A stretch of DNA of 60,444 nucleotides, from assembly GCF_030378065.1 (NCBI RefSeq), contig NZ_JAUCGJ010000027.1:1-60444 (forward strand). The letters run 5' to 3'. Shown here piece by piece: positions 1-60,444 of the stretch. The notes beneath the pieces were generated by a model. It did no database searches, was not told the origin of the DNA, and saw nothing but the letters and a program-made list of their open reading frames with translations. The position numbers and the translations under genes were made by a program. The first letter of the stretch is position 1. Every line of letters begins with the position of its first letter. This stretch comes from Candidatus Venteria ishoeyi. GTDB lineage: Bacteria; Pseudomonadota; Gammaproteobacteria; Beggiatoales; Beggiatoaceae.

Positions 1-3000
1 GAGGCCGGTGGGCAGCGTGTCGGCCTTGACCTGGACGTTATATGTATCTGCCTCAAGCCCCGTAATGCGGTAGTTGCCGTTGCTGTCGGTAACCGCCTGA
101 CTGTCACCTGCGCTGTAGCCTGCCGTGTCATCGTCATCAATATAAACGGTAACACCAGAGATACCGGCTTCTCCGGAATTTTGTACACCGTTACTGTCTT
201 CGTCCAGCCAGATGCGGTCGCCTATGCTTTCACCTTCGATTACAGTTACATCTTCATCGTGTTCAGGGTCTTCGTTTAGCGGTGTACCGGCATCTTCTGC
301 CGTCAAACCATCGTCTGTTACCACAAAAGCAGAAGTACTTAACAAAGCTGTTGCCTTAACACTATTATCATAAGTACCGAGTTCAATGGTATCGCTGACT
401 TTAACATTGAAAGCAAGAGTGACCTCATCACCAGCACCAATTTCCCAGGCACCGCTACCCCATGCCAGACTCTGCCGTGTTCCTGAAGTAGTTTTTACGG
501 GATCCCCCGTACTCCCTGTATTAATATTAGTGTCATCATCGCCATTATCAGTTACCGTTAATACTGAAGTACCGTCAACATAAGAAAAACCTTCAGGTAA
601 GAGATCTTCCACCGTCAAGCTGGTTACAGTATCAGTGCCACTGGCAACGTTAACCAGATCAATCGTGTATTTAACAGTGCCGCCAGGTACTATTGTAGGC
701 GTGGTGGGATCTGTGTCAGGCACACTTTCCGAAGTTTGCATTGCATTCTTATCAATGCTCAAAGGACTGACCAGGATGTATTTATCATCAATCGCCTGGT
801 AAGTATAATTTCCCTCTAAATCAGGTAGATTGCTTTCACCAATAGCTTCAAAGGTATTTTTGTTATAACCAGCTTTGGTGGCAGTGGTGATATAAGCTGT
901 ATATTTGACATCCACATAATCAGCAGGATTAAGGTTCGCTGGTAGTTGAGCAGAAGTTGGTACTGTACCTGTCTCCATCGCACTCAGCTGTGCACCTTTG
1001 ATACCAATATTGGCCCGCCCTAAATCCCAGAATAAAACACTATCACTTACCCCTAAAGCCGAACCGTCTGGTTTAGTCGGATCGGTATCATCGGAATCTG
1101 AAGTCCCATAAGTTGTAGTTATATCTGCCGATTTATCATAAATACTGATAGTTGTACTATCATCTTTATAGCGCCACCCCTCAGGCAGTACATCTTGAAT
1201 ATCCAGGCCGACAAGAATGTTGTAAGCTGGCACACGCAGGGTGAACTCGACTTCCTTATTTGGCACGTATTCAACAAAATCGACATTGGAAAGTTTGATG
1301 GCATCCAGCGCGACATCATTCATCCATGAGGAAGGTAGAGGTAAAGGGGTATAACCGACATCCAGATAAGGTGTTGCAAGATTTGCAACATCAGCATCTT
1401 CCCCCCAGGCCAATGCAATCGGTGCGGTTGCCGTAATATGCGCTCCCTGACTGTTTCCATCATCATCATACAGGGTTAATACATCCAATTTATTAGCAAA
1501 AATACCTTTATCAGAATCAGCTTCATTAGTATCATTAAAATCTTTATCGCCATTGAGATCCACCTTATCAAGGATACCATCCCCATCCCAATCCACAAAA
1601 ATTACTGTATTATCCTGAGTTGGAGTCACGTAAATGGGGGAGCCATTAAAACCTTCAGCACCAGTTAATGGATCTATGTTATTACCATCATCATCGGCTT
1701 TGGTATTACCCATGGACCAACCCATATAATATTCGTCGGTCAAGGCATAGGCAGGCACCAAATCATAACCCCAGTCGTAATAATCATGTTCTTTACCAAC
1801 CGAAGCAATACCCCAGAACTTTACTCCTCCCTCAGATTTCAGATAAACCGCCGAATCTGTAGGATAAGCCGCGCTTGTTCCCGTAGCCGCGCTTGTTCCC
1901 GTAGTGTATTTGATAGTACTGTTAGCAGGGATCGTGAAGTCTCCAGAGTGAGTCTTTTCTTCATAAAAAATCTTTAAAGGCGTGGCTTCAGGGTTATGTA
2001 GGTAGAGTTCAGCAAGTCCTTTTGAATCTGATGCACTGACTGCCGGTGCATAGTATTCCGCATCCCACAGGTTATTCGGTACCAATGAATAACCTCGCAT
2101 TTCTGAGGATAAACCACCATGATACTCCCCAATGGCAAGATTAATCTGTAAGGGATGCCCTGAATTACTGGAAATGGTAGCCCCTGAATTAGGGTTTGTC
2201 AGCTTGTAACTTTCACCTTGGTCTAAGCTTGGGGTTAGATCCACTAAGCCATCACCATCACTGTCAATGGCTAGTGTTGTATCATCAGTAGTCGCTTGAA
2301 TAAAAGCATAAACCGTATCAAAATCAGCAAAACCAAGCCCATCTAAATCTTTACCGACAGGTAACGTGTAATTCACCAGAAAAGGTTTTACCGGATAGAT
2401 TTCCCAGGATAATGAAAAAACAGTACCAGGATCGTTAGGCCACACTGTATAGGACATCGCTGCCGGGCCACCAATAACGTATAAGCGGTCACGACTATCG
2501 TAAGCAATAGTGCCTGAATCGCGTGGCTTGGAATCTACATTTGTACTTTCAAGCACAACGACTTCACCACGCTCTAAAGTTTGATGCTCCAGCGATGCTG
2601 CGTTAACAGTACCAAACTCTTCTGTGCTGGCCTGGAATGCGGTCGGATTTGTACCCTGGAAATTCTCATAACCATCTTCCCAGTGATCGTAATAAACAAT
2701 GGTATTATTGGTACTGGGGACAAATGCAATAATAGAGTCCATACCATCACTGACAGGATCATTATTATCAATATCTTTAAACGCCTCTCGTAATTGCTGT
2801 AAATCACCCGGCACATAATATTCTGTATACCCTGCGGCTATGGCGAGGTCAAACCATGCCTGCTGCGCTTCTGGGCTTAAAGGCAGACTGGTTTCAATCG
2901 CACCTGTGCTAAACTCAAGTATCCAGTTTCCACCTAATAAAGCATGACCGGTATCATCCACGGAAGCCGCTAAATCTGCGCCAGTCAGCTCACTGATATT

Positions 3001-3666
3001 TTCCACAAAATCAATGCCACTGTCATTTGCCGCAACCCGGCAACCATAAAGTAGAATATCTGCACCCTCATTTAGATTATTCTGCCAGGATTGTAATTGC
3101 GCCGTATAGCTGTCAAGATTGCTCAGATTGAGTTCATTATCTCCCAAGGTAAGCTTACCCTCAGAAGCGTGAGAAAGTATATGAATGGCATCGATGCTTT
3201 CATATGAAACCAAGCGCTCAGTAATTTGAGTGATACCGTCGCGCCCATTTTCCAATAAAATCACTTCCAGATGAACATCTTCACCTACACTATTAATACC
3301 TTCCAGCAGTATTTTATAATTGTTAACTGTTGTATCTACGAAGACAAGTTCCAAACGCGGCTCAATATCAGTAGGTGGAAGTGCATCCTCTCCTGGTTTT
3401 ACATTAATATCAGGATCACTTTCCAGTACCTGCTGTTCCCTTTCGTTTTGCACCGGTGCCAGTACCGGATTTTCCTGAAACTGAATACCTTCAGAGAATA
3501 AGCCCACTTCATTAAGCCCTCCGGAATCTAATCCCGGATCATCTGGCAAGTCAATTGCTGCGATAGGATCGGCACTGAGCAGCACGCGATCTTCCAGTTT
3601 TTCAAATAAAGCAGTGGTTTTTTTGCTTTGTATGTTTTTCAGGCTTTTTGACTTTTGCGATTTCAT
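1..3666 (-). CDS. Giant LEPR-XLL / DUF4347 surface adhesin, N-terminal part (runs off the window)
   Basis: One frame stays open for 1222 codons from ATG 3666 to the window edge; I checked it at several points and found no stop or frameshift. AGGA lies 7 nt before the ATG. Residues 21-34 (FEKLEDRVLLSADP) are a LEPR-XLL motif, which marks the N-terminus of very large secreted proteins. A DUF4347 domain follows at about 105-270 (LELVFVDTTVNN, IHILSHASEGKL, ADILLYGCRVA). A long Asp-rich extracellular-type region comes next, then a DUF11-like repeat at about 885-1000 (VKYTIDLVNVASG). From about 1147 an SdrD B-like domain begins (GESIGDRIWLDEDSNG). There is no classical signal peptide, so export by a type I system is inferred, with the OmpA-TolC protein at 4335-6590 as a possible exit duct. 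The family is associated with cell-surface attachment; the ligand is unknown. Confidence 0.88.
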   Translation of the reverse strand, partial: MKSQKSKSLKNIQSKKTTALFEKLEDRVLLSADPIAAIDLPDDPGLDSGGLNEVGLFSEGIQFQENPVLAPVQNEREQQVLESDPDINVKPGEDALPPTDIEPRLELVFVDTTVNNYKILLEGINSVGEDVHLEVILLENGRDGITQITERLVSYESIDAIHILSHASEGKLTLGDNELNLSNLDSYTAQLQSWQNNLNEGADILLYGCRVAANDSGIDFVENISELTGADLAASVDDTGHALLGGNWILEFSTGAIETSLPLSPEAQQAWFDLAIAAGYTEYYVPGDLQQLREAFKDIDNNDPVSDGMDSIIAFVPSTNNTIVYYDHWEDGYENFQGTNPTAFQASTEEFGTVNAASLEHQTLERGEVVVLESTNVDSKPRDSGTIAYDSRDRLYVIGGPAAMSYTVWPNDPGTVFSLSWEIYPVKPFLVNYTLPVGKDLDGLGFADFDTVYAFIQATTDDTTLAIDSDGDGLVDLTPSLDQGESYKLTNPNSGATISSNSGHPLQINLAIGEYHGGLSSEMRGYSLVPNNLWDAEYYAPAVSASDSKGLAELYLHNPEATPLKIFYEEKTHSGDFTIPANSTIKYTTGTSAATGTSAAYPTDSAVYLKSEGGVKFWGIASVGKEHDYYDWGYDLVPAYALTDEYYMGWSMGNTKADDDGNNIDPLTGAEGFNGSPIYVTPTQDNTVIFVDWDGDGILDKVDLNGDKDFNDTNEADSDKGIFANKLDVLTLYDDDGNSQGAHITATAPIALAWGEDADVANLATPYLDVGYTPLPLPSSWMNDVALDAIKLSNVDFVEYVPNKEVEFTLRVPAYNILVGLDIQDVLPEGWRYKDDSTTISIYDKSADITTTYGTSDSDDTDPTKPDGSALGVSDSVLFWDLGRANIGIKGAQLSAMETGTVPTSAQLPANLNPADYVDVKYTAYITTATKAGYNKNTFEAIGESNLPDLEGNYTYQAIDDKYILVSPLSIDKNAMQTSESVPDTDPTTPTIVPGGTVKYTIDLVNVASGTDTVTSLTVEDLLPEGFSYVDGTSVLTVTDNGDDDTNINTGSTGDPVKTTSGTRQSLAWGSGAWEIGAGDEVTLAFNVKVSDTIELGTYDNSVKATALLSTSAFVVTDDGLTAEDAGTPLNEDPEHDEDVTVIEGESIGDRIWLDEDSNGVQNSGEAGISGVTVYIDDDDTAGYSAGDSQAVTDSNGNYRITGLEADTYNVQVKADTLPTGL
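1868..1903 (-). repeat. Tandem 18-bp duplication inside the adhesin gene
   Basis: The unit GCCGCGCTTGTTCCCGTA (plus strand) occurs twice back to back and encodes a duplicated TGTSAA hexapeptide in the adhesin. It keeps the frame. It looks like a recent slippage event and a possible site of length variation. Confidence 0.8.
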
Positions 3667-3720
3667 GGGGATATCCTCATGTTTCATGGCGTTCTAAATT
3701 TGAGCACTTAAGTACCGATA

Positions 3721-3751
3721 GACCTGACAGGTTTTAAAAACCTGTCAGGTC
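3721..3751. repeat. 31-bp perfect palindrome in the adhesin upstream region
   Basis: The arms GACCTGACAGGTTTT and AAAACCTGTCAGGTC flank one central A, giving a perfect 15-bp stem. It lies 54 bp upstream of the adhesin start and downstream of the DUF29 gene (both on the minus strand). From memory, very similar palindromes are dispersed in many genomes, including filamentous sulfur bacteria and cyanobacteria. There is no T-run, so it is a mobile-type repeat more likely than a classical terminator. Confidence 0.8.
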
Positions 3752-3809
3752 TGCGGGTTTGCTCTCTTTTCCATATTTCTCAGAACATGTAAAAATAAAC
3801 TTCATTATT

Positions 3810-4283
3810 TTATCCTAAGTTATCAGGATAAAAGTCATCATCTAAAATTTGTGCATAATCATACGGACAAGCCTGCGGAAATATTGCCATCGGCAGGCGG
3901 CTTTCCTTGCTGGCTAACTTAACGGCACCAGGATAAGCTTTGCAGACAGCCTCTTCTAACTTTGCCTTAAGGCTGGGATTTTCAGACAGCAGATCCTGAA
4001 TTTGATCGCGCTGCTCAATAATGGTTCTGCGCCAACTTACACCTTCAAATTCCTGCCAGCGCGTAGATAAGTGCTGAAACTGGAATTGCCATTTAAGCAA
4101 GTGCATCAACAGGATTTTCAGGCGACTGACCAATTCATGCCGATTGCTTGCCCCCATGCCTTCAAGTTCCTCAATAAGATGCGTAATATCCACTTCGCTG
4201 AAGCGACCTGCGCGCAATAATTCGGCATTATGAATGGCCCAGGCGCTGAAATCTTTTTCATACTCTGAAATATTTTTTTGCAT
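3810..4283 (-). CDS. DUF29 family protein
   Basis: The protein has 157 residues, the usual length for DUF29. Family features are the N-terminal YEKDFSAWAIHNAELLRAG, the central HLIEELEGMG and HLLKWQFQ helices, WRRTIIEQRDQI in the middle and a C-terminal acidic end (YAQILDDDFYPDN). DUF29 proteins are small, alpha-helical and of unknown function, and are common in cyanobacteria and filamentous sulfur bacteria. It lies between the adhesin and the OmpA-TolC gene on the same strand. An inverted repeat sits just upstream of its start, so the three genes are probably not one tight operon. Confidence 0.85.
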   Translation of the reverse strand: MQKNISEYEKDFSAWAIHNAELLRAGRFSEVDITHLIEELEGMGASNRHELVSRLKILLMHLLKWQFQFQHLSTRWQEFEGVSWRRTIIEQRDQIQDLLSENPSLKAKLEEAVCKAYPGAVKLASKESRLPMAIFPQACPYDYAQILDDDFYPDNLG

Positions 4284-4298
4284 TTTATTTCCCTTGGT

Positions 4299-4321
4299 GA
4301 GACGTAGCAGTGCTACGTCTC
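4299..4321. repeat. Palindromic repeat, family GAGACGTAGCA (copy 1)
   Basis: GAGACGTAGCA and TGCTACGTCTC form a perfect 11-bp stem around a single G. It lies between the DUF29 and OmpA-TolC genes. A second copy with the same arms is at 54008-54030. Confidence 0.85.
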
Positions 4322-4334
4322 TACTGCTTTAAGC

Positions 4335-6590
4335 TTATTTTTCAGTTGTGTCCTTTTTCTGAATCTGTAACACAGGCAAACCGCTGTCCTCATCTTCATA
4401 TTGTTTGGGTACTAACTGCCGGGCTTCAAGGAATAATCCAGTGGCACGGTCATAGTTGCTGTAAGCCACGTTATAGGCGACATAACTGTTGAGGAAGCCT
4501 TGCTCAGTATTTACCCGTTCATTCTGGGCATCAAGCAGGCGCTCCAGATAGGTGCTGTTATCACTGTCCACCAGATTTGCGCTACGCCTTTCTTCAAGTG
4601 TATCCAGGTGTGCTTGGCGGGCTTGCATGGATTGATATTGCGCAAGCATTTCCCGGTAGGCGGTATCGAGTTCACGTACTGCGACTTGAACTTCCAATAA
4701 AATGGTTTCGATGGTGGTTTGCAGTTGTGCGGTGAGCTGGCGCACTTCAATGCTACGGCGGCGATGACGTGCTTTAGCAACGTGATTACCCAGTGCCATG
4801 TCAAACATCAAACCAATACCATAGCTGGGGCCACCGCGATCAAATTGGTCGGAAAAAGCTTGACCGACATCGTATTCATCACGCAGGCCATGCAGGGTGG
4901 CTTCAGCGACAAAATCCAGCACCGGTTGCAGTTCTTTTTCGGTCATTTGCATACGGATGACCCCGGCTTTAAGTTGCTTGAAGGCTTGCAACACTTCCGG
5001 ACGATGTTCCAGTGCGATTTGCGCGGCAGCTTTGATATTCGTAGGCATGGCAAACATTTTCGGGGAGTCAGTCGTCACCAGTTCAAATGCATCATTTGCC
5101 AGCAGTTCCGGGTCATTAATCAGTGAGGCCAGTTTACCTTCGGCATTTCTGACGGCTTGTTCGGAGCGGATACTGGCAGCATAGCGTTGGGCTTTACTGG
5201 CTTTAGCCAGTTTCATACGGGTACCTAGCGTATCTATGCCACTGCGTGCTTCAAGTTCAGCCACCACTTTTTCCGCTTCGGTGAAAAGTTTTTTCTGTTG
5301 CAACAGGTTGGCGCGTTCCAGATATAAAGCCCAGTAGCTGCGCTCAACTTCCAGCAGGTGAGTGGAGACCTGACGGATGAATTCGTCCATGGAGACCTGA
5401 TGGTCAACCTTGGCAATATCTATCTGGCTTTCGTTGTATTCAAAGCCGGCACCATTGAGCAGAGGTTGACGAAAGGTCAGGCTGAGGTTGGCGCGGCCTT
5501 GTTCTTTAGGGTTAAAATAAGTGGAATTATTGTCGCGGTGACCGATTTCCTGAGCAATTTCAATATTACCACCCGTGGTGAATTTTTTACGTAGCCCCGC
5601 TTCCAGATACCAGTCATTTTCTTTAAATCGGGTAGGGCCGCCGGTTTCGAGGTCACTGCCGGTAGGTCTGTCAGTACGTCCATATTTGGCTTCCACAAAC
5701 AAATGGGGATCAAATTTACCTTTAGTTTCTTCTATCACGGTTTCACGAATCAAAGGCAGATCACTGAATACACGCATCTGGCTTGAGTGACTCAATGCAC
5801 GTAATAGGAGTTCGTCAAGTTTTTGGTAAGTACGGTTGGATTTGGGATTCATTTGTGCAATTACTAAAGCTTGCCACCAGGGTTCAAAATCTACTGGTAT
5901 TGCTTGTAATTGCATTTCCTGCTCAGGGTTTTCAATCACTTGTATGCTAGCCTGGGCAACGCTGCTACTGACTTCGACCCGGCGATTTTTGGCGCGACCT
6001 TCTGCTGTCGCATTATCCGCTGTCGGCATACTGTCTCCCATGCCAACGTAATTAATAGCATCCGCTGTCAGCTTGAGTTCTTGACGTAGAAATAAGGCAA
6101 CCTGGCGTGCACGCTCAGCAGATAAAGACTGGTTATCGGGAAATCGGCTTTGTAATGTGCCACTAGGTGGGATATTATCAGAGTGTCCAACAACATGAAT
6201 CTGGATATTTTGTTCTTTTTTCCCTGCTTGCCCTGCCTTGATCGGTGCAATTTTTGCTCGAAGTTGGTTTTTAGCATCTTCACTGAGTTTTGCGATACCA
6301 TTGGGATAGTGTGCATAAAGCGTAAAACTGGATTGCGCATCTTTTGCCATTACCAGGCGAAAGTGAAAGCGGTAGTTTGAGGGGTCACTGGTAAGTTGTC
6401 TGGCTTTTTCCTGATAGGTTTGCATCAAAGGCTCGCTAATATCATCATAGCGTTCCTGCCAGGATTGCGTGCTACAGGCCGTCAATAGCGAAACACAGGA
6501 AAGCAGTAGCGCATAAGAGCGTGCACGTTTCATTATCTGGTTTAGACATGACGAATGAAAACAGGGACTTGCCGTGGGGATAGATTTCAC
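4335..6590 (-). CDS. OmpA-TolC fusion outer-membrane lipoprotein (efflux / type I secretion duct)
   Basis: The 751-residue product joins two envelope modules. A lipobox (LLTAC, Cys39) ends the signal sequence. An OmpA-like peptidoglycan-binding domain spans about 75-215 (HVVGHSDNIPPSG, LSAERARQVALFL, TAEGRAKNRRVEV). From about 270 to 735 there is a TolC-type outer-membrane efflux protein (long helices, FRQPLLNGAGFEYN, LLEVERSYWALYLERANLLQ, ARQLVPKQYED). The GTG at 6590 has a good AAGGA 8 nt upstream; an internal ATG at 6533 would give a more typical 20-residue lipoprotein signal but has a weaker ribosome site. The OmpA part would anchor the trimeric duct to the cell wall. With the adhesin next door, a role in type I secretion is plausible, but no ABC or membrane-fusion subunit is in the window. 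Confidence 0.88.
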   Translation of the reverse strand: MKSIPTASPCFHSSCLNQIMKRARSYALLLSCVSLLTACSTQSWQERYDDISEPLMQTYQEKARQLTSDPSNYRFHFRLVMAKDAQSSFTLYAHYPNGIAKLSEDAKNQLRAKIAPIKAGQAGKKEQNIQIHVVGHSDNIPPSGTLQSRFPDNQSLSAERARQVALFLRQELKLTADAINYVGMGDSMPTADNATAEGRAKNRRVEVSSSVAQASIQVIENPEQEMQLQAIPVDFEPWWQALVIAQMNPKSNRTYQKLDELLLRALSHSSQMRVFSDLPLIRETVIEETKGKFDPHLFVEAKYGRTDRPTGSDLETGGPTRFKENDWYLEAGLRKKFTTGGNIEIAQEIGHRDNNSTYFNPKEQGRANLSLTFRQPLLNGAGFEYNESQIDIAKVDHQVSMDEFIRQVSTHLLEVERSYWALYLERANLLQQKKLFTEAEKVVAELEARSGIDTLGTRMKLAKASKAQRYAASIRSEQAVRNAEGKLASLINDPELLANDAFELVTTDSPKMFAMPTNIKAAAQIALEHRPEVLQAFKQLKAGVIRMQMTEKELQPVLDFVAEATLHGLRDEYDVGQAFSDQFDRGGPSYGIGLMFDMALGNHVAKARHRRRSIEVRQLTAQLQTTIETILLEVQVAVRELDTAYREMLAQYQSMQARQAHLDTLEERRSANLVDSDNSTYLERLLDAQNERVNTEQGFLNSYVAYNVAYSNYDRATGLFLEARQLVPKQYEDEDSGLPVLQIQKKDTTEK

Positions 6591-6791
6591 GCGGGTTTCC
6601 TTATATCAGGTAAAATTTTGAGGGATAAGAACTTTTTTTAAATAGATTAAATATTATTTTAACGGGTAACTCACTTATTACAAGACTTATTACAGTTGCA
6701 ACAAGCTCTGTAACATTTAATGCAACTTCAATAGCTTGAAAGGCTTATTAAGTTACATTTTTATTACAAGTTTTTGAATGAAAAGGCGAGT

Positions 6792-7043
6792 TCAATTCAA
6801 GTTGATTTTACTCAACAAAACCTGGAAATCCAGATTTTCAGGTGTTTGTTGTAAAATTAACCACTGATATAAAATAATATCACTTTGTGCCAGTAACTTT
6901 ACAAATTGTTGTTGTTCCTGCTGATTTGCATATTGGTATACCTGAGTCAGATAAGCCAGCAAGTGCTCATCTAACTCTTTCATACCGCGTCGGCAAGACC
7001 AACGCAATCGTGCATATTCGTGTGCTGCGGCTAATGTATTCAT
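6792..7043 (-). CDS. sdhE: Succinate dehydrogenase flavinylation factor SdhE
   Basis: The product has 83 residues. The family signature is RWSCRRGMKELD at about residues 14-25 (the RGxxE core that contacts the flavoprotein), followed by the helical remainder (LLAYLTQVYQ, FVKLLAQSDIILYQWL). SdhE/YgfY (Sdh5 in eukaryotes) helps attach FAD covalently to SdhA and FrdA. It is divergent from the biosynthetic cluster that starts at 7109, with only 65 bp between starts. No sdh genes are in the window. Confidence 0.88.
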   Translation of the reverse strand: MNTLAAAHEYARLRWSCRRGMKELDEHLLAYLTQVYQYANQQEQQQFVKLLAQSDIILYQWLILQQTPENLDFQVLLSKINLN

Positions 7044-7108
7044 CTTTCTCTAATAATTTCTTATTTTGTTTCCTATAACCCATCGCCAGTACTTGTCCAG
7101 GTATTCTT

Positions 7109-8740
7109 ATGTCACCATCCCACCCACAACACATCCTCGACCTATTCCAAGATGTTTGCACCCGCTATGCGCAATCAACTGCACTGACTCAGCACCTGTC
7201 TCGCAATAAACAGTTTAAAATCAGCTTTGCACAACTCAATTTCCGTGCCAATGCTTTGGCAGATTATTTATTACAGCGGGGTTTGCAACCACAGGCAAAA
7301 GTCGGCTTGTATATGCGACGCTGTCCTGAGCAAGTCATCGCAATGCTGGCGATACTAAAAGCAGGCGCAATATTTTACAATCTCAATCCCAAGCTTTCCG
7401 CTGCTCAGGTTAATTATAGCCTGAAAATCTGCGCTTCCTCCTGGCTGCTAGTGGATAATGCCGCTTTGTTACGTTTGCAGCAGGCAAATACACTGATGCC
7501 CACCAAGCTATTACGCTTTAGTGATGAAATATTGACACCTATTCATGCCTCTTTAATTGATAAGTTATCCCAACACTTACAGGTGGATAATCTCAGTTGT
7601 CAAGACTTGAATACTACAGATCCGGTTAAATCGGTTTTAAGCTCACAATCTAGCTCGGCATCTATGGCAGCAACAGTATTGTTTACTTCCGGTTCTACCG
7701 GAGATCCTAAAGCTGTACAGATTGGACATACTGATTTGCTCAAGCGCGTCAGCAAGGAAATCACCGCTTATGCGCTGACATCTGAAGATCGACTGTTAAA
7801 TGTGTTGCCATTTTCTTTTGATGTAGGCTTGAATCAGTTGTTTAGCACTTTATGCAGTGGCGCAGAATTGATCTTGCTTAATAGTTGGCTGGCGGTAGAT
7901 ATTTGCCATGTGATTAAACAGCATCAAATCACTGGCGTTTCCGGTGTACCTAGTTTATGGGCGCAGCTTATGGCTAACCCTGATTCGACATGGCAAAAGC
8001 AAGCACAGGAAAGTTTACAAAACTTACGCTATCTTACTATTTCTGGTGGCGATATGCCGATTCCACAATTACAACAATTACGGCAACTTGTGCCGCAAAC
8101 CCAGATTTACAAAACCTATGGGCAAACCGAGGCTTTCCGGTTGACTATGTTACTTCCGGCGGAGTTTGATAAGCACATGGAAAGTGTGGGGCGAGTAATT
8201 CCAGGTGTTGAGCTATTGATTGTTAATTCTCAAAACCAACCGGTACCCACAGGAGAGCAAGGAGAAGTAGTGATGAGTGGCGAAGGTATGATGCAGGCTT
8301 ATCTAAATGATACCAGGCATGATCTATCTTTACGCCGCCATCCGCTGCGCAACGGACGCATGGCAATATATACCGGGGATATCGGGAGGTTGGATGAACA
8401 AGCCTACCTATACCTGTTGGGTAGAAAGGATAAAATGCTTAAAATACAAGGTAATCGGGTTTATCCCCAGGAAGTTGTTCATATCATGCTCACACATGAA
8501 GCAATACAGGAGGCCGTTGTCGTGGGTGGAGAAAACAAAATCGGAGAAAAAATACTCTGTGCAGCAGTTAGGTTACGTCCAACAATGCGTTTGACGCTTA
8601 TTGAGCTTAAAGCTTTTCTCAGTCAACATTTACCCTCTTATATGCAGCCAACACAATTACAGTTTGTAGAGGATTTCCCACGTACACCATCGGGCAAAAT
8701 TCAACTCAGTACTATTGAGGATTCCTGCTGTGAATGCTAA
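7109..8740 (+). CDS. AMP-forming acyl/aminoacyl ligase (exosortase-A-associated ligase type)
   Basis: The 543-residue protein is a complete ANL-superfamily adenylating enzyme. It has the phosphate loop TVLFTSGSTGDPK (about 188-200), YGQTEAFRLT (A5), YTGDIGRLDEQAYL and GRKDKMLKIQGNRV (A7/A8), and the catalytic Lys530 in TPSGKIQ (A10). In FSFDVG (Asp238) the Asp falls where amino-acid-activating domains such as DltA and NRPS A-domains bind the substrate amino group, so an amino acid substrate is inferred. It resembles ligases found beside exosortase A, although no exosortase is seen here. It overlaps the decarboxylase gene by 11 nt and heads a six-gene run whose ACP (10648-10911) is its likely acceptor. 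Confidence 0.85.
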   Translation: MSPSHPQHILDLFQDVCTRYAQSTALTQHLSRNKQFKISFAQLNFRANALADYLLQRGLQPQAKVGLYMRRCPEQVIAMLAILKAGAIFYNLNPKLSAAQVNYSLKICASSWLLVDNAALLRLQQANTLMPTKLLRFSDEILTPIHASLIDKLSQHLQVDNLSCQDLNTTDPVKSVLSSQSSSASMAATVLFTSGSTGDPKAVQIGHTDLLKRVSKEITAYALTSEDRLLNVLPFSFDVGLNQLFSTLCSGAELILLNSWLAVDICHVIKQHQITGVSGVPSLWAQLMANPDSTWQKQAQESLQNLRYLTISGGDMPIPQLQQLRQLVPQTQIYKTYGQTEAFRLTMLLPAEFDKHMESVGRVIPGVELLIVNSQNQPVPTGEQGEVVMSGEGMMQAYLNDTRHDLSLRRHPLRNGRMAIYTGDIGRLDEQAYLYLLGRKDKMLKIQGNRVYPQEVVHIMLTHEAIQEAVVVGGENKIGEKILCAAVRLRPTMRLTLIELKAFLSQHLPSYMQPTQLQFVEDFPRTPSGKIQLSTIEDSCCEC

Positions 8741-9974
8741 AACTTTTTATCAATGGTTTCCTCAGGCACAATTAATTACCTATTGTAGTCAGCACAAAAC
8801 ACCGCTGTATTTGCTTTTAGCGGATATTATCAAGCAACAGATTACTGTGCTGCGTCAAACTTTAGCATCGCCCTGGGATTTGTATTATGCTGTCAAAGCT
8901 AATCCAAACCCTGAGATATTGGCATTAATGGCAAAACAAGGATTGGGTGCAGATGTTGCCTCTGATGGAGAATTAAATGCCGCTTTGGCAGCAGGCATCA
9001 CTGCTAAACGTATCAGCTTCAGCGGCCCCGGTAAAACGGATGCTGAATTACGACTGGCAATGCAGCAAAATATCGGTGCGCTGAATCTGGAGAGCTTGGA
9101 AGAACTGGAACAGGCACTATCGATTGCGACTGAATTTCCGCATCGTTCCCGCCTGGGCCTGCGCATCAATCCCGAAAATAAAGGCATTCGTTCCAGTTTG
9201 AAAATGGCAGGTGCAACCCCTTTTGGCATATCTGAAACTGATGCGCCAGAGGCTTTGCGACGACTGGCAAACAGCCCGCATATCGAATTTGCGGGTTTAC
9301 ACGTACATGCCGGTTCACAGGTATTAGAGGCAGATTCCATTCTGGCAAATATTCAGGCGATATTGGATTTGGCTTTGCGCTTACAACAACAAACCGGCTT
9401 ATCGATTCCCCGCATTAATTGCGGTGGCGGCTTGGGAATACCGTATTTCCCTAATCAGACAAATCTAAACCTGGAAATACTGGCAAGCGGTTTACGGGAC
9501 TTAAAACAAAATCAAGCCTATCAGGATTTGTTTAAAAACACGGAACTCTTATTAGAACCCGGTCGTTTTCTGGTTGCGGAAAGTGGTATTTATGTAACGC
9601 GGGTTTTATATCGTAAAACAGTGGCAGATAAACATTTCGCAATTGTTGATGGTGGTATGCATCATAATTATTTGTTGGCAGGAGGCATGGGACAAATTAT
9701 CCGGCGCAATTTTGAAATGACTATTTTAAGTGCACCGGAAAATTCCGCGCCTAAACCCGCAGATTTTAATCTGGAAGTTGCTGGTTGTCTGTGTACGCCA
9801 CAGGATGTGCTGGCCAGCAGTTTTCCCTGCAACCAGGAAGTTCGGCGAGGTGATTTTATTGTATTTTTTAATTGTGGGGCTTATGGCTTGAGCGCAAGTC
9901 CTACAGGTTTTCTCAGTCATTCCCAGGCTGTAGAAAAAATAATTAACCGAGATGATAATGGCAAAATCTTTTAA
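8730..9974 (+). CDS. PLP-dependent decarboxylase, ornithine/DAP decarboxylase family (exosortase-A-associated type)
   Basis: I chose GTG 8730 because GAGGA lies 8 nt upstream and it gives an 11-nt overlap with the ligase; a TTG at 8715 is also in frame. The 414-residue fold-III enzyme has Lys56 for the Schiff base (YYAVKANPN), GLHVHAGSQ, the glycine loop INCGGGLGIPY, EPGRFLVAESG, a catalytic-type Cys in GCLCTPQDVLA and the C-terminal NCGAYGLSASPTGF. The family removes the alpha-carboxylate of basic amino acids; a relative, BtrK of butirosin synthesis, decarboxylates glutamate while it is bound to a carrier protein. Position between the ligase and the ACP suggests it acts on a free or ACP-bound amino acid. 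The substrate is unknown. Confidence 0.85.
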   Translation: MNAKTFYQWFPQAQLITYCSQHKTPLYLLLADIIKQQITVLRQTLASPWDLYYAVKANPNPEILALMAKQGLGADVASDGELNAALAAGITAKRISFSGPGKTDAELRLAMQQNIGALNLESLEELEQALSIATEFPHRSRLGLRINPENKGIRSSLKMAGATPFGISETDAPEALRRLANSPHIEFAGLHVHAGSQVLEADSILANIQAILDLALRLQQQTGLSIPRINCGGGLGIPYFPNQTNLNLEILASGLRDLKQNQAYQDLFKNTELLLEPGRFLVAESGIYVTRVLYRKTVADKHFAIVDGGMHHNYLLAGGMGQIIRRNFEMTILSAPENSAPKPADFNLEVAGCLCTPQDVLASSFPCNQEVRRGDFIVFFNCGAYGLSASPTGFLSHSQAVEKIINRDDNGKIF

Positions 9975-10563
9975 AATCCAAACTGTCACCGGAACGGAAG
10001 CATTAGCCTATGTTCCCGCTGTTGCGCGCCTACGCGTGGAAATTTTTCATGATTTCCCTTATCTCTATGAGCAAAGCGTGGACTATGAGGAGAAATTCCT
10101 GGGTATTATTTATGCCAATGCGCCAAATTGCCTGTTTGTACTGGTATACGATGGCAAAGAACTGGTTGGTGCTTCCACTGCCCGTCCTTTGGCACATCCC
10201 TTAAAAACCGATGGCGTTGAACAACTTTTTGCTACGCAGGGTTATAATCCGGATGAAGTATTTTATTTCAGTGATTCAGTATTGCGTAAAAATTATCGCG
10301 GACAAGGCTTAGGTGTGCGCTTTTTTGTTGAACGCGAAGCACTCGCCCGCAGCTTTGGTACTTTTAAGCATACTTGTTTTTGCGCGGTACAACGTGCTGA
10401 AAACCACCCACTACGTCCTAAGTCCTATGTTCCACTGGATAATTTTTGGCGTAAACGCGGTTATCATAAAGCTGAAAATTTACAAACACAATTTACCTGG
10501 AAAGATATCGATCAAGCGCAAAGCAGTAAAAAAACGATGCAATTCTGGCTTAAAACACTATAG
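9952..10563 (+). CDS. GNAT family acyltransferase
   Basis: The product has 203 residues. The acetyl-CoA motif A is YRGQGLGVRFF (about 120-130), preceded by FYFSDSVL. The C-terminal block FCAVQRAENHPLRP, LDNFWRKRGY, TWKDID is typical of a GNAT subfamily found near carrier-protein gene sets. ATG 9952 (or 9958) lies inside the end of the decarboxylase gene, so the genes overlap by about 20 nt. It could N-acylate the amine released by the decarboxylase; that is inference from position only. Confidence 0.85.
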   Translation: MIMAKSFKIQTVTGTEALAYVPAVARLRVEIFHDFPYLYEQSVDYEEKFLGIIYANAPNCLFVLVYDGKELVGASTARPLAHPLKTDGVEQLFATQGYNPDEVFYFSDSVLRKNYRGQGLGVRFFVEREALARSFGTFKHTCFCAVQRAENHPLRPKSYVPLDNFWRKRGYHKAENLQTQFTWKDIDQAQSSKKTMQFWLKTL

Positions 10564-10647
10564 TCAAGGCGCATGGTAAAATAAAATTTAACGATTTCCT
10601 TCGCATTAAATAAAATGCATCATTCACCTAATAAACGAGACCAAACC

Positions 10648-10911
10648 ATGTCATTTAATCAAACTGAAATCCAAACTCAGGTTAATCAAATCCTCGCTAG
10701 CTTTATTCAAAAAGCAACCGGCTGGGAAGGTGAGCTAGACCCTGAAATGTCGTTAATTAATGGTGGTTTGATTGATTCACTCAGTCTGGTTAATGTGGTT
10801 GTCGCCCTGCAACAAAACTTTAGTATCGAAATTGGTATTCCCGAAATCACCCTGGAGAACTTTGATACGCTCAATGCAATTTATCAAATGATAGAAAATA
10901 AACTGGCGTAG
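10648..10911 (+). CDS. Acyl carrier protein
   Basis: The product has 87 residues from ATG 10648 (an upstream ATG at 10615 would add 11 unlikely residues). The phosphopantetheine attachment site is Ser44 in GGLIDSLSLVN, followed by the helix II/III pattern (VVVALQQNFSIEIG, TLENFDTLNAIYQMI). It is acidic and the right length for a stand-alone carrier protein. It lies between the GNAT and the MBOAT genes, which is the place of DltC in Dlt operons. It probably carries the aminoacyl group activated by the ligase at 7109. Confidence 0.88.
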   Translation: MSFNQTEIQTQVNQILASFIQKATGWEGELDPEMSLINGGLIDSLSLVNVVVALQQNFSIEIGIPEITLENFDTLNAIYQMIENKLA

Positions 10912-10923
10912 GATGCGCCGTTT

Positions 10924-12357
10924 GTGAATTTTCATTCTTTTGAGTTTGCTGCATTTTTTATTCTGGTCTATATACTCTACTTGCACCTCGGACATCGCGC
11001 TCAAAACCGGATGTTGCTGGTTGCCAGTTATGTATTTTACAGCGCCTGGGATTGGCGTTTTCTTGGGCTGATTTTATTATCCACCATTACTGATTATTTT
11101 TGCTCCCATGCTATCCAAAACAGTGATATAGCACGTATACGAAAAGCATACTTATGGCTCAGCATAATTGTCAATTTATCCATCCTGGGATTTTTTAAAT
11201 ATTTTCATTTTTTTGTTGACAACTTTATTGATTTTTTTGCTTTGTTTGGCTTGCAGCTTCATGCTCCCCTGTGGCAAATTATTTTACCTGTCGGTATTTC
11301 GTTTTATACCTTTCAAACCATCAGTTACACCATTGATGTCTATCGTAAACAGGTAAAACCTGCACCCCAGTTTCTGGATTATGCTTTGTACGTCTCTTTT
11401 TTTCCACAACTGGTTGCAGGCCCCATAGAACGCGGACAACGCCTGCTGCCGCAAATTCTCCAGCCACGAACCATACGACGTGAACAAGTCACAGAGGGCC
11501 TGTTTTTAATTTACTGGGGGTTGTTTAAAAAGATTTTTATCGCTGATAATATTGGTGCGTATTTACAAGCTATCGGCGACCCGGCTGCACCTGGTGTTGA
11601 GAACGGCGGTCTGGTGCTGGTCTATGCTTATGCCTTTTTATTTCAGATTTATTGCGATTTTTCAGCCTATTCTGATATTGCGCGCGGCACAGCAAAACTA
11701 ATGGGCTTTGAGTTGATGATCAACTTCCGCTCCCCCCTGTTTGCACCTAATTTTCAGGAAGTCTGGAATCGCTGGCATATCAGTCTAACAACCTGGATTC
11801 GTGATTATTTGTATTATCCACTGGCGCTGACTCCGATTCGTGGCAAAAACCTGGAGCCGCGTTTAATTGTTATTATCACCTTTTTAATTATGGGCTTATG
11901 GCATGGTGCTTCGTGGAATTTTATACTTTGGGGACTGTATTGTGGTGTGCTATTAGCACTTTATGCAACCTGGTCTGCAAAAACCCGGCGCTTTATGTAT
12001 CAGATTACGGGGCGCAAAGCACAGTTACTGATCTTGCTCTCTATGATGCTCACATTCAATGCCGGTGCTTTTGGTATTTTATTATTTCGGGCAAACTCCT
12101 TTGAACAACTTGGCAGCTGGGTTTACCACTTATTTTTCAATTTCAGCATTAATCTGGAAATGTTGGAATTATTTTTCCGGGTCATATTACACGCACTGCC
12201 ACTCCTGATATTTGATGCTTTAATGTATAAAAAGCAGGATATTCAAGATTTATTTTATTACCCAATCATATTGCGTTATGCTTTTTTTTATCTAACCTTG
12301 TATTTGATGGTCGTGCATGGTGCACAATCCAGTGCATTTATTTATTTTCAGTTCTAA
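10924..12357 (+). CDS. MBOAT family membrane O-acyltransferase (AlgI/DltB-like)
   Basis: The 477-residue polytopic protein starts at GTG 10924, 12 nt after the ACP gene. MBOAT signatures are QLVAGPIERG, FRSPLFAPNFQEVWNRWHISL, TWIRDYLYYPL and MGLWHGASWNFILWGLY, in which His327 is the expected catalytic histidine. Family members move acyl groups from a cytoplasmic donor to an extracytoplasmic polymer (alginate, teichoic acid). Its place between an ACP and an SGNH protein mirrors DltC-DltB-DltD order in function. The acceptor is unknown and is probably an envelope glycan or exopolysaccharide. Confidence 0.9.
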   Translation: MNFHSFEFAAFFILVYILYLHLGHRAQNRMLLVASYVFYSAWDWRFLGLILLSTITDYFCSHAIQNSDIARIRKAYLWLSIIVNLSILGFFKYFHFFVDNFIDFFALFGLQLHAPLWQIILPVGISFYTFQTISYTIDVYRKQVKPAPQFLDYALYVSFFPQLVAGPIERGQRLLPQILQPRTIRREQVTEGLFLIYWGLFKKIFIADNIGAYLQAIGDPAAPGVENGGLVLVYAYAFLFQIYCDFSAYSDIARGTAKLMGFELMINFRSPLFAPNFQEVWNRWHISLTTWIRDYLYYPLALTPIRGKNLEPRLIVIITFLIMGLWHGASWNFILWGLYCGVLLALYATWSAKTRRFMYQITGRKAQLLILLSMMLTFNAGAFGILLFRANSFEQLGSWVYHLFFNFSINLEMLELFFRVILHALPLLIFDALMYKKQDIQDLFYYPIILRYAFFYLTLYLMVVHGAQSSAFIYFQF

Positions 12358-12361
12358 ATCT

Positions 12362-13546
12362 ATGTCCAAATTCCCTTTATCCTCTGAATGCCCACCCTGG
12401 ATACATTTATTTCGCTACTTGCGCCATAAACGTATTTTTATCTTTATTATTCTAGGATTACTGGGCATGGAGTTATTGCTGCAAATGCTGCTGCCACGTA
12501 TTTTAAATGATAACTGGTATCTGCGTATGTACCTGCCCTGGGAAGCAATCAAACAGACTGAACGTTTTCTTGCAGATAAAAGAAGCCTTGAAATTGATGC
12601 CGTACTCGGCTGGAAAAACCGTGCAAATTCATATATAAAATCAGTCCATTATGATCATCTTGGCTCACGTTCAACAGCGAATCTGGACTTAACTCAGCGT
12701 AAAACAAAACGGGTTGTTTTTATTGGTGATTCTCGTATTAATGGTCATTTGGAGGTGGATAACAATCAGACGATTAATGCTTATCTGGAATCCCCTGAAA
12801 TTGAAACTTTTAACTTTGGTTCTGCCATGTATCACCTGGATCAAAGTTATTTAATGATGCAGAAGCGCATTCCAGACTTACGACCAGAAGTGGTGGTAAT
12901 AGGCCTGGGTTCCAAACCAGGTTATCGATTAAGTTGCCATTATTTGCCATTTCATTCACGCGAAGAAACAGTTGATATGCCGTTTATCAAACCACGATTT
13001 TTACTCAAAGATGGGGAACTAAGCGCCCAGATTCCACCTTATCAAAAGCTCTTGGAAAAACTCCCAAATAATCCCTTGCTACCCCGTTACCTCAAACAAT
13101 ATGATCCTTGTTATACACAGTTCAAGCAGTTTAAGCGCTGGGAATCGACACCCCTCTTGGGTTTTATAACAAAACTTAAAATATATTTACAAAAAATGCA
13201 GATATTCACAACAGTGTTTACAAGTGCTTCTTCAAAAACAATGGAAAACCGTGAATTAGTTATTGCATTGCTACGGGGCATTCAACAATTTGCAAGCCAA
13301 CACCAGGTTCAAGTGATATTTTTACTATTCCCCAGAAGCTATGAATACTCTCATCAGGCGCATGATGGACAAACAGATTATGCTCAGACACGTGATATCT
13401 TGCAACAATTGCAGCTTACCTATATTGATGTACAACAATTACTAGGTACACAGTCTGATGCCGTCGATTATTATACTGACTCCGTACATTTTACAGCAAC
13501 TACGAATCATCTGATTGCAAATGCACTTAGTCATCACTTACAGTAA
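12362..13546 (+). CDS. Membrane-anchored SGNH-type protein (DltD/AlgJ-like partner of MBOAT)
   Basis: The 394-residue product starts at ATG 12362, 4 nt after the MBOAT stop; an upstream in-frame ATG (12317) overlaps the MBOAT gene and is less likely. One N-terminal membrane segment (about 24-45, FIFIILGLLGMELLLQML) precedes a periplasmic domain. The catalytic triad pattern of SGNH enzymes is visible: Ser124 in FIGDSRINGH, and Asp373-Ser-Val-His376 in TDSVHFTATTNH. It has the architecture of DltD or AlgJ/AlgX proteins, which complete transfer of the acyl group after the MBOAT step. Overall sequence is not one I recognise beyond these motifs. Confidence 0.75.
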   Translation: MSKFPLSSECPPWIHLFRYLRHKRIFIFIILGLLGMELLLQMLLPRILNDNWYLRMYLPWEAIKQTERFLADKRSLEIDAVLGWKNRANSYIKSVHYDHLGSRSTANLDLTQRKTKRVVFIGDSRINGHLEVDNNQTINAYLESPEIETFNFGSAMYHLDQSYLMMQKRIPDLRPEVVVIGLGSKPGYRLSCHYLPFHSREETVDMPFIKPRFLLKDGELSAQIPPYQKLLEKLPNNPLLPRYLKQYDPCYTQFKQFKRWESTPLLGFITKLKIYLQKMQIFTTVFTSASSKTMENRELVIALLRGIQQFASQHQVQVIFLLFPRSYEYSHQAHDGQTDYAQTRDILQQLQLTYIDVQQLLGTQSDAVDYYTDSVHFTATTNHLIANALSHHLQ

Positions 13547-13592
13547 ATAGATACCAATGCCAGGCCCTCGGTAAAAAGGATCAATATCGGCA

Positions 13593-15779
13593 ATGACAAC
13601 ACAGACCAGATATTCAGTAAACGATATAACAAACCTATTATCCTTGCTACCCTCATCAGAGGGCATATTATTACAACAGGGCTGGGAACTGGCACAATCG
13701 GTTTACTCAAGTACACAATTGCAAACCCGCCTGCAAGCCTTGCATTTGCTCCAGGAATTACAAACGGATACCCCCACCCTTATTGCCAGCTTATTATTTC
13801 AGGCTGTCGATAGCGAACAATGCAAGCAGTCTCAAATCAAACAATATGCCAATAATGAAAGCCTCCAGTTAATTAATGCATTAGCAAAACTAAAACGCAT
13901 TGACAGTTTGCATGATGCCGTGCGCACGGAAAATGAAAAAATCCATGCCCAGCAACTGGAAAACCTGCGGCGTTTAATGATTACGCTGACCGAAGATTTG
14001 CGGGTATTGTTGATTTTATTGGCAGAGCGTTTGATACAAATGCGTACATTGCGGGAACTGCCACAGGCTCAGCAACAACAACTGGCGCAAGAAACCCTGG
14101 ACTTGTTTTCACCACTGGCAAATCGTTTAGGTATTGGACGGATTAAATGGGAACTGGAAGATTTGGCGCTACGTGCCTTAAAACCCACTGATTATCTGCA
14201 AATTGCCAATGCTCTGAATAGTCGCAGACAGGAGCGGGAACATTATTTACAAGATATTATGGCGCGCCTGCAAACGCTGCTCAGCAAAGCCAATACCCAG
14301 GCAGAAATTAATGGACGCCCCAAACATATTTACAGTATCTGGAAAAAAATGCAGCGCAAGCAAGTGGCTTTTTCCGAAATATTTGATGCTTTAGCAGTGC
14401 GCGTATTGGTTGATAGCGTTGCTGATTGTTATACCGTATTAGGCTTGGTTCACAGTTTATGGACACCGATTGCCAGTGAGTTTGATGATTATATCGCTGC
14501 GCCGAAAAGCAATGGTTACCGCTCCCTGCACACTGCGGTTATTGGCAACGAAGGCAAACAGTTTGAAGTACAGATTCGCACCCACGAAATGCATCAAATG
14601 TCAGAACTGGGGGTGGCCTCCCATTGGCGTTATAAAGAAGGCGGCAAACAAGATACTGCATTTGAGCAAAAAATCGCCAATTTACGCCAGTTTCTGGAAA
14701 GTGGCGGCAAAGCTGAACAAAACGATGCTGAAGATGAGCCGGATCAGGCGCGTATTTATGTGCTGACCCCGGAAGGTCATGTCGTGGAACTACCCGCAGG
14801 CGCAACCCCGCTGGATTTTGCCTACGCCATACACACCGGCCTGGGGCATCGTTGTCGCGGGGCCAAGGTGAATGACCGCATCGTGCCACTCAGCCAGTCC
14901 TTACACAACAGTGATAAGGTTGAAGTTCTCGCAGATCGCCAGGAACATCCGCGCCGCGAATGGCTCAACCCTCATAACAACTATCTGAAAACCAGTCGCG
15001 CCCGCGCCAAGGTGCGCCACTGGCTGAATCAGCAAAGCAGTGAGCAGCACGCGCAAGAAGGTCGCACCCTACTGGATCATGAACTGCGACGCTTGAACCT
15101 TAAAGACATCCCGCTGGACGATCTGGTCAAGCGCTATCACTGCAATGACCAGGCCCATTTGTTTGCCCGCATTGGGCGTGGCGATGTGCGCATGGGACAA
15201 ATAGCCAATATCCTGCAACAATATATTTTGCCAGCCGACAAAGCCACAGGCAGTCAAACGTCTGAATCTGGTGAACGCACGTCCGCCCCGGAATCAGCAC
15301 AAGCACCGACAAGTCATCCTGGCATTTCCAGTCAGGGCGTTGATGGCTTGCTTACCCACACTGCGAAATGCTGCCACCCCCTGCCAGGTGATGAGGTTAT
15401 TGGTTATATCACCCGTGAGCGGGGCATTGCAGTCCATCGCCGTGATTGCAGTAATGCACAAAAATGGCAGGAACAGGGGCATGAGCGCCTTATTGAAGTA
15501 GACTGGGGAGCAAGCAGCAAACATCGTTATAAAGTGAGCATCTTTATCCGCGCTTATGATCGCGACCGCCTGCTTAAAGATGTCAGCGACACGCTTACCG
15601 CCCTGCATATCAGCGTCAATGCCATCCAATCAAGCATTGATAAACACAGTCATATTGCCCATATGCAGATAAGCATTAAAATCCATGATATTGAACAACT
15701 CAGCCAGGTATTACAACATCTGGAAGAATTACCCAATGTGATAGAGGCCACGCGTTCAGAAACAGGAAAGCATTCATAA
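13593..15779 (+). CDS. relA: (p)ppGpp synthetase I, RelA
   Basis: The 728-residue product has the long-RSH layout. The N-terminal HD region has lost its hydrolase residues (LIASLLFQAVDS where HDxxED is expected). The synthetase domain carries EFDD at 296-299, the acidic ExDD form typical of monofunctional RelA, and NGYRSLHTAVIG, QIRTHEMHQMSELG. A TGS domain starts near 386 (ARIYVLTPEGHVVELPAGAT), then a Cys/His-containing segment (TAKCCHPLPGDEVIGY) and a C-terminal ACT domain (about 643-725). It makes pppGpp on stalled ribosomes when amino acids are scarce. It is 46 bp after the SGNH gene. Confidence 0.92.
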   Translation: MTTQTRYSVNDITNLLSLLPSSEGILLQQGWELAQSVYSSTQLQTRLQALHLLQELQTDTPTLIASLLFQAVDSEQCKQSQIKQYANNESLQLINALAKLKRIDSLHDAVRTENEKIHAQQLENLRRLMITLTEDLRVLLILLAERLIQMRTLRELPQAQQQQLAQETLDLFSPLANRLGIGRIKWELEDLALRALKPTDYLQIANALNSRRQEREHYLQDIMARLQTLLSKANTQAEINGRPKHIYSIWKKMQRKQVAFSEIFDALAVRVLVDSVADCYTVLGLVHSLWTPIASEFDDYIAAPKSNGYRSLHTAVIGNEGKQFEVQIRTHEMHQMSELGVASHWRYKEGGKQDTAFEQKIANLRQFLESGGKAEQNDAEDEPDQARIYVLTPEGHVVELPAGATPLDFAYAIHTGLGHRCRGAKVNDRIVPLSQSLHNSDKVEVLADRQEHPRREWLNPHNNYLKTSRARAKVRHWLNQQSSEQHAQEGRTLLDHELRRLNLKDIPLDDLVKRYHCNDQAHLFARIGRGDVRMGQIANILQQYILPADKATGSQTSESGERTSAPESAQAPTSHPGISSQGVDGLLTHTAKCCHPLPGDEVIGYITRERGIAVHRRDCSNAQKWQEQGHERLIEVDWGASSKHRYKVSIFIRAYDRDRLLKDVSDTLTALHISVNAIQSSIDKHSHIAHMQISIKIHDIEQLSQVLQHLEELPNVIEATRSETGKHS

Positions 15780-15802
15780 AAATCAGCGTGAAGTAACAGT
15801 AG

Positions 15803-15840
15803 TTTTTTCACATTTCAAATCTTCAAAACCTGTGAAAAAG
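15803..15840. terminator. Weak convergent hairpin after relA
   Basis: TTTTTTCACA and TGTGAAAAAG pair over 9 bp with an 18-nt loop between relA (plus) and the membrane coiled-coil gene (minus). It is A/T-flanked on both sides and could end both transcripts, but the loop is long. Confidence 0.4.
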
Positions 15841-15868
15841 AAGCTTTTGCATAATATCAGTTAAAATT

Positions 15869-16624
15869 TTATGGACTGGTTTTTATCATTTTAATAAATG
15901 CCCGCATACCCGAGAGAAACTCCTGATCACTACTGAGTTTTTCTACTGCATGGCTAAACTCATCACACACCTTATCCGTTTTTTCTTCGTAATTGCGGTT
16001 TTGTTTTTTCATCAAGGTATGTAAATGATCTAAATCCGCCTGCACGTCAAGAAAGGCCTGCTGGTTTTTTTCCTCAGTTTTTTTATCCTGTTTTTCCATC
16101 GCTTCAAGCTGTTTTTCCAGTTTTTTAATGCGCCCTGCAAAATCAAGCGCATCTTCGCGCGGCACCTTACAACGCCTGCGCAATGCGGCAAAACGTGCTT
16201 TTTGATGCTGATAAAATGCCAGCAGCGGCCTGAAGCCGGTGGATAACAGAAAAAATCCGGCAAAATAATAACCAATCTGGGCACCGGAGAAATAGGTCAG
16301 CAAGGTAATAACCAGGGCAGATAGTAAATGTAAGCCTATGCACACCCATAGCAAGCGTTTGGCTATGGCCTGGGTATATTGATGGTCTGCGGCAGGCACT
16401 TCAATGCCACGACGCAGGCTTTCTTTTTGTTCCGCAAGCAGATTACGGGCTTCAAAATACAAATCCCAGGGCAGTTTCAACACCGTAACCAAGCCGACCA
16501 GCCCGATAAAAGCCATGCCTACCGTGAGCAGTTGACTGCCGCTAAACCAATCCAGATAGAGTGAGAACATCAGCATCGCAATCAGAAAAATCAGTAAAAA
16601 TACACTGGCAACATGGCTTCTCAT
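15869..16624 (-). CDS. Membrane protein with C-terminal coiled coil, unknown function
   Basis: The product has 251 residues with four predicted membrane segments in the first half (about 6-26, 31-50, 91-113, 118-138) and a Lys/Glu/Gln-rich coiled coil from about 170 to 220 (KKLEKQLEAMEKQDKKTEEKN). No family was recognised. Its ATG overlaps the TGA of a histidine-kinase-like fragment (ATGA), so it was once the second gene of a sensor-kinase operon and may have a signalling or envelope role. Confidence 0.7.
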   Translation of the reverse strand: MRSHVASVFLLIFLIAMLMFSLYLDWFSGSQLLTVGMAFIGLVGLVTVLKLPWDLYFEARNLLAEQKESLRRGIEVPAADHQYTQAIAKRLLWVCIGLHLLSALVITLLTYFSGAQIGYYFAGFFLLSTGFRPLLAFYQHQKARFAALRRRCKVPREDALDFAGRIKKLEKQLEAMEKQDKKTEEKNQQAFLDVQADLDHLHTLMKKQNRNYEEKTDKVCDEFSHAVEKLSSDQEFLSGMRAFIKMIKTSP

Positions 16625-16740
16625 TGTGCTTGCTCCTGTAATAATGGCAGACTGAGTATAAAGCGACAGCCTTTTCCAGCTTTGCTATCCACTTTAATTG
16701 TGCCAATTTTCATTGTATCAGGCTTAAAAAAATTTATCAT
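16621..16740 (-). pseudogene. Remnant of a histidine kinase C-terminus
   Basis: Reading from ATG 16740, a 39-codon frame encodes MKIGTIKVDSKAGKGCRF followed by ILSLPLLQ, which is the last strand pair of a HATPase domain (GxIxVxSxxGxGxxFxxxLP). The catalytic domain is absent: an in-frame TAA precedes the ATG and no kinase sequence lies upstream. The TGA overlaps the next gene's ATG, as in an intact translationally coupled pair. The body of the kinase gene seems to have been deleted. Confidence 0.7.
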
Positions 16741-16927
16741 TTAGCGACCTTGTTGCGTAAAGCATAACGCAAAAATATCGTGCTTGGCGAGAAACATTGA
16801 AGTATTAGTATATCGTAATATTCTAAATATACTATAATACTATTAAGTAAAGCGGTATATGAGGGATAAAGTTTACCCAGAATATATTGCTATGAATGTA
16901 TGAATAACTTACTATCAGGAGATAGTC

Positions 16928-17035
16928 ATGATTGATCTATTGATGGTTTCTGCCGCTTTAGCACTTCTTGTTATTGTTATCAGTGTGCCATTGGCTGTAT
17001 TTTTGGGCTTATCACACCATACACCCCAGCATTAA
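16928..17035 (+). CDS. Small single-pass membrane protein (35 residues)
   Basis: ATG 16928 is preceded by an excellent ribosome site (AGGAG, then 6 nt). The product begins MIDLLMVSAALALLVIVI and ends in a His-containing tail (LSHHTPQH). It has one hydrophobic helix of about 22 residues. A hairpin follows at 17075-17103. The strong ribosome site and clean membrane helix argue for a real gene; function is unknown. Small subunits of respiratory complexes have this form, but I cannot match it to one. Confidence 0.6.
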   Translation: MIDLLMVSAALALLVIVISVPLAVFLGLSHHTPQH

Positions 17036-17074
17036 TAATGCCTGTGATAAACCAATAATCTTCATCATTTTGTT

Positions 17075-17103
17075 GCGGATCTGGTTTTTTATTCCAGATC
17101 CGC
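17075..17103. terminator. Hairpin after the small membrane protein
   Basis: GCGGATCTGG and CCAGATCCGC form a perfect 10-bp stem with a 9-nt T-rich loop. No T-run follows, so it may be a transcript-stabilising or Rho-assisted end, or a repeat. Confidence 0.5.
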
Positions 17104-17159
17104 TATAAGGGCATGAGCATATTTATGAAATATCCGGCTTAAGGCAACAAGACAGGTTT

Positions 17160-17882
17160 ATGGCTTCTTTTTCCACACATTTTACAGTGGGCGCTGCGGT
17201 GTCCGCAATGGCGGCAACCGCCCTGGTAAGTATTGGAAAAATCGATACTGAAGCCGCCTTATTGCTTACATTTGCAGGGACTTTAGGGGGTATTTTACCG
17301 GACATCGACTCGGATCATTCGCGTCCTTTACAAATTGTTTTTGTTGCGTTGTATGCCTTATGTGCTTACATCTTGATTGATCAACTACGGGGGCTATCTA
17401 TCTTAGAGCTTTGGGTCGTTCTGGCGGGAAGTTATTTTTTGTTTCGTTATGCGTTGCTACCTGCGTTTAGAGCCTGGACGATACACCGTGGCATTTTTCA
17501 TTCGGTATTAGCAGGTATTTTTTTCTGTTTTTTGACTTGCGCTTTATTATTTCAATTTTATCAGCTAAACCCCGGGCTTTCCTGGTTAGGCGGTGGTTTT
17601 GTTTTTCTGGGTTTTATTGCGCACTTGCTGCTGGATGAGTTTTATAGCGTGGATTTTAATGGCAAACGCCTGAAGCGTTCATTTGGTACGGCATTAAAGC
17701 TGGTTAACACCAGGAACTGGGGAAATACTTTTATATTTTTAGTGGGTACTGGTTTGGCTTTTCAAATGACACCCGCTAGCCATGAGTTTACCCAATTAAT
17801 TTTTAATAAAGCGACTTATGTGGCGCTGTTTGAGAACTTTTTCCCTGCTTATCTGACACAATTTGCAGTTGCCGGACATTAA
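17160..17882 (+). CDS. YdjM-like (DUF457) membrane-bound metal-dependent hydrolase
   Basis: The 240-residue protein has the DUF457/YdjM pattern: N-terminal THFTVGAAVSA, the acidic motif GGILPDIDSDHSRP (about 44-57), IHRGIFHSVLAG after two membrane helices, and FIAHLLLDEFYSVDFNGKRLK. The conserved His and Asp residues suggest a metal site in the membrane. E. coli YdjM is an SOS-induced inner-membrane protein; the chemistry of the family is not known. It is followed at once by a strong terminator. Confidence 0.82.
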   Translation: MASFSTHFTVGAAVSAMAATALVSIGKIDTEAALLLTFAGTLGGILPDIDSDHSRPLQIVFVALYALCAYILIDQLRGLSILELWVVLAGSYFLFRYALLPAFRAWTIHRGIFHSVLAGIFFCFLTCALLFQFYQLNPGLSWLGGGFVFLGFIAHLLLDEFYSVDFNGKRLKRSFGTALKLVNTRNWGNTFIFLVGTGLAFQMTPASHEFTQLIFNKATYVALFENFFPAYLTQFAVAGH

Positions 17883-17906
17883 AAAAGGCGCTTCAGCGCC
17901 TTTTTT
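17881..17906. terminator. Bidirectional intrinsic terminator between the YdjM-like gene and rpmE
   Basis: AAAAAAGGCGC, loop TTCA, GCGCCTTTTTT. The stem is GC-rich with T-runs on both strands, and it sits between convergent genes. Confidence 0.92.
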
Positions 17907-17931
17907 AAACATTATTACACCAACCGGTATC

Positions 17932-18135
17932 TTATTTCTTTCCATACCGACGCTGGAACTTATCAATACGTCCGGCGGTATCTACAACACGCTGTTGTCC
18001 GGTATAAAATGGGTGACAGGCAGAGCATACATCAAGATGTATTTCCTTTGCACGGCTGGAACGGGTGGTAAATGTGTTACCACAACTACAGGTGACAACA
18101 ACTTCCTGATATTTTGGATGAATATCTGCTTGCAT
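17932..18135 (-). CDS. rpmE: 50S ribosomal protein L31 (zinc-binding type)
   Basis: The product has 67 residues and starts [19 protein letters not shown]. Cysteines in CSCG and VCSAC form the zinc site of the C+ type of L31, and the C-terminus [18 protein letters not shown] is family-typical. It stands alone with its own promoter (18225-18253) and terminator (17881-17906). Confidence 0.95.
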
Positions 18136-18224
18136 GATAAAAACCTTAGATTAAATGCTACGGATGCTACGGGCGTTACAGGCAAGAACGTTGCAGCCCT
18201 GAACTGAATACAAATAAACGGTCG

Positions 18225-18253
18225 ATTATAAATTAAATGATAACACCTGACAA
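18225..18253 (-). promoter_or_regulatory. Sigma-70 promoter of rpmE
   Basis: On the minus strand TTGTCA (18253-18248) is separated by exactly 17 nt from a perfect TATAAT (18230-18225). It lies about 90 bp upstream of the rpmE start. Confidence 0.7.
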
Positions 18254-18321
18254 GTAAAAATATTCAGTTTATAAGTAAAGGTATTTCTAAAATAGAAAAG
18301 GAAAGATACTCCCGCGCATAT

Positions 18322-19455
18322 CTACAATAATAACATTGCCGCTTTTGCCCGCTCGGCAGGCGTTGGACTGTGCAGCAATGCTTCCAGATTTTTTCTAATT
18401 AGGTCTTCCGGCAGGTTACGGGTAATAAAAACAATCTGAGTCATAGGCTGCGAATCAGGCCAGCTTTTAAGTTGCACAGGGGATTGTAAAATATGCTGTA
18501 CGCCTTGAATCAATACTGGTGCGTTTGTTTCCTGCGTCCAGGCTATACCTTTGATACGCAGCAAATCCTTGCCGCGCAAACGGGTTAATTGTTGTAGCCA
18601 GTGTTCCAGCACTTTCCAGGGCAAAGGCTGTGTATATTTCAGACAAAAATTATGTATATATTGATCATGAATCCCTTGTTCCTGTTTGTCTTGATGGTGG
18701 TGTGCAGTGAAGGGTGCTGCATAAATTTCTGTTTGCAGCCATTTTTGAATATCCAGTTGCCGGGTCTGAGGATCATAGGTGTTACCGGCAAAGAGCTGTT
18801 TAACATCGGGCAGACCTTGCTTCAAGTCATAACAATAAGCCGCAGGATTTAACTGCTGCAAACGCTGCATTAACTCAGAAATCACTTCCTCACAGCTGTG
18901 TGGATGATCAGTTTTAGTTAATAATAAATGATTTGCCAATGCCGCCTGTTTAACAGACTCGTCATGCTCATCCAGTTGTTGCATACCATATATCGCATCA
19001 ACAGTGGTAATCACCTGCTCCAGGCGATAATGTGCAACAATAAAATCATCATTAATCAAGGTGCGCAAAATCGGTGCCGGATCAGCCAGTCCACTGGTTT
19101 CAATAAGCACACGTTGAAACCGATAATCCTGTTGCTGTTGAGATTTTTCAAATAAATTTTGCAAGGTGGTAATTAAATCACTGCGTACCGCGCAACATAA
19201 ACACCCCCCTGCCAGCAGCAACATATCATCCTCAGTGGACTCCAACAGCAGGTGATCAATACCAATTTCCCCTACTTCATTGACAATAACAGCAGTTTGC
19301 GTCATTCCCGGCTGTTGCAGCAGACGATTAAGCAGGGTTGTTTTACCGCTGCCTAAAAAACCGGTAATAATATAAATCGGGATCTTCTGATGTGAGTTTT
19401 CAGCGGGTAATTGTGCCTGAGTGGAGCCGCCTTGATTAGAATCAGAAGCTGACAT
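18322..19455 (-). CDS. CobW/COG0523 family GTP-dependent metal chaperone
   Basis: The 377-residue protein has the G3E GTPase core: Walker A GFLGSGKT (32-39), NEVGEIGID (59-67) and the metal-binding GCLCC (84-88), with the CobW C-terminal domain at about 265-370. A His-rich stretch (FTAHHHQDKQE, about 240) lies between them, as is common in COG0523. Members deliver zinc, cobalt or other metals. Its ATG overlaps the stop of the upstream gene (TAATG), so the two are translationally coupled. Which metal it serves cannot be told from sequence. Confidence 0.88.
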   Translation of the reverse strand: MSASDSNQGGSTQAQLPAENSHQKIPIYIITGFLGSGKTTLLNRLLQQPGMTQTAVIVNEVGEIGIDHLLLESTEDDMLLLAGGCLCCAVRSDLITTLQNLFEKSQQQQDYRFQRVLIETSGLADPAPILRTLINDDFIVAHYRLEQVITTVDAIYGMQQLDEHDESVKQAALANHLLLTKTDHPHSCEEVISELMQRLQQLNPAAYCYDLKQGLPDVKQLFAGNTYDPQTRQLDIQKWLQTEIYAAPFTAHHHQDKQEQGIHDQYIHNFCLKYTQPLPWKVLEHWLQQLTRLRGKDLLRIKGIAWTQETNAPVLIQGVQHILQSPVQLKSWPDSQPMTQIVFITRNLPEDLIRKNLEALLHSPTPAERAKAAMLLL

Positions 19456-19928
19456 TAATAATCCATCACACTTTTGGCTGTATTTTTTTCATCCTCAGAG
19501 AGCAAACCAAAAAATACATAAACCATTTTTCCGGTTTCAGTAAGTTGCAATTCTCCGCGCCCATCTTTACAAAGTGCCTTCAGGGCCAGTTCTGATTCTT
19601 TCAGCGTCATGTGGGTTTTATAGGCAATTTCTGCAATGGTGACGCGCCCATTGGCATCCGCTATCGCCTGTAATAATTGACGTTCATTGCGCTCAATAAG
19701 ATATCGCACCTTGCGTTTGCGATAACTTAGCAGCAAATAAAGACCCGCTGCCAGCGTTAAAGAGAAAAAAAATAAAAGCCCCCATAATACGGAAACTTCT
19801 GTATCAGTTTGCTCCGGATGCAACAAGTCAGAAATGGCTGCAACAACAAAAAAGCTGCTGAACAAGGCAATCATAGTGCCTAATAATGCTATTAATTTGT
19901 GTATTAATGGTAATAATTTGTGCATCAC
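19455..19928 (-). CDS. Two-helix membrane protein with a winged-helix-like cytoplasmic domain
   Basis: The product has 157 residues. Two membrane segments lie at about 13-35 and 47-68. The soluble part (LLQAIADANGRVTIAEIAYKTHMTLKESELALKALCKDG) reads like a winged helix-turn-helix. The family is not recognised. It overlaps the CobW gene and probably forms an operon with it. A start at the second Met is equally possible. Confidence 0.65.
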   Translation of the reverse strand: MMHKLLPLIHKLIALLGTMIALFSSFFVVAAISDLLHPEQTDTEVSVLWGLLFFFSLTLAAGLYLLLSYRKRKVRYLIERNERQLLQAIADANGRVTIAEIAYKTHMTLKESELALKALCKDGRGELQLTETGKMVYVFFGLLSEDEKNTAKSVMDY

Positions 19929-19982
19929 AGTGTTAATCAGATTAAAAAACTAAGCTTGTATCATACCCGAAATAACAATATA

Positions 19983-20020
19983 AAAAAAAACCCTGATTAA
20001 AAATAATCAGGGTTTTTTTT
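19983..20020. terminator. Intrinsic terminator of the rpmB-rpmG operon
   Basis: Arms AAAAAAAACCCTGATTA and TAATCAGGGTTTTTTTT flank an AAAA loop, a 17-bp stem with a long T-run on each strand. It lies downstream of rpmG on the minus strand. Confidence 0.9.
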
Positions 20021-20080
20021 GAGGCGCTTGAGCGATAGCCTGGTTTTAATTGCGCTGTTTGTTCGCGTCAATACAAGCAT

Positions 20081-20236
20081 TTATTTAATCTTCGCTTCTT
20101 TATACTCAACATGCTTGCGTACAACAGGATCGTATTTACGAAATACCAGTTTATCCGGTGTCGTACGTTTATTTTTCGTGGTCGTATAATAATGACCGGT
20201 ACCCGCACTGGATACTAATTTAATCTTATCACGCAT
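20081..20236 (-). CDS. rpmG: 50S ribosomal protein L33
   Basis: The 51-residue product begins [20 protein letters not shown] and continues [21 protein letters not shown]. It is the Cys-free form of L33, which does not bind zinc. It follows rpmB by 12 bp, the usual rpmB-rpmG order. AAGAGG lies upstream of the ATG. Confidence 0.95.
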
Positions 20237-20248
20237 AATAAAAACCTC

Positions 20249-20485
20249 TTAGACTTTAACGCCGCGACTGCGAATATCTTTCAGTACTGCTTCAATGCCA
20301 ACCTTATCAATGATACGCATACCTTTAGCAGTAACCCGCAGTTTCACCCAACGGTTTTCACTGGGAACCCAGAAACGATGGCTGTGCAGGTTAGGCAAAA
20401 AACGCCGTCTGGTTTTGTTATGTGCGTGGGATACATTATTCCCGGTGACTGTCCGTTTGCCAGTCACTTGGCATACTCTAGACAT
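20249..20485 (-). CDS. rpmB: 50S ribosomal protein L28
   Basis: The product has 78 residues, the standard length, starting [20 protein letters not shown]. It has the conserved [18 protein letters not shown] and the C-terminal [10 protein letters not shown]. It is first in the rpmB-rpmG operon. Confidence 0.96.
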
Positions 20486-20554
20486 AGCAACTCCTGTTTA
20501 AGTGGAAGCAGATCCCGAATAAGGGAAAACCTACCGTGAATGAAAAAAACTGGG

Positions 20555-20560
20555 ATTATA
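20555..20560 (-). promoter_or_regulatory. Probable -10 box of rpmB-rpmG
   Basis: A perfect TATAAT (minus strand, within GAGTATAATCCC) lies about 70 bp upstream of rpmB. No good -35 is seen at 16-18 nt, so the call rests on the -10 alone. Confidence 0.4.
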
Positions 20561-20655
20561 CTCTATAGAAGAGTAAAACCACGCTTAATATTTTATCAAG
20601 GAAGATTTGCCAGCACAATCAGGAAGGAAAATAGAAATTATGTTCCATAATAAAA

Positions 20656-20731
20656 TGGCGTCCCCAAGGGGGTTCGAACCCCTGTTGCCGCCGTGAAAGG
20701 GCGGAGTCCTAGGCCGCTAGACGATGGGGAC
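20656..20731 (-). tRNA. tRNA-Glu (TTC)
   Basis: A 76-nt cloverleaf with encoded CCA. The acceptor stem is GTCCCCA/TGGGGAC, the anticodon stem CCGCC/GGCGG holds the loop CTTTCAC (anticodon TTC), and the T arm has GGTTCGAAC. It is very close to enterobacterial tRNA-Glu. Confidence 0.96.
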
Positions 20732-20773
20732 CCGGAACAATTTTCTCGCAATCAGTATGGCTTTAATAATCCC

Positions 20774-20849
<76 letters not shown>

Positions 20850-20931
20850 TGATCTTCAAAACCTTGGAAAGTCAAACTCATCCTCAGACTTTGTAATCAA
20901 AGTTGTTATAGGCTTTGCAAGAAAGACGCGC

Positions 20932-20960
20932 ATTATAGGGGGCGTTTTTTCATCTGTCAA
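20932..20960 (-). promoter_or_regulatory. Consensus sigma-70 promoter of the tRNA-Ala / tRNA-Glu unit
   Basis: On the minus strand a perfect TTGACA and a perfect TATAAT are 17 nt apart, followed by a GCGCG discriminator typical of stringently controlled stable-RNA promoters. It lies about 80 bp before tRNA-Ala. Confidence 0.9.
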
Positions 20961-21540
20961 TAATTTTTTTAAAAAATTTATTATTAATCTTAAGCCATTG
21001 CCATTTTATCTAGTGCAACATAGGATTTGGCAAGGTACAAATAAAAAACAGCATGAAGCAATAGCGCCTCTTCGCAGGTTTCCAATCTTCCAATATTCAA
21101 TATTTTTTTACACTTATTCTTGCAAAATCTCGAATTTACAACTAATACTTATTACTAAGAGTAAGTTTTTGTACAAGTGCAGAACATAAAAAAGACATCA
21201 AATGTTCATTCGACAGCAGGCATCTTGCCTCGATACTTAATAAGCTGGGTGATTTATATTTATTTTCTGTGCTTGGGAGCGAAAATAAAATAACGACCAA
21301 AAGGTGTTATAGGGTTTTCGTTTCATTCAGGTGTTGCGCCTGTTGCGTTTTAGATTACGCTTTATCCTTAATTCAAGGGTGTGATGGTTGGTCAGAAGCG
21401 AAACCGAATACAACAGGCGCACGTTGCTTACATATTTTCATTAAGATGAATAATGAGTATTTGGCATTTGTCAGATTTTAACAACAATACTTTGATAAGG
21501 CTGTAAACCTGACAAGCGCCTAAGCAGGGAGGGCAATCTC
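20961..21540. other. Long non-coding stretch upstream of the sulfur-globule-like gene
   Basis: No convincing gene. The small frames here are AT-rich with no family features. GCGCCTGTTGCG near 21337 and the reverse-oriented CAACAGGCGC near 21411 form a loose inverted pair. The last part must hold the promoter of the gene at 21541, but no clear -35/-10 pair is visible. Confidence 0.5.
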
Positions 21541-21858
21541 ATGAAAACGTTTGTTAAAATTGCTGCATTATCTGTTGTCTTACTGTTTGCAGCAGCACCA
21601 ACTACAAGTAGTGCATTTTTCTGTGGTTTTGGTGGTGGATTTGGTTTTGGATCAGGCTGGGGTTGGGGTGGTTATCCTTATTACGGCGGTTACTATCCTT
21701 ATGGCGGTTATGGTGGTTATGGTGGTTATGGAGGATATTATCCACATTATGGCGGTTATGGTGGTTATCCTTATTATGGTTATTCCGCTTATCAGATGCC
21801 TTATTCACCTGTTGTTGTTCCTACCGCAACACAGCCTGCAACCACTGAGGCAAAATAA
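21541..21858 (+). CDS. Sulfur-globule-type Gly/Tyr-rich secreted protein
   Basis: The 105-residue product has a signal peptide (MKTFVKIAALSVVLLFAAAP, likely cut after SSA25). The mature part is almost only Gly, Tyr and Pro in GGY and YPYYGGY repeats, ending in a short Thr/Pro/Ala tail. This composition, with export, is that of the SgpA/SgpB envelope proteins around periplasmic sulfur globules in Allochromatium and related sulfur oxidisers. A strong ribosome site (AGGGAGG) precedes the ATG, consistent with an abundant structural protein. Other Gly-rich secreted proteins have a similar look, so the family call rests on composition, not on alignment. Confidence 0.65.
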   Translation: MKTFVKIAALSVVLLFAAAPTTSSAFFCGFGGGFGFGSGWGWGGYPYYGGYYPYGGYGGYGGYGGYYPHYGGYGGYPYYGYSAYQMPYSPVVVPTATQPATTEAK

Positions 21859-21885
21859 AACCTGAAGTGCAATAAATTTTTTTTG

Positions 21886-21937
21886 GGGTGCAAGTGTTAG
21901 TTTATTTATAGATAAGAATAAACTAATGCTTGCACCC
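21886..21937 (+). terminator. Long stem-loop downstream of the sulfur-globule-like gene
   Basis: GGGTGCAAGTGTTAGTTTATT pairs with AATAAACTAATGCTTGCACCC, 21 positions of which two are G-U-type pairs in RNA, around a 10-nt loop. There is no T-run after it. It may end the transcript or protect an abundant mRNA from 3' decay. Confidence 0.65.
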
Positions 21938-22257
21938 TAAATCAGTCTGCTTCCAGCATTTTCTCTGCCTATTATCTTTTTTCTGCTATTTGCAATTATC
22001 ACTGACCGATGTCAACACAAAACCTCTTATCCTTTGCTGAACAAGCAACTTAATCCCCTCAGAAAGAAAAACCAAGCAGACATATTTGATATAGCCTTGG
22101 AGGCTGCCTGAGAACAGAGACCGTAGCCAGGAAAAGCTGGTTTGAAGCAGATTTTTGCATTATTTGAGGCGAATATTGGGTATATTAACGAAAATAAGGG
22201 AGAAATCTGGAACAAGTTTATCAACGTTAAAATGGGACATTCATAAGGAATTTGAGC

Positions 22258-23988
22258 ATGATTAAACATTTACACATTTTTGCTTGTGAATATTTCCGTC
22301 AGGAACTGGAAACCTTGTTGCAGGAAGCCGCTTTCCGTCATGTTCGCTGTGATTTTTTTCCAGCTGATTGTGATCACCCTTGCCATAATAGGCAGATGTT
22401 GGAACTGACTAAAGACCTTGGTGATACACCTTGTATCCTATTAGGTGGCGGCTGTTTAAGTCAGCTAAAAAATCAGTCCTGCCAAATCCATGCATTAGAA
22501 CAATGCTTTGAATTACTGGCTGGAACACAACAAGTGCAGGCATATATTGCGGCAGGTGCGCACTTATTCAGCCCTGGCATGTTGGCGCAGTGGGATCATT
22601 TTTGTACCCACAGTGGTTTTACTGCGGCAACTGCGCGGGATTTTTTTGCCGATTCAACACAAAAGCTGGTATTACTGGATACCGGTGTTGATGAAACCGC
22701 AGCACAACGTCTGGCTGACTTATCTAAAGTCCTGGGATTAGCCGCAGAACGTATTGTGGTGGGTTTGGATTATTTGCGTTTATCGGTGCAGCATTTATTA
22801 AGCAAGCAGCAACAGATGGCGGTGCAGGAAAAAGATCGGCAATTGGCTGATTATGCTATGGTCAATGATCTGATTAGTCGCATTACCAGTTTGACTGAAG
22901 AAAAGCATGTCATTGCTCAGGTACTGGAATTATTTTCTATGTTTTGTGCGCCGCAAGTGGTCGCCTATTTGCCACAAAAAAATGATGAAGCGGGAGAAAT
23001 GGTCTTATCAGCTTCCACTACGAACAGGCAAAAATTACAGCAGGATTTACTGGCTTTGCGCGGTACTTATCAGCTAAATGCCGAAGCACAGGGTTTTTAC
23101 ATAAAAATTGAACGCTGTGGTCAGGTTCTGGGCGCTGTCGCAGTACTTGATATTGCTTTTCCGCAATATCAGCAGCATTATCTTAATCTAGGCTTGAGTG
23201 TTGCACCTGTGGTGGCGCTGGCCGTCAGCAATGCCCGTACTTATCAACAGCACCTGGAAGCTGAAGCGCAGGTGCAACAATTAAACGAAGTTTTGCAAGA
23301 ACGCCTGATTTCAGTAAATGCCTTAAATAAGGAACTGGAAGCCTTCACCTATTCCGTATCTCATGATTTACGCGCGCCATTGCGCAGCTTAGATGGCTTC
23401 AGTAACATGCTGTTACGCGATTATATCGATAAACTGGATAATCGTGGTGAGCATTTATTAACGCGCTTGCGCGCAAATGCGCAGCATATGGGGCAGTTAA
23501 TTGATGATTTATTACGCTTGTCACGCCTGACGCGCACCGAACCCAACAAATCCACCTGTAACCTCAGTGACATAGTGTCGGAACTGGCGGCAGATTTACA
23601 ACAAACGGATGCAACACGTCAGGTTGATTTTGAAATTCAGCCGCAGACAACAACGGTTTGTGATGCCGCCTTGTTAAAAATAGTACTGGAAAACCTGGTG
23701 GGTAATGCCTGGAAATATACCAGCAAAAAAAACCATCCCAGCATCGCCTTTGGCAGTATGCAGCAAAATGAAGAAACCATATTTTTTTTACGTGATGATG
23801 GCGATGGTTTTGATATGGCTTATGCCGATAAATTATTTTCACCATTTCAACGACTGCATAGCGAAGTGGATTTTCCGGGTACCGGCATTGGTCTTGCAAC
23901 TGTACAGCGTATTATTCTGCGTCATGGTGGGCGTATTTGGGCTGAAGCAACACCTGGCAAGGGTGCTAGCTTTTTCTTTACACTATAA
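22258..23988 (+). CDS. Sensor histidine kinase with N-terminal DUF1638-like domain and GAF-like domain
   Basis: The product has 576 residues from ATG 22258, which has AAGGA 8 nt upstream. Residues 1-185 resemble DUF1638 (HIFACEYFRQELETLL, CILLGGGCLSQL, AGAHLFSPGMLAQW, LLDTGVDETAAQRLADL, LGLAAERIVVGLDYLR). A GAF-like region spans about 205-330. A coiled coil leads to the phosphoacceptor His369 in SVSHDLRAPLRSLDGFS. The ATPase domain has LENLVGNAWKYT, RDDGDGFD and GTGIGLATVQRIILRHGG. There are no membrane segments, so it senses a cytoplasmic signal. It is the first gene of a three-gene signalling module. Confidence 0.85.
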   Translation: MIKHLHIFACEYFRQELETLLQEAAFRHVRCDFFPADCDHPCHNRQMLELTKDLGDTPCILLGGGCLSQLKNQSCQIHALEQCFELLAGTQQVQAYIAAGAHLFSPGMLAQWDHFCTHSGFTAATARDFFADSTQKLVLLDTGVDETAAQRLADLSKVLGLAAERIVVGLDYLRLSVQHLLSKQQQMAVQEKDRQLADYAMVNDLISRITSLTEEKHVIAQVLELFSMFCAPQVVAYLPQKNDEAGEMVLSASTTNRQKLQQDLLALRGTYQLNAEAQGFYIKIERCGQVLGAVAVLDIAFPQYQQHYLNLGLSVAPVVALAVSNARTYQQHLEAEAQVQQLNEVLQERLISVNALNKELEAFTYSVSHDLRAPLRSLDGFSNMLLRDYIDKLDNRGEHLLTRLRANAQHMGQLIDDLLRLSRLTRTEPNKSTCNLSDIVSELAADLQQTDATRQVDFEIQPQTTTVCDAALLKIVLENLVGNAWKYTSKKNHPSIAFGSMQQNEETIFFLRDDGDGFDMAYADKLFSPFQRLHSEVDFPGTGIGLATVQRIILRHGGRIWAEATPGKGASFFFTL

Positions 23989-24022
23989 TAATAAAAGGAT
24001 TTTTTAATCCAAAGGGGGCGCA

Positions 24023-24469
24023 GTGGAACAGGATATTATTCTGGTGGAAGATAACCCGGATGACTTGGAATTGACTTTGGAAGCCTTTCGTATGCTGGCA
24101 ATGAGTCAGCGTATTAAAACCTTTCGTGATGGCGTGGAAGTTATACAATACTTATTTCCAGAAAATACTGAAGAAATACCAGCAAAGCATCATATTTGTT
24201 TGATGTTACTGGATTTGAATTTGCCACGCATGAATGGACTACAGGTGCTGGAAAAACTGCGTGCTGACCCACGCACCAAAACCATCCCCGTGGTGATGCT
24301 GACCTCTTCTGGACGTGATGAAGATCGCTTAACAAGTTATGGCCTGGGGGTTAATAGTTATGTACGCAAACCAGTTGATTTTGATGATTTTATTCGGGTA
24401 GCAGAACAATTAAAGGTTTACTGGACAGAAATCAATGAGCCAGTTAATGATGATCTTAGTGTGAATTAA
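24023..24469 (+). CDS. Single-domain response regulator (Rcp1-like)
   Basis: The product has 148 residues and is a stand-alone receiver starting at GTG 24023 (GGGGGC upstream). The acidic pair is ED in ILVEDNPDD, the phosphorylated Asp is Asp64 in LLDLNLPRMNG, and the signalling residues are TSSGRDEDR and YVRKPVDFDD. The sequence type is that of receivers paired with phytochrome-like and HisKA kinases (Rcp1). It lies 34 bp after the DUF1638 kinase, its likely partner. Confidence 0.9.
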   Translation: MEQDIILVEDNPDDLELTLEAFRMLAMSQRIKTFRDGVEVIQYLFPENTEEIPAKHHICLMLLDLNLPRMNGLQVLEKLRADPRTKTIPVVMLTSSGRDEDRLTSYGLGVNSYVRKPVDFDDFIRVAEQLKVYWTEINEPVNDDLSVN

Positions 24470-24475
24470 CATCGC

Positions 24476-26869
24476 ATGTCTACGCTACGTATATTACTGG
24501 TCGATGACTCAGAAGATGAAGCCTTATTTCTGGAAGATGATCTTCTACAGGGGGGCTATGAGCCTAGCTTGCAACGGGTTGATACTGAAAAGGACATGCG
24601 CAATGCCCTGAAAAATCAGGAATGGGATGTCATTATTATTGATTATGTGATGCCATATTTCAGCGCGCCAGCGGCAATGCAGGTGTATCACGATCTGGCG
24701 CTAGATATTCCCTGCCTGATCATGTCCGGTCAAATCACTGATGAAAAAGCCGTAACCATGATGCGAGAGGGTGCGCGTGACTTTATTCCTAAAAATCAGC
24801 GTTCTCGTTTATTACCCGCAATTTCCAGAGAATTACAAGAAAGTCGCGAACGTCGTGAGCACAAACAAGCTGAAAAAGCACTACTGGAGGTTCAACGCCG
24901 TCATGCCTCAATTTTCCAGAGTGCTGAAATTGCCATTTGGGAAGAAGATTTTTCTGCCTTATTTGTACATTTGCAACATTTAAGAAAAGCCGGGATTAAA
25001 GACTTAAAACAATATTTACAGTGCAATCCTGGCACGGTTTTAGACTGTATTTCCCTGGTACGGCTGATTGATGTTAACCCTGCGGCTTTACGTATGTTAG
25101 GCGCGGACAATAAACAGCAATTATTACTATCCCTGGACACGGTTTTTACTGAAACAGCCGTGGCAGTATTTGCCCAGGAACTCAATGCGATTTGGATGGG
25201 GCAACCATTTTTTCATAGTGAAGCCCAGCATCGGCGTTTAGATGGTGAAGAAATTACCGTGATGCTATCTATGCCAATTCCTCAGGAAGCGGCTGGTTTT
25301 TCTTATATTCCGGTCAGTTTACTCGATATTACTGCTTATAAACGCAGTCAACAAGCCAGGGAACGCATTGCTCAAAAAAATCGTTTAATCCTGGATACCG
25401 CAGGTGAAGGTATTTTTGGTCTTGATGCCAAAGGGCGGCATACTTTTGTAAATCCCAGTGCAGCCAATATGTTAGGTTACACCGTAGAAGAACTCATTGG
25501 TCGCCCAAGTCATGCCACCTGGCATTACCAGCATCCTGATGGCAGCGATTTTCATGAACAGCAATGTCCGATTTACAGGGCAATGCGTAACTGCAAGGTT
25601 TATCGTGGTGAGGATTATTTTACCCATAAAAATACCTATATGTTTCCGGTTGAGTTTGAAGTGTCACCAATGATTGAAAGGGGGGAAATCTGTGGTGCGG
25701 TAGTCTCATTTCGAGATATTTCCCAGCGCAAGCAAGGAGAAGAAACCCTACTGCGCACTAATCGTGCCTTAAATACCTTAAGCCAATGTAATCAGACACT
25801 GATACATGCGCAAGATGAAATATCACTGTTACAAGCACTTTGTCAGATACTGGAGCAGGCCGGAGAATATGCGGTTGCCTGGGTAGGTTTATACCGTCAC
25901 AAACAACATCTCTTATACCCGGTTGCCTGGGGTAAAAAAAACAGCGACTTTGTACAAGGTCAAATACAATATTATGCAGATGATGAACAAGTGCTTACCC
26001 CAGAGTCCCAAGTGCTGAGTTCCGGGAAAATCTGCGTGATTAATCAAATTAAAAACTGGAAACAGGATAATCATTGGAAAAAAGAGACATTAGCCCAAGG
26101 TTACAAAGCCTGTGCCGCCCTGCCGCTGCGCGATCAAAATGGTGTGTTTGGCGTACTTTCGGTGTGCATGAATCTGGATGATACGTTTCTTAACCGGGAA
26201 GTGATCTTATTAGATGAATTAGCCGGTGACATCGCTTTTGGCATTCAAACCATACGCACTCGCCATGAACGTGATGCCATACGCATCCGCTTAAATCAAA
26301 CCTTGTTGCAAACCGTACAGGCTATTGCCACCACTGTAGAAAAACGTGATCCCTATACCGCAGGTCACCAACAACGTGTGAGTGAATTAGCTGTATGCAT
26401 TGCAAAAGAAATCGGTCTTGATGAGCAGCAGATAGAAGGCATACGCCTGGGTAGTGCCATCCATGACATTGGCAAGATTTACATCCCGGTAGAAATCCTC
26501 GGTCGTCCTGGCAAACTGTCTAAACATGAGTTTGAGCTGATTAAAACCCATCCCCAGGTTGGCTTTGATATTATTAAAGACGTTGAGTTTCCCTGGCCGA
26601 TTCGTGAAATGGTATTGCAACATCACGAACGCCTGAATGGTTCCGGTTACCCCAAAGGCTTGCTTGCCGATGACATTATTCTGGAATCCCGCATTCTGGC
26701 AGTGGCTGATGTGGTGGAGTCGATTAATGCCAACCGCCCTTACCGCCCTTCGCTGGGGATTGAAGTTGCCGTCAATGAAATTCGCAAGGGTGCCGGGCAA
26801 CTTTATGACCCGCTGATTGTGTCTGCTTGTATCCAATTGATAGAAGACAATAAATTACCCTGGTCTTAG
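24476..26869 (+). CDS. Receiver-PAS-GAF-HD-GYP protein, cyclic-di-GMP phosphodiesterase
   Basis: The 797-residue protein starts 6 nt after the single-domain regulator. The receiver carries Asp56 (IIIDYVMP) but has a non-canonical Lys context (FIPKNQ). PAS-like regions lie at about 140-290 and 300-420 (ILDTAGEGIFGLDAKGRHTFVNP), a GAF domain at about 440-590, and a complete HD-GYP domain at the end: His663-Asp in SAIHDIGKIYIP and QHHERLNGSGYPKGL with G724-Y725-P726. HD-GYP enzymes degrade c-di-GMP to GMP. With the kinase and receiver upstream it forms a phosphorelay-to-c-di-GMP module. Confidence 0.9.
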   Translation: MSTLRILLVDDSEDEALFLEDDLLQGGYEPSLQRVDTEKDMRNALKNQEWDVIIIDYVMPYFSAPAAMQVYHDLALDIPCLIMSGQITDEKAVTMMREGARDFIPKNQRSRLLPAISRELQESRERREHKQAEKALLEVQRRHASIFQSAEIAIWEEDFSALFVHLQHLRKAGIKDLKQYLQCNPGTVLDCISLVRLIDVNPAALRMLGADNKQQLLLSLDTVFTETAVAVFAQELNAIWMGQPFFHSEAQHRRLDGEEITVMLSMPIPQEAAGFSYIPVSLLDITAYKRSQQARERIAQKNRLILDTAGEGIFGLDAKGRHTFVNPSAANMLGYTVEELIGRPSHATWHYQHPDGSDFHEQQCPIYRAMRNCKVYRGEDYFTHKNTYMFPVEFEVSPMIERGEICGAVVSFRDISQRKQGEETLLRTNRALNTLSQCNQTLIHAQDEISLLQALCQILEQAGEYAVAWVGLYRHKQHLLYPVAWGKKNSDFVQGQIQYYADDEQVLTPESQVLSSGKICVINQIKNWKQDNHWKKETLAQGYKACAALPLRDQNGVFGVLSVCMNLDDTFLNREVILLDELAGDIAFGIQTIRTRHERDAIRIRLNQTLLQTVQAIATTVEKRDPYTAGHQQRVSELAVCIAKEIGLDEQQIEGIRLGSAIHDIGKIYIPVEILGRPGKLSKHEFELIKTHPQVGFDIIKDVEFPWPIREMVLQHHERLNGSGYPKGLLADDIILESRILAVADVVESINANRPYRPSLGIEVAVNEIRKGAGQLYDPLIVSACIQLIEDNKLPWS

Positions 26870-26878
26870 ATATTGCTC

Positions 26879-27361
26879 CTATTTACAGCAGTGTTGCTCC
26901 CATTCAATGAGTCTTTGTTTGATGTCTAAACCACCAGCAAAGCCCGTGAGTTTGCCATTGCTACCGATCACGCGGTGACAAGGCACAATGAGCGGAATCG
27001 GGTTACGGCTGTTAGCCATGCCCACGGCGCGTGCGGCACTGGGTTGAGCAATCGCAATGGCAATGTCTTTATACGTGCGTAACTGGGCAAATGGAATCTT
27101 GTACAATGCCTGCCAGACACGCTGCTGGAATGCGCTGCCCTGCGGGTTCAAACTCAAGCTAAAGTCTTTTAATTCACCTGCGGCATAAGCTTGAATTTGC
27201 CTTCTGGCTTCTGCAAACAACACATCATTCTGCTGCCAATCAGGGGCAATGCTGAATTGGCGCTTGCCCTGCCCGGTATTTAAGTGCAAATGGCGAATGC
27301 CTTGTTCATCGCCTGCAATGATGATGTCACAAAACTGGGTGCTAAATTCGCTGTAATACAT
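26879..27361 (-). CDS. ogt: Methylated-DNA-protein-cysteine methyltransferase
   Basis: The product has 160 residues. The active site is Cys128 in IVPCHRVIGSNG, preceded by the helix-turn-helix QRVWQALYKIPFAQLRTYKDIA and ARAVGMANSRNP. It removes the alkyl group from O6-alkylguanine onto its own Cys. It follows alkA by 3 bp on the same strand; the two make a compact alkylation-repair operon with no Ada-type regulator nearby. Confidence 0.93.
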   Translation of the reverse strand: MYYSEFSTQFCDIIIAGDEQGIRHLHLNTGQGKRQFSIAPDWQQNDVLFAEARRQIQAYAAGELKDFSLSLNPQGSAFQQRVWQALYKIPFAQLRTYKDIAIAIAQPSAARAVGMANSRNPIPLIVPCHRVIGSNGKLTGFAGGLDIKQRLIEWEQHCCK

Positions 27362-27364
27362 GGC

Positions 27365-28228
27365 TTATCCTTGGTATTGATTCCACAGACATAAGGCGGC
27401 ATAAGCGCGATAAGGTCGCCAGTGTTCTGCCAGTTGCCGGATTTGTTTGGCTTTTAAGGCTTCACCCTGGATTGCTGACAAGGCCTTGACGATGCCCAAA
27501 TCCGAGGCAGGAAAGCAATCCTTCATGCCCAGGCCGCGCATGGCAACATAATTTACCGTCCAATCCCCTATGCCTTTAATGCGGGAGAAATCTTCATAAA
27601 ACTGTTCAAAGGACTGCTTTGCATCCAGGCTAATCCGGCCCTGTGCCACAGCCTGTAATACAGCTTGAATCGTAGCCTGACGGGTTTTGCTTAAACCAAT
27701 ATCGGTCAACGGCAAGGGTAATAGCTGGTTTAAATCCGGGAAAAAGTGACTGAGTCCATCAGGAAATTCAGCTGGTGTGCGCAGATTAGCTGTCTGCACC
27801 AGACGATTAACCAAGGTACGTGCCGCTTTAAGTGAAACCTGTTGCCCTAAAATTGCGCGCAGGGTGAATTCCAGACTATCAAAGGCCATTGGCAAACGCG
27901 GCACTTCGCCTTGTTCCAAACCGGGTTTTAATACTTCATCTTCAGCAAGCAATGTTTTGATAACTGACATCTGACTGTCTAAATCAAACATTTTTCTCAC
28001 ACGTTGATGAATCGCCATGTGGCAGCGAATATCATCTGTGTCTATGTGCAAACTCAAGGCTGAATGCTCAGGACAATTTTTAACCATAAAAAAGCCTGTT
28101 GCCTGTTGTATGCGAAAGCTGCGCGCATAGCTATTCTCTGTAACCTGTTCCACACCAGTTATAGCACGCAGGCGCATGAAATTGAGCAAGGCTCGAAAAT
28201 TAAACGGTGGGGTGTAATTTAATAACAA
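27365..28228 (-). CDS. alkA: DNA-3-methyladenine glycosylase II
   Basis: The product has 287 residues with the AlkA N-terminal domain (PPFNFRALLNFMRLRAI) and the helix-hairpin-helix glycosylase core (LEFTLRAILGQQVSLKAARTL, FSRIKGIGDWTVNYVAMRGLG). The catalytic Asp is at about residue 243 in FPASDLGI. It excises alkylated bases such as 3-methyladenine. It is coupled with ogt. Confidence 0.9.
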   Translation of the reverse strand: MLLNYTPPFNFRALLNFMRLRAITGVEQVTENSYARSFRIQQATGFFMVKNCPEHSALSLHIDTDDIRCHMAIHQRVRKMFDLDSQMSVIKTLLAEDEVLKPGLEQGEVPRLPMAFDSLEFTLRAILGQQVSLKAARTLVNRLVQTANLRTPAEFPDGLSHFFPDLNQLLPLPLTDIGLSKTRQATIQAVLQAVAQGRISLDAKQSFEQFYEDFSRIKGIGDWTVNYVAMRGLGMKDCFPASDLGIVKALSAIQGEALKAKQIRQLAEHWRPYRAYAALCLWNQYQG

Positions 28229-28237
28229 GATATTGTC

Positions 28238-28405
28238 TCACTTCAAAGTGCCACATGCTGCCATTGCTTGGCAATAAACAACGCTGGTCAGTGCAGGAAT
28301 CAAAATTCCCACCACTTGAATCAACATCGCGACAATCAAGGTGATGATCCCTGCCAGCAAAATTGCTGCATTATTATTTCGATCAAACAAATGAATTTGT
28401 TTCAT
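28238..28405 (-). CDS. Small hydrophobic protein between mnmG and alkA
   Basis: From ATG 28405 the frame gives 55 residues with one or two membrane helices (AAILLAGIITLIVAMLIQ, VGILIPALTSVV). A GTG at 28426 touching the mnmG stop (TAGTG) would add 7 residues. The ribosome site is weak and no family is recognised, so it may be a truncated or spurious gene. Confidence 0.4.
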   Translation of the reverse strand: MKQIHLFDRNNNAAILLAGIITLIVAMLIQVVGILIPALTSVVYCQAMAACGTLK

Positions 28406-28425
28406 ATGCTCAATTTCAAATAACA

Positions 28426-30291
28426 CTATTTACCACTTTTCCGCAAATACACCAGCAGCAAAGAAATCGCTGCCGGGGTCACGCCGGAAATCCTCGAAGC
28501 TTGACCTATGGTTGCCGGATGGTGTTGGTTGAGCTTCTGACTGACTTCCGTAGACAGGCCGCGCACTTGCTGGTAATCCAAATCTTCCGGCAGGCGGGTT
28601 TCTTCATGGCGGCGACCGCGTTCAATTTCCAGTTTCTGGCGTTCAATATAGCCGCTGTATTTGGTTTGAATCTCAACCTGTTCGGCAACACTGGCATCGT
28701 CTACGGGTGGTTGCACCTTGTCAAATTTACACAATTCAGCATAGGTGATTTCCGGGCGGCGCAATAACTCCAATGCGCTGTTCTCCCGCCGCAGTGCCTG
28801 ACCTAATTTAGCAGTCACCTGCGCATCTTCCGGGCGTAAAATAATTTTTTTCAGACGTTGCTGCTCTGCGGCAATTGCAGTGCGTTTTGCTTGCAGCACT
28901 GACCAACGGCGCTCACTAACCAGTCCCATTTCATAGCCGGTTTCAGTCAAACGTAAATCAGCATTATCTTCCCGCAGCAGTAGACGGTATTCCGCACGAC
29001 TGGTGAACATGCGGTAAGGCTCGCTAGTGCCCAGCGTAATTAAATCATCAATCAATACGCCGATATAGGCTTCATCACGGCGCGGTGACCAGGCGGGTTG
29101 GCCCTGCACCTGGCGTGCCGCGTTCAGTCCTGCAATCAAGCCCTGCGCGGCAGCCTCTTCATAGCCGGTGGTGCCGTTGATTTGTCCGGCAAAATATAAA
29201 CCACCCACATGTTTGGTTTCCAGTGAAGGGCGTAGATCGCGGGGATCAAAAAAATCATATTCGATGGCATAACCGGGGCGAATAATGTGGGCATTTTCAA
29301 AACCCTTAATCGAGCGCACAAAGGCCATTTGTATGTCAAACGGCAGACTGGTGGAAATGCCGTTGGGATAAATTTCCACATTATTTAAACCTTCCGGCTC
29401 GACAAAAATCTGGTGTGAGTCCTTATCGGCAAAACGATGAATTTTATCTTCAATAGACGGGCAATAGCGCGGGCCTATGCCTTCAATCACCCCGGTATAC
29501 ATCGGTGAGCGATCCAGGCCGCCGCGAATAATATCATGGGTTTGGGTATTGGTACCGGTGATATAACAGGCCACTTGCTGCGGGTGTTGTTCGGCATGAC
29601 CCAGATAAGAAAACACTGGCACCGGGTCATCACCGGGCTGCGCCTGCAACTGGCTGAAATCAATACTGCGCCGGTCGATGCGCGGCGGGGTGCCGGTTTT
29701 CAGGCGTTCCACCCGAAACGGCAGGGCGCGTAAACGCTTGGATAATGACAGCGAAGGCGGATCTCCGGCGCGCCCTCCCGCGTGATGGCTCAAGCCAATA
29801 TGAATCTGACCGTCAAGAAAAGTGCCGACCGTCAGTACCACCGCTGGCGCAAAAAAACACAAGCCCATCTGAGTGACAACGCCAGTAACGCGGTCATTTT
29901 CCACCAATAAATCATCCACACCCTGCTGAAACAGCCACAGGTTTTCCTGATTTTCCAGGGCATTGCGGATATAATTTTTGTATAAAGCACGATCAATCTG
30001 GGCGCGGGTGGCGCGTACGGCGGGGCCTTTACGACCATTGAGTATACGAAACTGAATGCCGCAGTGATCCGCCGCCTCCGCCATAATGCCGCCCAGCGCG
30101 TCAATTTCCCGTACCAGATGCCCCTTGCCGATACCGCCAATGGCGGGATTACAGGACATTTGCCCCAAGGTATCGATGTTATGGGTTAATAACAGGGTTT
30201 TCTGACCTGTACGCGCTGCCGCCAAAGCGGCTTCAGTACCGGCATGACCGCCACCCACAACAATCACATCAAAAGTTTCTGGATAATTCAT
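28426..30291 (-). CDS. mnmG: tRNA uridine-5-carboxymethylaminomethyl modification enzyme MnmG
   Basis: The product has 621 residues. The FAD-binding [17 protein letters not shown] lies near the N-terminus, with the family blocks [34 protein letters not shown] and [10 protein letters not shown]. The C-terminal helical part contains YSGYIERQ. With MnmE it makes the cmnm5 modification at U34 of several tRNAs. The usual neighbours rsmG, parA and parB are not adjacent here. Confidence 0.96.
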
Positions 30292-30310
30292 TTAAGTTTG
30301 GCTCTTAAGT

Positions 30311-31765
30311 TTAACGCTTGGTTTCCCATAGCTGTTTTTTACGATAGATGGTAGATGCGCTGATACCCAAAGCCACTGCGGCTTTCGGCACATTGCCTTC
30401 ACACAAGGCGATGGCCTGCTCTATCGTTTCGCGTTCAACATCTTCCATACGGCGAATCAGGGGCATATTGTTTCCCTCTGCGCCAGCCTGAAAATTCAAT
30501 ACGGGATGCTTTCCATTGCTATGGTTGAGTGGTGTTCCTGGCTGTGGCGACAATTGCTGCGCCAAATGTGCTTGATCGAGGGGCGATGGCAACATGGCTA
30601 AGGTGACTTCCGAAGCATCATTGAGTACCACAATATTACGAATCACATTTTGCAGTTGACGCACATTACCCGGCCAGCCGTATTGTAAAAATATCAATTC
30701 AACCTCAGGGGATAAATGCAGAAATTTTTTGCCCTCTTCCTGACTGTAATCACGCAAAAAATATTGGGCGATTTGTAACACATCTTTATCCCGTTGCGCG
30801 AGGGCTGGCAGCGCAATGGGGATGACGTGCAAACGATAATATAAGTCCTCCCGAAAACGCCCGGCCTGCACTTCTTCCAAAGGATTACGATTGGTTGCGC
30901 AAATAAAACGAATATCAACTTTTTTAAGTTCATTGCTACCGACTACCTGATAGCTGCCGCTTTGAATAAAACGCAGCAATTTACTTTGTAAATCCAAATC
31001 CATCTCACAGACTTCATCCAGAAACAAAGTCCCCTTGTCAGCACGCCCAGCCGCACCCTGACGCGTGTTATGCGCCCCGGTAAACGCCCCTTTGACATGC
31101 CCAAAGATTTCACTTTCCATCAAATCATGTGGAATTGCCGCGCAATTGAGCGCCACAAAAGGCTTTTTTCTGCGCTCGCTTTCATCATGAATCGCCTCTG
31201 CGCACAACTCTTTACCCGTACCGCTCTCTCCGGTAATAAACACCGTTGCCCGACTGGGTGCGGCGCTTTCTATCATATGGTAAATGCCATGTATCACCGG
31301 CGATGTGCCAATAAAACCATGAAAATGGTTGCGTTTGGTTTGTTTATAAGTTTGTACCAGATTTGACAAGTGCTGCCGCTCCAGGGCATTGCGCACCGTA
31401 ACCAGCAGGCGCTCAGGAGTAAATGGTTTTTCCAGAAAATCAAATGCCCCCGTGCGCATGGCCTCTACCGCAATATCCACAGAGCCATGCCCGGTCACGA
31501 CCACCACCGCCGTAGGGATGCGCTTTTGAATCACATAGTGCAGAATTTCCATGCCATTCATATCCGGCAGGTATAAATCCAGAATCATCGCATGTGGGGG
31601 CTGTTTTTGTAGCTGCTGCAAGGCTTCAGAACCATTATTGAGCAAGGTTACAGTGACTGGTTCCGGGCGTAAATACTCCTGATAAAGAATTGCCAGCGTT
31701 GGGCTGTCTTCAACAATTAATATCTGGTTTTGCTGCCGCATACCTTCAGAAATTTGAGCAGACAT
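30311..31765 (-). CDS. LuxO/NtrC-type sigma-54-dependent response regulator
   Basis: The 484-residue product has a receiver (Asp63 in MILDLYLPDMNG), a AAA+ domain with Walker A GESGTGKE (about 178-185), the sigma-54 contact loop GAFTGA, FLDEVCEMD and ATNRNPLEEV, and a C-terminal Fis-type helix-turn-helix (VPKAAVALGISASTIYRK). It is most like the LuxO branch (quorum-sensing and biofilm regulators). No kinase is adjacent. It lies 19 bp upstream of mnmG on the same strand, an unusual pairing. Confidence 0.9.
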   Translation of the reverse strand: MSAQISEGMRQQNQILIVEDSPTLAILYQEYLRPEPVTVTLLNNGSEALQQLQKQPPHAMILDLYLPDMNGMEILHYVIQKRIPTAVVVVTGHGSVDIAVEAMRTGAFDFLEKPFTPERLLVTVRNALERQHLSNLVQTYKQTKRNHFHGFIGTSPVIHGIYHMIESAAPSRATVFITGESGTGKELCAEAIHDESERRKKPFVALNCAAIPHDLMESEIFGHVKGAFTGAHNTRQGAAGRADKGTLFLDEVCEMDLDLQSKLLRFIQSGSYQVVGSNELKKVDIRFICATNRNPLEEVQAGRFREDLYYRLHVIPIALPALAQRDKDVLQIAQYFLRDYSQEEGKKFLHLSPEVELIFLQYGWPGNVRQLQNVIRNIVVLNDASEVTLAMLPSPLDQAHLAQQLSPQPGTPLNHSNGKHPVLNFQAGAEGNNMPLIRRMEDVERETIEQAIALCEGNVPKAAVALGISASTIYRKKQLWETKR

Positions 31766-31769
31766 GGTT

Positions 31770-32159
31770 TTATTTGAGGCTGCTCAAATAGGTGACAAGA
31801 TTATCAAGATCGATTTCTCTTTTAATTCCGGCAAAAGCCGTTTTATTGCCGGGAATAAATACTTTTGGATTATTCAAATAAACTCTCAAGGTCACTTCAT
31901 CCCAAAAAATACCTTTTTTATTAGCAGCACTAAGGTGGGCTTTGGAATAGCGATAACCCGGTACCTTACCCGCTGGTCGCCCCACGATGCCCCACAAGTA
32001 GGGGCCTACTTTATTTTTTTTCTGTTGCGTTAAATCATGGCAGGCAACACATTTTTGCGCCACGTGCTTACCCTTACGGGCATCGCCAGCAAGCGCATTA
32101 TTACTTATTAAGCTTAAGCTCAGCAGTATTGTCAAGATGTAAAGGGCAGGTTGTTTCAT
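31770..32159 (-). CDS. Periplasmic class I cytochrome c with a Met-to-Thr change at the distal ligand
   Basis: The 129-residue product has a signal peptide (cut near ALA24), heme site CVACH (37-41), and the mitochondrial-type blocks KVGPYLWGIVGRPAGKVPGYRYS. Where this family has K-M-x-F-A-G with the Met axial ligand, the sequence reads GNKTAFAGIKRE with Thr107 (codon 31839-31841). The rest is well conserved. It is a single-heme electron carrier, but the missing Met would make the heme five-coordinate or differently ligated. It ends 4 bp before the LuxO-type regulator starts, so the two may be cotranscribed. Confidence 0.85.
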   Translation of the reverse strand: MKQPALYILTILLSLSLISNNALAGDARKGKHVAQKCVACHDLTQQKKNKVGPYLWGIVGRPAGKVPGYRYSKAHLSAANKKGIFWDEVTLRVYLNNPKVFIPGNKTAFAGIKREIDLDNLVTYLSSLK

Positions 32160-32260
32160 GATTGGGTTCCTGGGAAAAATTGCTGTGCAGGGTTTTTAGA
32201 GTGGTTCGATTTGTTTTTGCTATTTTCCTCTGATTTTAAGCCTATTTCCAGATATAATTT

Positions 32261-32317
32261 ATCTGAGTTCGATTTAGGCTTCTTGCAACGCCTGTTGCGT
32301 TGAAAACCGCCTAAACC
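32261..32317. repeat. Dispersed repeat ATCTGAGTTCG with imperfect hairpin (copy 1)
   Basis: ATCTGAGTTCG runs into an imperfect inverted repeat (GATTTAGGCTTCTTGCAACGC against GCGTTGAAAACCGCCTAAACC, loop CTGTT). The same leader followed by a related hairpin occurs at 56244-56322. Confidence 0.65.
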
Positions 32318-32350
32318 TCACACTGGGATTTGGATAGTGAATTGAACCAT

Positions 32351-32438
32351 GTAGGATGGGCAAAGCGCAGCGTGCCCATCTTTAATTACTTTGGGTAATA
32401 TTGGGGATGATGAGCACACGTTGCTTTGCTCATCCTAC
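32351..32438. repeat. 88-bp MITE-like element with 30-bp imperfect terminal inverted repeats
   Basis: The left end GTAGGATGGGCAAAGCGCAG plus CGTGCCCATC is mirrored by the right end (32409-32438), which reads GTAGGATGAGCAAAGCAACG plus TGTGCTCATC on the other strand. Between them is a 28-bp AT-rich core. Elements of this GTAGGATGGGCAAAGCG type are widespread in gammaproteobacterial and cyanobacterial genomes. It ends 25 bp before the leuC start and so contributes to the leuC 5' leader. Confidence 0.8.
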
Positions 32439-32462
32439 GCTGAAAAAGGAATGAAACCGGAA

Positions 32463-33866
32463 ATGAGTGCAAGCACCTTGTATGATAAATTGTGGAACAG
32501 CCATGTGGTACGCACTGCTGAGGACGGCACCGCGCTGTTATATATTGACAGACAATTGATTCATGAAGTCACCTCCCCCCAGGCATTTGAAGGCTTACGT
32601 CTGGCCCAGCGCACCCCCTGGCGACTGGATGCCAATCTTGCAGTGCCGGATCATAATGTGCCAACTATCGGACTAGAGCAAGGCATTACCGATCCGGTTG
32701 CCAAAATACAAGTTGATACCCTGAATCAAAACTGTGATAGCTTTAATATCACTGAATTTAAGATGGGTGATCCCAGGCAAGGCATCGTCCATGTTATCAG
32801 CCCTGAACAAGGTGCAACCCTACCCGGCATGACTTTGGTGTGCGGCGACTCCCACACCTCCACCCACGGCGCATTAGGCGCACTGGCTTTTGGTATCGGT
32901 ACCTCGGAAGTTGAGCATGTATTGGCAACCCAGTGCCTGTTGCAAAAAAAATCCAAAAACATGCGCATTAATGTTGATGGTCTGTTGCCGGAAGGACTCA
33001 GCGCCAAAGACATCGTTTTAGCCATTATTGGTAAAATCGGCACCGCAGGCGGTACTGGTTACGCCATTGAATTTGCTGGCGAAGCGATACGAGCATTGTC
33101 AGTTGAAGGCCGCATGACCGTATGTAATATGGCGATAGAAGCGGGCGCGCGCGCTGGCATGGTCGCAGTAGATGACAAAACCATTGATTATGTCAAAGGC
33201 CGTCCTTATGCACCGCAAGGCGAGCAATGGACGCAGGCAGTAGCTTATTGGCGTGATCTGCACACCGACGTGGATGCACAATTTGACCGTGAAGTGACAT
33301 TAGATGCCAGCAAGCTCAAACCCCAAGTCACCTGGGGTACCTCGCCGGAAATGGTGGTTTCTGTTGCAGACCGGGTTCCCGATCCGGCGTTGGAAAGTGA
33401 TCCGGTGAAAGCCAACGATATGCGCCGCGCCTTAGCCTATATGGACTTAAGCGCCAACACGGCAATCTCAGATATCAAGGTAGACAAGGTTTTCATCGGC
33501 TCTTGCACCAACTCACGCATAGAAGACCTGCGCGCCGCAGCAGCAGTAGCCAAAGGCCACAAACGTGCTGCTAATGTTAAGCAGGTATTAATCGTGCCCG
33601 GTTCCGGTTTGATCAAGCAACAGGCCGAAGCTGAAGGACTGGACAAGGTATTTACCGATGCCGGTTTTGAATGGCGCGCCCCCGGCTGCTCCATGTGTCT
33701 GGCGATGAATGCCGACCGCCTGGAACCGGGCGAGCGTTGCGCTTCCACTTCTAATCGCAACTTTGAAGGTCGCCAGGGCCAAGGTGGACGCACGCATCTG
33801 GTCAGTCCTGCGATGGCGGCGGCAGCAGCGATTAGTGGACATTTTACGGATTTATCGGTGAATTAA
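32463..33866 (+). CDS. leuC: 3-isopropylmalate dehydratase large subunit
   Basis: From ATG 32463 the product has 467 residues, one more than E. coli LeuC, beginning [16 protein letters not shown]; an upstream in-frame ATG at 32451 is possible. Aconitase-family signatures are [38 protein letters not shown] and [13 protein letters not shown], which supply the three Cys for the 4Fe-4S cluster. It isomerises 2- and 3-isopropylmalate in leucine synthesis together with LeuD. No leuD or leuB follows; the next gene is an exoprotein. Confidence 0.95.
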
Positions 33867-34043
33867 ATAAGTATTGCCTTACAAGACAGTCCCAAAATGA
33901 CAAGCCATGTTTTCAGTAGGTCTTTTTCAAATTACCGATGAGAGCTGGCTCAAGGTGAAATACCACAGATTTTAAACTTCACAAAAATACGCTCAGATCA
34001 ACCAGTGATTCGGTATCAATTGGCTTCAATTAAGGGGTTCACC

Positions 34044-35966
34044 ATGTCACATAATCGTTATGACTTAGGCTTTTTAGGCTTTTATCTGTTTCTCCTGTTT
34101 TTCAGCCAATCTATTGCCGCGAATAATTGCCCGATATATGCACCGCTGGTTTTGGAAAATCCACATGTGGTTGGTGACGGCACACCCGTCTCCTGTACCC
34201 AGAGCGCGTTGCAGGCAGCTTTGGATCAAGGGGGAGAGATCAGCTTTAATTGCGGCGGGCCGGTGACGATTGCTTTGACCGAGGAACTTGTGGTCACTAT
34301 GGATACGGTACTGGATGGCGCGGGTGACGTGACTTTGGATGGGCAGCAGCAAACCCGAATTTTGAATAAGCAAAGTGGCGCAAATCTGGTGGTGCAGAAT
34401 ATCATTCTGGAAAATGCCAAAGCGCCCGGTTCCGCCAACCATTTCAGCGACACCTGCGGCGGCGCGATTCTCGCTAAGGGTGCAGGCACGACATTGATGG
34501 TGCTGAACAGTGTGTTACGTAACAATAGCGTCACCAATATCAACACCAACGATATTGCAGGCGGTGCAATTTACGCTTTCGGTTTATACGAAGCCATTAT
34601 TGCCAACAGCCAGTTGACTGGTAACAGTGCAAGTAACGGCGGCGCGGTGGGTGTACTCGCCTCAGGCTTGCAGGTGATTAACACTACCTTCTCGCATAAC
34701 CAGGCACTGGGCAGTCGTGATGCAGGGCCATTGCGCGGGCATGGCGGCGCATTGAACCTGGATGATGTAACCAACAGTCAAAATCCTGATTCACATAAAT
34801 TGCTGTACATCTGCGGCAGCACTTTCGAGCACAATAGTGCCGATAACCAGGGCGGGGCAAGCAATTCTGTATTTTCCGACAATCTTGGCAGCCAAATGAT
34901 TGTGGAGGACTCAAGCTTTATTGCCAACACCACCACCCATGCCGACAAGGGTCAAGGCGGGGCAATTTTTCACATGGAGAATGAATTGGCGGGTGGTAGT
35001 AGCGAAGATAATTTCATTATTAAAAACAGTACGTTTGCCAGCAATGAAACATTCAGCCAGGGCGGTGCAGTATGGACGCTGATTGAAGGCAAGATCACGA
35101 TTGAAAACAGCACTTTCTACAATAACCACACACTCAATCCATCCACCGGCATGGGGGGTGGACTGGCGATTAGTCGCGGTGATCTGCATGTGATTAACAG
35201 CACTTTTGCACAAAACTACGCCTGGTTTCACGGCGGCGGTATTCAATCCTCTAACAGTGCGCTGGTCAAGTTGACTAATACCTTGTTTTACCGCAACGAG
35301 TCTGAACGCGACTGGGGCAATTACGCCATGAACCGCAGTGCTGATGAGGACGGCGGCGGTAATCTGCAATTTCCCGGTATACGTTTCAACCAAAACAACA
35401 CCCCCGATGACAACAAAATCACTCCAACGGTGTTAATCGCCGATCCCTTGTTAGGCACATTAAGCAATAATGGCGGTTCAACCCAAACCCTGCCGCTGAA
35501 TAATGGCAGTGCGGCGCTTGATGTAGGTGTCACGGCAGCTTGTCCGGCAACGGATCAGCGCGGCCTTCCCCGAAACCACTGTGATATCGGTGCGTTTGAA
35601 TTACAAGTGGGTGCTGGTTTCTCCGTTATGCCTTTAGCAAGCGGCAGCCCGGATAAGGCATCGCTAAGCTTGCAATTGCAGTTCCCGGATACGACAGTGG
35701 GTGCAAATGGTAATGTTTATCTGGCCGCTTTGCTGGGGACAAGTTTGTTCATGCATGACGCTACAACTTGGCTGCCGTGGACGGGTGGGGCGTTGCCGGT
35801 ATATGTGCAAGGTGTTTTCCCAACCAGTATCGATTTACCGGTATATCAAAACCTGGATATTCGCTCTTTGAGTGGCACGATATTGTTTGTTGGTTACGGA
35901 CGCAACGAAACAGAGCTGCTTGCCAATAATCAGTTCCAGGCAGCTTATACCCTGCCTCAGGAGTGA
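34044..35966 (+). CDS. Secreted right-handed beta-helix protein with choice-of-anchor Q type C-terminus
   Basis: I chose ATG 34044 because AAGGGG precedes it and a signal peptide follows at once (GFLGFYLFLLFFSQSIA, cut near AA). The 640-residue protein has repeated NSTF and GGAI units (for example FIIKNSTFASNETFSQGGAV) typical of parallel beta-helices and polymorphic outer-membrane-type repeats. The end of the helix is GSAALDVGVTAACPATDQRG plus CDIGAFEL, the choice-of-anchor Q signature. A C-terminal beta domain of about 120 residues follows. It is an extracellular or surface protein. Its TGA lies inside the left end of the repeat at 35960. Confidence 0.85.
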   Translation: MSHNRYDLGFLGFYLFLLFFSQSIAANNCPIYAPLVLENPHVVGDGTPVSCTQSALQAALDQGGEISFNCGGPVTIALTEELVVTMDTVLDGAGDVTLDGQQQTRILNKQSGANLVVQNIILENAKAPGSANHFSDTCGGAILAKGAGTTLMVLNSVLRNNSVTNINTNDIAGGAIYAFGLYEAIIANSQLTGNSASNGGAVGVLASGLQVINTTFSHNQALGSRDAGPLRGHGGALNLDDVTNSQNPDSHKLLYICGSTFEHNSADNQGGASNSVFSDNLGSQMIVEDSSFIANTTTHADKGQGGAIFHMENELAGGSSEDNFIIKNSTFASNETFSQGGAVWTLIEGKITIENSTFYNNHTLNPSTGMGGGLAISRGDLHVINSTFAQNYAWFHGGGIQSSNSALVKLTNTLFYRNESERDWGNYAMNRSADEDGGGNLQFPGIRFNQNNTPDDNKITPTVLIADPLLGTLSNNGGSTQTLPLNNGSAALDVGVTAACPATDQRGLPRNHCDIGAFELQVGAGFSVMPLASGSPDKASLSLQLQFPDTTVGANGNVYLAALLGTSLFMHDATTWLPWTGGALPVYVQGVFPTSIDLPVYQNLDIRSLSGTILFVGYGRNETELLANNQFQAAYTLPQE

Positions 35967-36117
35967 GAATTTTATAACTTCAGCAACCTGGCTGGTCTTT
36001 TTCTCCATTTTCTGCGTTGTGAAAACCGTTACATAGCTTGCTATGCGCCGGTTTTCACGCCTTGAAAATGAATAAAAATCCTGCGCCCAGTTCCTGCACT
36101 TATTTCATCCTCACTCC
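35960..36117. mobile_element. 158-bp MITE-like element, copy A
   Basis: It begins GGAGTGAGAAT and ends ATCCTCACTCC, terminal inverted repeats of 11 bp with one mismatch. A central hairpin (36019-36058) pairs GTGAAAACCG with CGGTTTTCAC, with an inner CATAGC/GCTATG. Copy B at 59549-59706 is its reverse complement with about seven differences. There is no coding capacity. No clear target duplication is seen here. Confidence 0.88.
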
Positions 36118-36154
36118 TTAATCCACTGACAGTTTATTCCTCCGTCCCCTTTAA

Positions 36155-37834
36155 TTAATCAATCGCCCAGGTATCAACAGCCTGTTGCGCAAGCCAGGCT
36201 TGATAATCATTGAGGTTTTTCAGGTTCCAGTATTCATATTCTGCGACCTTTTGCGCCAGAGGAAAAGGACTTTGCTGATAACAGGTGATTTTTTCCTGAA
36301 ATCCTGTACGTTTCAGCATATCTTTTTCCAGTAACACCATATTACCCAGGCGATCCTGTATATCATTCACGCCCTCGCCAAAGGCTTCACACCAGCTTTG
36401 TTCCGGGTGGTAAGGGCAGATATGCTCCAATTGCATTTTAGCATAGTCGGAAGCATGGCCCCGATACGCTTCAATTTCAGCCAATAAAAAGCGGATTTTT
36501 TTGGAAGATTGGCGGCTTGGCATTTTATGGAACTCAAACACATTCATAAACGCCTTATCTTCAGGATAGAGCTTTCTAAATGCTGCACTATTTTTCACAT
36601 GGCTGGCGCGTTTGAAGCTGCCGTCAAAGACCTGCATTGCCATTTGGTTATACAGCGTTTCCTGTTCCTTGGGCGAGTAGTGACAAATGACGTTATAGCG
36701 CACTGATAAGACATATAAATATCTCAGCAGTTTAATAAATTCTTGCCCGGAAAATTTTTGAAAAGCCACCATCAGGATGGTAAAGGGCTGTTTTATATTA
36801 AATAAGCTAAATGCATCCAGATATTTTCTGGCCTGACGGTAAGGCTCACCCTGCGCCGCCCACCAGTCATCATAAGGGCTTAACAGCGAAGCGTAGATGG
36901 GGGCGTAATCAATCAAAGAGTTGAGATAACGATAGGCTTTTTGCGGGGTGTCGGATAAACTTCTGACCGAAGAAAACAGGGCTTTTTTAGTGACCAGTTT
37001 TTTTTGAAAATTATGATGATAACGAATAAAGTCGGTAAAGTTTGCTTCCCCAAGTTGTGAGATAATCTCCGACCAGTTTTCATCCAGATCGTTTAAGTCT
37101 TCATCAGAAACATCATTGTTTTTCGTGACCACGGAAAAAATATAATTTTTTAACAAGTCAGGTGTTGATAACTGTACACCTCTGGCATTGAGTGTTTCAA
37201 AAACCTTATAGGCGTTGAGGTTGTCCTGTACGACAATTTTAGTAAATACCATGCCGGAGCTGAGTTGCTCAATAAATTCTGCAATCTGAGTACCGCTGCT
37301 GCCCATTTTTTTGGCTGAAAAAAAGCGAAAGGCTTTATGCAGTAATTTATTAGTTTGGGTTAATTTGCGTTTATTGGGTGCTTCCAGATTGGAGCAAATG
37401 GATTTGAAGTGGGTGCCGTTGTTTCTGTTGAGAGATAATTTATTGTCAACTTTTAAGGAAATGGGGTTTTTAGCACCAATAAAACGATCTGTTAAGACTG
37501 CTAAACGCTGGGCATTGTCCGCTGCTTCAATGTTCCGCTCAATCAGGTTTTTAATTTGTTTCATAGCCGCCAGAACGATTAAAGACAGTGTCACCAGTCT
37601 TTGCTGCCCGTCTATCACCTGAAAATCATGTTTGCCCATTCTCTGTAAAACGATATACCCCATGTAATGATAGTGTTCTTTTGCCAGTGTACTGATATCA
37701 TCCCATAATTCTTCCCACTGCTCCGTATCCCAGGCATAGTCTCTCTGGAACCTGGGCACGGTATATTTCACGCCATTGCCGACCAATTCCTGAAAGGTTT
37801 GGTTGGTGGGTTCCATTAACATAAACTCATGCAT
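36155..37834 (-). CDS. DUF262/DUF1524 protein, GmrSD-type nuclease
   Basis: From ATG 37834 the product has 559 residues. The N-terminal DUF262 (ParB/Srx-like) region has VPRFQRDYAWDTEQWEELWDDI and the nucleotide-binding DGQQRLVTL. The C-terminal DUF1524 region holds a His-Me finger (HNH) pattern: LEHICPYHPEQ and DRLGNMVLLEKDML. This is the fusion architecture of GmrSD, BrxU and related enzymes that cut modified phage DNA using an NTP. All key residues I can see are present. It stands alone, with repeats on each side (35960-36117 and 37916-37936), as expected of a mobile defence gene. Confidence 0.85.
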   Translation of the reverse strand: MHEFMLMEPTNQTFQELVGNGVKYTVPRFQRDYAWDTEQWEELWDDISTLAKEHYHYMGYIVLQRMGKHDFQVIDGQQRLVTLSLIVLAAMKQIKNLIERNIEAADNAQRLAVLTDRFIGAKNPISLKVDNKLSLNRNNGTHFKSICSNLEAPNKRKLTQTNKLLHKAFRFFSAKKMGSSGTQIAEFIEQLSSGMVFTKIVVQDNLNAYKVFETLNARGVQLSTPDLLKNYIFSVVTKNNDVSDEDLNDLDENWSEIISQLGEANFTDFIRYHHNFQKKLVTKKALFSSVRSLSDTPQKAYRYLNSLIDYAPIYASLLSPYDDWWAAQGEPYRQARKYLDAFSLFNIKQPFTILMVAFQKFSGQEFIKLLRYLYVLSVRYNVICHYSPKEQETLYNQMAMQVFDGSFKRASHVKNSAAFRKLYPEDKAFMNVFEFHKMPSRQSSKKIRFLLAEIEAYRGHASDYAKMQLEHICPYHPEQSWCEAFGEGVNDIQDRLGNMVLLEKDMLKRTGFQEKITCYQQSPFPLAQKVAEYEYWNLKNLNDYQAWLAQQAVDTWAID

Positions 37835-37915
37835 GATTTGCTGCCTTGTTTTCAGGCAAATAATTTTCAGATGCCTGACGGATAACTCGTAAGGTGGATA
37901 AGTGATAGTATTAGT

Positions 37916-37936
37916 GTGACAAGCAAAGCTTGTCAC
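37916..37936. repeat. 21-bp palindrome upstream of the GmrSD-type gene
   Basis: GTGACAAGC and GCTTGTCAC flank AAA, a perfect 9-bp stem. It lies 82 bp upstream of the start at 37834 and could be a dispersed repeat or an operator. Confidence 0.7.
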
Positions 37937-37939
37937 TTC

Positions 37940-38070
37940 TTTCAGAGTGAAAGTCCCTGATGGGAAAGTTCAAAGGGTTGAGCTGGTAAGGTTTAAGGTA
38001 ACTCGCAAGAAATAACCTACCCGTATCGAGTGTTGCACACCCGGCAGAGCGTTGCAAGTGCTAAATACTG
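37940..38070 (+). other. Possible relic of a group II intron or other structured RNA
   Basis: The segment contains GAGTGAAAGTCCCTGATGGG, then AAAGGGTTGAGCTGG, ACTCGCAAG and CCGTATCGAGTG. The phrases look like the 5' domain I of bacterial group II introns. No intron-encoded reverse transcriptase and no domain V/VI were found before the gene ending at 38139, so any intron is only a fragment. Confidence 0.25.
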
Positions 38071-38138
38071 CTGCATTAATACCGATTTCTGGCTGTAATT
38101 TAACTTGTCAATATGTTGTCACTGGTATTTTATCGGTA

Positions 38139-40292
38139 TTACACATCCGGTTGAAAATACCGCCGCGCTTCCTCTCCCAGTGACTTAACCAACAATTCCG
38201 GCAAACCTGTCAGACAAATCATCAGTAATTGCCGATGTTGTACCGAGGTGGCATCCTGTAAATGTTGCTGCCACCATGCCAGGGTTGCCTGCGGATCAAA
38301 AGCAGCCCCTTCCAGGCCTTGCGCAATACGCAATAAAATCAAACACACGTCACGTAAACAGCTTTTTATGGCCATTTCCCCGGTTTTGCCTACCACTTCA
38401 CTGTGTTCTAATGTCAGCCAGAAAATCAGTTGCTGCATGATGCTGGATAATTGCTGGCTTAATTTAACCCCCAGTCGTACTTCCGGCAAAGCTGCTTGCA
38501 ACATCGCCAGGGTATCTTGTAAACCATGATGCTCATTGACCATTTCATGAAAGGATTGCGCACTGCTTTGAATCAGTGTATCCAGATCATGCTGCTCAAT
38601 ATTATCTGCATGAGCCTGAAGATAACGGGCGCATTGCATTTTTGCCAGTAATACGGCGCGCCTGGGTGAATATAAACAATTATTTAAGGCTAACTGCCCT
38701 ACAATATAGTGATTCTGAGTGTCTTGTTTATCAGCTTGGGTGCGTATTTGAGATGCATCTATCAATTCTACTGCTGTGTGTTGTGCAAAAAATAAATTTT
38801 CCTGCACAATAATATCAAATTCTTTCAGAATCAGGCGTATGGCTTCCCGCCAGATGACCAGACGCACGGATTTGTTGTCAACGCTAAAATGCTGCAAAGC
38901 TTCATTGAGTTGTTTTACCTGTTGCCAGTGTGGGTGCCGCAGATCCGGTGCCAGACGCAAACTGAAATGATAACGAAATACCTGTATCGCCCACTGCGGG
39001 TTGTCCGTTGTTGCCACTGCCATACAGCTTTCATACAAAACAGCCCGCCATAACTTGTCATCAAGTGCTGCCGGGGCTGCCTGCTGATTCAATTCATCAT
39101 AGACATCCAGGCTATCAATTAATTTATTTAAATCCGTACAAACCGCAGTAAAGCTTTCCATCTGCCCGACATTAATCGCACTGTTTTTTCTGCCTTGTAA
39201 TTGTTGCTGTAGTGCCTGAAAGGCTTTGTAATGCGCCTGTTGCAGGGTTTCCAACTGGCTGGCACGTTGCTGCTGCCAATAACAAAGGTTCAGGCTCTGC
39301 AAATAACGTAGATGTAACAATGTTTCCGGACGTGTGCGTAATAACAGGGCAATCAGCAGCCAATCACTGATAGGTGTGTCTAATACGGCATAATGAGGTA
39401 AAGCCTGCGTCATGACCAAGCGGATAAATGGAAAATCAGGCGTGGCGGCTAATAAGGTTTCCAGCGCATCACTTAAGCAATGCCCGACTGGTATGCCATC
39501 TTGCCCGGTGTTCTCAAAACCACTCAGCGCCCAGTCCAGTTTAATTAATAAACGTCCCCAGGAACCATCAAGCAGGGGATAAGCAAATAATAAATGGTGC
39601 GCAAATAAACGTAAAAACTCCAACCCCGGCATCACTTCCGGGCAATCTGGATGCTGTAGCAAAGTGTTATGCCAGTCTTGTAATAATAACAACAAGCTTT
39701 GCTGTAAATCACTGGCATCAGGCAAAGCCTGTTCATCATAATCCATGCAAAATTCATTGATTGTTTGCCAGGCAATCATTTCTATTTGCTGGGAAATTTG
39801 TTGAATTTGCTCACTCAGTTCACTCGCGCGTAATGCCGCATTAAATTGTTCCTGGCACCAGGCTTGTACCCAGATATCCTGTAACGGTGACAGATAAGCT
39901 AAAAAAGCTTGTGTCAATTGCGCAGATTGAGAAACAGACAGGGATAAAGCATCGTCACCTTGCTGTTGCTCTACCCATTGTGCATAGAGTGAAAGCTCAC
40001 CAGAACTCATTGCTTTGCAAAATAAAGCATAGTGTTGTTGCAACATACTTTCAGTTTGCTCAATGCTTAATTTCGGAAATAATGCAATAAGTTCTTTTTG
40101 GTGCAAAAGCTCTGCAATCAAAGTCTGTTCCTGTTGCTCAAGAAATAAGCCTAACTGTTGCATACGTGCTGCAAACAGCGGATGTATCACTGATAGTTCT
40201 GTATTGATGGGTAAACAGTAAGCAGGTGAGAACCAGAGATGAAATGGGCAAACGTGAAAAAAACGTTTGTTTAATGGAGAGTTTGACATCAT
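38139..40292 (-). CDS. Large alpha-helical protein of unknown function
   Basis: The frame is 717 codons; the N-terminal residues before about 30 are doubtful and a later Met may be the real start. The protein is rich in Leu and Gln, all-helical by eye, with no membrane segment or signal peptide. The first 90 residues (LFLEQQEQTLIAELLHQ, MLQQHYALFCKAMSSGEL, YAQWVEQQ) resemble the helical sensor domains at the N-terminus of RsbR-type and globin-like proteins, but I cannot confirm this. No catalytic motif is visible. It stands alone between repeats and the pilin gene. Confidence 0.7.
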   Translation of the reverse strand: MMSNSPLNKRFFHVCPFHLWFSPAYCLPINTELSVIHPLFAARMQQLGLFLEQQEQTLIAELLHQKELIALFPKLSIEQTESMLQQHYALFCKAMSSGELSLYAQWVEQQQGDDALSLSVSQSAQLTQAFLAYLSPLQDIWVQAWCQEQFNAALRASELSEQIQQISQQIEMIAWQTINEFCMDYDEQALPDASDLQQSLLLLLQDWHNTLLQHPDCPEVMPGLEFLRLFAHHLLFAYPLLDGSWGRLLIKLDWALSGFENTGQDGIPVGHCLSDALETLLAATPDFPFIRLVMTQALPHYAVLDTPISDWLLIALLLRTRPETLLHLRYLQSLNLCYWQQQRASQLETLQQAHYKAFQALQQQLQGRKNSAINVGQMESFTAVCTDLNKLIDSLDVYDELNQQAAPAALDDKLWRAVLYESCMAVATTDNPQWAIQVFRYHFSLRLAPDLRHPHWQQVKQLNEALQHFSVDNKSVRLVIWREAIRLILKEFDIIVQENLFFAQHTAVELIDASQIRTQADKQDTQNHYIVGQLALNNCLYSPRRAVLLAKMQCARYLQAHADNIEQHDLDTLIQSSAQSFHEMVNEHHGLQDTLAMLQAALPEVRLGVKLSQQLSSIMQQLIFWLTLEHSEVVGKTGEMAIKSCLRDVCLILLRIAQGLEGAAFDPQATLAWWQQHLQDATSVQHRQLLMICLTGLPELLVKSLGEEARRYFQPDV

Positions 40293-40664
40293 ATTATACC
40301 GAAATAGTATTAAAATAAGGTGTTACGCAAAAGCTTAATAAGCCTTTAGGCACCCAAAAACCACTTTTTACGCCACCCCAATTGTTGAGAAATCTTGGGA
40401 AATTATTACAATAAAACTGAACTGATAACTGATATCATACTCAGATTAAGTAATAAAAACACCCACTTATCAGCTAGTTAACACCACTTATCTTATAATG
40501 TAAATCATATAATTTCAGTGGCTAAATGACAGATTTTTAACACTTCTTACATTTTTACAGGTGTTTGACAGCATAGTTTAGGCTACAATTAGGATAGGCT
40601 TTAAAAATCGCATTGGCTATAATTACAATCAAGGTAGCGTACTTTATAATAAGGTTGAAGAACA
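40293..40664. other. AT-rich intergenic region upstream of the prepilin gene
   Basis: No gene is seen. It should hold divergent promoters. The only clear element is TATAAT at 40618-40623, 41 bp before the prepilin ATG, without a good -35. Confidence 0.45.
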
Positions 40665-41282
40665 ATGAACAGACAACACGCCGGTTTTACATTAATCGAA
40701 ATTTCCATTGTGTTGGTCATTATCGGTTTACTTTTAGGGGGTGTACTCAAAGGCCAGGAGCTGATTGAGAATGCTAAATTAAAACGCATGAATAATGATT
40801 TCAGCGGCATCGCAACAGGGGCTTATTCTTATCTGGATCGTTATGCAGCTATTCCTGGGGATGATTCTGATGCAAAGACTCGCTGGACGATTGATAGTAA
40901 TCCAACCTCTCCTGATGGTGCACTTGGAGATGGCGTTTTAGATGGTGCCTGGAATGTTGCTACAACTGAAACCGGTTATTTCTGGGATCATTTGCGGCGT
41001 TCCAACTTGATCACTGGAGGTCAGGGTACCAAAATGCCGGTTCATGCTTTTGCCGGAAAGATTGGTGTTGCAGACGGCTACTTGGCGCTTACCGGCCCTG
41101 TCATCTGTATGGATAACATCAACGGTAAACGCGCAGAAATTATTGACAAACAACTGGATGATGGTCAACCAGGTACAGGTGTTTTAAGGGCGGAAGCAGC
41201 TAATAATCCTGCTGGCACTGTTGTTGTGACTGGCACTAGTTATGATCTGGCTGAAACCTATGCACTCTGCAAGCAAATGTAA
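40665..41282 (+). CDS. Type IV prepilin-like protein
   Basis: The 205-residue product has a short leader MNRQHAG cut before Phe8, then the class IVa pilin helix FTLIEISIVLVIIGLLLGGV with Glu at mature position 5. The globular part is acidic and contains PGDDSDAKTRW; two Cys (VICMDN and ALCKQM) could close a C-terminal disulfide loop. It is processed by a PilD-type peptidase and placed in a pilus or pseudopilus. No other pilus genes adjoin; pilB-pilC are 15 kb away. Confidence 0.88.
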   Translation: MNRQHAGFTLIEISIVLVIIGLLLGGVLKGQELIENAKLKRMNNDFSGIATGAYSYLDRYAAIPGDDSDAKTRWTIDSNPTSPDGALGDGVLDGAWNVATTETGYFWDHLRRSNLITGGQGTKMPVHAFAGKIGVADGYLALTGPVICMDNINGKRAEIIDKQLDDGQPGTGVLRAEAANNPAGTVVVTGTSYDLAETYALCKQM

Positions 41283-41287
41283 AATAA

Positions 41288-41332
41288 GCACTTTACGGTT
41301 TACAGTTTGATAAAACTCTAAACCGTAAATGC
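41288..41332. terminator. Hairpin between prepilin and typA
   Basis: TTTACGGTTTA (41292-41302) pairs with TAAACCGTAAA (41319-41329), extended by GCA/TGC at the ends with one bulge. It lies between two convergent stops and could end both transcripts, although no long T-run is present. Confidence 0.6.
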
Positions 41333-41337
41333 TTAAT

Positions 41338-43152
41338 TTAAACGCCTCTTGCCGCTCTTTTACGATCCGATTCCTTCAGAAAACGTTTGCGTAAACGCAC
41401 ATCTTTGGGTGTCACTTCCACCAGTTCATCATCGTCAATAAATTCCAGTGCCTGTTCCAGTGACATTTTAATTGGCGGCGTCAACTGGATATTTTCATCT
41501 GTACCGGAAGCACGTACATTGGTCAGTTGTTTGCCTTTTAAGGGATTCACGGTTAAATCATTACTGCGCGAATGAATACCGATTAACATACCTTCGTAAA
41601 CTTCTTTGTTGGGTTCGATAAACAAATGCCCACGATCTTGCAGATTAAACAAAGAATAACCCAGGGCTTTACCGGTGCCGTTGGAAATCAATACACCATT
41701 ATTACGATTGCCAATCTTACCGGTTTTAACCGGGCCATAATGATCAAAGACGTGATACAACAAACCGGTGCCTGAAGTCGCCGTCATAAACTCGGTACGA
41801 AAACCAATTAAACCACGCGCAGGAATGATAAAGTCCAATCTGACCCGACCACTCCCGTCTGGACTCATGTTTGTCAGATCGGCTTTACGCTCGCCCAAGC
41901 GCTCCATCACTGTCCCCTGATGGGCTTCTTCAACATCCACTGTAAGTTGTTCATAAGGCTCGCACAGTTCTCCCTGAACTTCCCGAACAATTACTTGCGG
42001 CCTGGAAACACCCAGTTCATAACCTTCACGGCGCATATTTTCAATCAGAATACTTAAATGTAATTCACCACGCCCGGAAATCAGAAATTTATCCGGGTCA
42101 TCGGTTTCTTCCACGCGCAACGCCACATTATGCAGTAACTCACGATCCAGGCGCTCACGAATCTGGCGTGAAGTCACATATTTGCCATCATTACCGGCAA
42201 AGGGGGAATTATTTACCTGGAAAGTCATGCTTACCGTTGGCTCATCTACCGTTAGTGCGGGCAGAGCTTCCACATGACTCGGATCGCATAAGGTATCAGA
42301 AATAAACAAAGGTTCAATGCCGGTAAATGCAACAATTTCTCCTGCTTTGGCTTCAGAAAATTCCACCCGTTCTAAACCATGAAAGCCCAAAATCTGTAGA
42401 ATACGCGCTTGACGTTGTTTACCATCTTTATCAATGACAGTTACGGGCTTATTGGTTTTCACACGCCCACGGGAGACCCGACCAATACCAATAACACCAA
42501 CGTAACTGGAATAATCCAGCGCACTCACTTGTAACTGAAACGGTGCGTCAGGATCAACATTAGGCGCGGGTACATGATTAATAATCGTTTCCAGCAAAGG
42601 TTCCATATCGCCATCACGCTCATGATCGTGCAGGCTGGCATAACCATTTAAGGCAGAAGCATAAATGACCGGAAAATCCAGTTGCATATCATTTGCGCCC
42701 AGTTGATCAAACAACTCAAAGGTTTGATCCAATACCCAATCTGGACGTGCGCCATCCCGATCTACCTTGTTAATAACAACAACCGGATTTAAACCACGTT
42801 GCAGAGCTTTTTGGGTGACAAAACGGGTTTGTGGCATAGGGCCGTCCACAGCGTCCACCAATAATAACACCGAGTCTACCATTGACAGTACACGCTCAAC
42901 TTCACCGCCAAAATCAGCGTGTCCGGGGGTGTCTACAATATTAATACGGTAGTTATTCCATTTAATGGCAGTATTTTTTGCCAGAATCGTAATGCCGCGT
43001 TCTTTTTCCAAATCATTGGAATCCATGACCCGACTGGCAGGATCGGCGCGCTCTCCCAAACTACCGGATTGCTCCAGTAATTTATCAACCAAGGTGGTTT
43101 TACCATGGTCAACATGGGCAATAATTGCGACGTTACGTAATTTATTAATCAT
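41338..43152 (-). CDS. typA: Ribosome-associated GTPase TypA/BipA
   Basis: The 604-residue product has all translational GTPase G motifs: [40 protein letters not shown] and SALNG. The EF-G-like domains and the BipA-specific C-terminal domain follow ([33 protein letters not shown]). It binds 70S ribosomes and supports ribosome assembly and growth at low temperature or under stress. Confidence 0.96.
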
Positions 43153-43199
43153 AATTTTGGTATTTACATCAAAAGGAAAAAGGAAAAAAACCCACCATT

Positions 43200-43886
43200 C
43201 TATTTGAAACTGTTTACAAGCTCAAATAACCAGCGTAATTTACCCCAGGCAGTCACTGATAATTGCACCTCAACCGCATTTAATTGTAGTTGAGTATTGT
43301 TTACAGATAAGGGTTTTAATGGTGGCCATTGCACATGCCAATTGCCCTGCTGATCCAGATAGCGCAATTGTAAATTTTCAACTGCATTCAACAGCACAAT
43401 ACGTTGTTTTTGGGTATTTTGCGCAGCATCCAGCACAGGCCAGCTTTCGCGATATAAAACCTGCTCTTCCAGTTGCCAGCGCAAACGTTGTAAATGGCTT
43501 TGTTTACGTCTGAGTGGATTAGCGCGTCCAGTGCGGGTCAGGCTCAATTGTTGTGGCATACCAACTAATGCTGCCAGCTTATCACCATGCGGATCACGCA
43601 CCGAACGTCCGGTATATTGTTCAATATCCAGGGCCATACGGGTAAAAGTATGTTGCAATGCTGCCAGTTGCTCACTTTGCTGACGCAGTATTACATCGGC
43701 TTTTAATATGTTATTTAAAGCGGCATAAGCCATGCTGGCCATAATGGAGAAAATAGCGAGCGCAACCAGGAGTTCGAGTAAAGTAAAGCCGCACTGAGTA
43801 AAGTGCCGTGTTGCATTGGGAGAAGTAGAGCGTTTTATTGAACAAACGGAAAATACTAATCGCTTTTCCGCTTGTTCAATAAGCAT
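43200..43886 (-). CDS. gspJ: General secretion pathway pseudopilin GspJ
   Basis: The 228-residue product has a long leader of 33 residues ending HFTQCG, then FTLLELLVALAIFSIMASMA with Glu at mature position 5. The remainder fits GspJ (QHTFTRMALDIEQYTGRSVRD, LQLRYLDQQGNWHVQWPP, AVEVQLSVTAWGKLRWLFEL). GspJ sits with GspI and GspK at the tip of the type II secretion pseudopilus. Its ATG overlaps the stop of the cytochrome gene upstream (TAATG). None of the usual gspHIK neighbours is present. Confidence 0.82.
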   Translation of the reverse strand: MLIEQAEKRLVFSVCSIKRSTSPNATRHFTQCGFTLLELLVALAIFSIMASMAYAALNNILKADVILRQQSEQLAALQHTFTRMALDIEQYTGRSVRDPHGDKLAALVGMPQQLSLTRTGRANPLRRKQSHLQRLRWQLEEQVLYRESWPVLDAAQNTQKQRIVLLNAVENLQLRYLDQQGNWHVQWPPLKPLSVNNTQLQLNAVEVQLSVTAWGKLRWLFELVNSFK

Positions 43887-44557
43887 TATTGTGCAGCAGG
43901 CGTAGTCACTGGAGCAGGTGTTGCAATCGCATCAGCCGCTGGCGCAGAGGTTGTAGCAGGTGCAGCTTCTACTTCTGGTGCAGCTTCTGGTACTGGCGCT
44001 GCTTCTGGTACTGCTTCTGGTACAGATGCCGCAGCAATAGGGGCCGATGCTGGTTTTTCTTCTGCAACAGGTGCTGCAACAGGTGCTGCAACAGGTGCTG
44101 CATCAGTTGTTTGCCCTGTCATTAACTCAATAATTGCTTTAATCTCAGCCTCTGATGCCGTGCTGCCGCCACGAGGTGGCATCGCGCCCTTACCTTTGAT
44201 TGCGCTGGCTACCAATGCATCAATACCATTGGCTAAACGTGGTGCCCAAGCCGCAGCATCACCGCGTTTTGGAGATTCCAGCAGTCCTGTTGAATGGCAG
44301 GCTGCGCACACAGCGGTATAAAGATCTTCAGGCGTCTTCGGTGCAGTGTCAGCAACAGGGGCGGCGACAGCAGGAACTTTACCAATATTAACCTGTCCAA
44401 CTGGTGCAATACGCTCTTGAACCAGAACCTGATTTACCGCAGAATTTTCTGTCTCTGGAATCAGTGCGCCAGCAGCATAAATCAGGACAATAATCAGCAA
44501 AATAAATCCGAGTAAGATCAGACCAAAGTTTTTCATGGCATCGTCTTGTTGGCTCAT
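43886..44557 (-). CDS. Membrane-anchored cytochrome c5 with Ala/Pro-rich tail
   Basis: Residues 10-30 form an N-terminal membrane anchor. The heme domain has CAACH, the c5 block SPKRGDAAAWAPRLANGIDA and the axial Met in KGKGAMPPRGG. The pair of Cys after this block in classical c5 is replaced by STASEAE. The last 75 residues are an APVAAPVAAPVAEE-type Ala/Pro/Glu low-complexity tail. It probably carries electrons in the periplasm toward a terminal oxidase. I chose ATG 44557 over the ATG six bases upstream. It is coupled to gspJ. Confidence 0.88.
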   Translation of the reverse strand: MSQQDDAMKNFGLILLGFILLIIVLIYAAGALIPETENSAVNQVLVQERIAPVGQVNIGKVPAVAAPVADTAPKTPEDLYTAVCAACHSTGLLESPKRGDAAAWAPRLANGIDALVASAIKGKGAMPPRGGSTASEAEIKAIIELMTGQTTDAAPVAAPVAAPVAEEKPASAPIAAASVPEAVPEAAPVPEAAPEVEAAPATTSAPAADAIATPAPVTTPAAQ

Positions 44558-44680
44558 GATCAAGTTCCCCTATTAAGAATAAAATGGAAAAATGGGTTAA
44601 TATACTTTAACAAAGCAAGAAATTATAGCATAAAATCCAGTTAACATAGCGGTCTGAAAAGCATAGGCACCATAACGTAT

Positions 44681-46249
44681 ATGTCTGAATTACTCCATCC
44701 TCATATTGCCATCCTTTATATTGATGCAGATACTATATATTGTGATTATTTTTTATCTCATTTCTCGGATGAGTATCGTGTATTCACAGCCTCTTCAATA
44801 CAAGAGGCCTTAACTCATATTCAACAACAGCCAATACGCATCATTTTTTCAACCCTGAATTTAGTCAGCCCGATATTCAGTCACTTACTCACTAACCATG
44901 CAGCAAAGAATATTGAATGGATTATTCGTCATCCTGAAACTGTCAAAAATACAGCACAGCTGAAAAAAATTCCTGGTTATCCCTCCTTTTATCACCATTG
45001 TCAGCTTGACGCGCACCCAGATACTTTACGTGCAATTCTCCGCCATGCGCTGGATCGACAACGATTGCAACTGGAAAATCGTTTATTGCGGCAAAATCTG
45101 CAACAAACACAGTGTTTATTACAAAAAAATAAACAATATAAACAAATTGAAGAAGAAATTAAGTATCTTAATACTGAATTGGAACAACGGGTATTAAAGC
45201 GCACAGTCCAATTAGAGGAAGCCAGAGAAGAGGCCTGCGCCAGTAATCGTGAGTTAAGAACCGTATTAAACACACTTAAGCTGGCACAAGATGAACTGGT
45301 TCAGTCTGAAAAAATGGTGATTTTAGGCCAATTAATTGCTGGTGTGGCTCATGAAATTAATACGCCATTAGCAGCAATTCGTTCAGCAATTGAACATATC
45401 CATAGCTTTATCCATAAAGACTTCATCCGCTTACCGAGTTTCTTTCGCGCCTTATCACAACCCCAGAAAAATGATTTTATGATTTTGCTCAAGCAACTCA
45501 ATAATACTCAAAAACACCTATCCAGTCGGGAAAAACGCCAGAAAAAACATCAATTACAACAAGTTTTACAAGAAAAAAATGTTGTGCAACCAGAGAAACT
45601 TGCCAAACAATTGCTCAGTTTAGGTATTACCCAATACCAGGAGAATCTGGTATCTATTTTACAAGGCATCGAAAACCAGGAAATTTTATCCTGGATAATT
45701 CAGCTTAAAACCATACAAAAGAGCACCACAACCATTCACATGGCTGCTGAACGTGCCAACAAAGTGATATTTGCCCTGAAAACCTTCGCCCGTCATGATA
45801 CCAATGGGGAAAAACAAACCTGTAATATCATCGAAGGTATTGAAAATGTGTTGACACTCTATGATCATCAATTAAAATCAACAGTTGAAGTCAAACGCCA
45901 TTATCAGACCATTCCTCGACTCATGGCTTACCCGGATGAACTCAATCAGGTATGGACCAATTTGCTGCACAATGCCTTGCAGGCGATGGAATTTAACGGC
46001 ATTTTGAAAATTACCGTACAAGCGCTGAAAACTGGTATAGAAGTTTGTTTTGAGGATAATGGTTGCGGTATTCCAGAAGATGTATATCCCCATATTTTTG
46101 AGCCTTTTTTCTCAACTAAACCGAAAGGAGAGGGAACGGGACTGGGTTTGGATATTGCTCAAAAAATTATTAATAAACATAATGGGGAAATTCATGTTGA
46201 AAGCCAACCGGGAAAAACCGTATTTCAGGTCGTACTGCCATTCAATTAA
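44681..46249 (+). CDS. Cytoplasmic sensor histidine kinase with degenerate receiver
   Basis: The 522-residue product starts with a receiver-like fold (HIAILYIDADTIYCDYFLSH) whose phosphoacceptor position reads Ser (RIIFSTLNLV), so it cannot be phosphorylated there. A coiled coil (about 140-200) precedes the H box GVAHEINTPLAAIRSA with His224. A long insert lies between H box and N box. The ATPase domain has VWTNLLHNALQAM, FEDNGCGIPEDV and GEGTGLGLDIAQKIINKHNG. There are no membrane segments. It belongs to the NtrB/ZraS-like four-helix kinases. The target regulator is not adjacent. Confidence 0.88.
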   Translation: MSELLHPHIAILYIDADTIYCDYFLSHFSDEYRVFTASSIQEALTHIQQQPIRIIFSTLNLVSPIFSHLLTNHAAKNIEWIIRHPETVKNTAQLKKIPGYPSFYHHCQLDAHPDTLRAILRHALDRQRLQLENRLLRQNLQQTQCLLQKNKQYKQIEEEIKYLNTELEQRVLKRTVQLEEAREEACASNRELRTVLNTLKLAQDELVQSEKMVILGQLIAGVAHEINTPLAAIRSAIEHIHSFIHKDFIRLPSFFRALSQPQKNDFMILLKQLNNTQKHLSSREKRQKKHQLQQVLQEKNVVQPEKLAKQLLSLGITQYQENLVSILQGIENQEILSWIIQLKTIQKSTTTIHMAAERANKVIFALKTFARHDTNGEKQTCNIIEGIENVLTLYDHQLKSTVEVKRHYQTIPRLMAYPDELNQVWTNLLHNALQAMEFNGILKITVQALKTGIEVCFEDNGCGIPEDVYPHIFEPFFSTKPKGEGTGLGLDIAQKIINKHNGEIHVESQPGKTVFQVVLPFN

Positions 46250-46414
46250 AATTTCACAGTATTTATTTTCTAGCTTTCACTGCTAATGGCGACAAAGTTA
46301 GCCTTTGCACCTTTGCGGGAGGTATAAAAAATTGCCGAGTCAGAAACAGGTGACGGATTTATGACCAAGGCTTAGAGGCATACTGCATATCCTCCTGCGC
46401 AGATAAGTTCCAAC

Positions 46415-46428
46415 GCTGGTGAACCAGC
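46415..46428. other. Short hairpin in the space between the kinase and the copper receptor
   Basis: GCTGGT, loop GA, ACCAGC lies between convergent genes, flanked by CCTGCGCAG repeats (near 46394 and 46442). It may be part of a terminator or a dispersed repeat. Confidence 0.4.
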
Positions 46429-46463
46429 ACTGGATACCTGCCTGCGCAGCAGGTTAAGGCTTC

Positions 46464-48569
46464 TTAGAAATCCAGACTCATGCGCATCCAGACGCTGCGA
46501 CCCGGTTCATTAACCCGCAAAGCTTCCGGGCTGAAAGGATCGCTGTTGGCACGATTGACATGATAGGCAAACGCCTTATCCAGCAGGTTATCCACGCCTA
46601 AGCTAACTTTTAACGCAGGTTTGAAAGTATAACGTCCATACAGATCCAATACTGCAAACTCTGGCGATTCACCGGCATCCTGACCGCTGCCCGTCATGCT
46701 GTTATCATCAATCCGGGTTTGTTTGGCGGCAAAGCGGATGCCACCGCCCAGTTCCATATTGGCAGTGAGATAAGTTAGTTTCAGATTACCTTCCAGTGGC
46801 GGGGTCTGGGCAATGGCGCGATCATCAGTGGTATTTTGCGCATGTACATAACTCAGATCAAAATCACTGCGCCAATTCCGGCTCCAGTTTACGCTGGTAT
46901 TCAGCTCGAAACCATAAAAACGGGCATCAATATTACGATAAATCGTGGCATTATCCGCCAGTAAGATACCGTCTTGTCCGTGTGCGCGATCACGCAGGAT
47001 AAAATCCTGACTGTCATCCATATACACAGAAGTTGCCACATGCCAGCGCCCACTATCCCAGTTCAGTCCCAGTTCCAGTTGATGATGAACTTCAGGATTC
47101 AGGCCAGGATTACCAACCCAGCGCATTGCCGCCATTGAATTATTGGAGGCAATATAAGCTTCTGTGGCATCGGGGGTGCGTACACTGCGGCTGAGCGTGG
47201 CAAACAAGACAGTCTGCTTGGACAGGTTATATTCATAAGCAGCAAAACCGCCCACTTGATGTTTGCTTGTTTTCTCCGCCTGAACGCCATAATATTTTTG
47301 ATACAAATTATTGGCGCTGACGCCGCCTGCGGCTTTGTGATGTGCAATTTTGGCCTGAGATTCCGCGTAATCATAACGCAGACCGGCTTTTAACAGGCTT
47401 TGTGCGCCCAGAGATTTATCCAGAGACAGGAATAAACCACTTTGACTGATATTGACATCAGGCCATAACAGCCCTTGCAACATGCTCGGTGTCATATTGG
47501 GTTTGCCCATAAAACGTGGGGCATTGCGCTGATTATGCTGGTAATCCATGCCCAGTGTCCATAAGCCTTGTTCATGCTGGCCTAAAGTAACTTTTAATTT
47601 ACCGCCACTGGTTTTTGAAGTGGAAGGCACGCGCATTTTCATTGGTGCAGAAAGTGGACGCAGAGAATAGTTATCCATAACGTGCGCCACATCTGAATAA
47701 TAAATAGAACTGTGGAAGCTGTTAAAAATACCAAAATCTGCTTCACGGTTAAATTTCAAACGATAGAGATCATTTTCTGATGTGGGTGCATCCATACCTG
47801 CACCAGCATATAGCATGCCCTTGTCTTTAACGCGCTCAATGCTCACTTCCAGCAGAGTATCTTTATCTGGTGTGAATCCCAGTATCAGGTTACCCGCATC
47901 ATTTTCATAGCCAGATCGCACTTCTTTGCCATTGCCATCTTCATAATTATCAGCTTCAGAGTGCTGTACAATACCGCGTATAAAGGCTTTTTCAGAACCT
48001 GTAGCCAGATCACCGTAAATATCAAAGGTATTAGAATTGGATTTAAATCCACTGTTAAACTGGCCTACCCAGGGCTTTTCCGCTGTCAGTTCCGGCGCTT
48101 TACGCTCAAACAAAACCGTGCCGCCGCTGCCGCCACCACCGTGCTCAACTGACTGCGCGCTTTTAATCACTTTGACTTCATCAAAGCTTTCAACAATGGC
48201 GTAAGCCGCTGGTGGATCCATGCGATTGGGGCAACCACCGTGTACATAAGCGCCATCTATCAGAATATTTAAACGACTTTGGCTTTGACCACGAATAATC
48301 GGGTCTAAGCCATGCCCACCCATGCGGATTGCGGACACGCCCGATAAACTGCGTAAATAATCCCCGCCATCAGCAGTTGGTGCAGCCACAGCATCAGGCG
48401 CAATGGTTAAGGGATTGACTGCGGGCAGAGCTGCTGCTTCAACGGCGATTTCCGGCAGATTTTGGGGTTCTTCGGCAAATGCCAAAGGACTTGTTATGAA
48501 TGCAGCGCAATAAGCAGCGCAATAAATTGCCAGGGGTTTGCGAGGGGGGAAGTCCGCTTTATTTAGCAT
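46464..48569 (-). CDS. TonB-dependent copper receptor (OprC/NosA family)
   Basis: The 701-residue product has a signal peptide, a plug domain (LRSLSGVSAIRMGGHGLDPIIRG) and a 22-strand barrel ending in an aromatic residue (VWMRMSLDF). The plug contains HGGCPNRMDPPAAY, in which Cys113 and Met117 form the CxxxM copper site described for OprC. Other family blocks are VEHGGGGSGGTVLFERK and EADNYEDGNGKEVRSGY. It takes copper across the outer membrane, possibly for copper enzymes such as oxidases. A 23-bp palindrome 18 bp upstream of its start is a possible operator. Confidence 0.9.
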   Translation of the reverse strand: MLNKADFPPRKPLAIYCAAYCAAFITSPLAFAEEPQNLPEIAVEAAALPAVNPLTIAPDAVAAPTADGGDYLRSLSGVSAIRMGGHGLDPIIRGQSQSRLNILIDGAYVHGGCPNRMDPPAAYAIVESFDEVKVIKSAQSVEHGGGGSGGTVLFERKAPELTAEKPWVGQFNSGFKSNSNTFDIYGDLATGSEKAFIRGIVQHSEADNYEDGNGKEVRSGYENDAGNLILGFTPDKDTLLEVSIERVKDKGMLYAGAGMDAPTSENDLYRLKFNREADFGIFNSFHSSIYYSDVAHVMDNYSLRPLSAPMKMRVPSTSKTSGGKLKVTLGQHEQGLWTLGMDYQHNQRNAPRFMGKPNMTPSMLQGLLWPDVNISQSGLFLSLDKSLGAQSLLKAGLRYDYAESQAKIAHHKAAGGVSANNLYQKYYGVQAEKTSKHQVGGFAAYEYNLSKQTVLFATLSRSVRTPDATEAYIASNNSMAAMRWVGNPGLNPEVHHQLELGLNWDSGRWHVATSVYMDDSQDFILRDRAHGQDGILLADNATIYRNIDARFYGFELNTSVNWSRNWRSDFDLSYVHAQNTTDDRAIAQTPPLEGNLKLTYLTANMELGGGIRFAAKQTRIDDNSMTGSGQDAGESPEFAVLDLYGRYTFKPALKVSLGVDNLLDKAFAYHVNRANSDPFSPEALRVNEPGRSVWMRMSLDF

Positions 48570-48586
48570 GTTAAAATCCTGTTCTT

Positions 48587-48609
48587 ATAGAATTCATACT
48601 GAATTCTAT
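48587..48609 (-). promoter_or_regulatory. Candidate operator of the copper receptor gene
   Basis: ATAGAATTCA, TAC, TGAATTCTAT is a perfect 10-bp inverted repeat immediately upstream of the receptor start. It has the size and symmetry of a dimeric repressor site, and ATTCTAT recurs near 48666, 48679 and 48778. The regulator is unknown. Confidence 0.5.
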
Positions 48610-48999
48610 GTCCTTAAAAATAGCAAATGGAAGAAACCAATGAAGTGTGATTTAAAGTGCAGCATATTCTATAGTGCGTTCTATAGTACGGGTGCAGGTT
48701 TGCAACCTGCCCCCATACGTTTCGACTTGAATCACACCCAAACATGGATGAAATAGGGGGGGGTATTCGACTTGGGGCATTCTATGGCATACTCAGATCA
48801 GCACACCCGATTGTTTCCATTCCCAGTTTTGCAAGCAATACCCCTGAAAACCGATACACCCATCAGCTATAAGGCAACTGCAATGCCAATTAATAATAGC
48901 AATGAAATTCAATCACTTAATTCAAATAAATGGACTTTGAGCTAAAAAAAACATGTTATATCCCATATTCTTACTATTCGCTATGGCATATCACACAAT
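48610..48999. other. Intergenic region between copper receptor and SafE-like gene
   Basis: No gene is seen. It holds a short palindrome GCAGGTT/AACCTGC (48694-48710) of a type that is often dispersed in related genomes, a run of seven G at 48757-48763 and several ATTCTATRG-like motifs. Confidence 0.5.
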
Positions 49000-49743
49000 A
49001 TGAATGATATGCTTACCCCCTCATTACTGACCGCTTTTACCGTGGGCTTGCTTAGCAGTCTGCATTGCCTGTCCATGTGTGGCAGTATTATGGGCGCATT
49101 AAGTTTTGCGCTGCCCAGCCAAACCCAGCAGCGCTGGTGGTATTTATCGGCTTATATTCTGATTTATAACATCGGTCGTATTGGCAGTTATATCATTATC
49201 GGTGCATTGCTGGGGCAAGTGAGTGAAACCCTCATAAAACAAATGTTTTTACATGATGGACATCAATTACTGAGTGTATTGACCATTGTTATGATGTTGA
49301 TGATAGGCTTATACCTGGGTGGCTGGTTCAGTCAATTGGTACAGCTTGAAAAAATTGGCAAACCGATATGGCGCTACCTGGAGCCACTGGGACGGCGCTT
49401 GATGCCAGTGGATACCCTGCCTAAAGCCTTGGCTTACGGCACGGTGTGGGGTTGGATGCCCTGCGGTATTGTCTACACCATGTTGCTGATGGCAGTCACC
49501 TTGGGTAGCGCCATCGACAGCGCCTTATTTATGTTGGTGTTTGGCTTGGGCACCTTGCCAACGCTATTGGCAAGCGGTCTGTTCACCAGCCGTTTATATC
49601 ATTTTGCCCGTAATCCCACGATTCGCCGCTGGATTGGTAGCTTAATCGTATTACTGGCATTAATTAGTCTGTTTTTCTGGTTTCAGCATTCACAAAATCA
49701 GGAACACGCAACACACCACCACACTATGCATACTCAGGAATAG
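49000..49743 (+). CDS. TauE/SafE (COG2836) membrane protein with His-rich C-terminus
   Basis: The 247-residue protein has six membrane segments. The signature GLLSSLHCLSMCGSIMGAL (about 16-34) with His22, Cys23, Met26 and Cys27 is the COG2836 form of the conserved first helix. The second half repeats the pattern (AYGTVWGWMPCGIVYTML). The tail HSQNQEHATHHHTMHTQE is rich in His and Met. COG2836 proteins are often next to cbb3 oxidase and copper genes; metal handling fits here with the divergent copper receptor. It is followed after 5 bp by a sigma-54 activator. Confidence 0.82.
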   Translation: MNDMLTPSLLTAFTVGLLSSLHCLSMCGSIMGALSFALPSQTQQRWWYLSAYILIYNIGRIGSYIIIGALLGQVSETLIKQMFLHDGHQLLSVLTIVMMLMIGLYLGGWFSQLVQLEKIGKPIWRYLEPLGRRLMPVDTLPKALAYGTVWGWMPCGIVYTMLLMAVTLGSAIDSALFMLVFGLGTLPTLLASGLFTSRLYHFARNPTIRRWIGSLIVLLALISLFFWFQHSQNQEHATHHHTMHTQE

Positions 49744-49748
49744 CAGCG

Positions 49749-50705
49749 ATGACTGACAAAATATTCAGACAACATTTACAGGGCGATTCTGCGTTATTAC
49801 AACAAGTGCTGCATGCCGGACAAATGGTTGCAGGTACGGATGTCACGGTCTTGATTACTGGTGAAAGCGGTACTGGTAAAGAGCGTCTGGCGCAGGCGAT
49901 TCATCAAGCCAGCAAACGCACGCATAAGCCTTTTATTGCCTTAAATTGTGCCGCAATTCCAGAAAACCTGGTTGAAGCGGAATTATTTGGTTATCGCAAA
50001 GGTGCCTTTACCGGTGCTTTGCGTGATCATCCCGGTTATATTGAACGCGCACATGAAGGCGTATTGTTCCTGGATGAAGTGGGTGAATTGCCACTGGCAA
50101 CCCAGGCCAAACTGTTGCGTTTTCTGGAAATGCGCACCGTAACACGCCTTAGTGATGTGCAGCAGCGTCCGGTGGATGTGCGCATCATCGCAGCCACTAA
50201 CCAGAATTTGTCAGCGCGGATGCAACAAGGTTATTTTCGCCAGGATTTATTCTACCGTTTACATGTGGTGCCGCTGGAATTACCGCCACTGCGCGAGCGT
50301 CACGGTGATGTACAGGTCTTGCTGACGCATTTTCGCCAGTTTTTTGCAAAACATTATGATTTGCCGCCACCACGTTACAGTAAATCCTGCCAACAACAAC
50401 TAGAGTCCTGGGAATGGCCGGGGAATGTGCGCGAACTGCGTAATTTCTGTGAACGGATGCAGATTTTATTCAGTAATCGGGAAGTACAGCCCCAGGACTT
50501 GCCTGACACCATGCAAAGCAAAATTTCAGCATCACCGGCAGATTTTATTTTGCCAGCCAGCGGCATTAATTTTCAGGCACTGGAAGCCAGTTTGCTGGAA
50601 CAGGCACTGGCAAATGCCGCAGGCAACCGTAGTCAGGCCGCACGTTTGCTGGGTTTAAGTCGGGATACTTTTTTATATCGTTTGCAGAAATATTTTAAAG
50701 CATGA
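49749..50705 (+). CDS. Sigma-54 activator without receiver domain (PspF-like layout)
   Basis: The 318-residue product consists of a AAA+ domain and a Fis-type helix-turn-helix only. Walker A is GESGTGKE (38-45), the sigma-54 loop GAFTGA is 85-90, followed by FLDEVGELP, ATNQNLSARM and RLHVVPLELPPLRER. The C-terminus is NRSQAARLLGLSRDTFLYRL. Without an N-terminal sensor, activity must be set by a partner protein or by expression. It is cotranscribed with the SafE-like gene and precedes the MlaE-like pair by 73 bp. Confidence 0.88.
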   Translation: MTDKIFRQHLQGDSALLQQVLHAGQMVAGTDVTVLITGESGTGKERLAQAIHQASKRTHKPFIALNCAAIPENLVEAELFGYRKGAFTGALRDHPGYIERAHEGVLFLDEVGELPLATQAKLLRFLEMRTVTRLSDVQQRPVDVRIIAATNQNLSARMQQGYFRQDLFYRLHVVPLELPPLRERHGDVQVLLTHFRQFFAKHYDLPPPRYSKSCQQQLESWEWPGNVRELRNFCERMQILFSNREVQPQDLPDTMQSKISASPADFILPASGINFQALEASLLEQALANAAGNRSQAARLLGLSRDTFLYRLQKYFKA

Positions 50706-50778
50706 ATCTCCATGCGCAACGTAGATGCTCTGCTGCAAACTTATCTTTTTAGTCTAAAAATGTGTTTTTTTCGTTAAG

Positions 50779-51603
50779 GTGAAGCGTTTTTACTTGCGCG
50801 CCCTGCTGCGCTGGTTGTTACGCTGGCCTTTACGTTTTAGTGGTTGGCTGGGGCATCGCACAGTTAAATTATTGTTATACCTGCTGGATTTCCTTGCATT
50901 TTTTGCCAAGGTCTTATCTTCATGGCGCAGCGGGGTGATATTAGACCCCACCCGGCGTGCCGGACTACTGGATCAACTCATACATATCGGTCTTGACTCG
51001 CTGCCCGTGATCGGCCTGCTGGCTTTTGCAGTGGGTTTGAGTATTGCTTATCAAATTCTGTCAATGCTGCGCCTGGTCGGTGAACCGGGTGAAGTGGTGG
51101 CAATGCTGGTACAGATTGTGGCACTGGAAATTGGTTCTTTGCTTACCGCGATGGTGCTGGTAGGTAGAGCCACCTCTTCGATTACCATGGATTTAGGTAA
51201 CATGGAATTGCGCCGGGAAATCGAAGCCGTGGAATTACTAGGCGTTGATATTTACGACTTTTTTATCACCCCCAGATTACTCGGCACGGCTTTGTCACAA
51301 CTGGTGCTATCGATTTATTTTTCGCTGATTGCCTTGGTTTCCGGCATTATGGCAGGGGCGCTGCTGATTTCTCCGGGGGTGATGAATTATCTGTTGCTGC
51401 TGCCTTATGCTTTCCACCCCTTTGACGTAATGCTGTTTGTGCTAAAAAACCTGCTCTATGGCTTTATCATCGGTACAGCAGCCTGCTTTCATGCCCTGCG
51501 GGTACACCGCTCACCCGCAGAATTACTGCAACAAGCACGACAAGCTTATGCCACCAGTTTATCATTGGTGTTTTTACTTGACGGTATTATTGCATTACTC
51601 TGA
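50779..51603 (+). CDS. MlaE-family ABC transporter permease
   Basis: The 274-residue protein starts at GTG 50779. MlaE blocks are SLPVIGLLAFAVGLSIAYQ, EIGSLLTAMVLVGRATSSI and MELRREIEAVELLGVD, with five to six membrane segments. The family moves lipids between the inner membrane and an MCE (MlaD-like) periplasmic protein. No MCE, MlaB or MlaC gene is present. The last base of the stop is shared with the next ATG (TGATG), so it is translationally coupled to the ATPase gene. Confidence 0.87.
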   Translation: MKRFYLRALLRWLLRWPLRFSGWLGHRTVKLLLYLLDFLAFFAKVLSSWRSGVILDPTRRAGLLDQLIHIGLDSLPVIGLLAFAVGLSIAYQILSMLRLVGEPGEVVAMLVQIVALEIGSLLTAMVLVGRATSSITMDLGNMELRREIEAVELLGVDIYDFFITPRLLGTALSQLVLSIYFSLIALVSGIMAGALLISPGVMNYLLLLPYAFHPFDVMLFVLKNLLYGFIIGTAACFHALRVHRSPAELLQQARQAYATSLSLVFLLDGIIALL

Positions 51604-52370
51604 TGACAGAAAATAAGCCTGTACAATCGAATAAAATATTGGTGGAAGCGCGGGGTTTGGTGCCCCATGCAGAAACATCCGATATGATTCTGCCGCCCTT
51701 GGATTGTCAAATTCCCGCAGGCAGCATCACCTGTTTAATCGGTCCTTTTGGTATCGCCAAGGAAGCTTATTTACGCGCCCTGGCCTGCATTGAAGTCCCT
51801 GCCGCCGGTGAGCTGCGCCTGCTGGGCAATGCCTGCACCTATTTATCCCCTGAGCAATGGCGCGAGTTACGTCAACATGCCGTGTATATCCTGCGTGATG
51901 CGCCGTTATTATCCAGTTACAATGCTTTTCTTAATGTCATGCTGCCCGCCTTATATCATCACCTGGCCGATCATGCCCAGGTTGAAGAAAAAGCGCGACG
52001 CTTAATCCAGGAAACTGGCATTCAGTGTGATGTCAGTGTGCTGCCCGCTTATCTGGACGAATACCAGCGGCGTTGTCTGGCGATTACCCGTGGCTTGATG
52101 CTGGACCCGGATGTGCTGTTTATTGACGATACATTTCGCCAGTTAGAACATGAAGAATGCCAGTTGATGGGTAATTACCTGACTCATCTGGTAAGGGATC
52201 ATGGTCTTGCCGTTGTCACTTCAACATTTGATTTAACGCTGGCTCGAAAACAGGCGGATCTGATTATTTTTCTGACCCGAAAACATATCCGTTGCTATGA
52301 TAGTTGGCAGGCAATGCTGGATAGTGATGATGAAGAAGTGCATAACTTTCTATCAAACGCAATGAATTAA
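51603..52370 (+). CDS. Degenerate MlaF-like ABC ATPase
   Basis: The 255-residue product keeps the ABC fold but has lost the catalytic motifs. Walker A reads GPFGIAKE (47-54) with Glu54 in place of Ser/Thr. The signature reads LDEYQ (151-155) in place of LSGGM/Q. Walker B ends FIDD with Asp176 for the catalytic Glu. The H-loop His is replaced (VVTSTFD, near Ser207). The frame is intact and overlaps the permease stop, so the gene appears to be kept. It may be a regulatory or structural partner unable to hydrolyse ATP. Confidence 0.85.
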   Translation: MTENKPVQSNKILVEARGLVPHAETSDMILPPLDCQIPAGSITCLIGPFGIAKEAYLRALACIEVPAAGELRLLGNACTYLSPEQWRELRQHAVYILRDAPLLSSYNAFLNVMLPALYHHLADHAQVEEKARRLIQETGIQCDVSVLPAYLDEYQRRCLAITRGLMLDPDVLFIDDTFRQLEHEECQLMGNYLTHLVRDHGLAVVTSTFDLTLARKQADLIIFLTRKHIRCYDSWQAMLDSDDEEVHNFLSNAMN

Positions 52371-52488
52371 AATTTTACAAATCAATATTTGCAAGTACTG
52401 CATGTTTTTTTAGAATAATCACTTTTTTGCCAGGGCAGAATAAGGTAAAGTGGACGGTTTTCCCAAACTAAAACAGGAAACTTAAATC

Positions 52489-53160
52489 ATGGCTGATTTT
52501 CATATTGCCCCTTCGATTCTCTCTGCGGATTTTGCCCGTTTGGGTGAAGAAGTCGTTAACGTGCTCGACTCAGGCGCAGATGTCGTACATTTTGATGTCA
52601 TGGATAACCATTATGTACCGAATCTAACTATTGGGCCGCTGGTATGTGAAGCCTTACGCAAGCATGGCGTAACCGCGCCGATTGACGTACATCTGATGGT
52701 TAAGCCAGTGGATCGCATTATTCCTGATTTTGCAGCAGCCGGGGCCAGCTATATCACCTTTCACCCCGAAGCCAGTGAACATATTGATCGCACCTTACAA
52801 CTGATTCATGAATCCGGTTGTAAATCCGGCCTGGTATTTAATCCGGCAACCCCTTTGGATTGCCTGAAACATGTCATGGACAAGGTGGATATTATTTTGC
52901 TGATGTCAGTCAATCCCGGTTTTGGTGGTCAGAAATTCATTCCGGCGACCTTGGATAAATTACGTGAAGCGCGTAAATTAATTGATGACAGCGGTTTTGA
53001 TATTCGCCTGGAAATTGACGGCGGCGTGAAAGTCGATAATATCCGTGAAATTGCCGAAGCAGGCGCAGATATGTTTGTTGCCGGTTCTGCCATTTTTAAT
53101 ACTGATGACTATAAAGTCACCATTGATGCCATGCGCGCAGAATTAGCGAAGGCTTCTTAA
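52489..53160 (+). CDS. rpe: Ribulose-phosphate 3-epimerase
   Basis: The product has 223 residues, a TIM barrel with the family signatures [56 protein letters not shown] and LEIDGGV. It interconverts ribulose 5-phosphate and xylulose 5-phosphate in the pentose phosphate and Calvin cycles. With gph next, the pair suits a Calvin-cycle organism, but the rpe-gph-trpE order is also common in other gammaproteobacteria. Confidence 0.96.
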
Positions 53161-53220
53161 TCGGTGTCCAATATTTTCTACCCGATTTTAGTGACATGAA
53201 CTTAAATTTGCCGCTGAATG

Positions 53221-53257
53221 CGCAGAAAAGCACAAAAATTTTCTGTGCATTTCTGCG
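53221..53257. repeat. Hairpin between rpe and gph
   Basis: CGCAGAAAAGCACA and TGTGCATTTCTGCG pair with one mismatch around a 9-nt AT loop. A further TTTTCTGCGGC follows. It resembles dispersed CGCAGAAA-type repeats and could also act as a terminator for rpe. Confidence 0.55.
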
Positions 53258-53324
53258 TTTTCTGCGGCTTTATTAATTTCTGCATTGTTTACATTGCTTT
53301 TTAAATTAGAAATCTGGATTTTAG

Positions 53325-53990
53325 ATGCAATTACCACAATTAATTTTAATTGATGTAGACGGCACGCTGGTGGACAGTGTGCCGGATTTAGCTTATTGCG
53401 TTGATGAGATGCAAAAGTTGATGGACATGCCTTTGCGTGGTGAAGCGGCGGTGCGCCAATGGGTGGGCAACGGCGTGCCGCGTTTGGTGGAGCGCGCCTT
53501 AAGCAATGATCTCAATGGTACCCCGGATATCGCTTTATATGATAAAGCCTACCCGATTTTCCTGGAAATTTATCAGGATAATGTCAGTAAACGCAGTTGT
53601 TTATATCCCGGCGTGAAACAAGGTCTGGAATGGCTGAAAGCACAAAATTTGCATATGGGTTGTATTACCAATAAAGCGGCGCGGTTTACCGAACCTTTAT
53701 TGAAAGACCTGGGGGTTGCAGATTATTTCAATATTATTATTTCTGGTGATACCCTGCCCAGGAAAAAACCTGATCCCATGCCTTTATTACATGGTGCTGA
53801 GTTTTTTAGCGTAAAACCCAAAGATTCAATCATGCTGGGCGATTCAGTCAGTGATGTCAAAGCCGCGCGGGCCGCAGGCTTTGGTATTATCTGTATGAGT
53901 TATGGTTATAACCACGGTGAAGACATTAATCTGGCCAATCCTGATGTTGTAATTGACAGTTTTACCCAACTGCCAGATGTATTATCATAA
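53325..53990 (+). CDS. gph: Phosphoglycolate phosphatase
   Basis: The 221-residue HAD enzyme has the nucleophile Asp in LIDVDGTLVDSVPDL (motif I), CITNKAARFTEPLL (motif II), and RKKPDPMPLL with MLGDSVSDVKAARAAGF (motifs III/IV). It dephosphorylates 2-phosphoglycolate from DNA repair or from the oxygenase side reaction of RubisCO. It is 164 bp after rpe. Confidence 0.92.
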   Translation: MQLPQLILIDVDGTLVDSVPDLAYCVDEMQKLMDMPLRGEAAVRQWVGNGVPRLVERALSNDLNGTPDIALYDKAYPIFLEIYQDNVSKRSCLYPGVKQGLEWLKAQNLHMGCITNKAARFTEPLLKDLGVADYFNIIISGDTLPRKKPDPMPLLHGAEFFSVKPKDSIMLGDSVSDVKAARAAGFGIICMSYGYNHGEDINLANPDVVIDSFTQLPDVLS

Positions 53991-54007
53991 ACTGTCATTG
54001 TATTGTA

Positions 54008-54030
54008 GAGACGTAGCAATGCTACGTCTT
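54008..54030. repeat. Palindromic repeat, family GAGACGTAGCA (copy 2)
   Basis: GAGACGTAGCA, A, TGCTACGTCTT. The stem is 10 bp plus a terminal mismatch. It has the same arms as 4299-4321 and lies between gph and trpE. Confidence 0.85.
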
Positions 54031-54064
54031 TACGTTTCCAGCTTGGCATAATACGGAGTAAATT

Positions 54065-55615
54065 GTGCATTCCGCGACTTCTTTGTCCTCACCTTTGTCA
54101 TCAGCGCTGTCTCCAGAGGCGTTTCAGCAATTGGCAGCGCAAGGTTATAACCGCATTCCCTTGATGCGGGAAATCCTGGCCGATCTGGATACGCCGCTGA
54201 GCGCTTATATGAAACTGACCCAAAACCCGGCAATGCAGAATGTGGGAGGCAAGTATTCATATCTGTTGGAATCCGTACAGGGTGGGGAAAAATGGGGCCG
54301 CTATTCCATGATTGGGCTTTCTGCCCAGCATGTGTTAAAAATTCATGAGCACCGGGTACAGGTTTTTGTTGATGGAAAATTGACAGAAGAAACCCAGGCC
54401 AAGGATCCTCTGGCTTGGGTGGAACAATTCCAACAGCGCTTTAAAGTACCGGAACTTGCAGACTTACCCCGTTTTACCGGAGGCTTGGTCGGCTATTTTG
54501 GCTATGACACGATTCGTTATATCGAACCGCGTCTGGACAAGGTGCAACACCCCGATCCACTGCAAACACCGGATATTTTGCTGATGCTCTCTGAAGAGGT
54601 CGTGGTATTTGACAACCTCAGCGGCAAATTGTATTTAATAGTCCATGCCGACCCGGCAATAGCGCAGGCTTTTGATTCGGCGCAGCAACGTTTGAATGAA
54701 TTGGTCACGCAATTACAATCACCCTTGTTACATGCAGTGGTTGAGGTATCCGAACAAAATACTGTGCAGGAAAGTGATTTTGTTTCCGGTTTTACTCAAC
54801 CCGGTTATGAACAGGCGGTTGCCAAGTCAAAACAATATATTGTTGATGGCGATATTATGCAGGTGGTGTTATCACAGCGTCTGTCTATTCCACTGTCAGC
54901 GCCACCGCTGGATGTCTACCGGGTACTGCGTTGCTTAAATCCTTCGCCTTATCTATATTATCTGGATCTGGATGATTTTCATATTGTGGGGTCATCCCCT
55001 GAAATTCTGGCACGCTTGGAAGATCGGGAAGTGGTAGTACGTCCGATTGCCGGAACCCGACCGCGTGGCGCGGATGAAACAGAAGATAAAGCGTTAGAGC
55101 AGGATTTGCTGGCTGATCCAAAAGAACTGGCTGAGCATTTAATGTTGATAGATTTAGGCCGCAATGATGTCGGGCGTGTTGCAGATATTGGCAGTGTTGA
55201 ATTGACAGATAAAATGATTATTGAGCGTTATTCTCATGTCATGCATATTGTCTCTAATGTCACCGGACAATTAAAAGACGGTTTGTCAGCCATTGATGTA
55301 TTACGCGCAACTTTTCCCGCAGGCACCTTATCCGGCGCGCCTAAAATTCGGGCAATGGAAATCATTGATGAATTTGAACCGGTCAAACGCGGCGTATATG
55401 GGGGTGCGGTGGGCTATCTGGCCTGGAATGGCGATATGGATACGGCAATAGCAATTCGTACTGCCGTGATAAAGGAAGGCCATTTGCATATTCAGGCCGG
55501 TGCAGGCATAGTCGCAGACTCTATACCACAAAATGAATGGGAAGAAACCCTAAATAAGGCACGAGCCATGTTTCGCGCAGTAGAGTGGGCGGAAGCCGGT
55601 TTGCATACCCTTTAA
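54065..55615 (+). CDS. trpE: Anthranilate synthase component I
   Basis: The product has 516 residues from GTG 54065, with GGAG upstream. The N-terminal [18 protein letters not shown] holds the LLES tryptophan feedback site. The catalytic core has [71 protein letters not shown] and [10 protein letters not shown]. It forms anthranilate from chorismate with ammonia supplied by TrpG. Confidence 0.96.
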
Positions 55616-55635
55616 GGAAAAGGAAACTGACTCCT

Positions 55636-56226
55636 ATGCTGTTAATGATCGACAATTATGATTCATTTACCTACAATCTGGTGCAATACTTTGGCGAACT
55701 GAACGTTGACGTTCAGGTGTATCGCAATGATCAGATTAGCGTAGCGGAAATTGAACGGCTTAAACCACAACATTTAGTGATTTCTCCCGGGCCTTGCACC
55801 CCCAATGAAGCGGGGGTTTCAGTCGATGCCATTCGCCAGTTTGCCGGAAAAATTCCGATTCTGGGCGTTTGCCTGGGTCATCAAAGTATTGGTCAGGCAT
55901 TTGGTGCTAAAATTGTGCATGCTCACGCCATTATGCATGGAAAAACTTCAAAAATTTATCATAATAATAATAGTGTCTTTACTGATTTAAGTCATCCTTT
56001 TCAGGCAACCCGCTATCACTCTCTGGTAATTGAGCAGGAAACCCTGCCAGACTGCCTGGAAATCACTGCCTGGTGTGGCACGCCAAGTGGCGATAACAAG
56101 GTTGAAGAAATTATGGGCATACAACATAAAACATTAGCGGTGGCAGGTGTGCAATTTCACCCTGAATCCATCTTGACTGAGCATGGTCATCAACTGCTGA
56201 AAAATTTTATTCATTTGACCTGCTGA
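55636..56226 (+). CDS. trpG: Anthranilate synthase component II (glutamine amidotransferase)
   Basis: I chose ATG 55636, giving 196 residues, the family length. The class I amidotransferase triad is Cys79 in [15 protein letters not shown] and His/Glu in [33 protein letters not shown] is the family start. It feeds ammonia to TrpE and may also serve PabB. It follows trpE by 20 bp. trpD and trpC do not follow. Confidence 0.95.
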
Positions 56227-56243
56227 TTTGACAGGTGAACTTA

Positions 56244-56322
56244 ATCTGAGTTCGGTTTCGGCTTTTTTCAGCCTGAAATCCATATAAAAAAGTGATGCGT
56301 CAGGCTGGAAACCGCCAAAACC
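56244..56322. repeat. Dispersed repeat ATCTGAGTTCG with imperfect hairpin (copy 2)
   Basis: The same ATCTGAGTTCG leader as at 32261 is followed by GGTTTCGGCTTTTTTCAGCC, which pairs imperfectly with GGCTGGAAACCGCCAAAACC at the far end. It lies between trpG and pilB. Confidence 0.6.
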
Positions 56323-56400
56323 TTACTTATTGATTGAGAAACAAGCAGTTTTGCGCGGGATAATATGAAAAAAACTTATCCCAAATGAGGTTGAATTTAT

Positions 56401-58185
56401 ATGGCAACGGCTTCTCCTAAAATTATACTGGGTGGACTGGCACGTAAGCTGGTCGTTGACGGCCTGTTGGAAGAACCTGTCGCACAACAGGCGTTTCAGA
56501 GTGCGCGTGACAAAAACCAGGCTTTTGTCAATTATGTGGTTGAACAAAAACTGGTTGACAGTGGCGATCTGGCACATGCCGCTGCCCAAGAGTTCGGTGT
56601 ACCACTACTGGATATCGAAGAAATTGAGCAAGACCAGGATATTATTAACCTGGTTAAATTAGATCTGCTGAAAAAACATCAGGTACTTCCCATCCATCAA
56701 CGCGGTAAACATTTGTTTGTCGCCATTGCCGACCCAACAAACTTTCAAGCCCTGGATGATATTAAATTCCACGTCAATATGGCGACTGAAGCCATTTTGG
56801 TGGATCAGGAAAAACTCGCTAAAATCATTGAAAAACTCGTTGAAGCCGCAGAATCCGTCATGGACGGCATGGATGATGAGGACCTTGATGGGTTTGGTGA
56901 CGAAGCCGAAGAACAAGAAGAAAAAAAACCGGAAGAAGACGATACAGAAAGCGATGCCCCGGTGGTGGTATTCGTCCGCAAAATGTTGCTTAACGCCATT
57001 AAGGTCGGTGCATCGGATTTACACTTTGAACCTTATGAAAAATTTTACCGGGTACGTTACCGGATTGATGGTGTATTACGGGAAATAGCTAAAGCCCCGC
57101 TAAGCCTGGCGGGTAAAATTGCTGCGCGTATCAAGGTCATGTCCCGTCTGGATGTATCGGAACGCCGCGTACCTCAGGATGGTCGCATCAAGCTGAAGCT
57201 TTCCAGAACCAAATCTATCGATTTTCGTGTCAGTACCTGCCCGACCTTGTTTGGGGAAAAAACCGTGATGCGAATCCTGGATTCTTCTGCCGCAGCTTTG
57301 AATATTGAACAACTCGGTTATGAGCCGGAACAAAAACAGCTTTATCTGGATGCCTTGAGTAATCCTTACGGCATGATCCTGGTTACAGGGCCTACCGGTA
57401 GTGGTAAAACCGTTTCCTTGTACACCGGAATTAATATTCTTAACACCGAAGGCGTGAATATTTCCACCGCAGAAGATCCGGTGGAAATCAACCTGCCCGG
57501 TGTTAATCAGGTACAGATTGATGAAAAAACCGGCATGTCTTTTGATAAGGCATTGAAAGCTTTTCTGCGTCAGGATCCTGATATTATTCTGGTGGGAGAA
57601 ATTCGAGATATTACCACCGGTGGGATTGCGATTAAAGCGGCTTCTACGGGGCATTTGGTGATGGCGACCCTGCATACTAATGATGCACCACAAACCGTCA
57701 CCCGTATGATTGACATGGGCATTAAGCCTTTTGCGATTGCCACAGCCGTTAACCTGATCATGGCGCAACGTCTGGCGCGGCGTTTATGCAAACATTGTAA
57801 ACGCAAAGTGACGGTAACTGACAATATTGCCAGTACAGGAAAAGATCGTTATATCGTCTATAAAAATAGTTTATTAGAAGAAGGCTTTGCAGAAGAAGTT
57901 GTCGCGGAATTCATGCAGGACAGCCCAGACTCCAGAACGCTTTATGATGTCAATCCTGAGGGCTGCGACCATTGCTCCAGTGGTTTTAAGGGACGTGTCG
58001 GTATTTATCAGGTGATGCCGGTATCAGAAAAAATGAAACGCTTAATTATTGACGGCTCAAACTCAATGGAACTGGCTGATCAGGCAGCAGAAGAAGGCAT
58101 TCCTGATTTACGTATTTCCGGCTTAAAAAAAGTTGCTGATGGCTTGACCTGCATGGAAGAAGTCAACCGCGTCACACTGGAATAA
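56401..58185 (+). CDS. pilB: Type IV pilus extension ATPase PilB
   Basis: The 594-residue product has an N-terminal MshEN-type region (LLDIEEIEQDQDIINL, VLPIHQRGKHLFVAIADPTN), an acidic linker near 170, and the secretion ATPase core: Walker A GPTGSGKT, STAEDPVEI, LRQDPDIILVGEIRD, and GHLVMATLHTNDA. A four-Cys zinc motif is split between RRLCKHCKRK and GCDHCSSG. It powers pilus extension. pilC follows by 23 bp; pilD does not. Confidence 0.95.
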   Translation: MATASPKIILGGLARKLVVDGLLEEPVAQQAFQSARDKNQAFVNYVVEQKLVDSGDLAHAAAQEFGVPLLDIEEIEQDQDIINLVKLDLLKKHQVLPIHQRGKHLFVAIADPTNFQALDDIKFHVNMATEAILVDQEKLAKIIEKLVEAAESVMDGMDDEDLDGFGDEAEEQEEKKPEEDDTESDAPVVVFVRKMLLNAIKVGASDLHFEPYEKFYRVRYRIDGVLREIAKAPLSLAGKIAARIKVMSRLDVSERRVPQDGRIKLKLSRTKSIDFRVSTCPTLFGEKTVMRILDSSAAALNIEQLGYEPEQKQLYLDALSNPYGMILVTGPTGSGKTVSLYTGINILNTEGVNISTAEDPVEINLPGVNQVQIDEKTGMSFDKALKAFLRQDPDIILVGEIRDITTGGIAIKAASTGHLVMATLHTNDAPQTVTRMIDMGIKPFAIATAVNLIMAQRLARRLCKHCKRKVTVTDNIASTGKDRYIVYKNSLLEEGFAEEVVAEFMQDSPDSRTLYDVNPEGCDHCSSGFKGRVGIYQVMPVSEKMKRLIIDGSNSMELADQAAEEGIPDLRISGLKKVADGLTCMEEVNRVTLE

Positions 58186-58208
58186 AGGTTTGAATAAGGG
58201 GAATTACA

Positions 58209-59456
58209 ATGGCAGCTAAAAACAAAAAAAGGGCAAGTGGACCTCAAGCAATTGTTTTTGTATGGGAAGGCAAAAACCGCTCAGGCCAAAAAACCAAAGG
58301 TGAAAAATCGGGTACCAGCGAGGCGATGGTGCGCGCCTTGTTGCGGCGGGAAGGCATTACCCCCGGCAAGGTCAAAAAAAAATCCAAACCACTATTTGGT
58401 GAAGGTTTTGGTGGGGGCGGCACTATTACCACCGCTGATATTTCTATTTTTGCCCGTCAGTTAGCCACCATGATGGCTTCAGGCGTACCCCTGATTCAAG
58501 CTTTTGAAATCGTCGGGCAAGGCCATGATAACCCCGCCATGCGCAAATTGATTTATGAAATTAAAAATGATGTTGAAGCGGGGGGAACGCTGGCTGAAGC
58601 CCTGCGCAAACACCCTGATCAATTTGACACCTTGTTCTGTAATCTGGTTGAGGCGGGAGAACAGGCCGGTATTCTTGAAGACTTGTTAGGCAAAATTGCA
58701 AGTTACAAAGAAAAAAGCGAAGGCATGAAAAAGAAAATCAAAAAAGCCCTGGGTTATCCCATTGCAGTATTGATTGTTGCGTTTGTCATTACTGCAATTT
58801 TGATGATTTTTGTAGTACCGGTTTTTGCTGATCTGTTTATGGGTTTTGGCGCGGCCTTGCCTGCGCCCACGCAGTTTATCATGATGCTTTCCAATGCCTT
58901 TGTAGCCTATTGGTATCTTATTTTTGGTTCCATAATTGGTCTGGTGATGGCATTTAAGCAGGCCAAAAAACGTATTACACCCTTTCGACACATGACTGAG
59001 CGGCTTTCCTTAAAGCTGCCCTTGTTTGGTGAGATTCTGACCAAATCCGCGATTGCGCGTTTTGCCAGAACCTTAGCTACCATGTTTGCCGCCGGTACAC
59101 CACTGGTTGAATCTATGGACTCTGTTGCAGGCGCAACTGGCAATATCGTCTATGTTGAAGCCTTGCTGAAAGTCAAAGAGGAAGTTTCTGCCGGGACTGG
59201 CTTAGCTGTCAGCTTACGGGATACCGGCGTATTTCCTAATATGGTAATCCAAATGGTTGCCATTGGTGAAGAATCCGGTTCAATTGATGCCATGTTAAGT
59301 AAAGTCGCTGACTTTTATGAAGAAGAAGTTGATAATCTGGTGGAAATGCTTAGTAGTTTGATGGAACCGATGATCATGGCCTTTCTCGGGGTGGTTATCG
59401 GTGGGCTGGTAGTTGCGATGTACCTGCCTATTTTCCAGATGGGTTCTGTTATTTAG
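58209..59456 (+). CDS. pilC: Type IV pilus inner-membrane platform protein PilC
   Basis: The 415-residue product has two T2SSF domains (ISIFARQLATMMASGVPLIQ and ARFARTLATMFAAGTPLVES) and three membrane segments, the last at the end (MAFLGVVIGGLVVAMYLPIF). It anchors PilB and the pilin assembly machine in the inner membrane. Confidence 0.95.
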   Translation: MAAKNKKRASGPQAIVFVWEGKNRSGQKTKGEKSGTSEAMVRALLRREGITPGKVKKKSKPLFGEGFGGGGTITTADISIFARQLATMMASGVPLIQAFEIVGQGHDNPAMRKLIYEIKNDVEAGGTLAEALRKHPDQFDTLFCNLVEAGEQAGILEDLLGKIASYKEKSEGMKKKIKKALGYPIAVLIVAFVITAILMIFVVPVFADLFMGFGAALPAPTQFIMMLSNAFVAYWYLIFGSIIGLVMAFKQAKKRITPFRHMTERLSLKLPLFGEILTKSAIARFARTLATMFAAGTPLVESMDSVAGATGNIVYVEALLKVKEEVSAGTGLAVSLRDTGVFPNMVIQMVAIGEESGSIDAMLSKVADFYEEEVDNLVEMLSSLMEPMIMAFLGVVIGGLVVAMYLPIFQMGSVI

Positions 59457-59471
59457 AAAAAGTTTCTCCCT

Positions 59472-59521
59472 CATTCCCAATCTCCAGATTGGGAATGCAG
59501 ACCTTGCAAGCTCCAGCTTGC
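59472..59521. repeat. Double-hairpin repeat downstream of pilC
   Basis: Two tandem stems: CATTCCCAATCT/AGATTGGGAATG with a 2-nt CC loop, then GCAAGCT/AGCTTGC with a 2-nt CC loop. Both are perfect. It may act as a terminator for pilBC but looks like a dispersed repeat unit. Confidence 0.75.
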
Positions 59522-59548
59522 CGGGAAATAATTACTATACTTCCTTAA

Positions 59549-59706
59549 GGAGTGAGGATGAAATAAATGCAGAAACTGGGCACAGGATTTTTATTCATTT
59601 TCAAGGCGTGAAAACAGGCGCATAGCAAGCTATGTAACTGTTTTCACAACGCAGAAAATGGAGGAAAAGACCAGCCAAGTTGCTGAAGTTATAAAATTCT
59701 CACTCC
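59549..59706. mobile_element. 158-bp MITE-like element, copy B (inverted relative to copy A)
   Basis: Same length and same ends as 35960-36117 but in opposite orientation. The central hairpin (59608-59647) carries A-T where copy A has C-G at one stem position, on both arms. TAA occurs at both borders (CTTAA before, TAAGC after) and could be a target duplication. Confidence 0.88.
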
Positions 59707-59728
59707 TAAGCACCTAGATAACTAAAAA

Positions 59729-60337
59729 ATGCCCAAACAAATATTCAAAAAAGGGAAAAGATATACTTTTAGCGACTATTTTGACATGGGTAATCCAACC
59801 CAGGAAATTATTTCGGCATTAGGTTATGCCTTTGCAACACAAACACTGACATTACCCAGAGAAACAACTGAAAAAGAAAAAATAGACACACCGTTAATTG
59901 CAGATTTAAGAGATGCCTATTATACCCTGATACCAAAAATCTCTATCAATTCGGAAATTGCCAAAAGGGAATTAATGATTGCACCGATACTTTATGCGGT
60001 AATGAGAAGCGTAGATGCGCGACTGGATGTTGAGTACCCGGTTGATGTGGATGAAAAATTAAGCGGTTTGATTGACTATTTTTTTCGTGCAAAAAAAGAG
60101 TTGATTGTTATTGAAGCCAAAAAAGGGGATTTGGAAAAAGGTTTTAATCAATTGGCGGCTGAAATGATTGCAATTGACAAATATGAGGAAGATACTGTAC
60201 CCAGCTTGTTATATGGTGCTATCAGCATCGGTGAAGTCTGGCGCTTTGCCGTCTTGGAACGTAACAACAAAAAACTCATTAAAGGTAACCGTTCAGACCC
60301 CCAAAGAAAATATTGTGTATCAGAACAATTTATGTAA
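59729..60337 (+). CDS. PD-(D/E)XK nuclease-like protein
   Basis: The 202-residue product has the core LSGLIDYFFRAKKELIVIEA followed by KKGDLEKGFNQLAAEM. Asp116, Glu129, Lys131 and Gln141 fit the D-ExK-Q pattern of restriction-type nucleases. The N-terminal half is helical (GNPTQEIISALGYAFATQTL). The likely function is DNA binding or cutting. It is short and alone, so it may be a stand-alone enzyme or the decayed remains of a larger system. It starts 22 bp after the MITE-like element. Confidence 0.6.
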   Translation: MPKQIFKKGKRYTFSDYFDMGNPTQEIISALGYAFATQTLTLPRETTEKEKIDTPLIADLRDAYYTLIPKISINSEIAKRELMIAPILYAVMRSVDARLDVEYPVDVDEKLSGLIDYFFRAKKELIVIEAKKGDLEKGFNQLAAEMIAIDKYEEDTVPSLLYGAISIGEVWRFAVLERNNKKLIKGNRSDPQRKYCVSEQFM

Positions 60338-60375
60338 CAGTATAAAGCATAATCATTCAGGTTCTCACATAGCAT

Positions 60376-60444
60376 ATGACTCTCAGTGACAACGATTTAC
60401 AGCAGATAAACGAAGACTGGCTTCGCGAACGGACGAAGAAAGAG
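60376..60444 (+). CDS. N-terminus of a probable IS66-type transposase (runs off the window)
   Basis: Only 23 codons are present: MTLSDNDLQQINEDWLRERT plus KKE. The INEDWLR phrase matches, from memory, the start of IS66-family transposases common in sulfur bacteria. The rest lies outside the window. Confidence 0.45.
   Translation, partial: MTLSDNDLQQINEDWLRERTKKE

Follow-up and report, generated by a model that had tools for sequence, protein, structure and literature searches.

The six genes studied here raise the question of why a set that resembles the D-alanylation machinery, with a ligase, a carrier, an MBOAT and an SGNH-type protein, should also encode a PLP decarboxylase and a GNAT. 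They lie on the 60,444-nt contig NZ_JAUCGJ010000027.1 of Candidatus Venteria ishoeyi (GCF_030378065.1), referred to below in its full length as the window. From gene content, motifs, residue matches and the recurrence of parts in other genomes, we infer a Gram-negative, Dlt-like envelope decoration in which an N-acylated beta-alanyl or GABA group, assembled while bound to the carrier, would end up ester-linked to an envelope glycan; we consider this moderately probable, and the conditional applies to the chemistry as a whole and to the choice of amino acid, acyl cap and acceptor. In our best reading, the joining of VinN/BtrK chemistry to Dlt/Pat-type transfer would be a new combination, and no ligase/carrier/decarboxylase set with an MBOAT-SGNH pair was described in the titles and abstract openings of the open-licence literature matches listed. 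If true, the substituent of the envelope polymer would itself be new, an acidic amino acid that has undergone decarboxylation and probably capping, and chemistry of the antibiotic type would be linked to cell-wall decoration.

Layout of the six genes

Six open reading frames, all on the + strand and free of internal stops on translation, were confirmed at 7109–13546. Successive genes are separated by -26, -23, +51, +12 and -41 nt, and relA follows 46 nt after the last. The first-pass annotation had described six packed genes of these kinds, and so they are: five have a Pfam-type match and the SGNH-type protein is recognised by motif. No genes for an acceptor glycan were recognised adjoining the operon. 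A sequence scan found promoter-like sites at chance level (21 vs 19.0 expected) and 12 terminator-like sites where 7.1 were expected, the latter not used as evidence.

Loading and decarboxylation on the carrier

The stand-alone adenylating ligase (7109–8740, + strand, 543 aa) scored 256.5 bits against the AMP-binding model, 381.9 bits against TIGR03098 (below the cut-off of 592.35) and 177 bits against DltA (below the cut-off of 476). The Asp of its FSFDVG motif (residues 235–240) had been read as binding an amino group, and this is borne out by alignment: D238 coincides with the Asp of FSFDGS/IFDIS, the NRPS motif, in solved linear gramicidin synthase domains. A profile of the pocket segment, built from 11 ligases and searched against solved structures, returned VinN first (E 9e-10, next 9e-4), at 41.4 bits vs 22.2 bits for the best DltA. 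In this ungapped alignment S312 and R344 match the VinN Ser and Arg, so that VinN is the reference for these two residues and the NRPS domains for D238. All three are invariant across 12 aligned ligases, and Arg occupies the 344 column in 41/41 ligase-type stretches near a decarboxylase vs 12/138 others. For VinN, PMC7756342 assigns alpha-carboxyl binding to Ser299 and Arg331 and amine binding to Asp230, the role of the Arg being given also in PMC12186527. Because the Ser, the Arg and the amine-binding Asp are all present, side-chain loading is predicted: the ligase would activate the side-chain carboxylate of Asp or Glu and pass the amino acid to the carrier. The alternative order offered in the first-pass annotation, an amine-bearing acid made first and loaded later, is unsupported, since VinN is reported to refuse the decarboxylated substrate (PMC11284099) and the VinN-type AfcQ to exclude beta-alanine (PMC12186527).

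The overlapping second gene (8715–9974, + strand, 419 aa, TTG start) encodes a PLP decarboxylase with VKAN at 60–63 and EPGR at 281, which scored 164.9 bits against Orn_Arg_deC_N and 375.6 bits against TIGR03099, below the cut-off of 478.45. Its best solved relative is BtrK (E 1.8e-69). The two share LCTPxD, whereas the diaminopimelate decarboxylase in the alignment reads ICETGD at that place; the enzyme is termed BtrK/VinO-type from the comparison with BtrK. A diaminopimelate or lysine decarboxylase was rejected as the main reading, BtrK being nearer and a second, lysA-like gene being present elsewhere in the same genome (contig C34). The likeness to the BtrJ-BtrI-BtrK system of butirosin lies in this enzyme and does not extend to the loader, since BtrJ is an ATP-grasp ligase and the loader here is an adenylating one. 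BtrK is reported to act on carrier-bound glutamate (PMC7756342).

The VinN-type pocket and the BtrK-type decarboxylase together support the earlier proposal of side-chain loading followed by decarboxylation on the carrier. Asp, methyl-Asp or Glu would be adenylated at the side-chain carboxylate by the ligase and transferred to the carrier, where the decarboxylase would strip the free alpha-carboxylate to leave a beta-alanyl-carrier (from Asp) or a GABA-carrier (from Glu). Glutamate and GABA had been named as the example, and BtrK does point to glutamate; by analogy, however, VinN, BolO and AfcQ point to aspartate and beta-alanine at least as strongly. These systems (VinN-VinL-VinO-VinM of the vicenistatin starter, BolO/BolC/BolN and AfcQ) share with the window a stand-alone adenylating enzyme with the Asp/Ser/Arg pocket and a free-standing carrier, and are described as placing a PLP decarboxylase after loading and N-acylation of the amine after that (PMC11284099, PMC7756342, PMC12186527). 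Their cap is an amino acid or a fatty acyl group and their product enters a polyketide or peptide, whereas in the proposed pathway the GNAT would supply the cap and the MBOAT/SGNH pair would receive the product.

Transfer through the membrane and related loci

The carrier (10615–10911, + strand, 98 aa, with a second Met at 10648 as a possible start) scored 27.8 bits against PP-binding (cut-off 20.8) and has its phosphopantetheine motif (DSL) as DSLS at 54–57; the DltC model gave 36.9 bits, below its cut-off of 68. The MBOAT that follows (10924–12357, + strand, 477 aa) scored 75.4 bits against PF03062 (cut-off 27) and 173.3 bits against the DltB model, below the cut-off of 375, and its closest solved relative is DltB (E 6e-28). 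It carries WHG with the conserved His at 326–328 and ends in FIYFQF (472–477), which fits FXYXXF, the acyl-shuttle motif of PatA and DltX, whose role is described in PMC12148441. No separate DltX reading frame with the strict motif was found in place at 6500–14000 of the window.

The membrane-anchored SGNH-type protein (12317–13546, + strand, 409 aa, possible start 12362) matched no family model above cut-off in Pfam and NCBIfam profile searches. It has one strongly hydrophobic N-terminal stretch, from residue 40, and the motifs GDS (137–139) and DSVH (388–391), of which G137-D138-S139 and His391 are invariant in six aligned sequences. A profile of these six sequences gave weak matches to solved GDSL hydrolases (E 2.9e-5), AlgJ (0.01) and PatB (0.74). 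Structure models from single sequences were poor (pLDDT 40.0 for this protein, 32.8 for another model), and a plasmid search with the protein gave no match. We propose the SGNH-type protein as the last transferase: the MBOAT would bring the acyl group across the membrane, from the carrier to the Tyr of its own FIYFQF, and the Ser of the SGNH-type protein would accept it and form the ester on a periplasmic glycan.

The Dlt-like logic of ligase, carrier, MBOAT and SGNH protein recognised in the first-pass annotation is reinforced by the nearness of the MBOAT to solved DltB and by the acyl-shuttle motif. Unlike Dlt D-alanylation (DltA, X, B, C, D), with which it has ligase, carrier, MBOAT, a putative SGNH protein and the FXYXXF Tyr motif in common, the operon has the motif fused to the MBOAT, a decarboxylase and a GNAT in addition, and a ligase of another subfamily. 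The fused C-terminal motif is also that of PatA/PatB-type O-acetylation, in which the putative SGNH partner too would have its counterpart, although such pairs evidently use acyl-CoA, with no carrier (PMC12148441).

In two other genomes, G002 and G026, all six kinds of gene recur in a different order, together with a DltX-like microprotein. Four of the six can be aligned to their window counterparts; tblastn gave no match between the carrier and SGNH-like protein of these loci and those of the window, the SGNH-like protein being assigned by motif alone. Ligase and decarboxylase trees place the window apart from both, so the gene sets may have come together on more than one occasion. A third genome, G032, has another PLP enzyme and a formyltransferase in place of the decarboxylase and GNAT, with no BtrK-type decarboxylase beside the ligase and only a lysA-like match genome-wide. 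In all three a divergent MBOAT of DltB length adjoins the ligase set and lacks the Tyr motif, with which the microproteins of these genomes end (as FRYQGF, FRYQVF or FLYQAF). In G004 five parts are spread over four contigs (ligase 49%, decarboxylase 53% and SGNH 38% identity), and the MBOAT (59%) adjoins the carrier (43%), with ligase and decarboxylase elsewhere; the GNAT was not found in this 87% complete assembly, in which the decarboxylase contig ends ~150 bases past the gene. The expectation that the six genes stay together is supported in that the parts recur together, in another order in G002 and G026, scattered in G004 and partly swapped in G032. If the proposed transfer is correct, one mechanism would have two natural solutions: in the window and in G004 the shuttle Tyr is part of the MBOAT itself, and in G002, G026 and G032 it sits on a DltX-like microprotein.

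Capping, alternative readings and the exosortase association

The GNAT (9952–10563, + strand, 203 aa; 23.7 bits against PF00583, cut-off 20.7) probably acylates the amine of the carrier-bound group, once this has been freed by decarboxylation, and such acylation would block lactam closure of a GABA thioester and set the charge of the product. A cap had been raised earlier as a possibility, and as a possibility it is supported by related loci in which a formyltransferase (G032) or, in seven sphingomonad loci, a GNAT of a different Pfam family beside a carrier occupies a similar place. In an uncapped version of the pathway, the transferred group would be a beta-alanyl or GABA ester with its amine left free, cationic as in D-alanylation, and the GNAT would be unrelated, acting for example on another small molecule. 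This would fit the failure to find a GNAT in G004 and the wide occurrence of GNAT relatives outside the operon: they are present in 40/369 class genomes, the window's own included, a survey of the 1.5 kb around 29 of them found no other part of the operon, and a CN-hydrolase gene adjoins 13/32 distinct copies. Against it stand the similar place held by the formyltransferase and the other GNAT family, and the presence of a GNAT inside both kinds of operon, where the copies of the window and of G002/G026 group together in the tree (support 83/86, below the starred level). We consider the uncapped variant unlikely; separate recruitment of the GNAT to the two operon types is likewise not favoured, given this grouping.

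A less probable explanation again, and one to which we give little weight, is that a small secreted amide or a signal is the product of the first four proteins (ligase, decarboxylase, GNAT and carrier), beside an independent MBOAT/SGNH system for O-acetylation from acetyl-CoA. VinN, BolO and AfcQ do serve natural products (PMC7756342, PMC11284099, PMC12186527), MBOAT-SGNH pairs usually use acyl-CoA (PMC12148441), and close relatives of the MBOAT (42–46%) occur in G007, G011 and G014, where neither a ligase nor a carrier was detected nearby. The carrier, however, adjoins the MBOAT both in the window (12 nt) and in G004, where it lies apart from ligase and decarboxylase, and the ligase sets of G002, G026 and G032 adjoin an MBOAT of their own. 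Plain D-alanylation or a simple amino acid ester, with a diaminopimelate/lysine decarboxylase as bystander, is highly improbable despite the nearness of the MBOAT to DltB and the sub-threshold matches to DltA, DltB and DltC, and a plain Dlt system was rejected on model scores and pocket residues: TIGR03098 lies far above DltA on the ligase, the pocket profile prefers VinN, and the decarboxylase is nearest BtrK in a genome with its own lysA-like gene.

The carrier-based pathway proposed here also bears on the exosortase-A-associated families, which the first four proteins had been said to resemble. The resemblance holds for the ligase and decarboxylase, both below cut-off, and not for the GNAT and carrier. 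The absence of an exosortase from the window was confirmed, the sole PF09721 match of the genome lying on another contig (C61), and membership in an exosortase A system was rejected on this and on the sub-threshold TIGR03098 and TIGR03099 scores. These two are nonetheless the nearest curated models, and their aligned members have the same pocket residues; two such loci tested differ from the window in having TIGR03100 or TIGR03101 hydrolases. No mention of TIGR03098 or TIGR03099 was found in the open-licence papers searched. We suggest tentatively, as an idea somewhat short of even chances, that N-acylated beta-alanine or GABA is a general glycan-decorating block, exported here by the MBOAT-SGNH pair and made by the orphan exosortase-associated pair TIGR03098/TIGR03099 for the exopolysaccharides of many proteobacteria; as a building block of envelope glycans it would be previously undescribed. 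If true, this would provide a testable, residue-level function for the TIGR03098/TIGR03099 pair, both of which NCBIfam lists as hypothetical equivalogs.

Gene order and the predicted substrate of the ligase

The six genes at 7109-13546 (+) run in the order ligase, PLP decarboxylase, GNAT, carrier, MBOAT and SGNH-type protein, spaced by overlaps or short gaps, and relA starts 46 nt past the last of them. Upstream on the opposite strand (4335-6590, -) lies a gene for a 751-aa protein in which an outer-membrane efflux (TolC-like) domain follows an N-terminal OmpA (peptidoglycan-binding) domain, apparently an unusual fusion; the window also encodes a GmrSD-type restriction endonuclease (36155-37936, -).

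The top curated model for the ligase was TIGR03098 (exosortase-A-associated ligases), with a score under cut-off, and the Asp of its FSFDVG motif aligned to that of the equivalent motif in NRPS adenylation domains. In a profile search with 12 ligases, including that of the window, the vicenistatin starter enzyme VinN (3wvn) came seventh among PDB entries, after five from a two-domain gramicidin synthase and one peptide synthetase. A 51-residue pocket profile built from 11 of these ligases placed two VinN sequences first, without gaps (E 9e-10 and 1.1e-9; next match 9e-4), and aligned the query Ser and Arg (window S312 and R344) to crystal-chain positions 315 and 347. We infer that these would be Ser299 and Arg331 of the literature, as the numbering is shifted by a constant 16, a shift that fits Met323 too. 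In VinN, Asp230 is reported to read the amino group and Ser299/Arg331 the alpha-carboxyl group, leaving the side-chain carboxylate as the one activated (PMC7756342, PMC12186527). D238, S312 and R344 were invariant in all 12 aligned ligases.

In pairwise alignments to the window protein, the Asp and Arg were present in 41/41 ligase-type stretches with a decarboxylase no more than 3 kb away, and the Arg in 12/138 stretches without one nearby, the rows being related sequences, many of them found by scanning with [MT]YG[LQ]TEAF and TSGSTG[SDK]PK; the former pattern is biased to this ligase subfamily, yet does not itself contain the Arg. Before counting, duplicates were removed, as were 21 loci that were repeats or came from the own genome and any stretch that did not cover all positions. 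Residue 312 in the 41 stretches was Ser (33), Thr (7) or Gly (1), the sole Gly belonging to a second, weak stretch in its locus (L108). Ligase and decarboxylase matches occurred together in 27 of the 80 loci kept from the pattern scan, which yielded at least that many.

The nearest solved structures to the decarboxylase were two entries of the butirosin enzyme BtrK (E about 2e-69), followed by diaminopimelate decarboxylase (1.1e-47). The motif LCTPxD is common to the window protein and BtrK and reads ICETGD in the aligned diaminopimelate decarboxylase. The curated model closest to the window protein, TIGR03099, scored under cut-off, and the genome holds a second, lysA-like match on another contig (C34; 33% identity). 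Five loci of the same family (L090, L091, L095, L096, L097) pair a BtrK-like decarboxylase with an ATP-grasp protein (by Pfam in L090 only), recalling BtrJ/BtrK of butirosin.

Transfer proteins and the FXYXXF motif

DltB was the nearest solved structure to the MBOAT, whose C-terminal end, FIYFQF, fits FXYXXF; the assignment of the SGNH-type protein is based on motifs and weak profile matches. According to PMC12148441, it is on the Tyr of this motif that DltX and PatA carry the acyl group, and other MBOAT/SGNH pathways have no carrier, evidently through acyl-CoA use; the window differs in having both the fused motif and a carrier. Elsewhere in the genome, a second MBOAT (contig C75, L232 1319-2752; about 33% identity) ends in FIYFRF, with another gene directly 3'.

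The MBOATs of two related genomes, G002 and G026, have no C-terminal FXYXXF. These genomes and a third, G032, carry a DltX-like ORF of 42-43 aa between the SGNH-like gene and the MBOAT (L088 5110-5238, L089 4681-4809, L198 3121-3252; Gram-negative loci), ending FRYQGF, FRYQVF or FLYQAF, with a single hydrophobic helix in the two measured. Among the 7,693 ORFs 30-70 aa long in all loci examined (repeats included), 6 had a C-terminal FXYXXF; codon changes between the G002 and G026 ORFs were 9 silent and 5 non-silent.

Loading and decarboxylation have precedents in VinN/VinL/VinO, BolO/BolC/BolN and AfcQ, and transfer in Dlt and Pat (PMC12148441); no description of their combination was found among the open-licence papers searched, mostly by title and first lines of the abstract.

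Related operons and the possible role of the GNAT

The window ligase matched at 1e-45 in 9 of 42 genomes of the order. Five matches were stand-alone ligases (own genome, G004, G002, G026, G032), and five further ones, including one in G032, lay in long reading frames (1612-2826 aa), interpreted as NRPS. In G004 the genes are spread over four contigs (ligase, decarboxylase, carrier adjoining MBOAT, SGNH), and each of the four parts searched has its top match there once the own genome is set aside; no GNAT was found in it. The order in G002 and G026 is SGNH-like, MBOAT, ligase, GNAT, carrier, decarboxylase, with identities to the window of 28% (ligase), 44-45% (GNAT), 34-35% (MBOAT) and 35% (decarboxylase). 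The search that aligned these four found no match between their carrier and SGNH-like protein and the window counterparts; the carrier was identified by a DSF motif and 62% identity to that of G032, which matched the window carrier at 26% (E 1e-5), and the SGNH-like protein only by GES/GAS and DxxH motifs.

Ligase and decarboxylase trees placed the window and G004 in one clade and G002, G026 and Neorhizobium in another, nearer exosortase-type sequences; the G032 ligase fell in the latter, and the ligase tree carries a warning that long branches come together where the window clade sits. Unlike these, the GNAT tree weakly joined both operon types, grouping the window with the G002/G026 copies (support 83/86). 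Because the trees differ in this way, the operon sets may have been assembled twice, or parts may have been exchanged between them.

Relatives of the GNAT were present in 40/369 class genomes, own included, and none of the other five operon parts was found in 29 of their loci (1.5 kb flanks). A CN-hydrolase gene adjoined 13 of 32 distinct copies (L015 636-2088, the one tested by Pfam, and 12 other loci), these copies lying outside operons of this kind. The G002 GNAT scored under its Pfam cut-off (17.0 vs 20.7). In G032, which has relatives of the G002 set (ligase 68%, carrier 62%, MBOAT 64%, SGNH-like 44%), the genes that come next encode not a decarboxylase and GNAT but a PALP-family PLP enzyme and a formyltransferase (L198 8059-10009); the models nearest the PLP enzyme (XcbE, CuyA, D-cysteine desulfhydrase) were all under cut-off. 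An FGE-sulfatase-like gene lies between MBOAT and ligase there. Seven sphingomonad loci (L116, L127, L124, L123, L129, L114, L130) have a GNAT and carrier divergent beside ligase and decarboxylase, the GNAT being PF13480 in the one tested (L116). Three families able to acylate an amine recur in a like setting, two of them of GNAT fold (the window and PF13480 GNATs), and this recurrence favors a capping role for the GNAT. By general chemistry and butirosin work, a cap would block lactam closure of a GABA thioester.

Further ligase-decarboxylase pairs and the exosortase

In Neorhizobium alkalisoli (L120 8878-11986), ligase, carrier and decarboxylase showed 50, 42 and 48% identity to the better of two reference sets, ligase and decarboxylase siding with G002 in the trees; the genes sit in an apparent polysaccharide gene cluster, and no MBOAT match was found in the locus. 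No polysaccharide cluster was recognized around the single exosortase of the own genome (contig C61, L236 6986-10691), whose neighbors are genes for a 799-aa membrane protein and for a protein of 174 aa. In Methylomonas sp. (L111 1276-8256), a TIGR03098/TIGR03099-like pair lies near an opposite-strand MBOAT ending FLYFQF and a 399-aa protein without family, with a TIGR03100 hydrolase adjoining; this pair may feed an MBOAT too.
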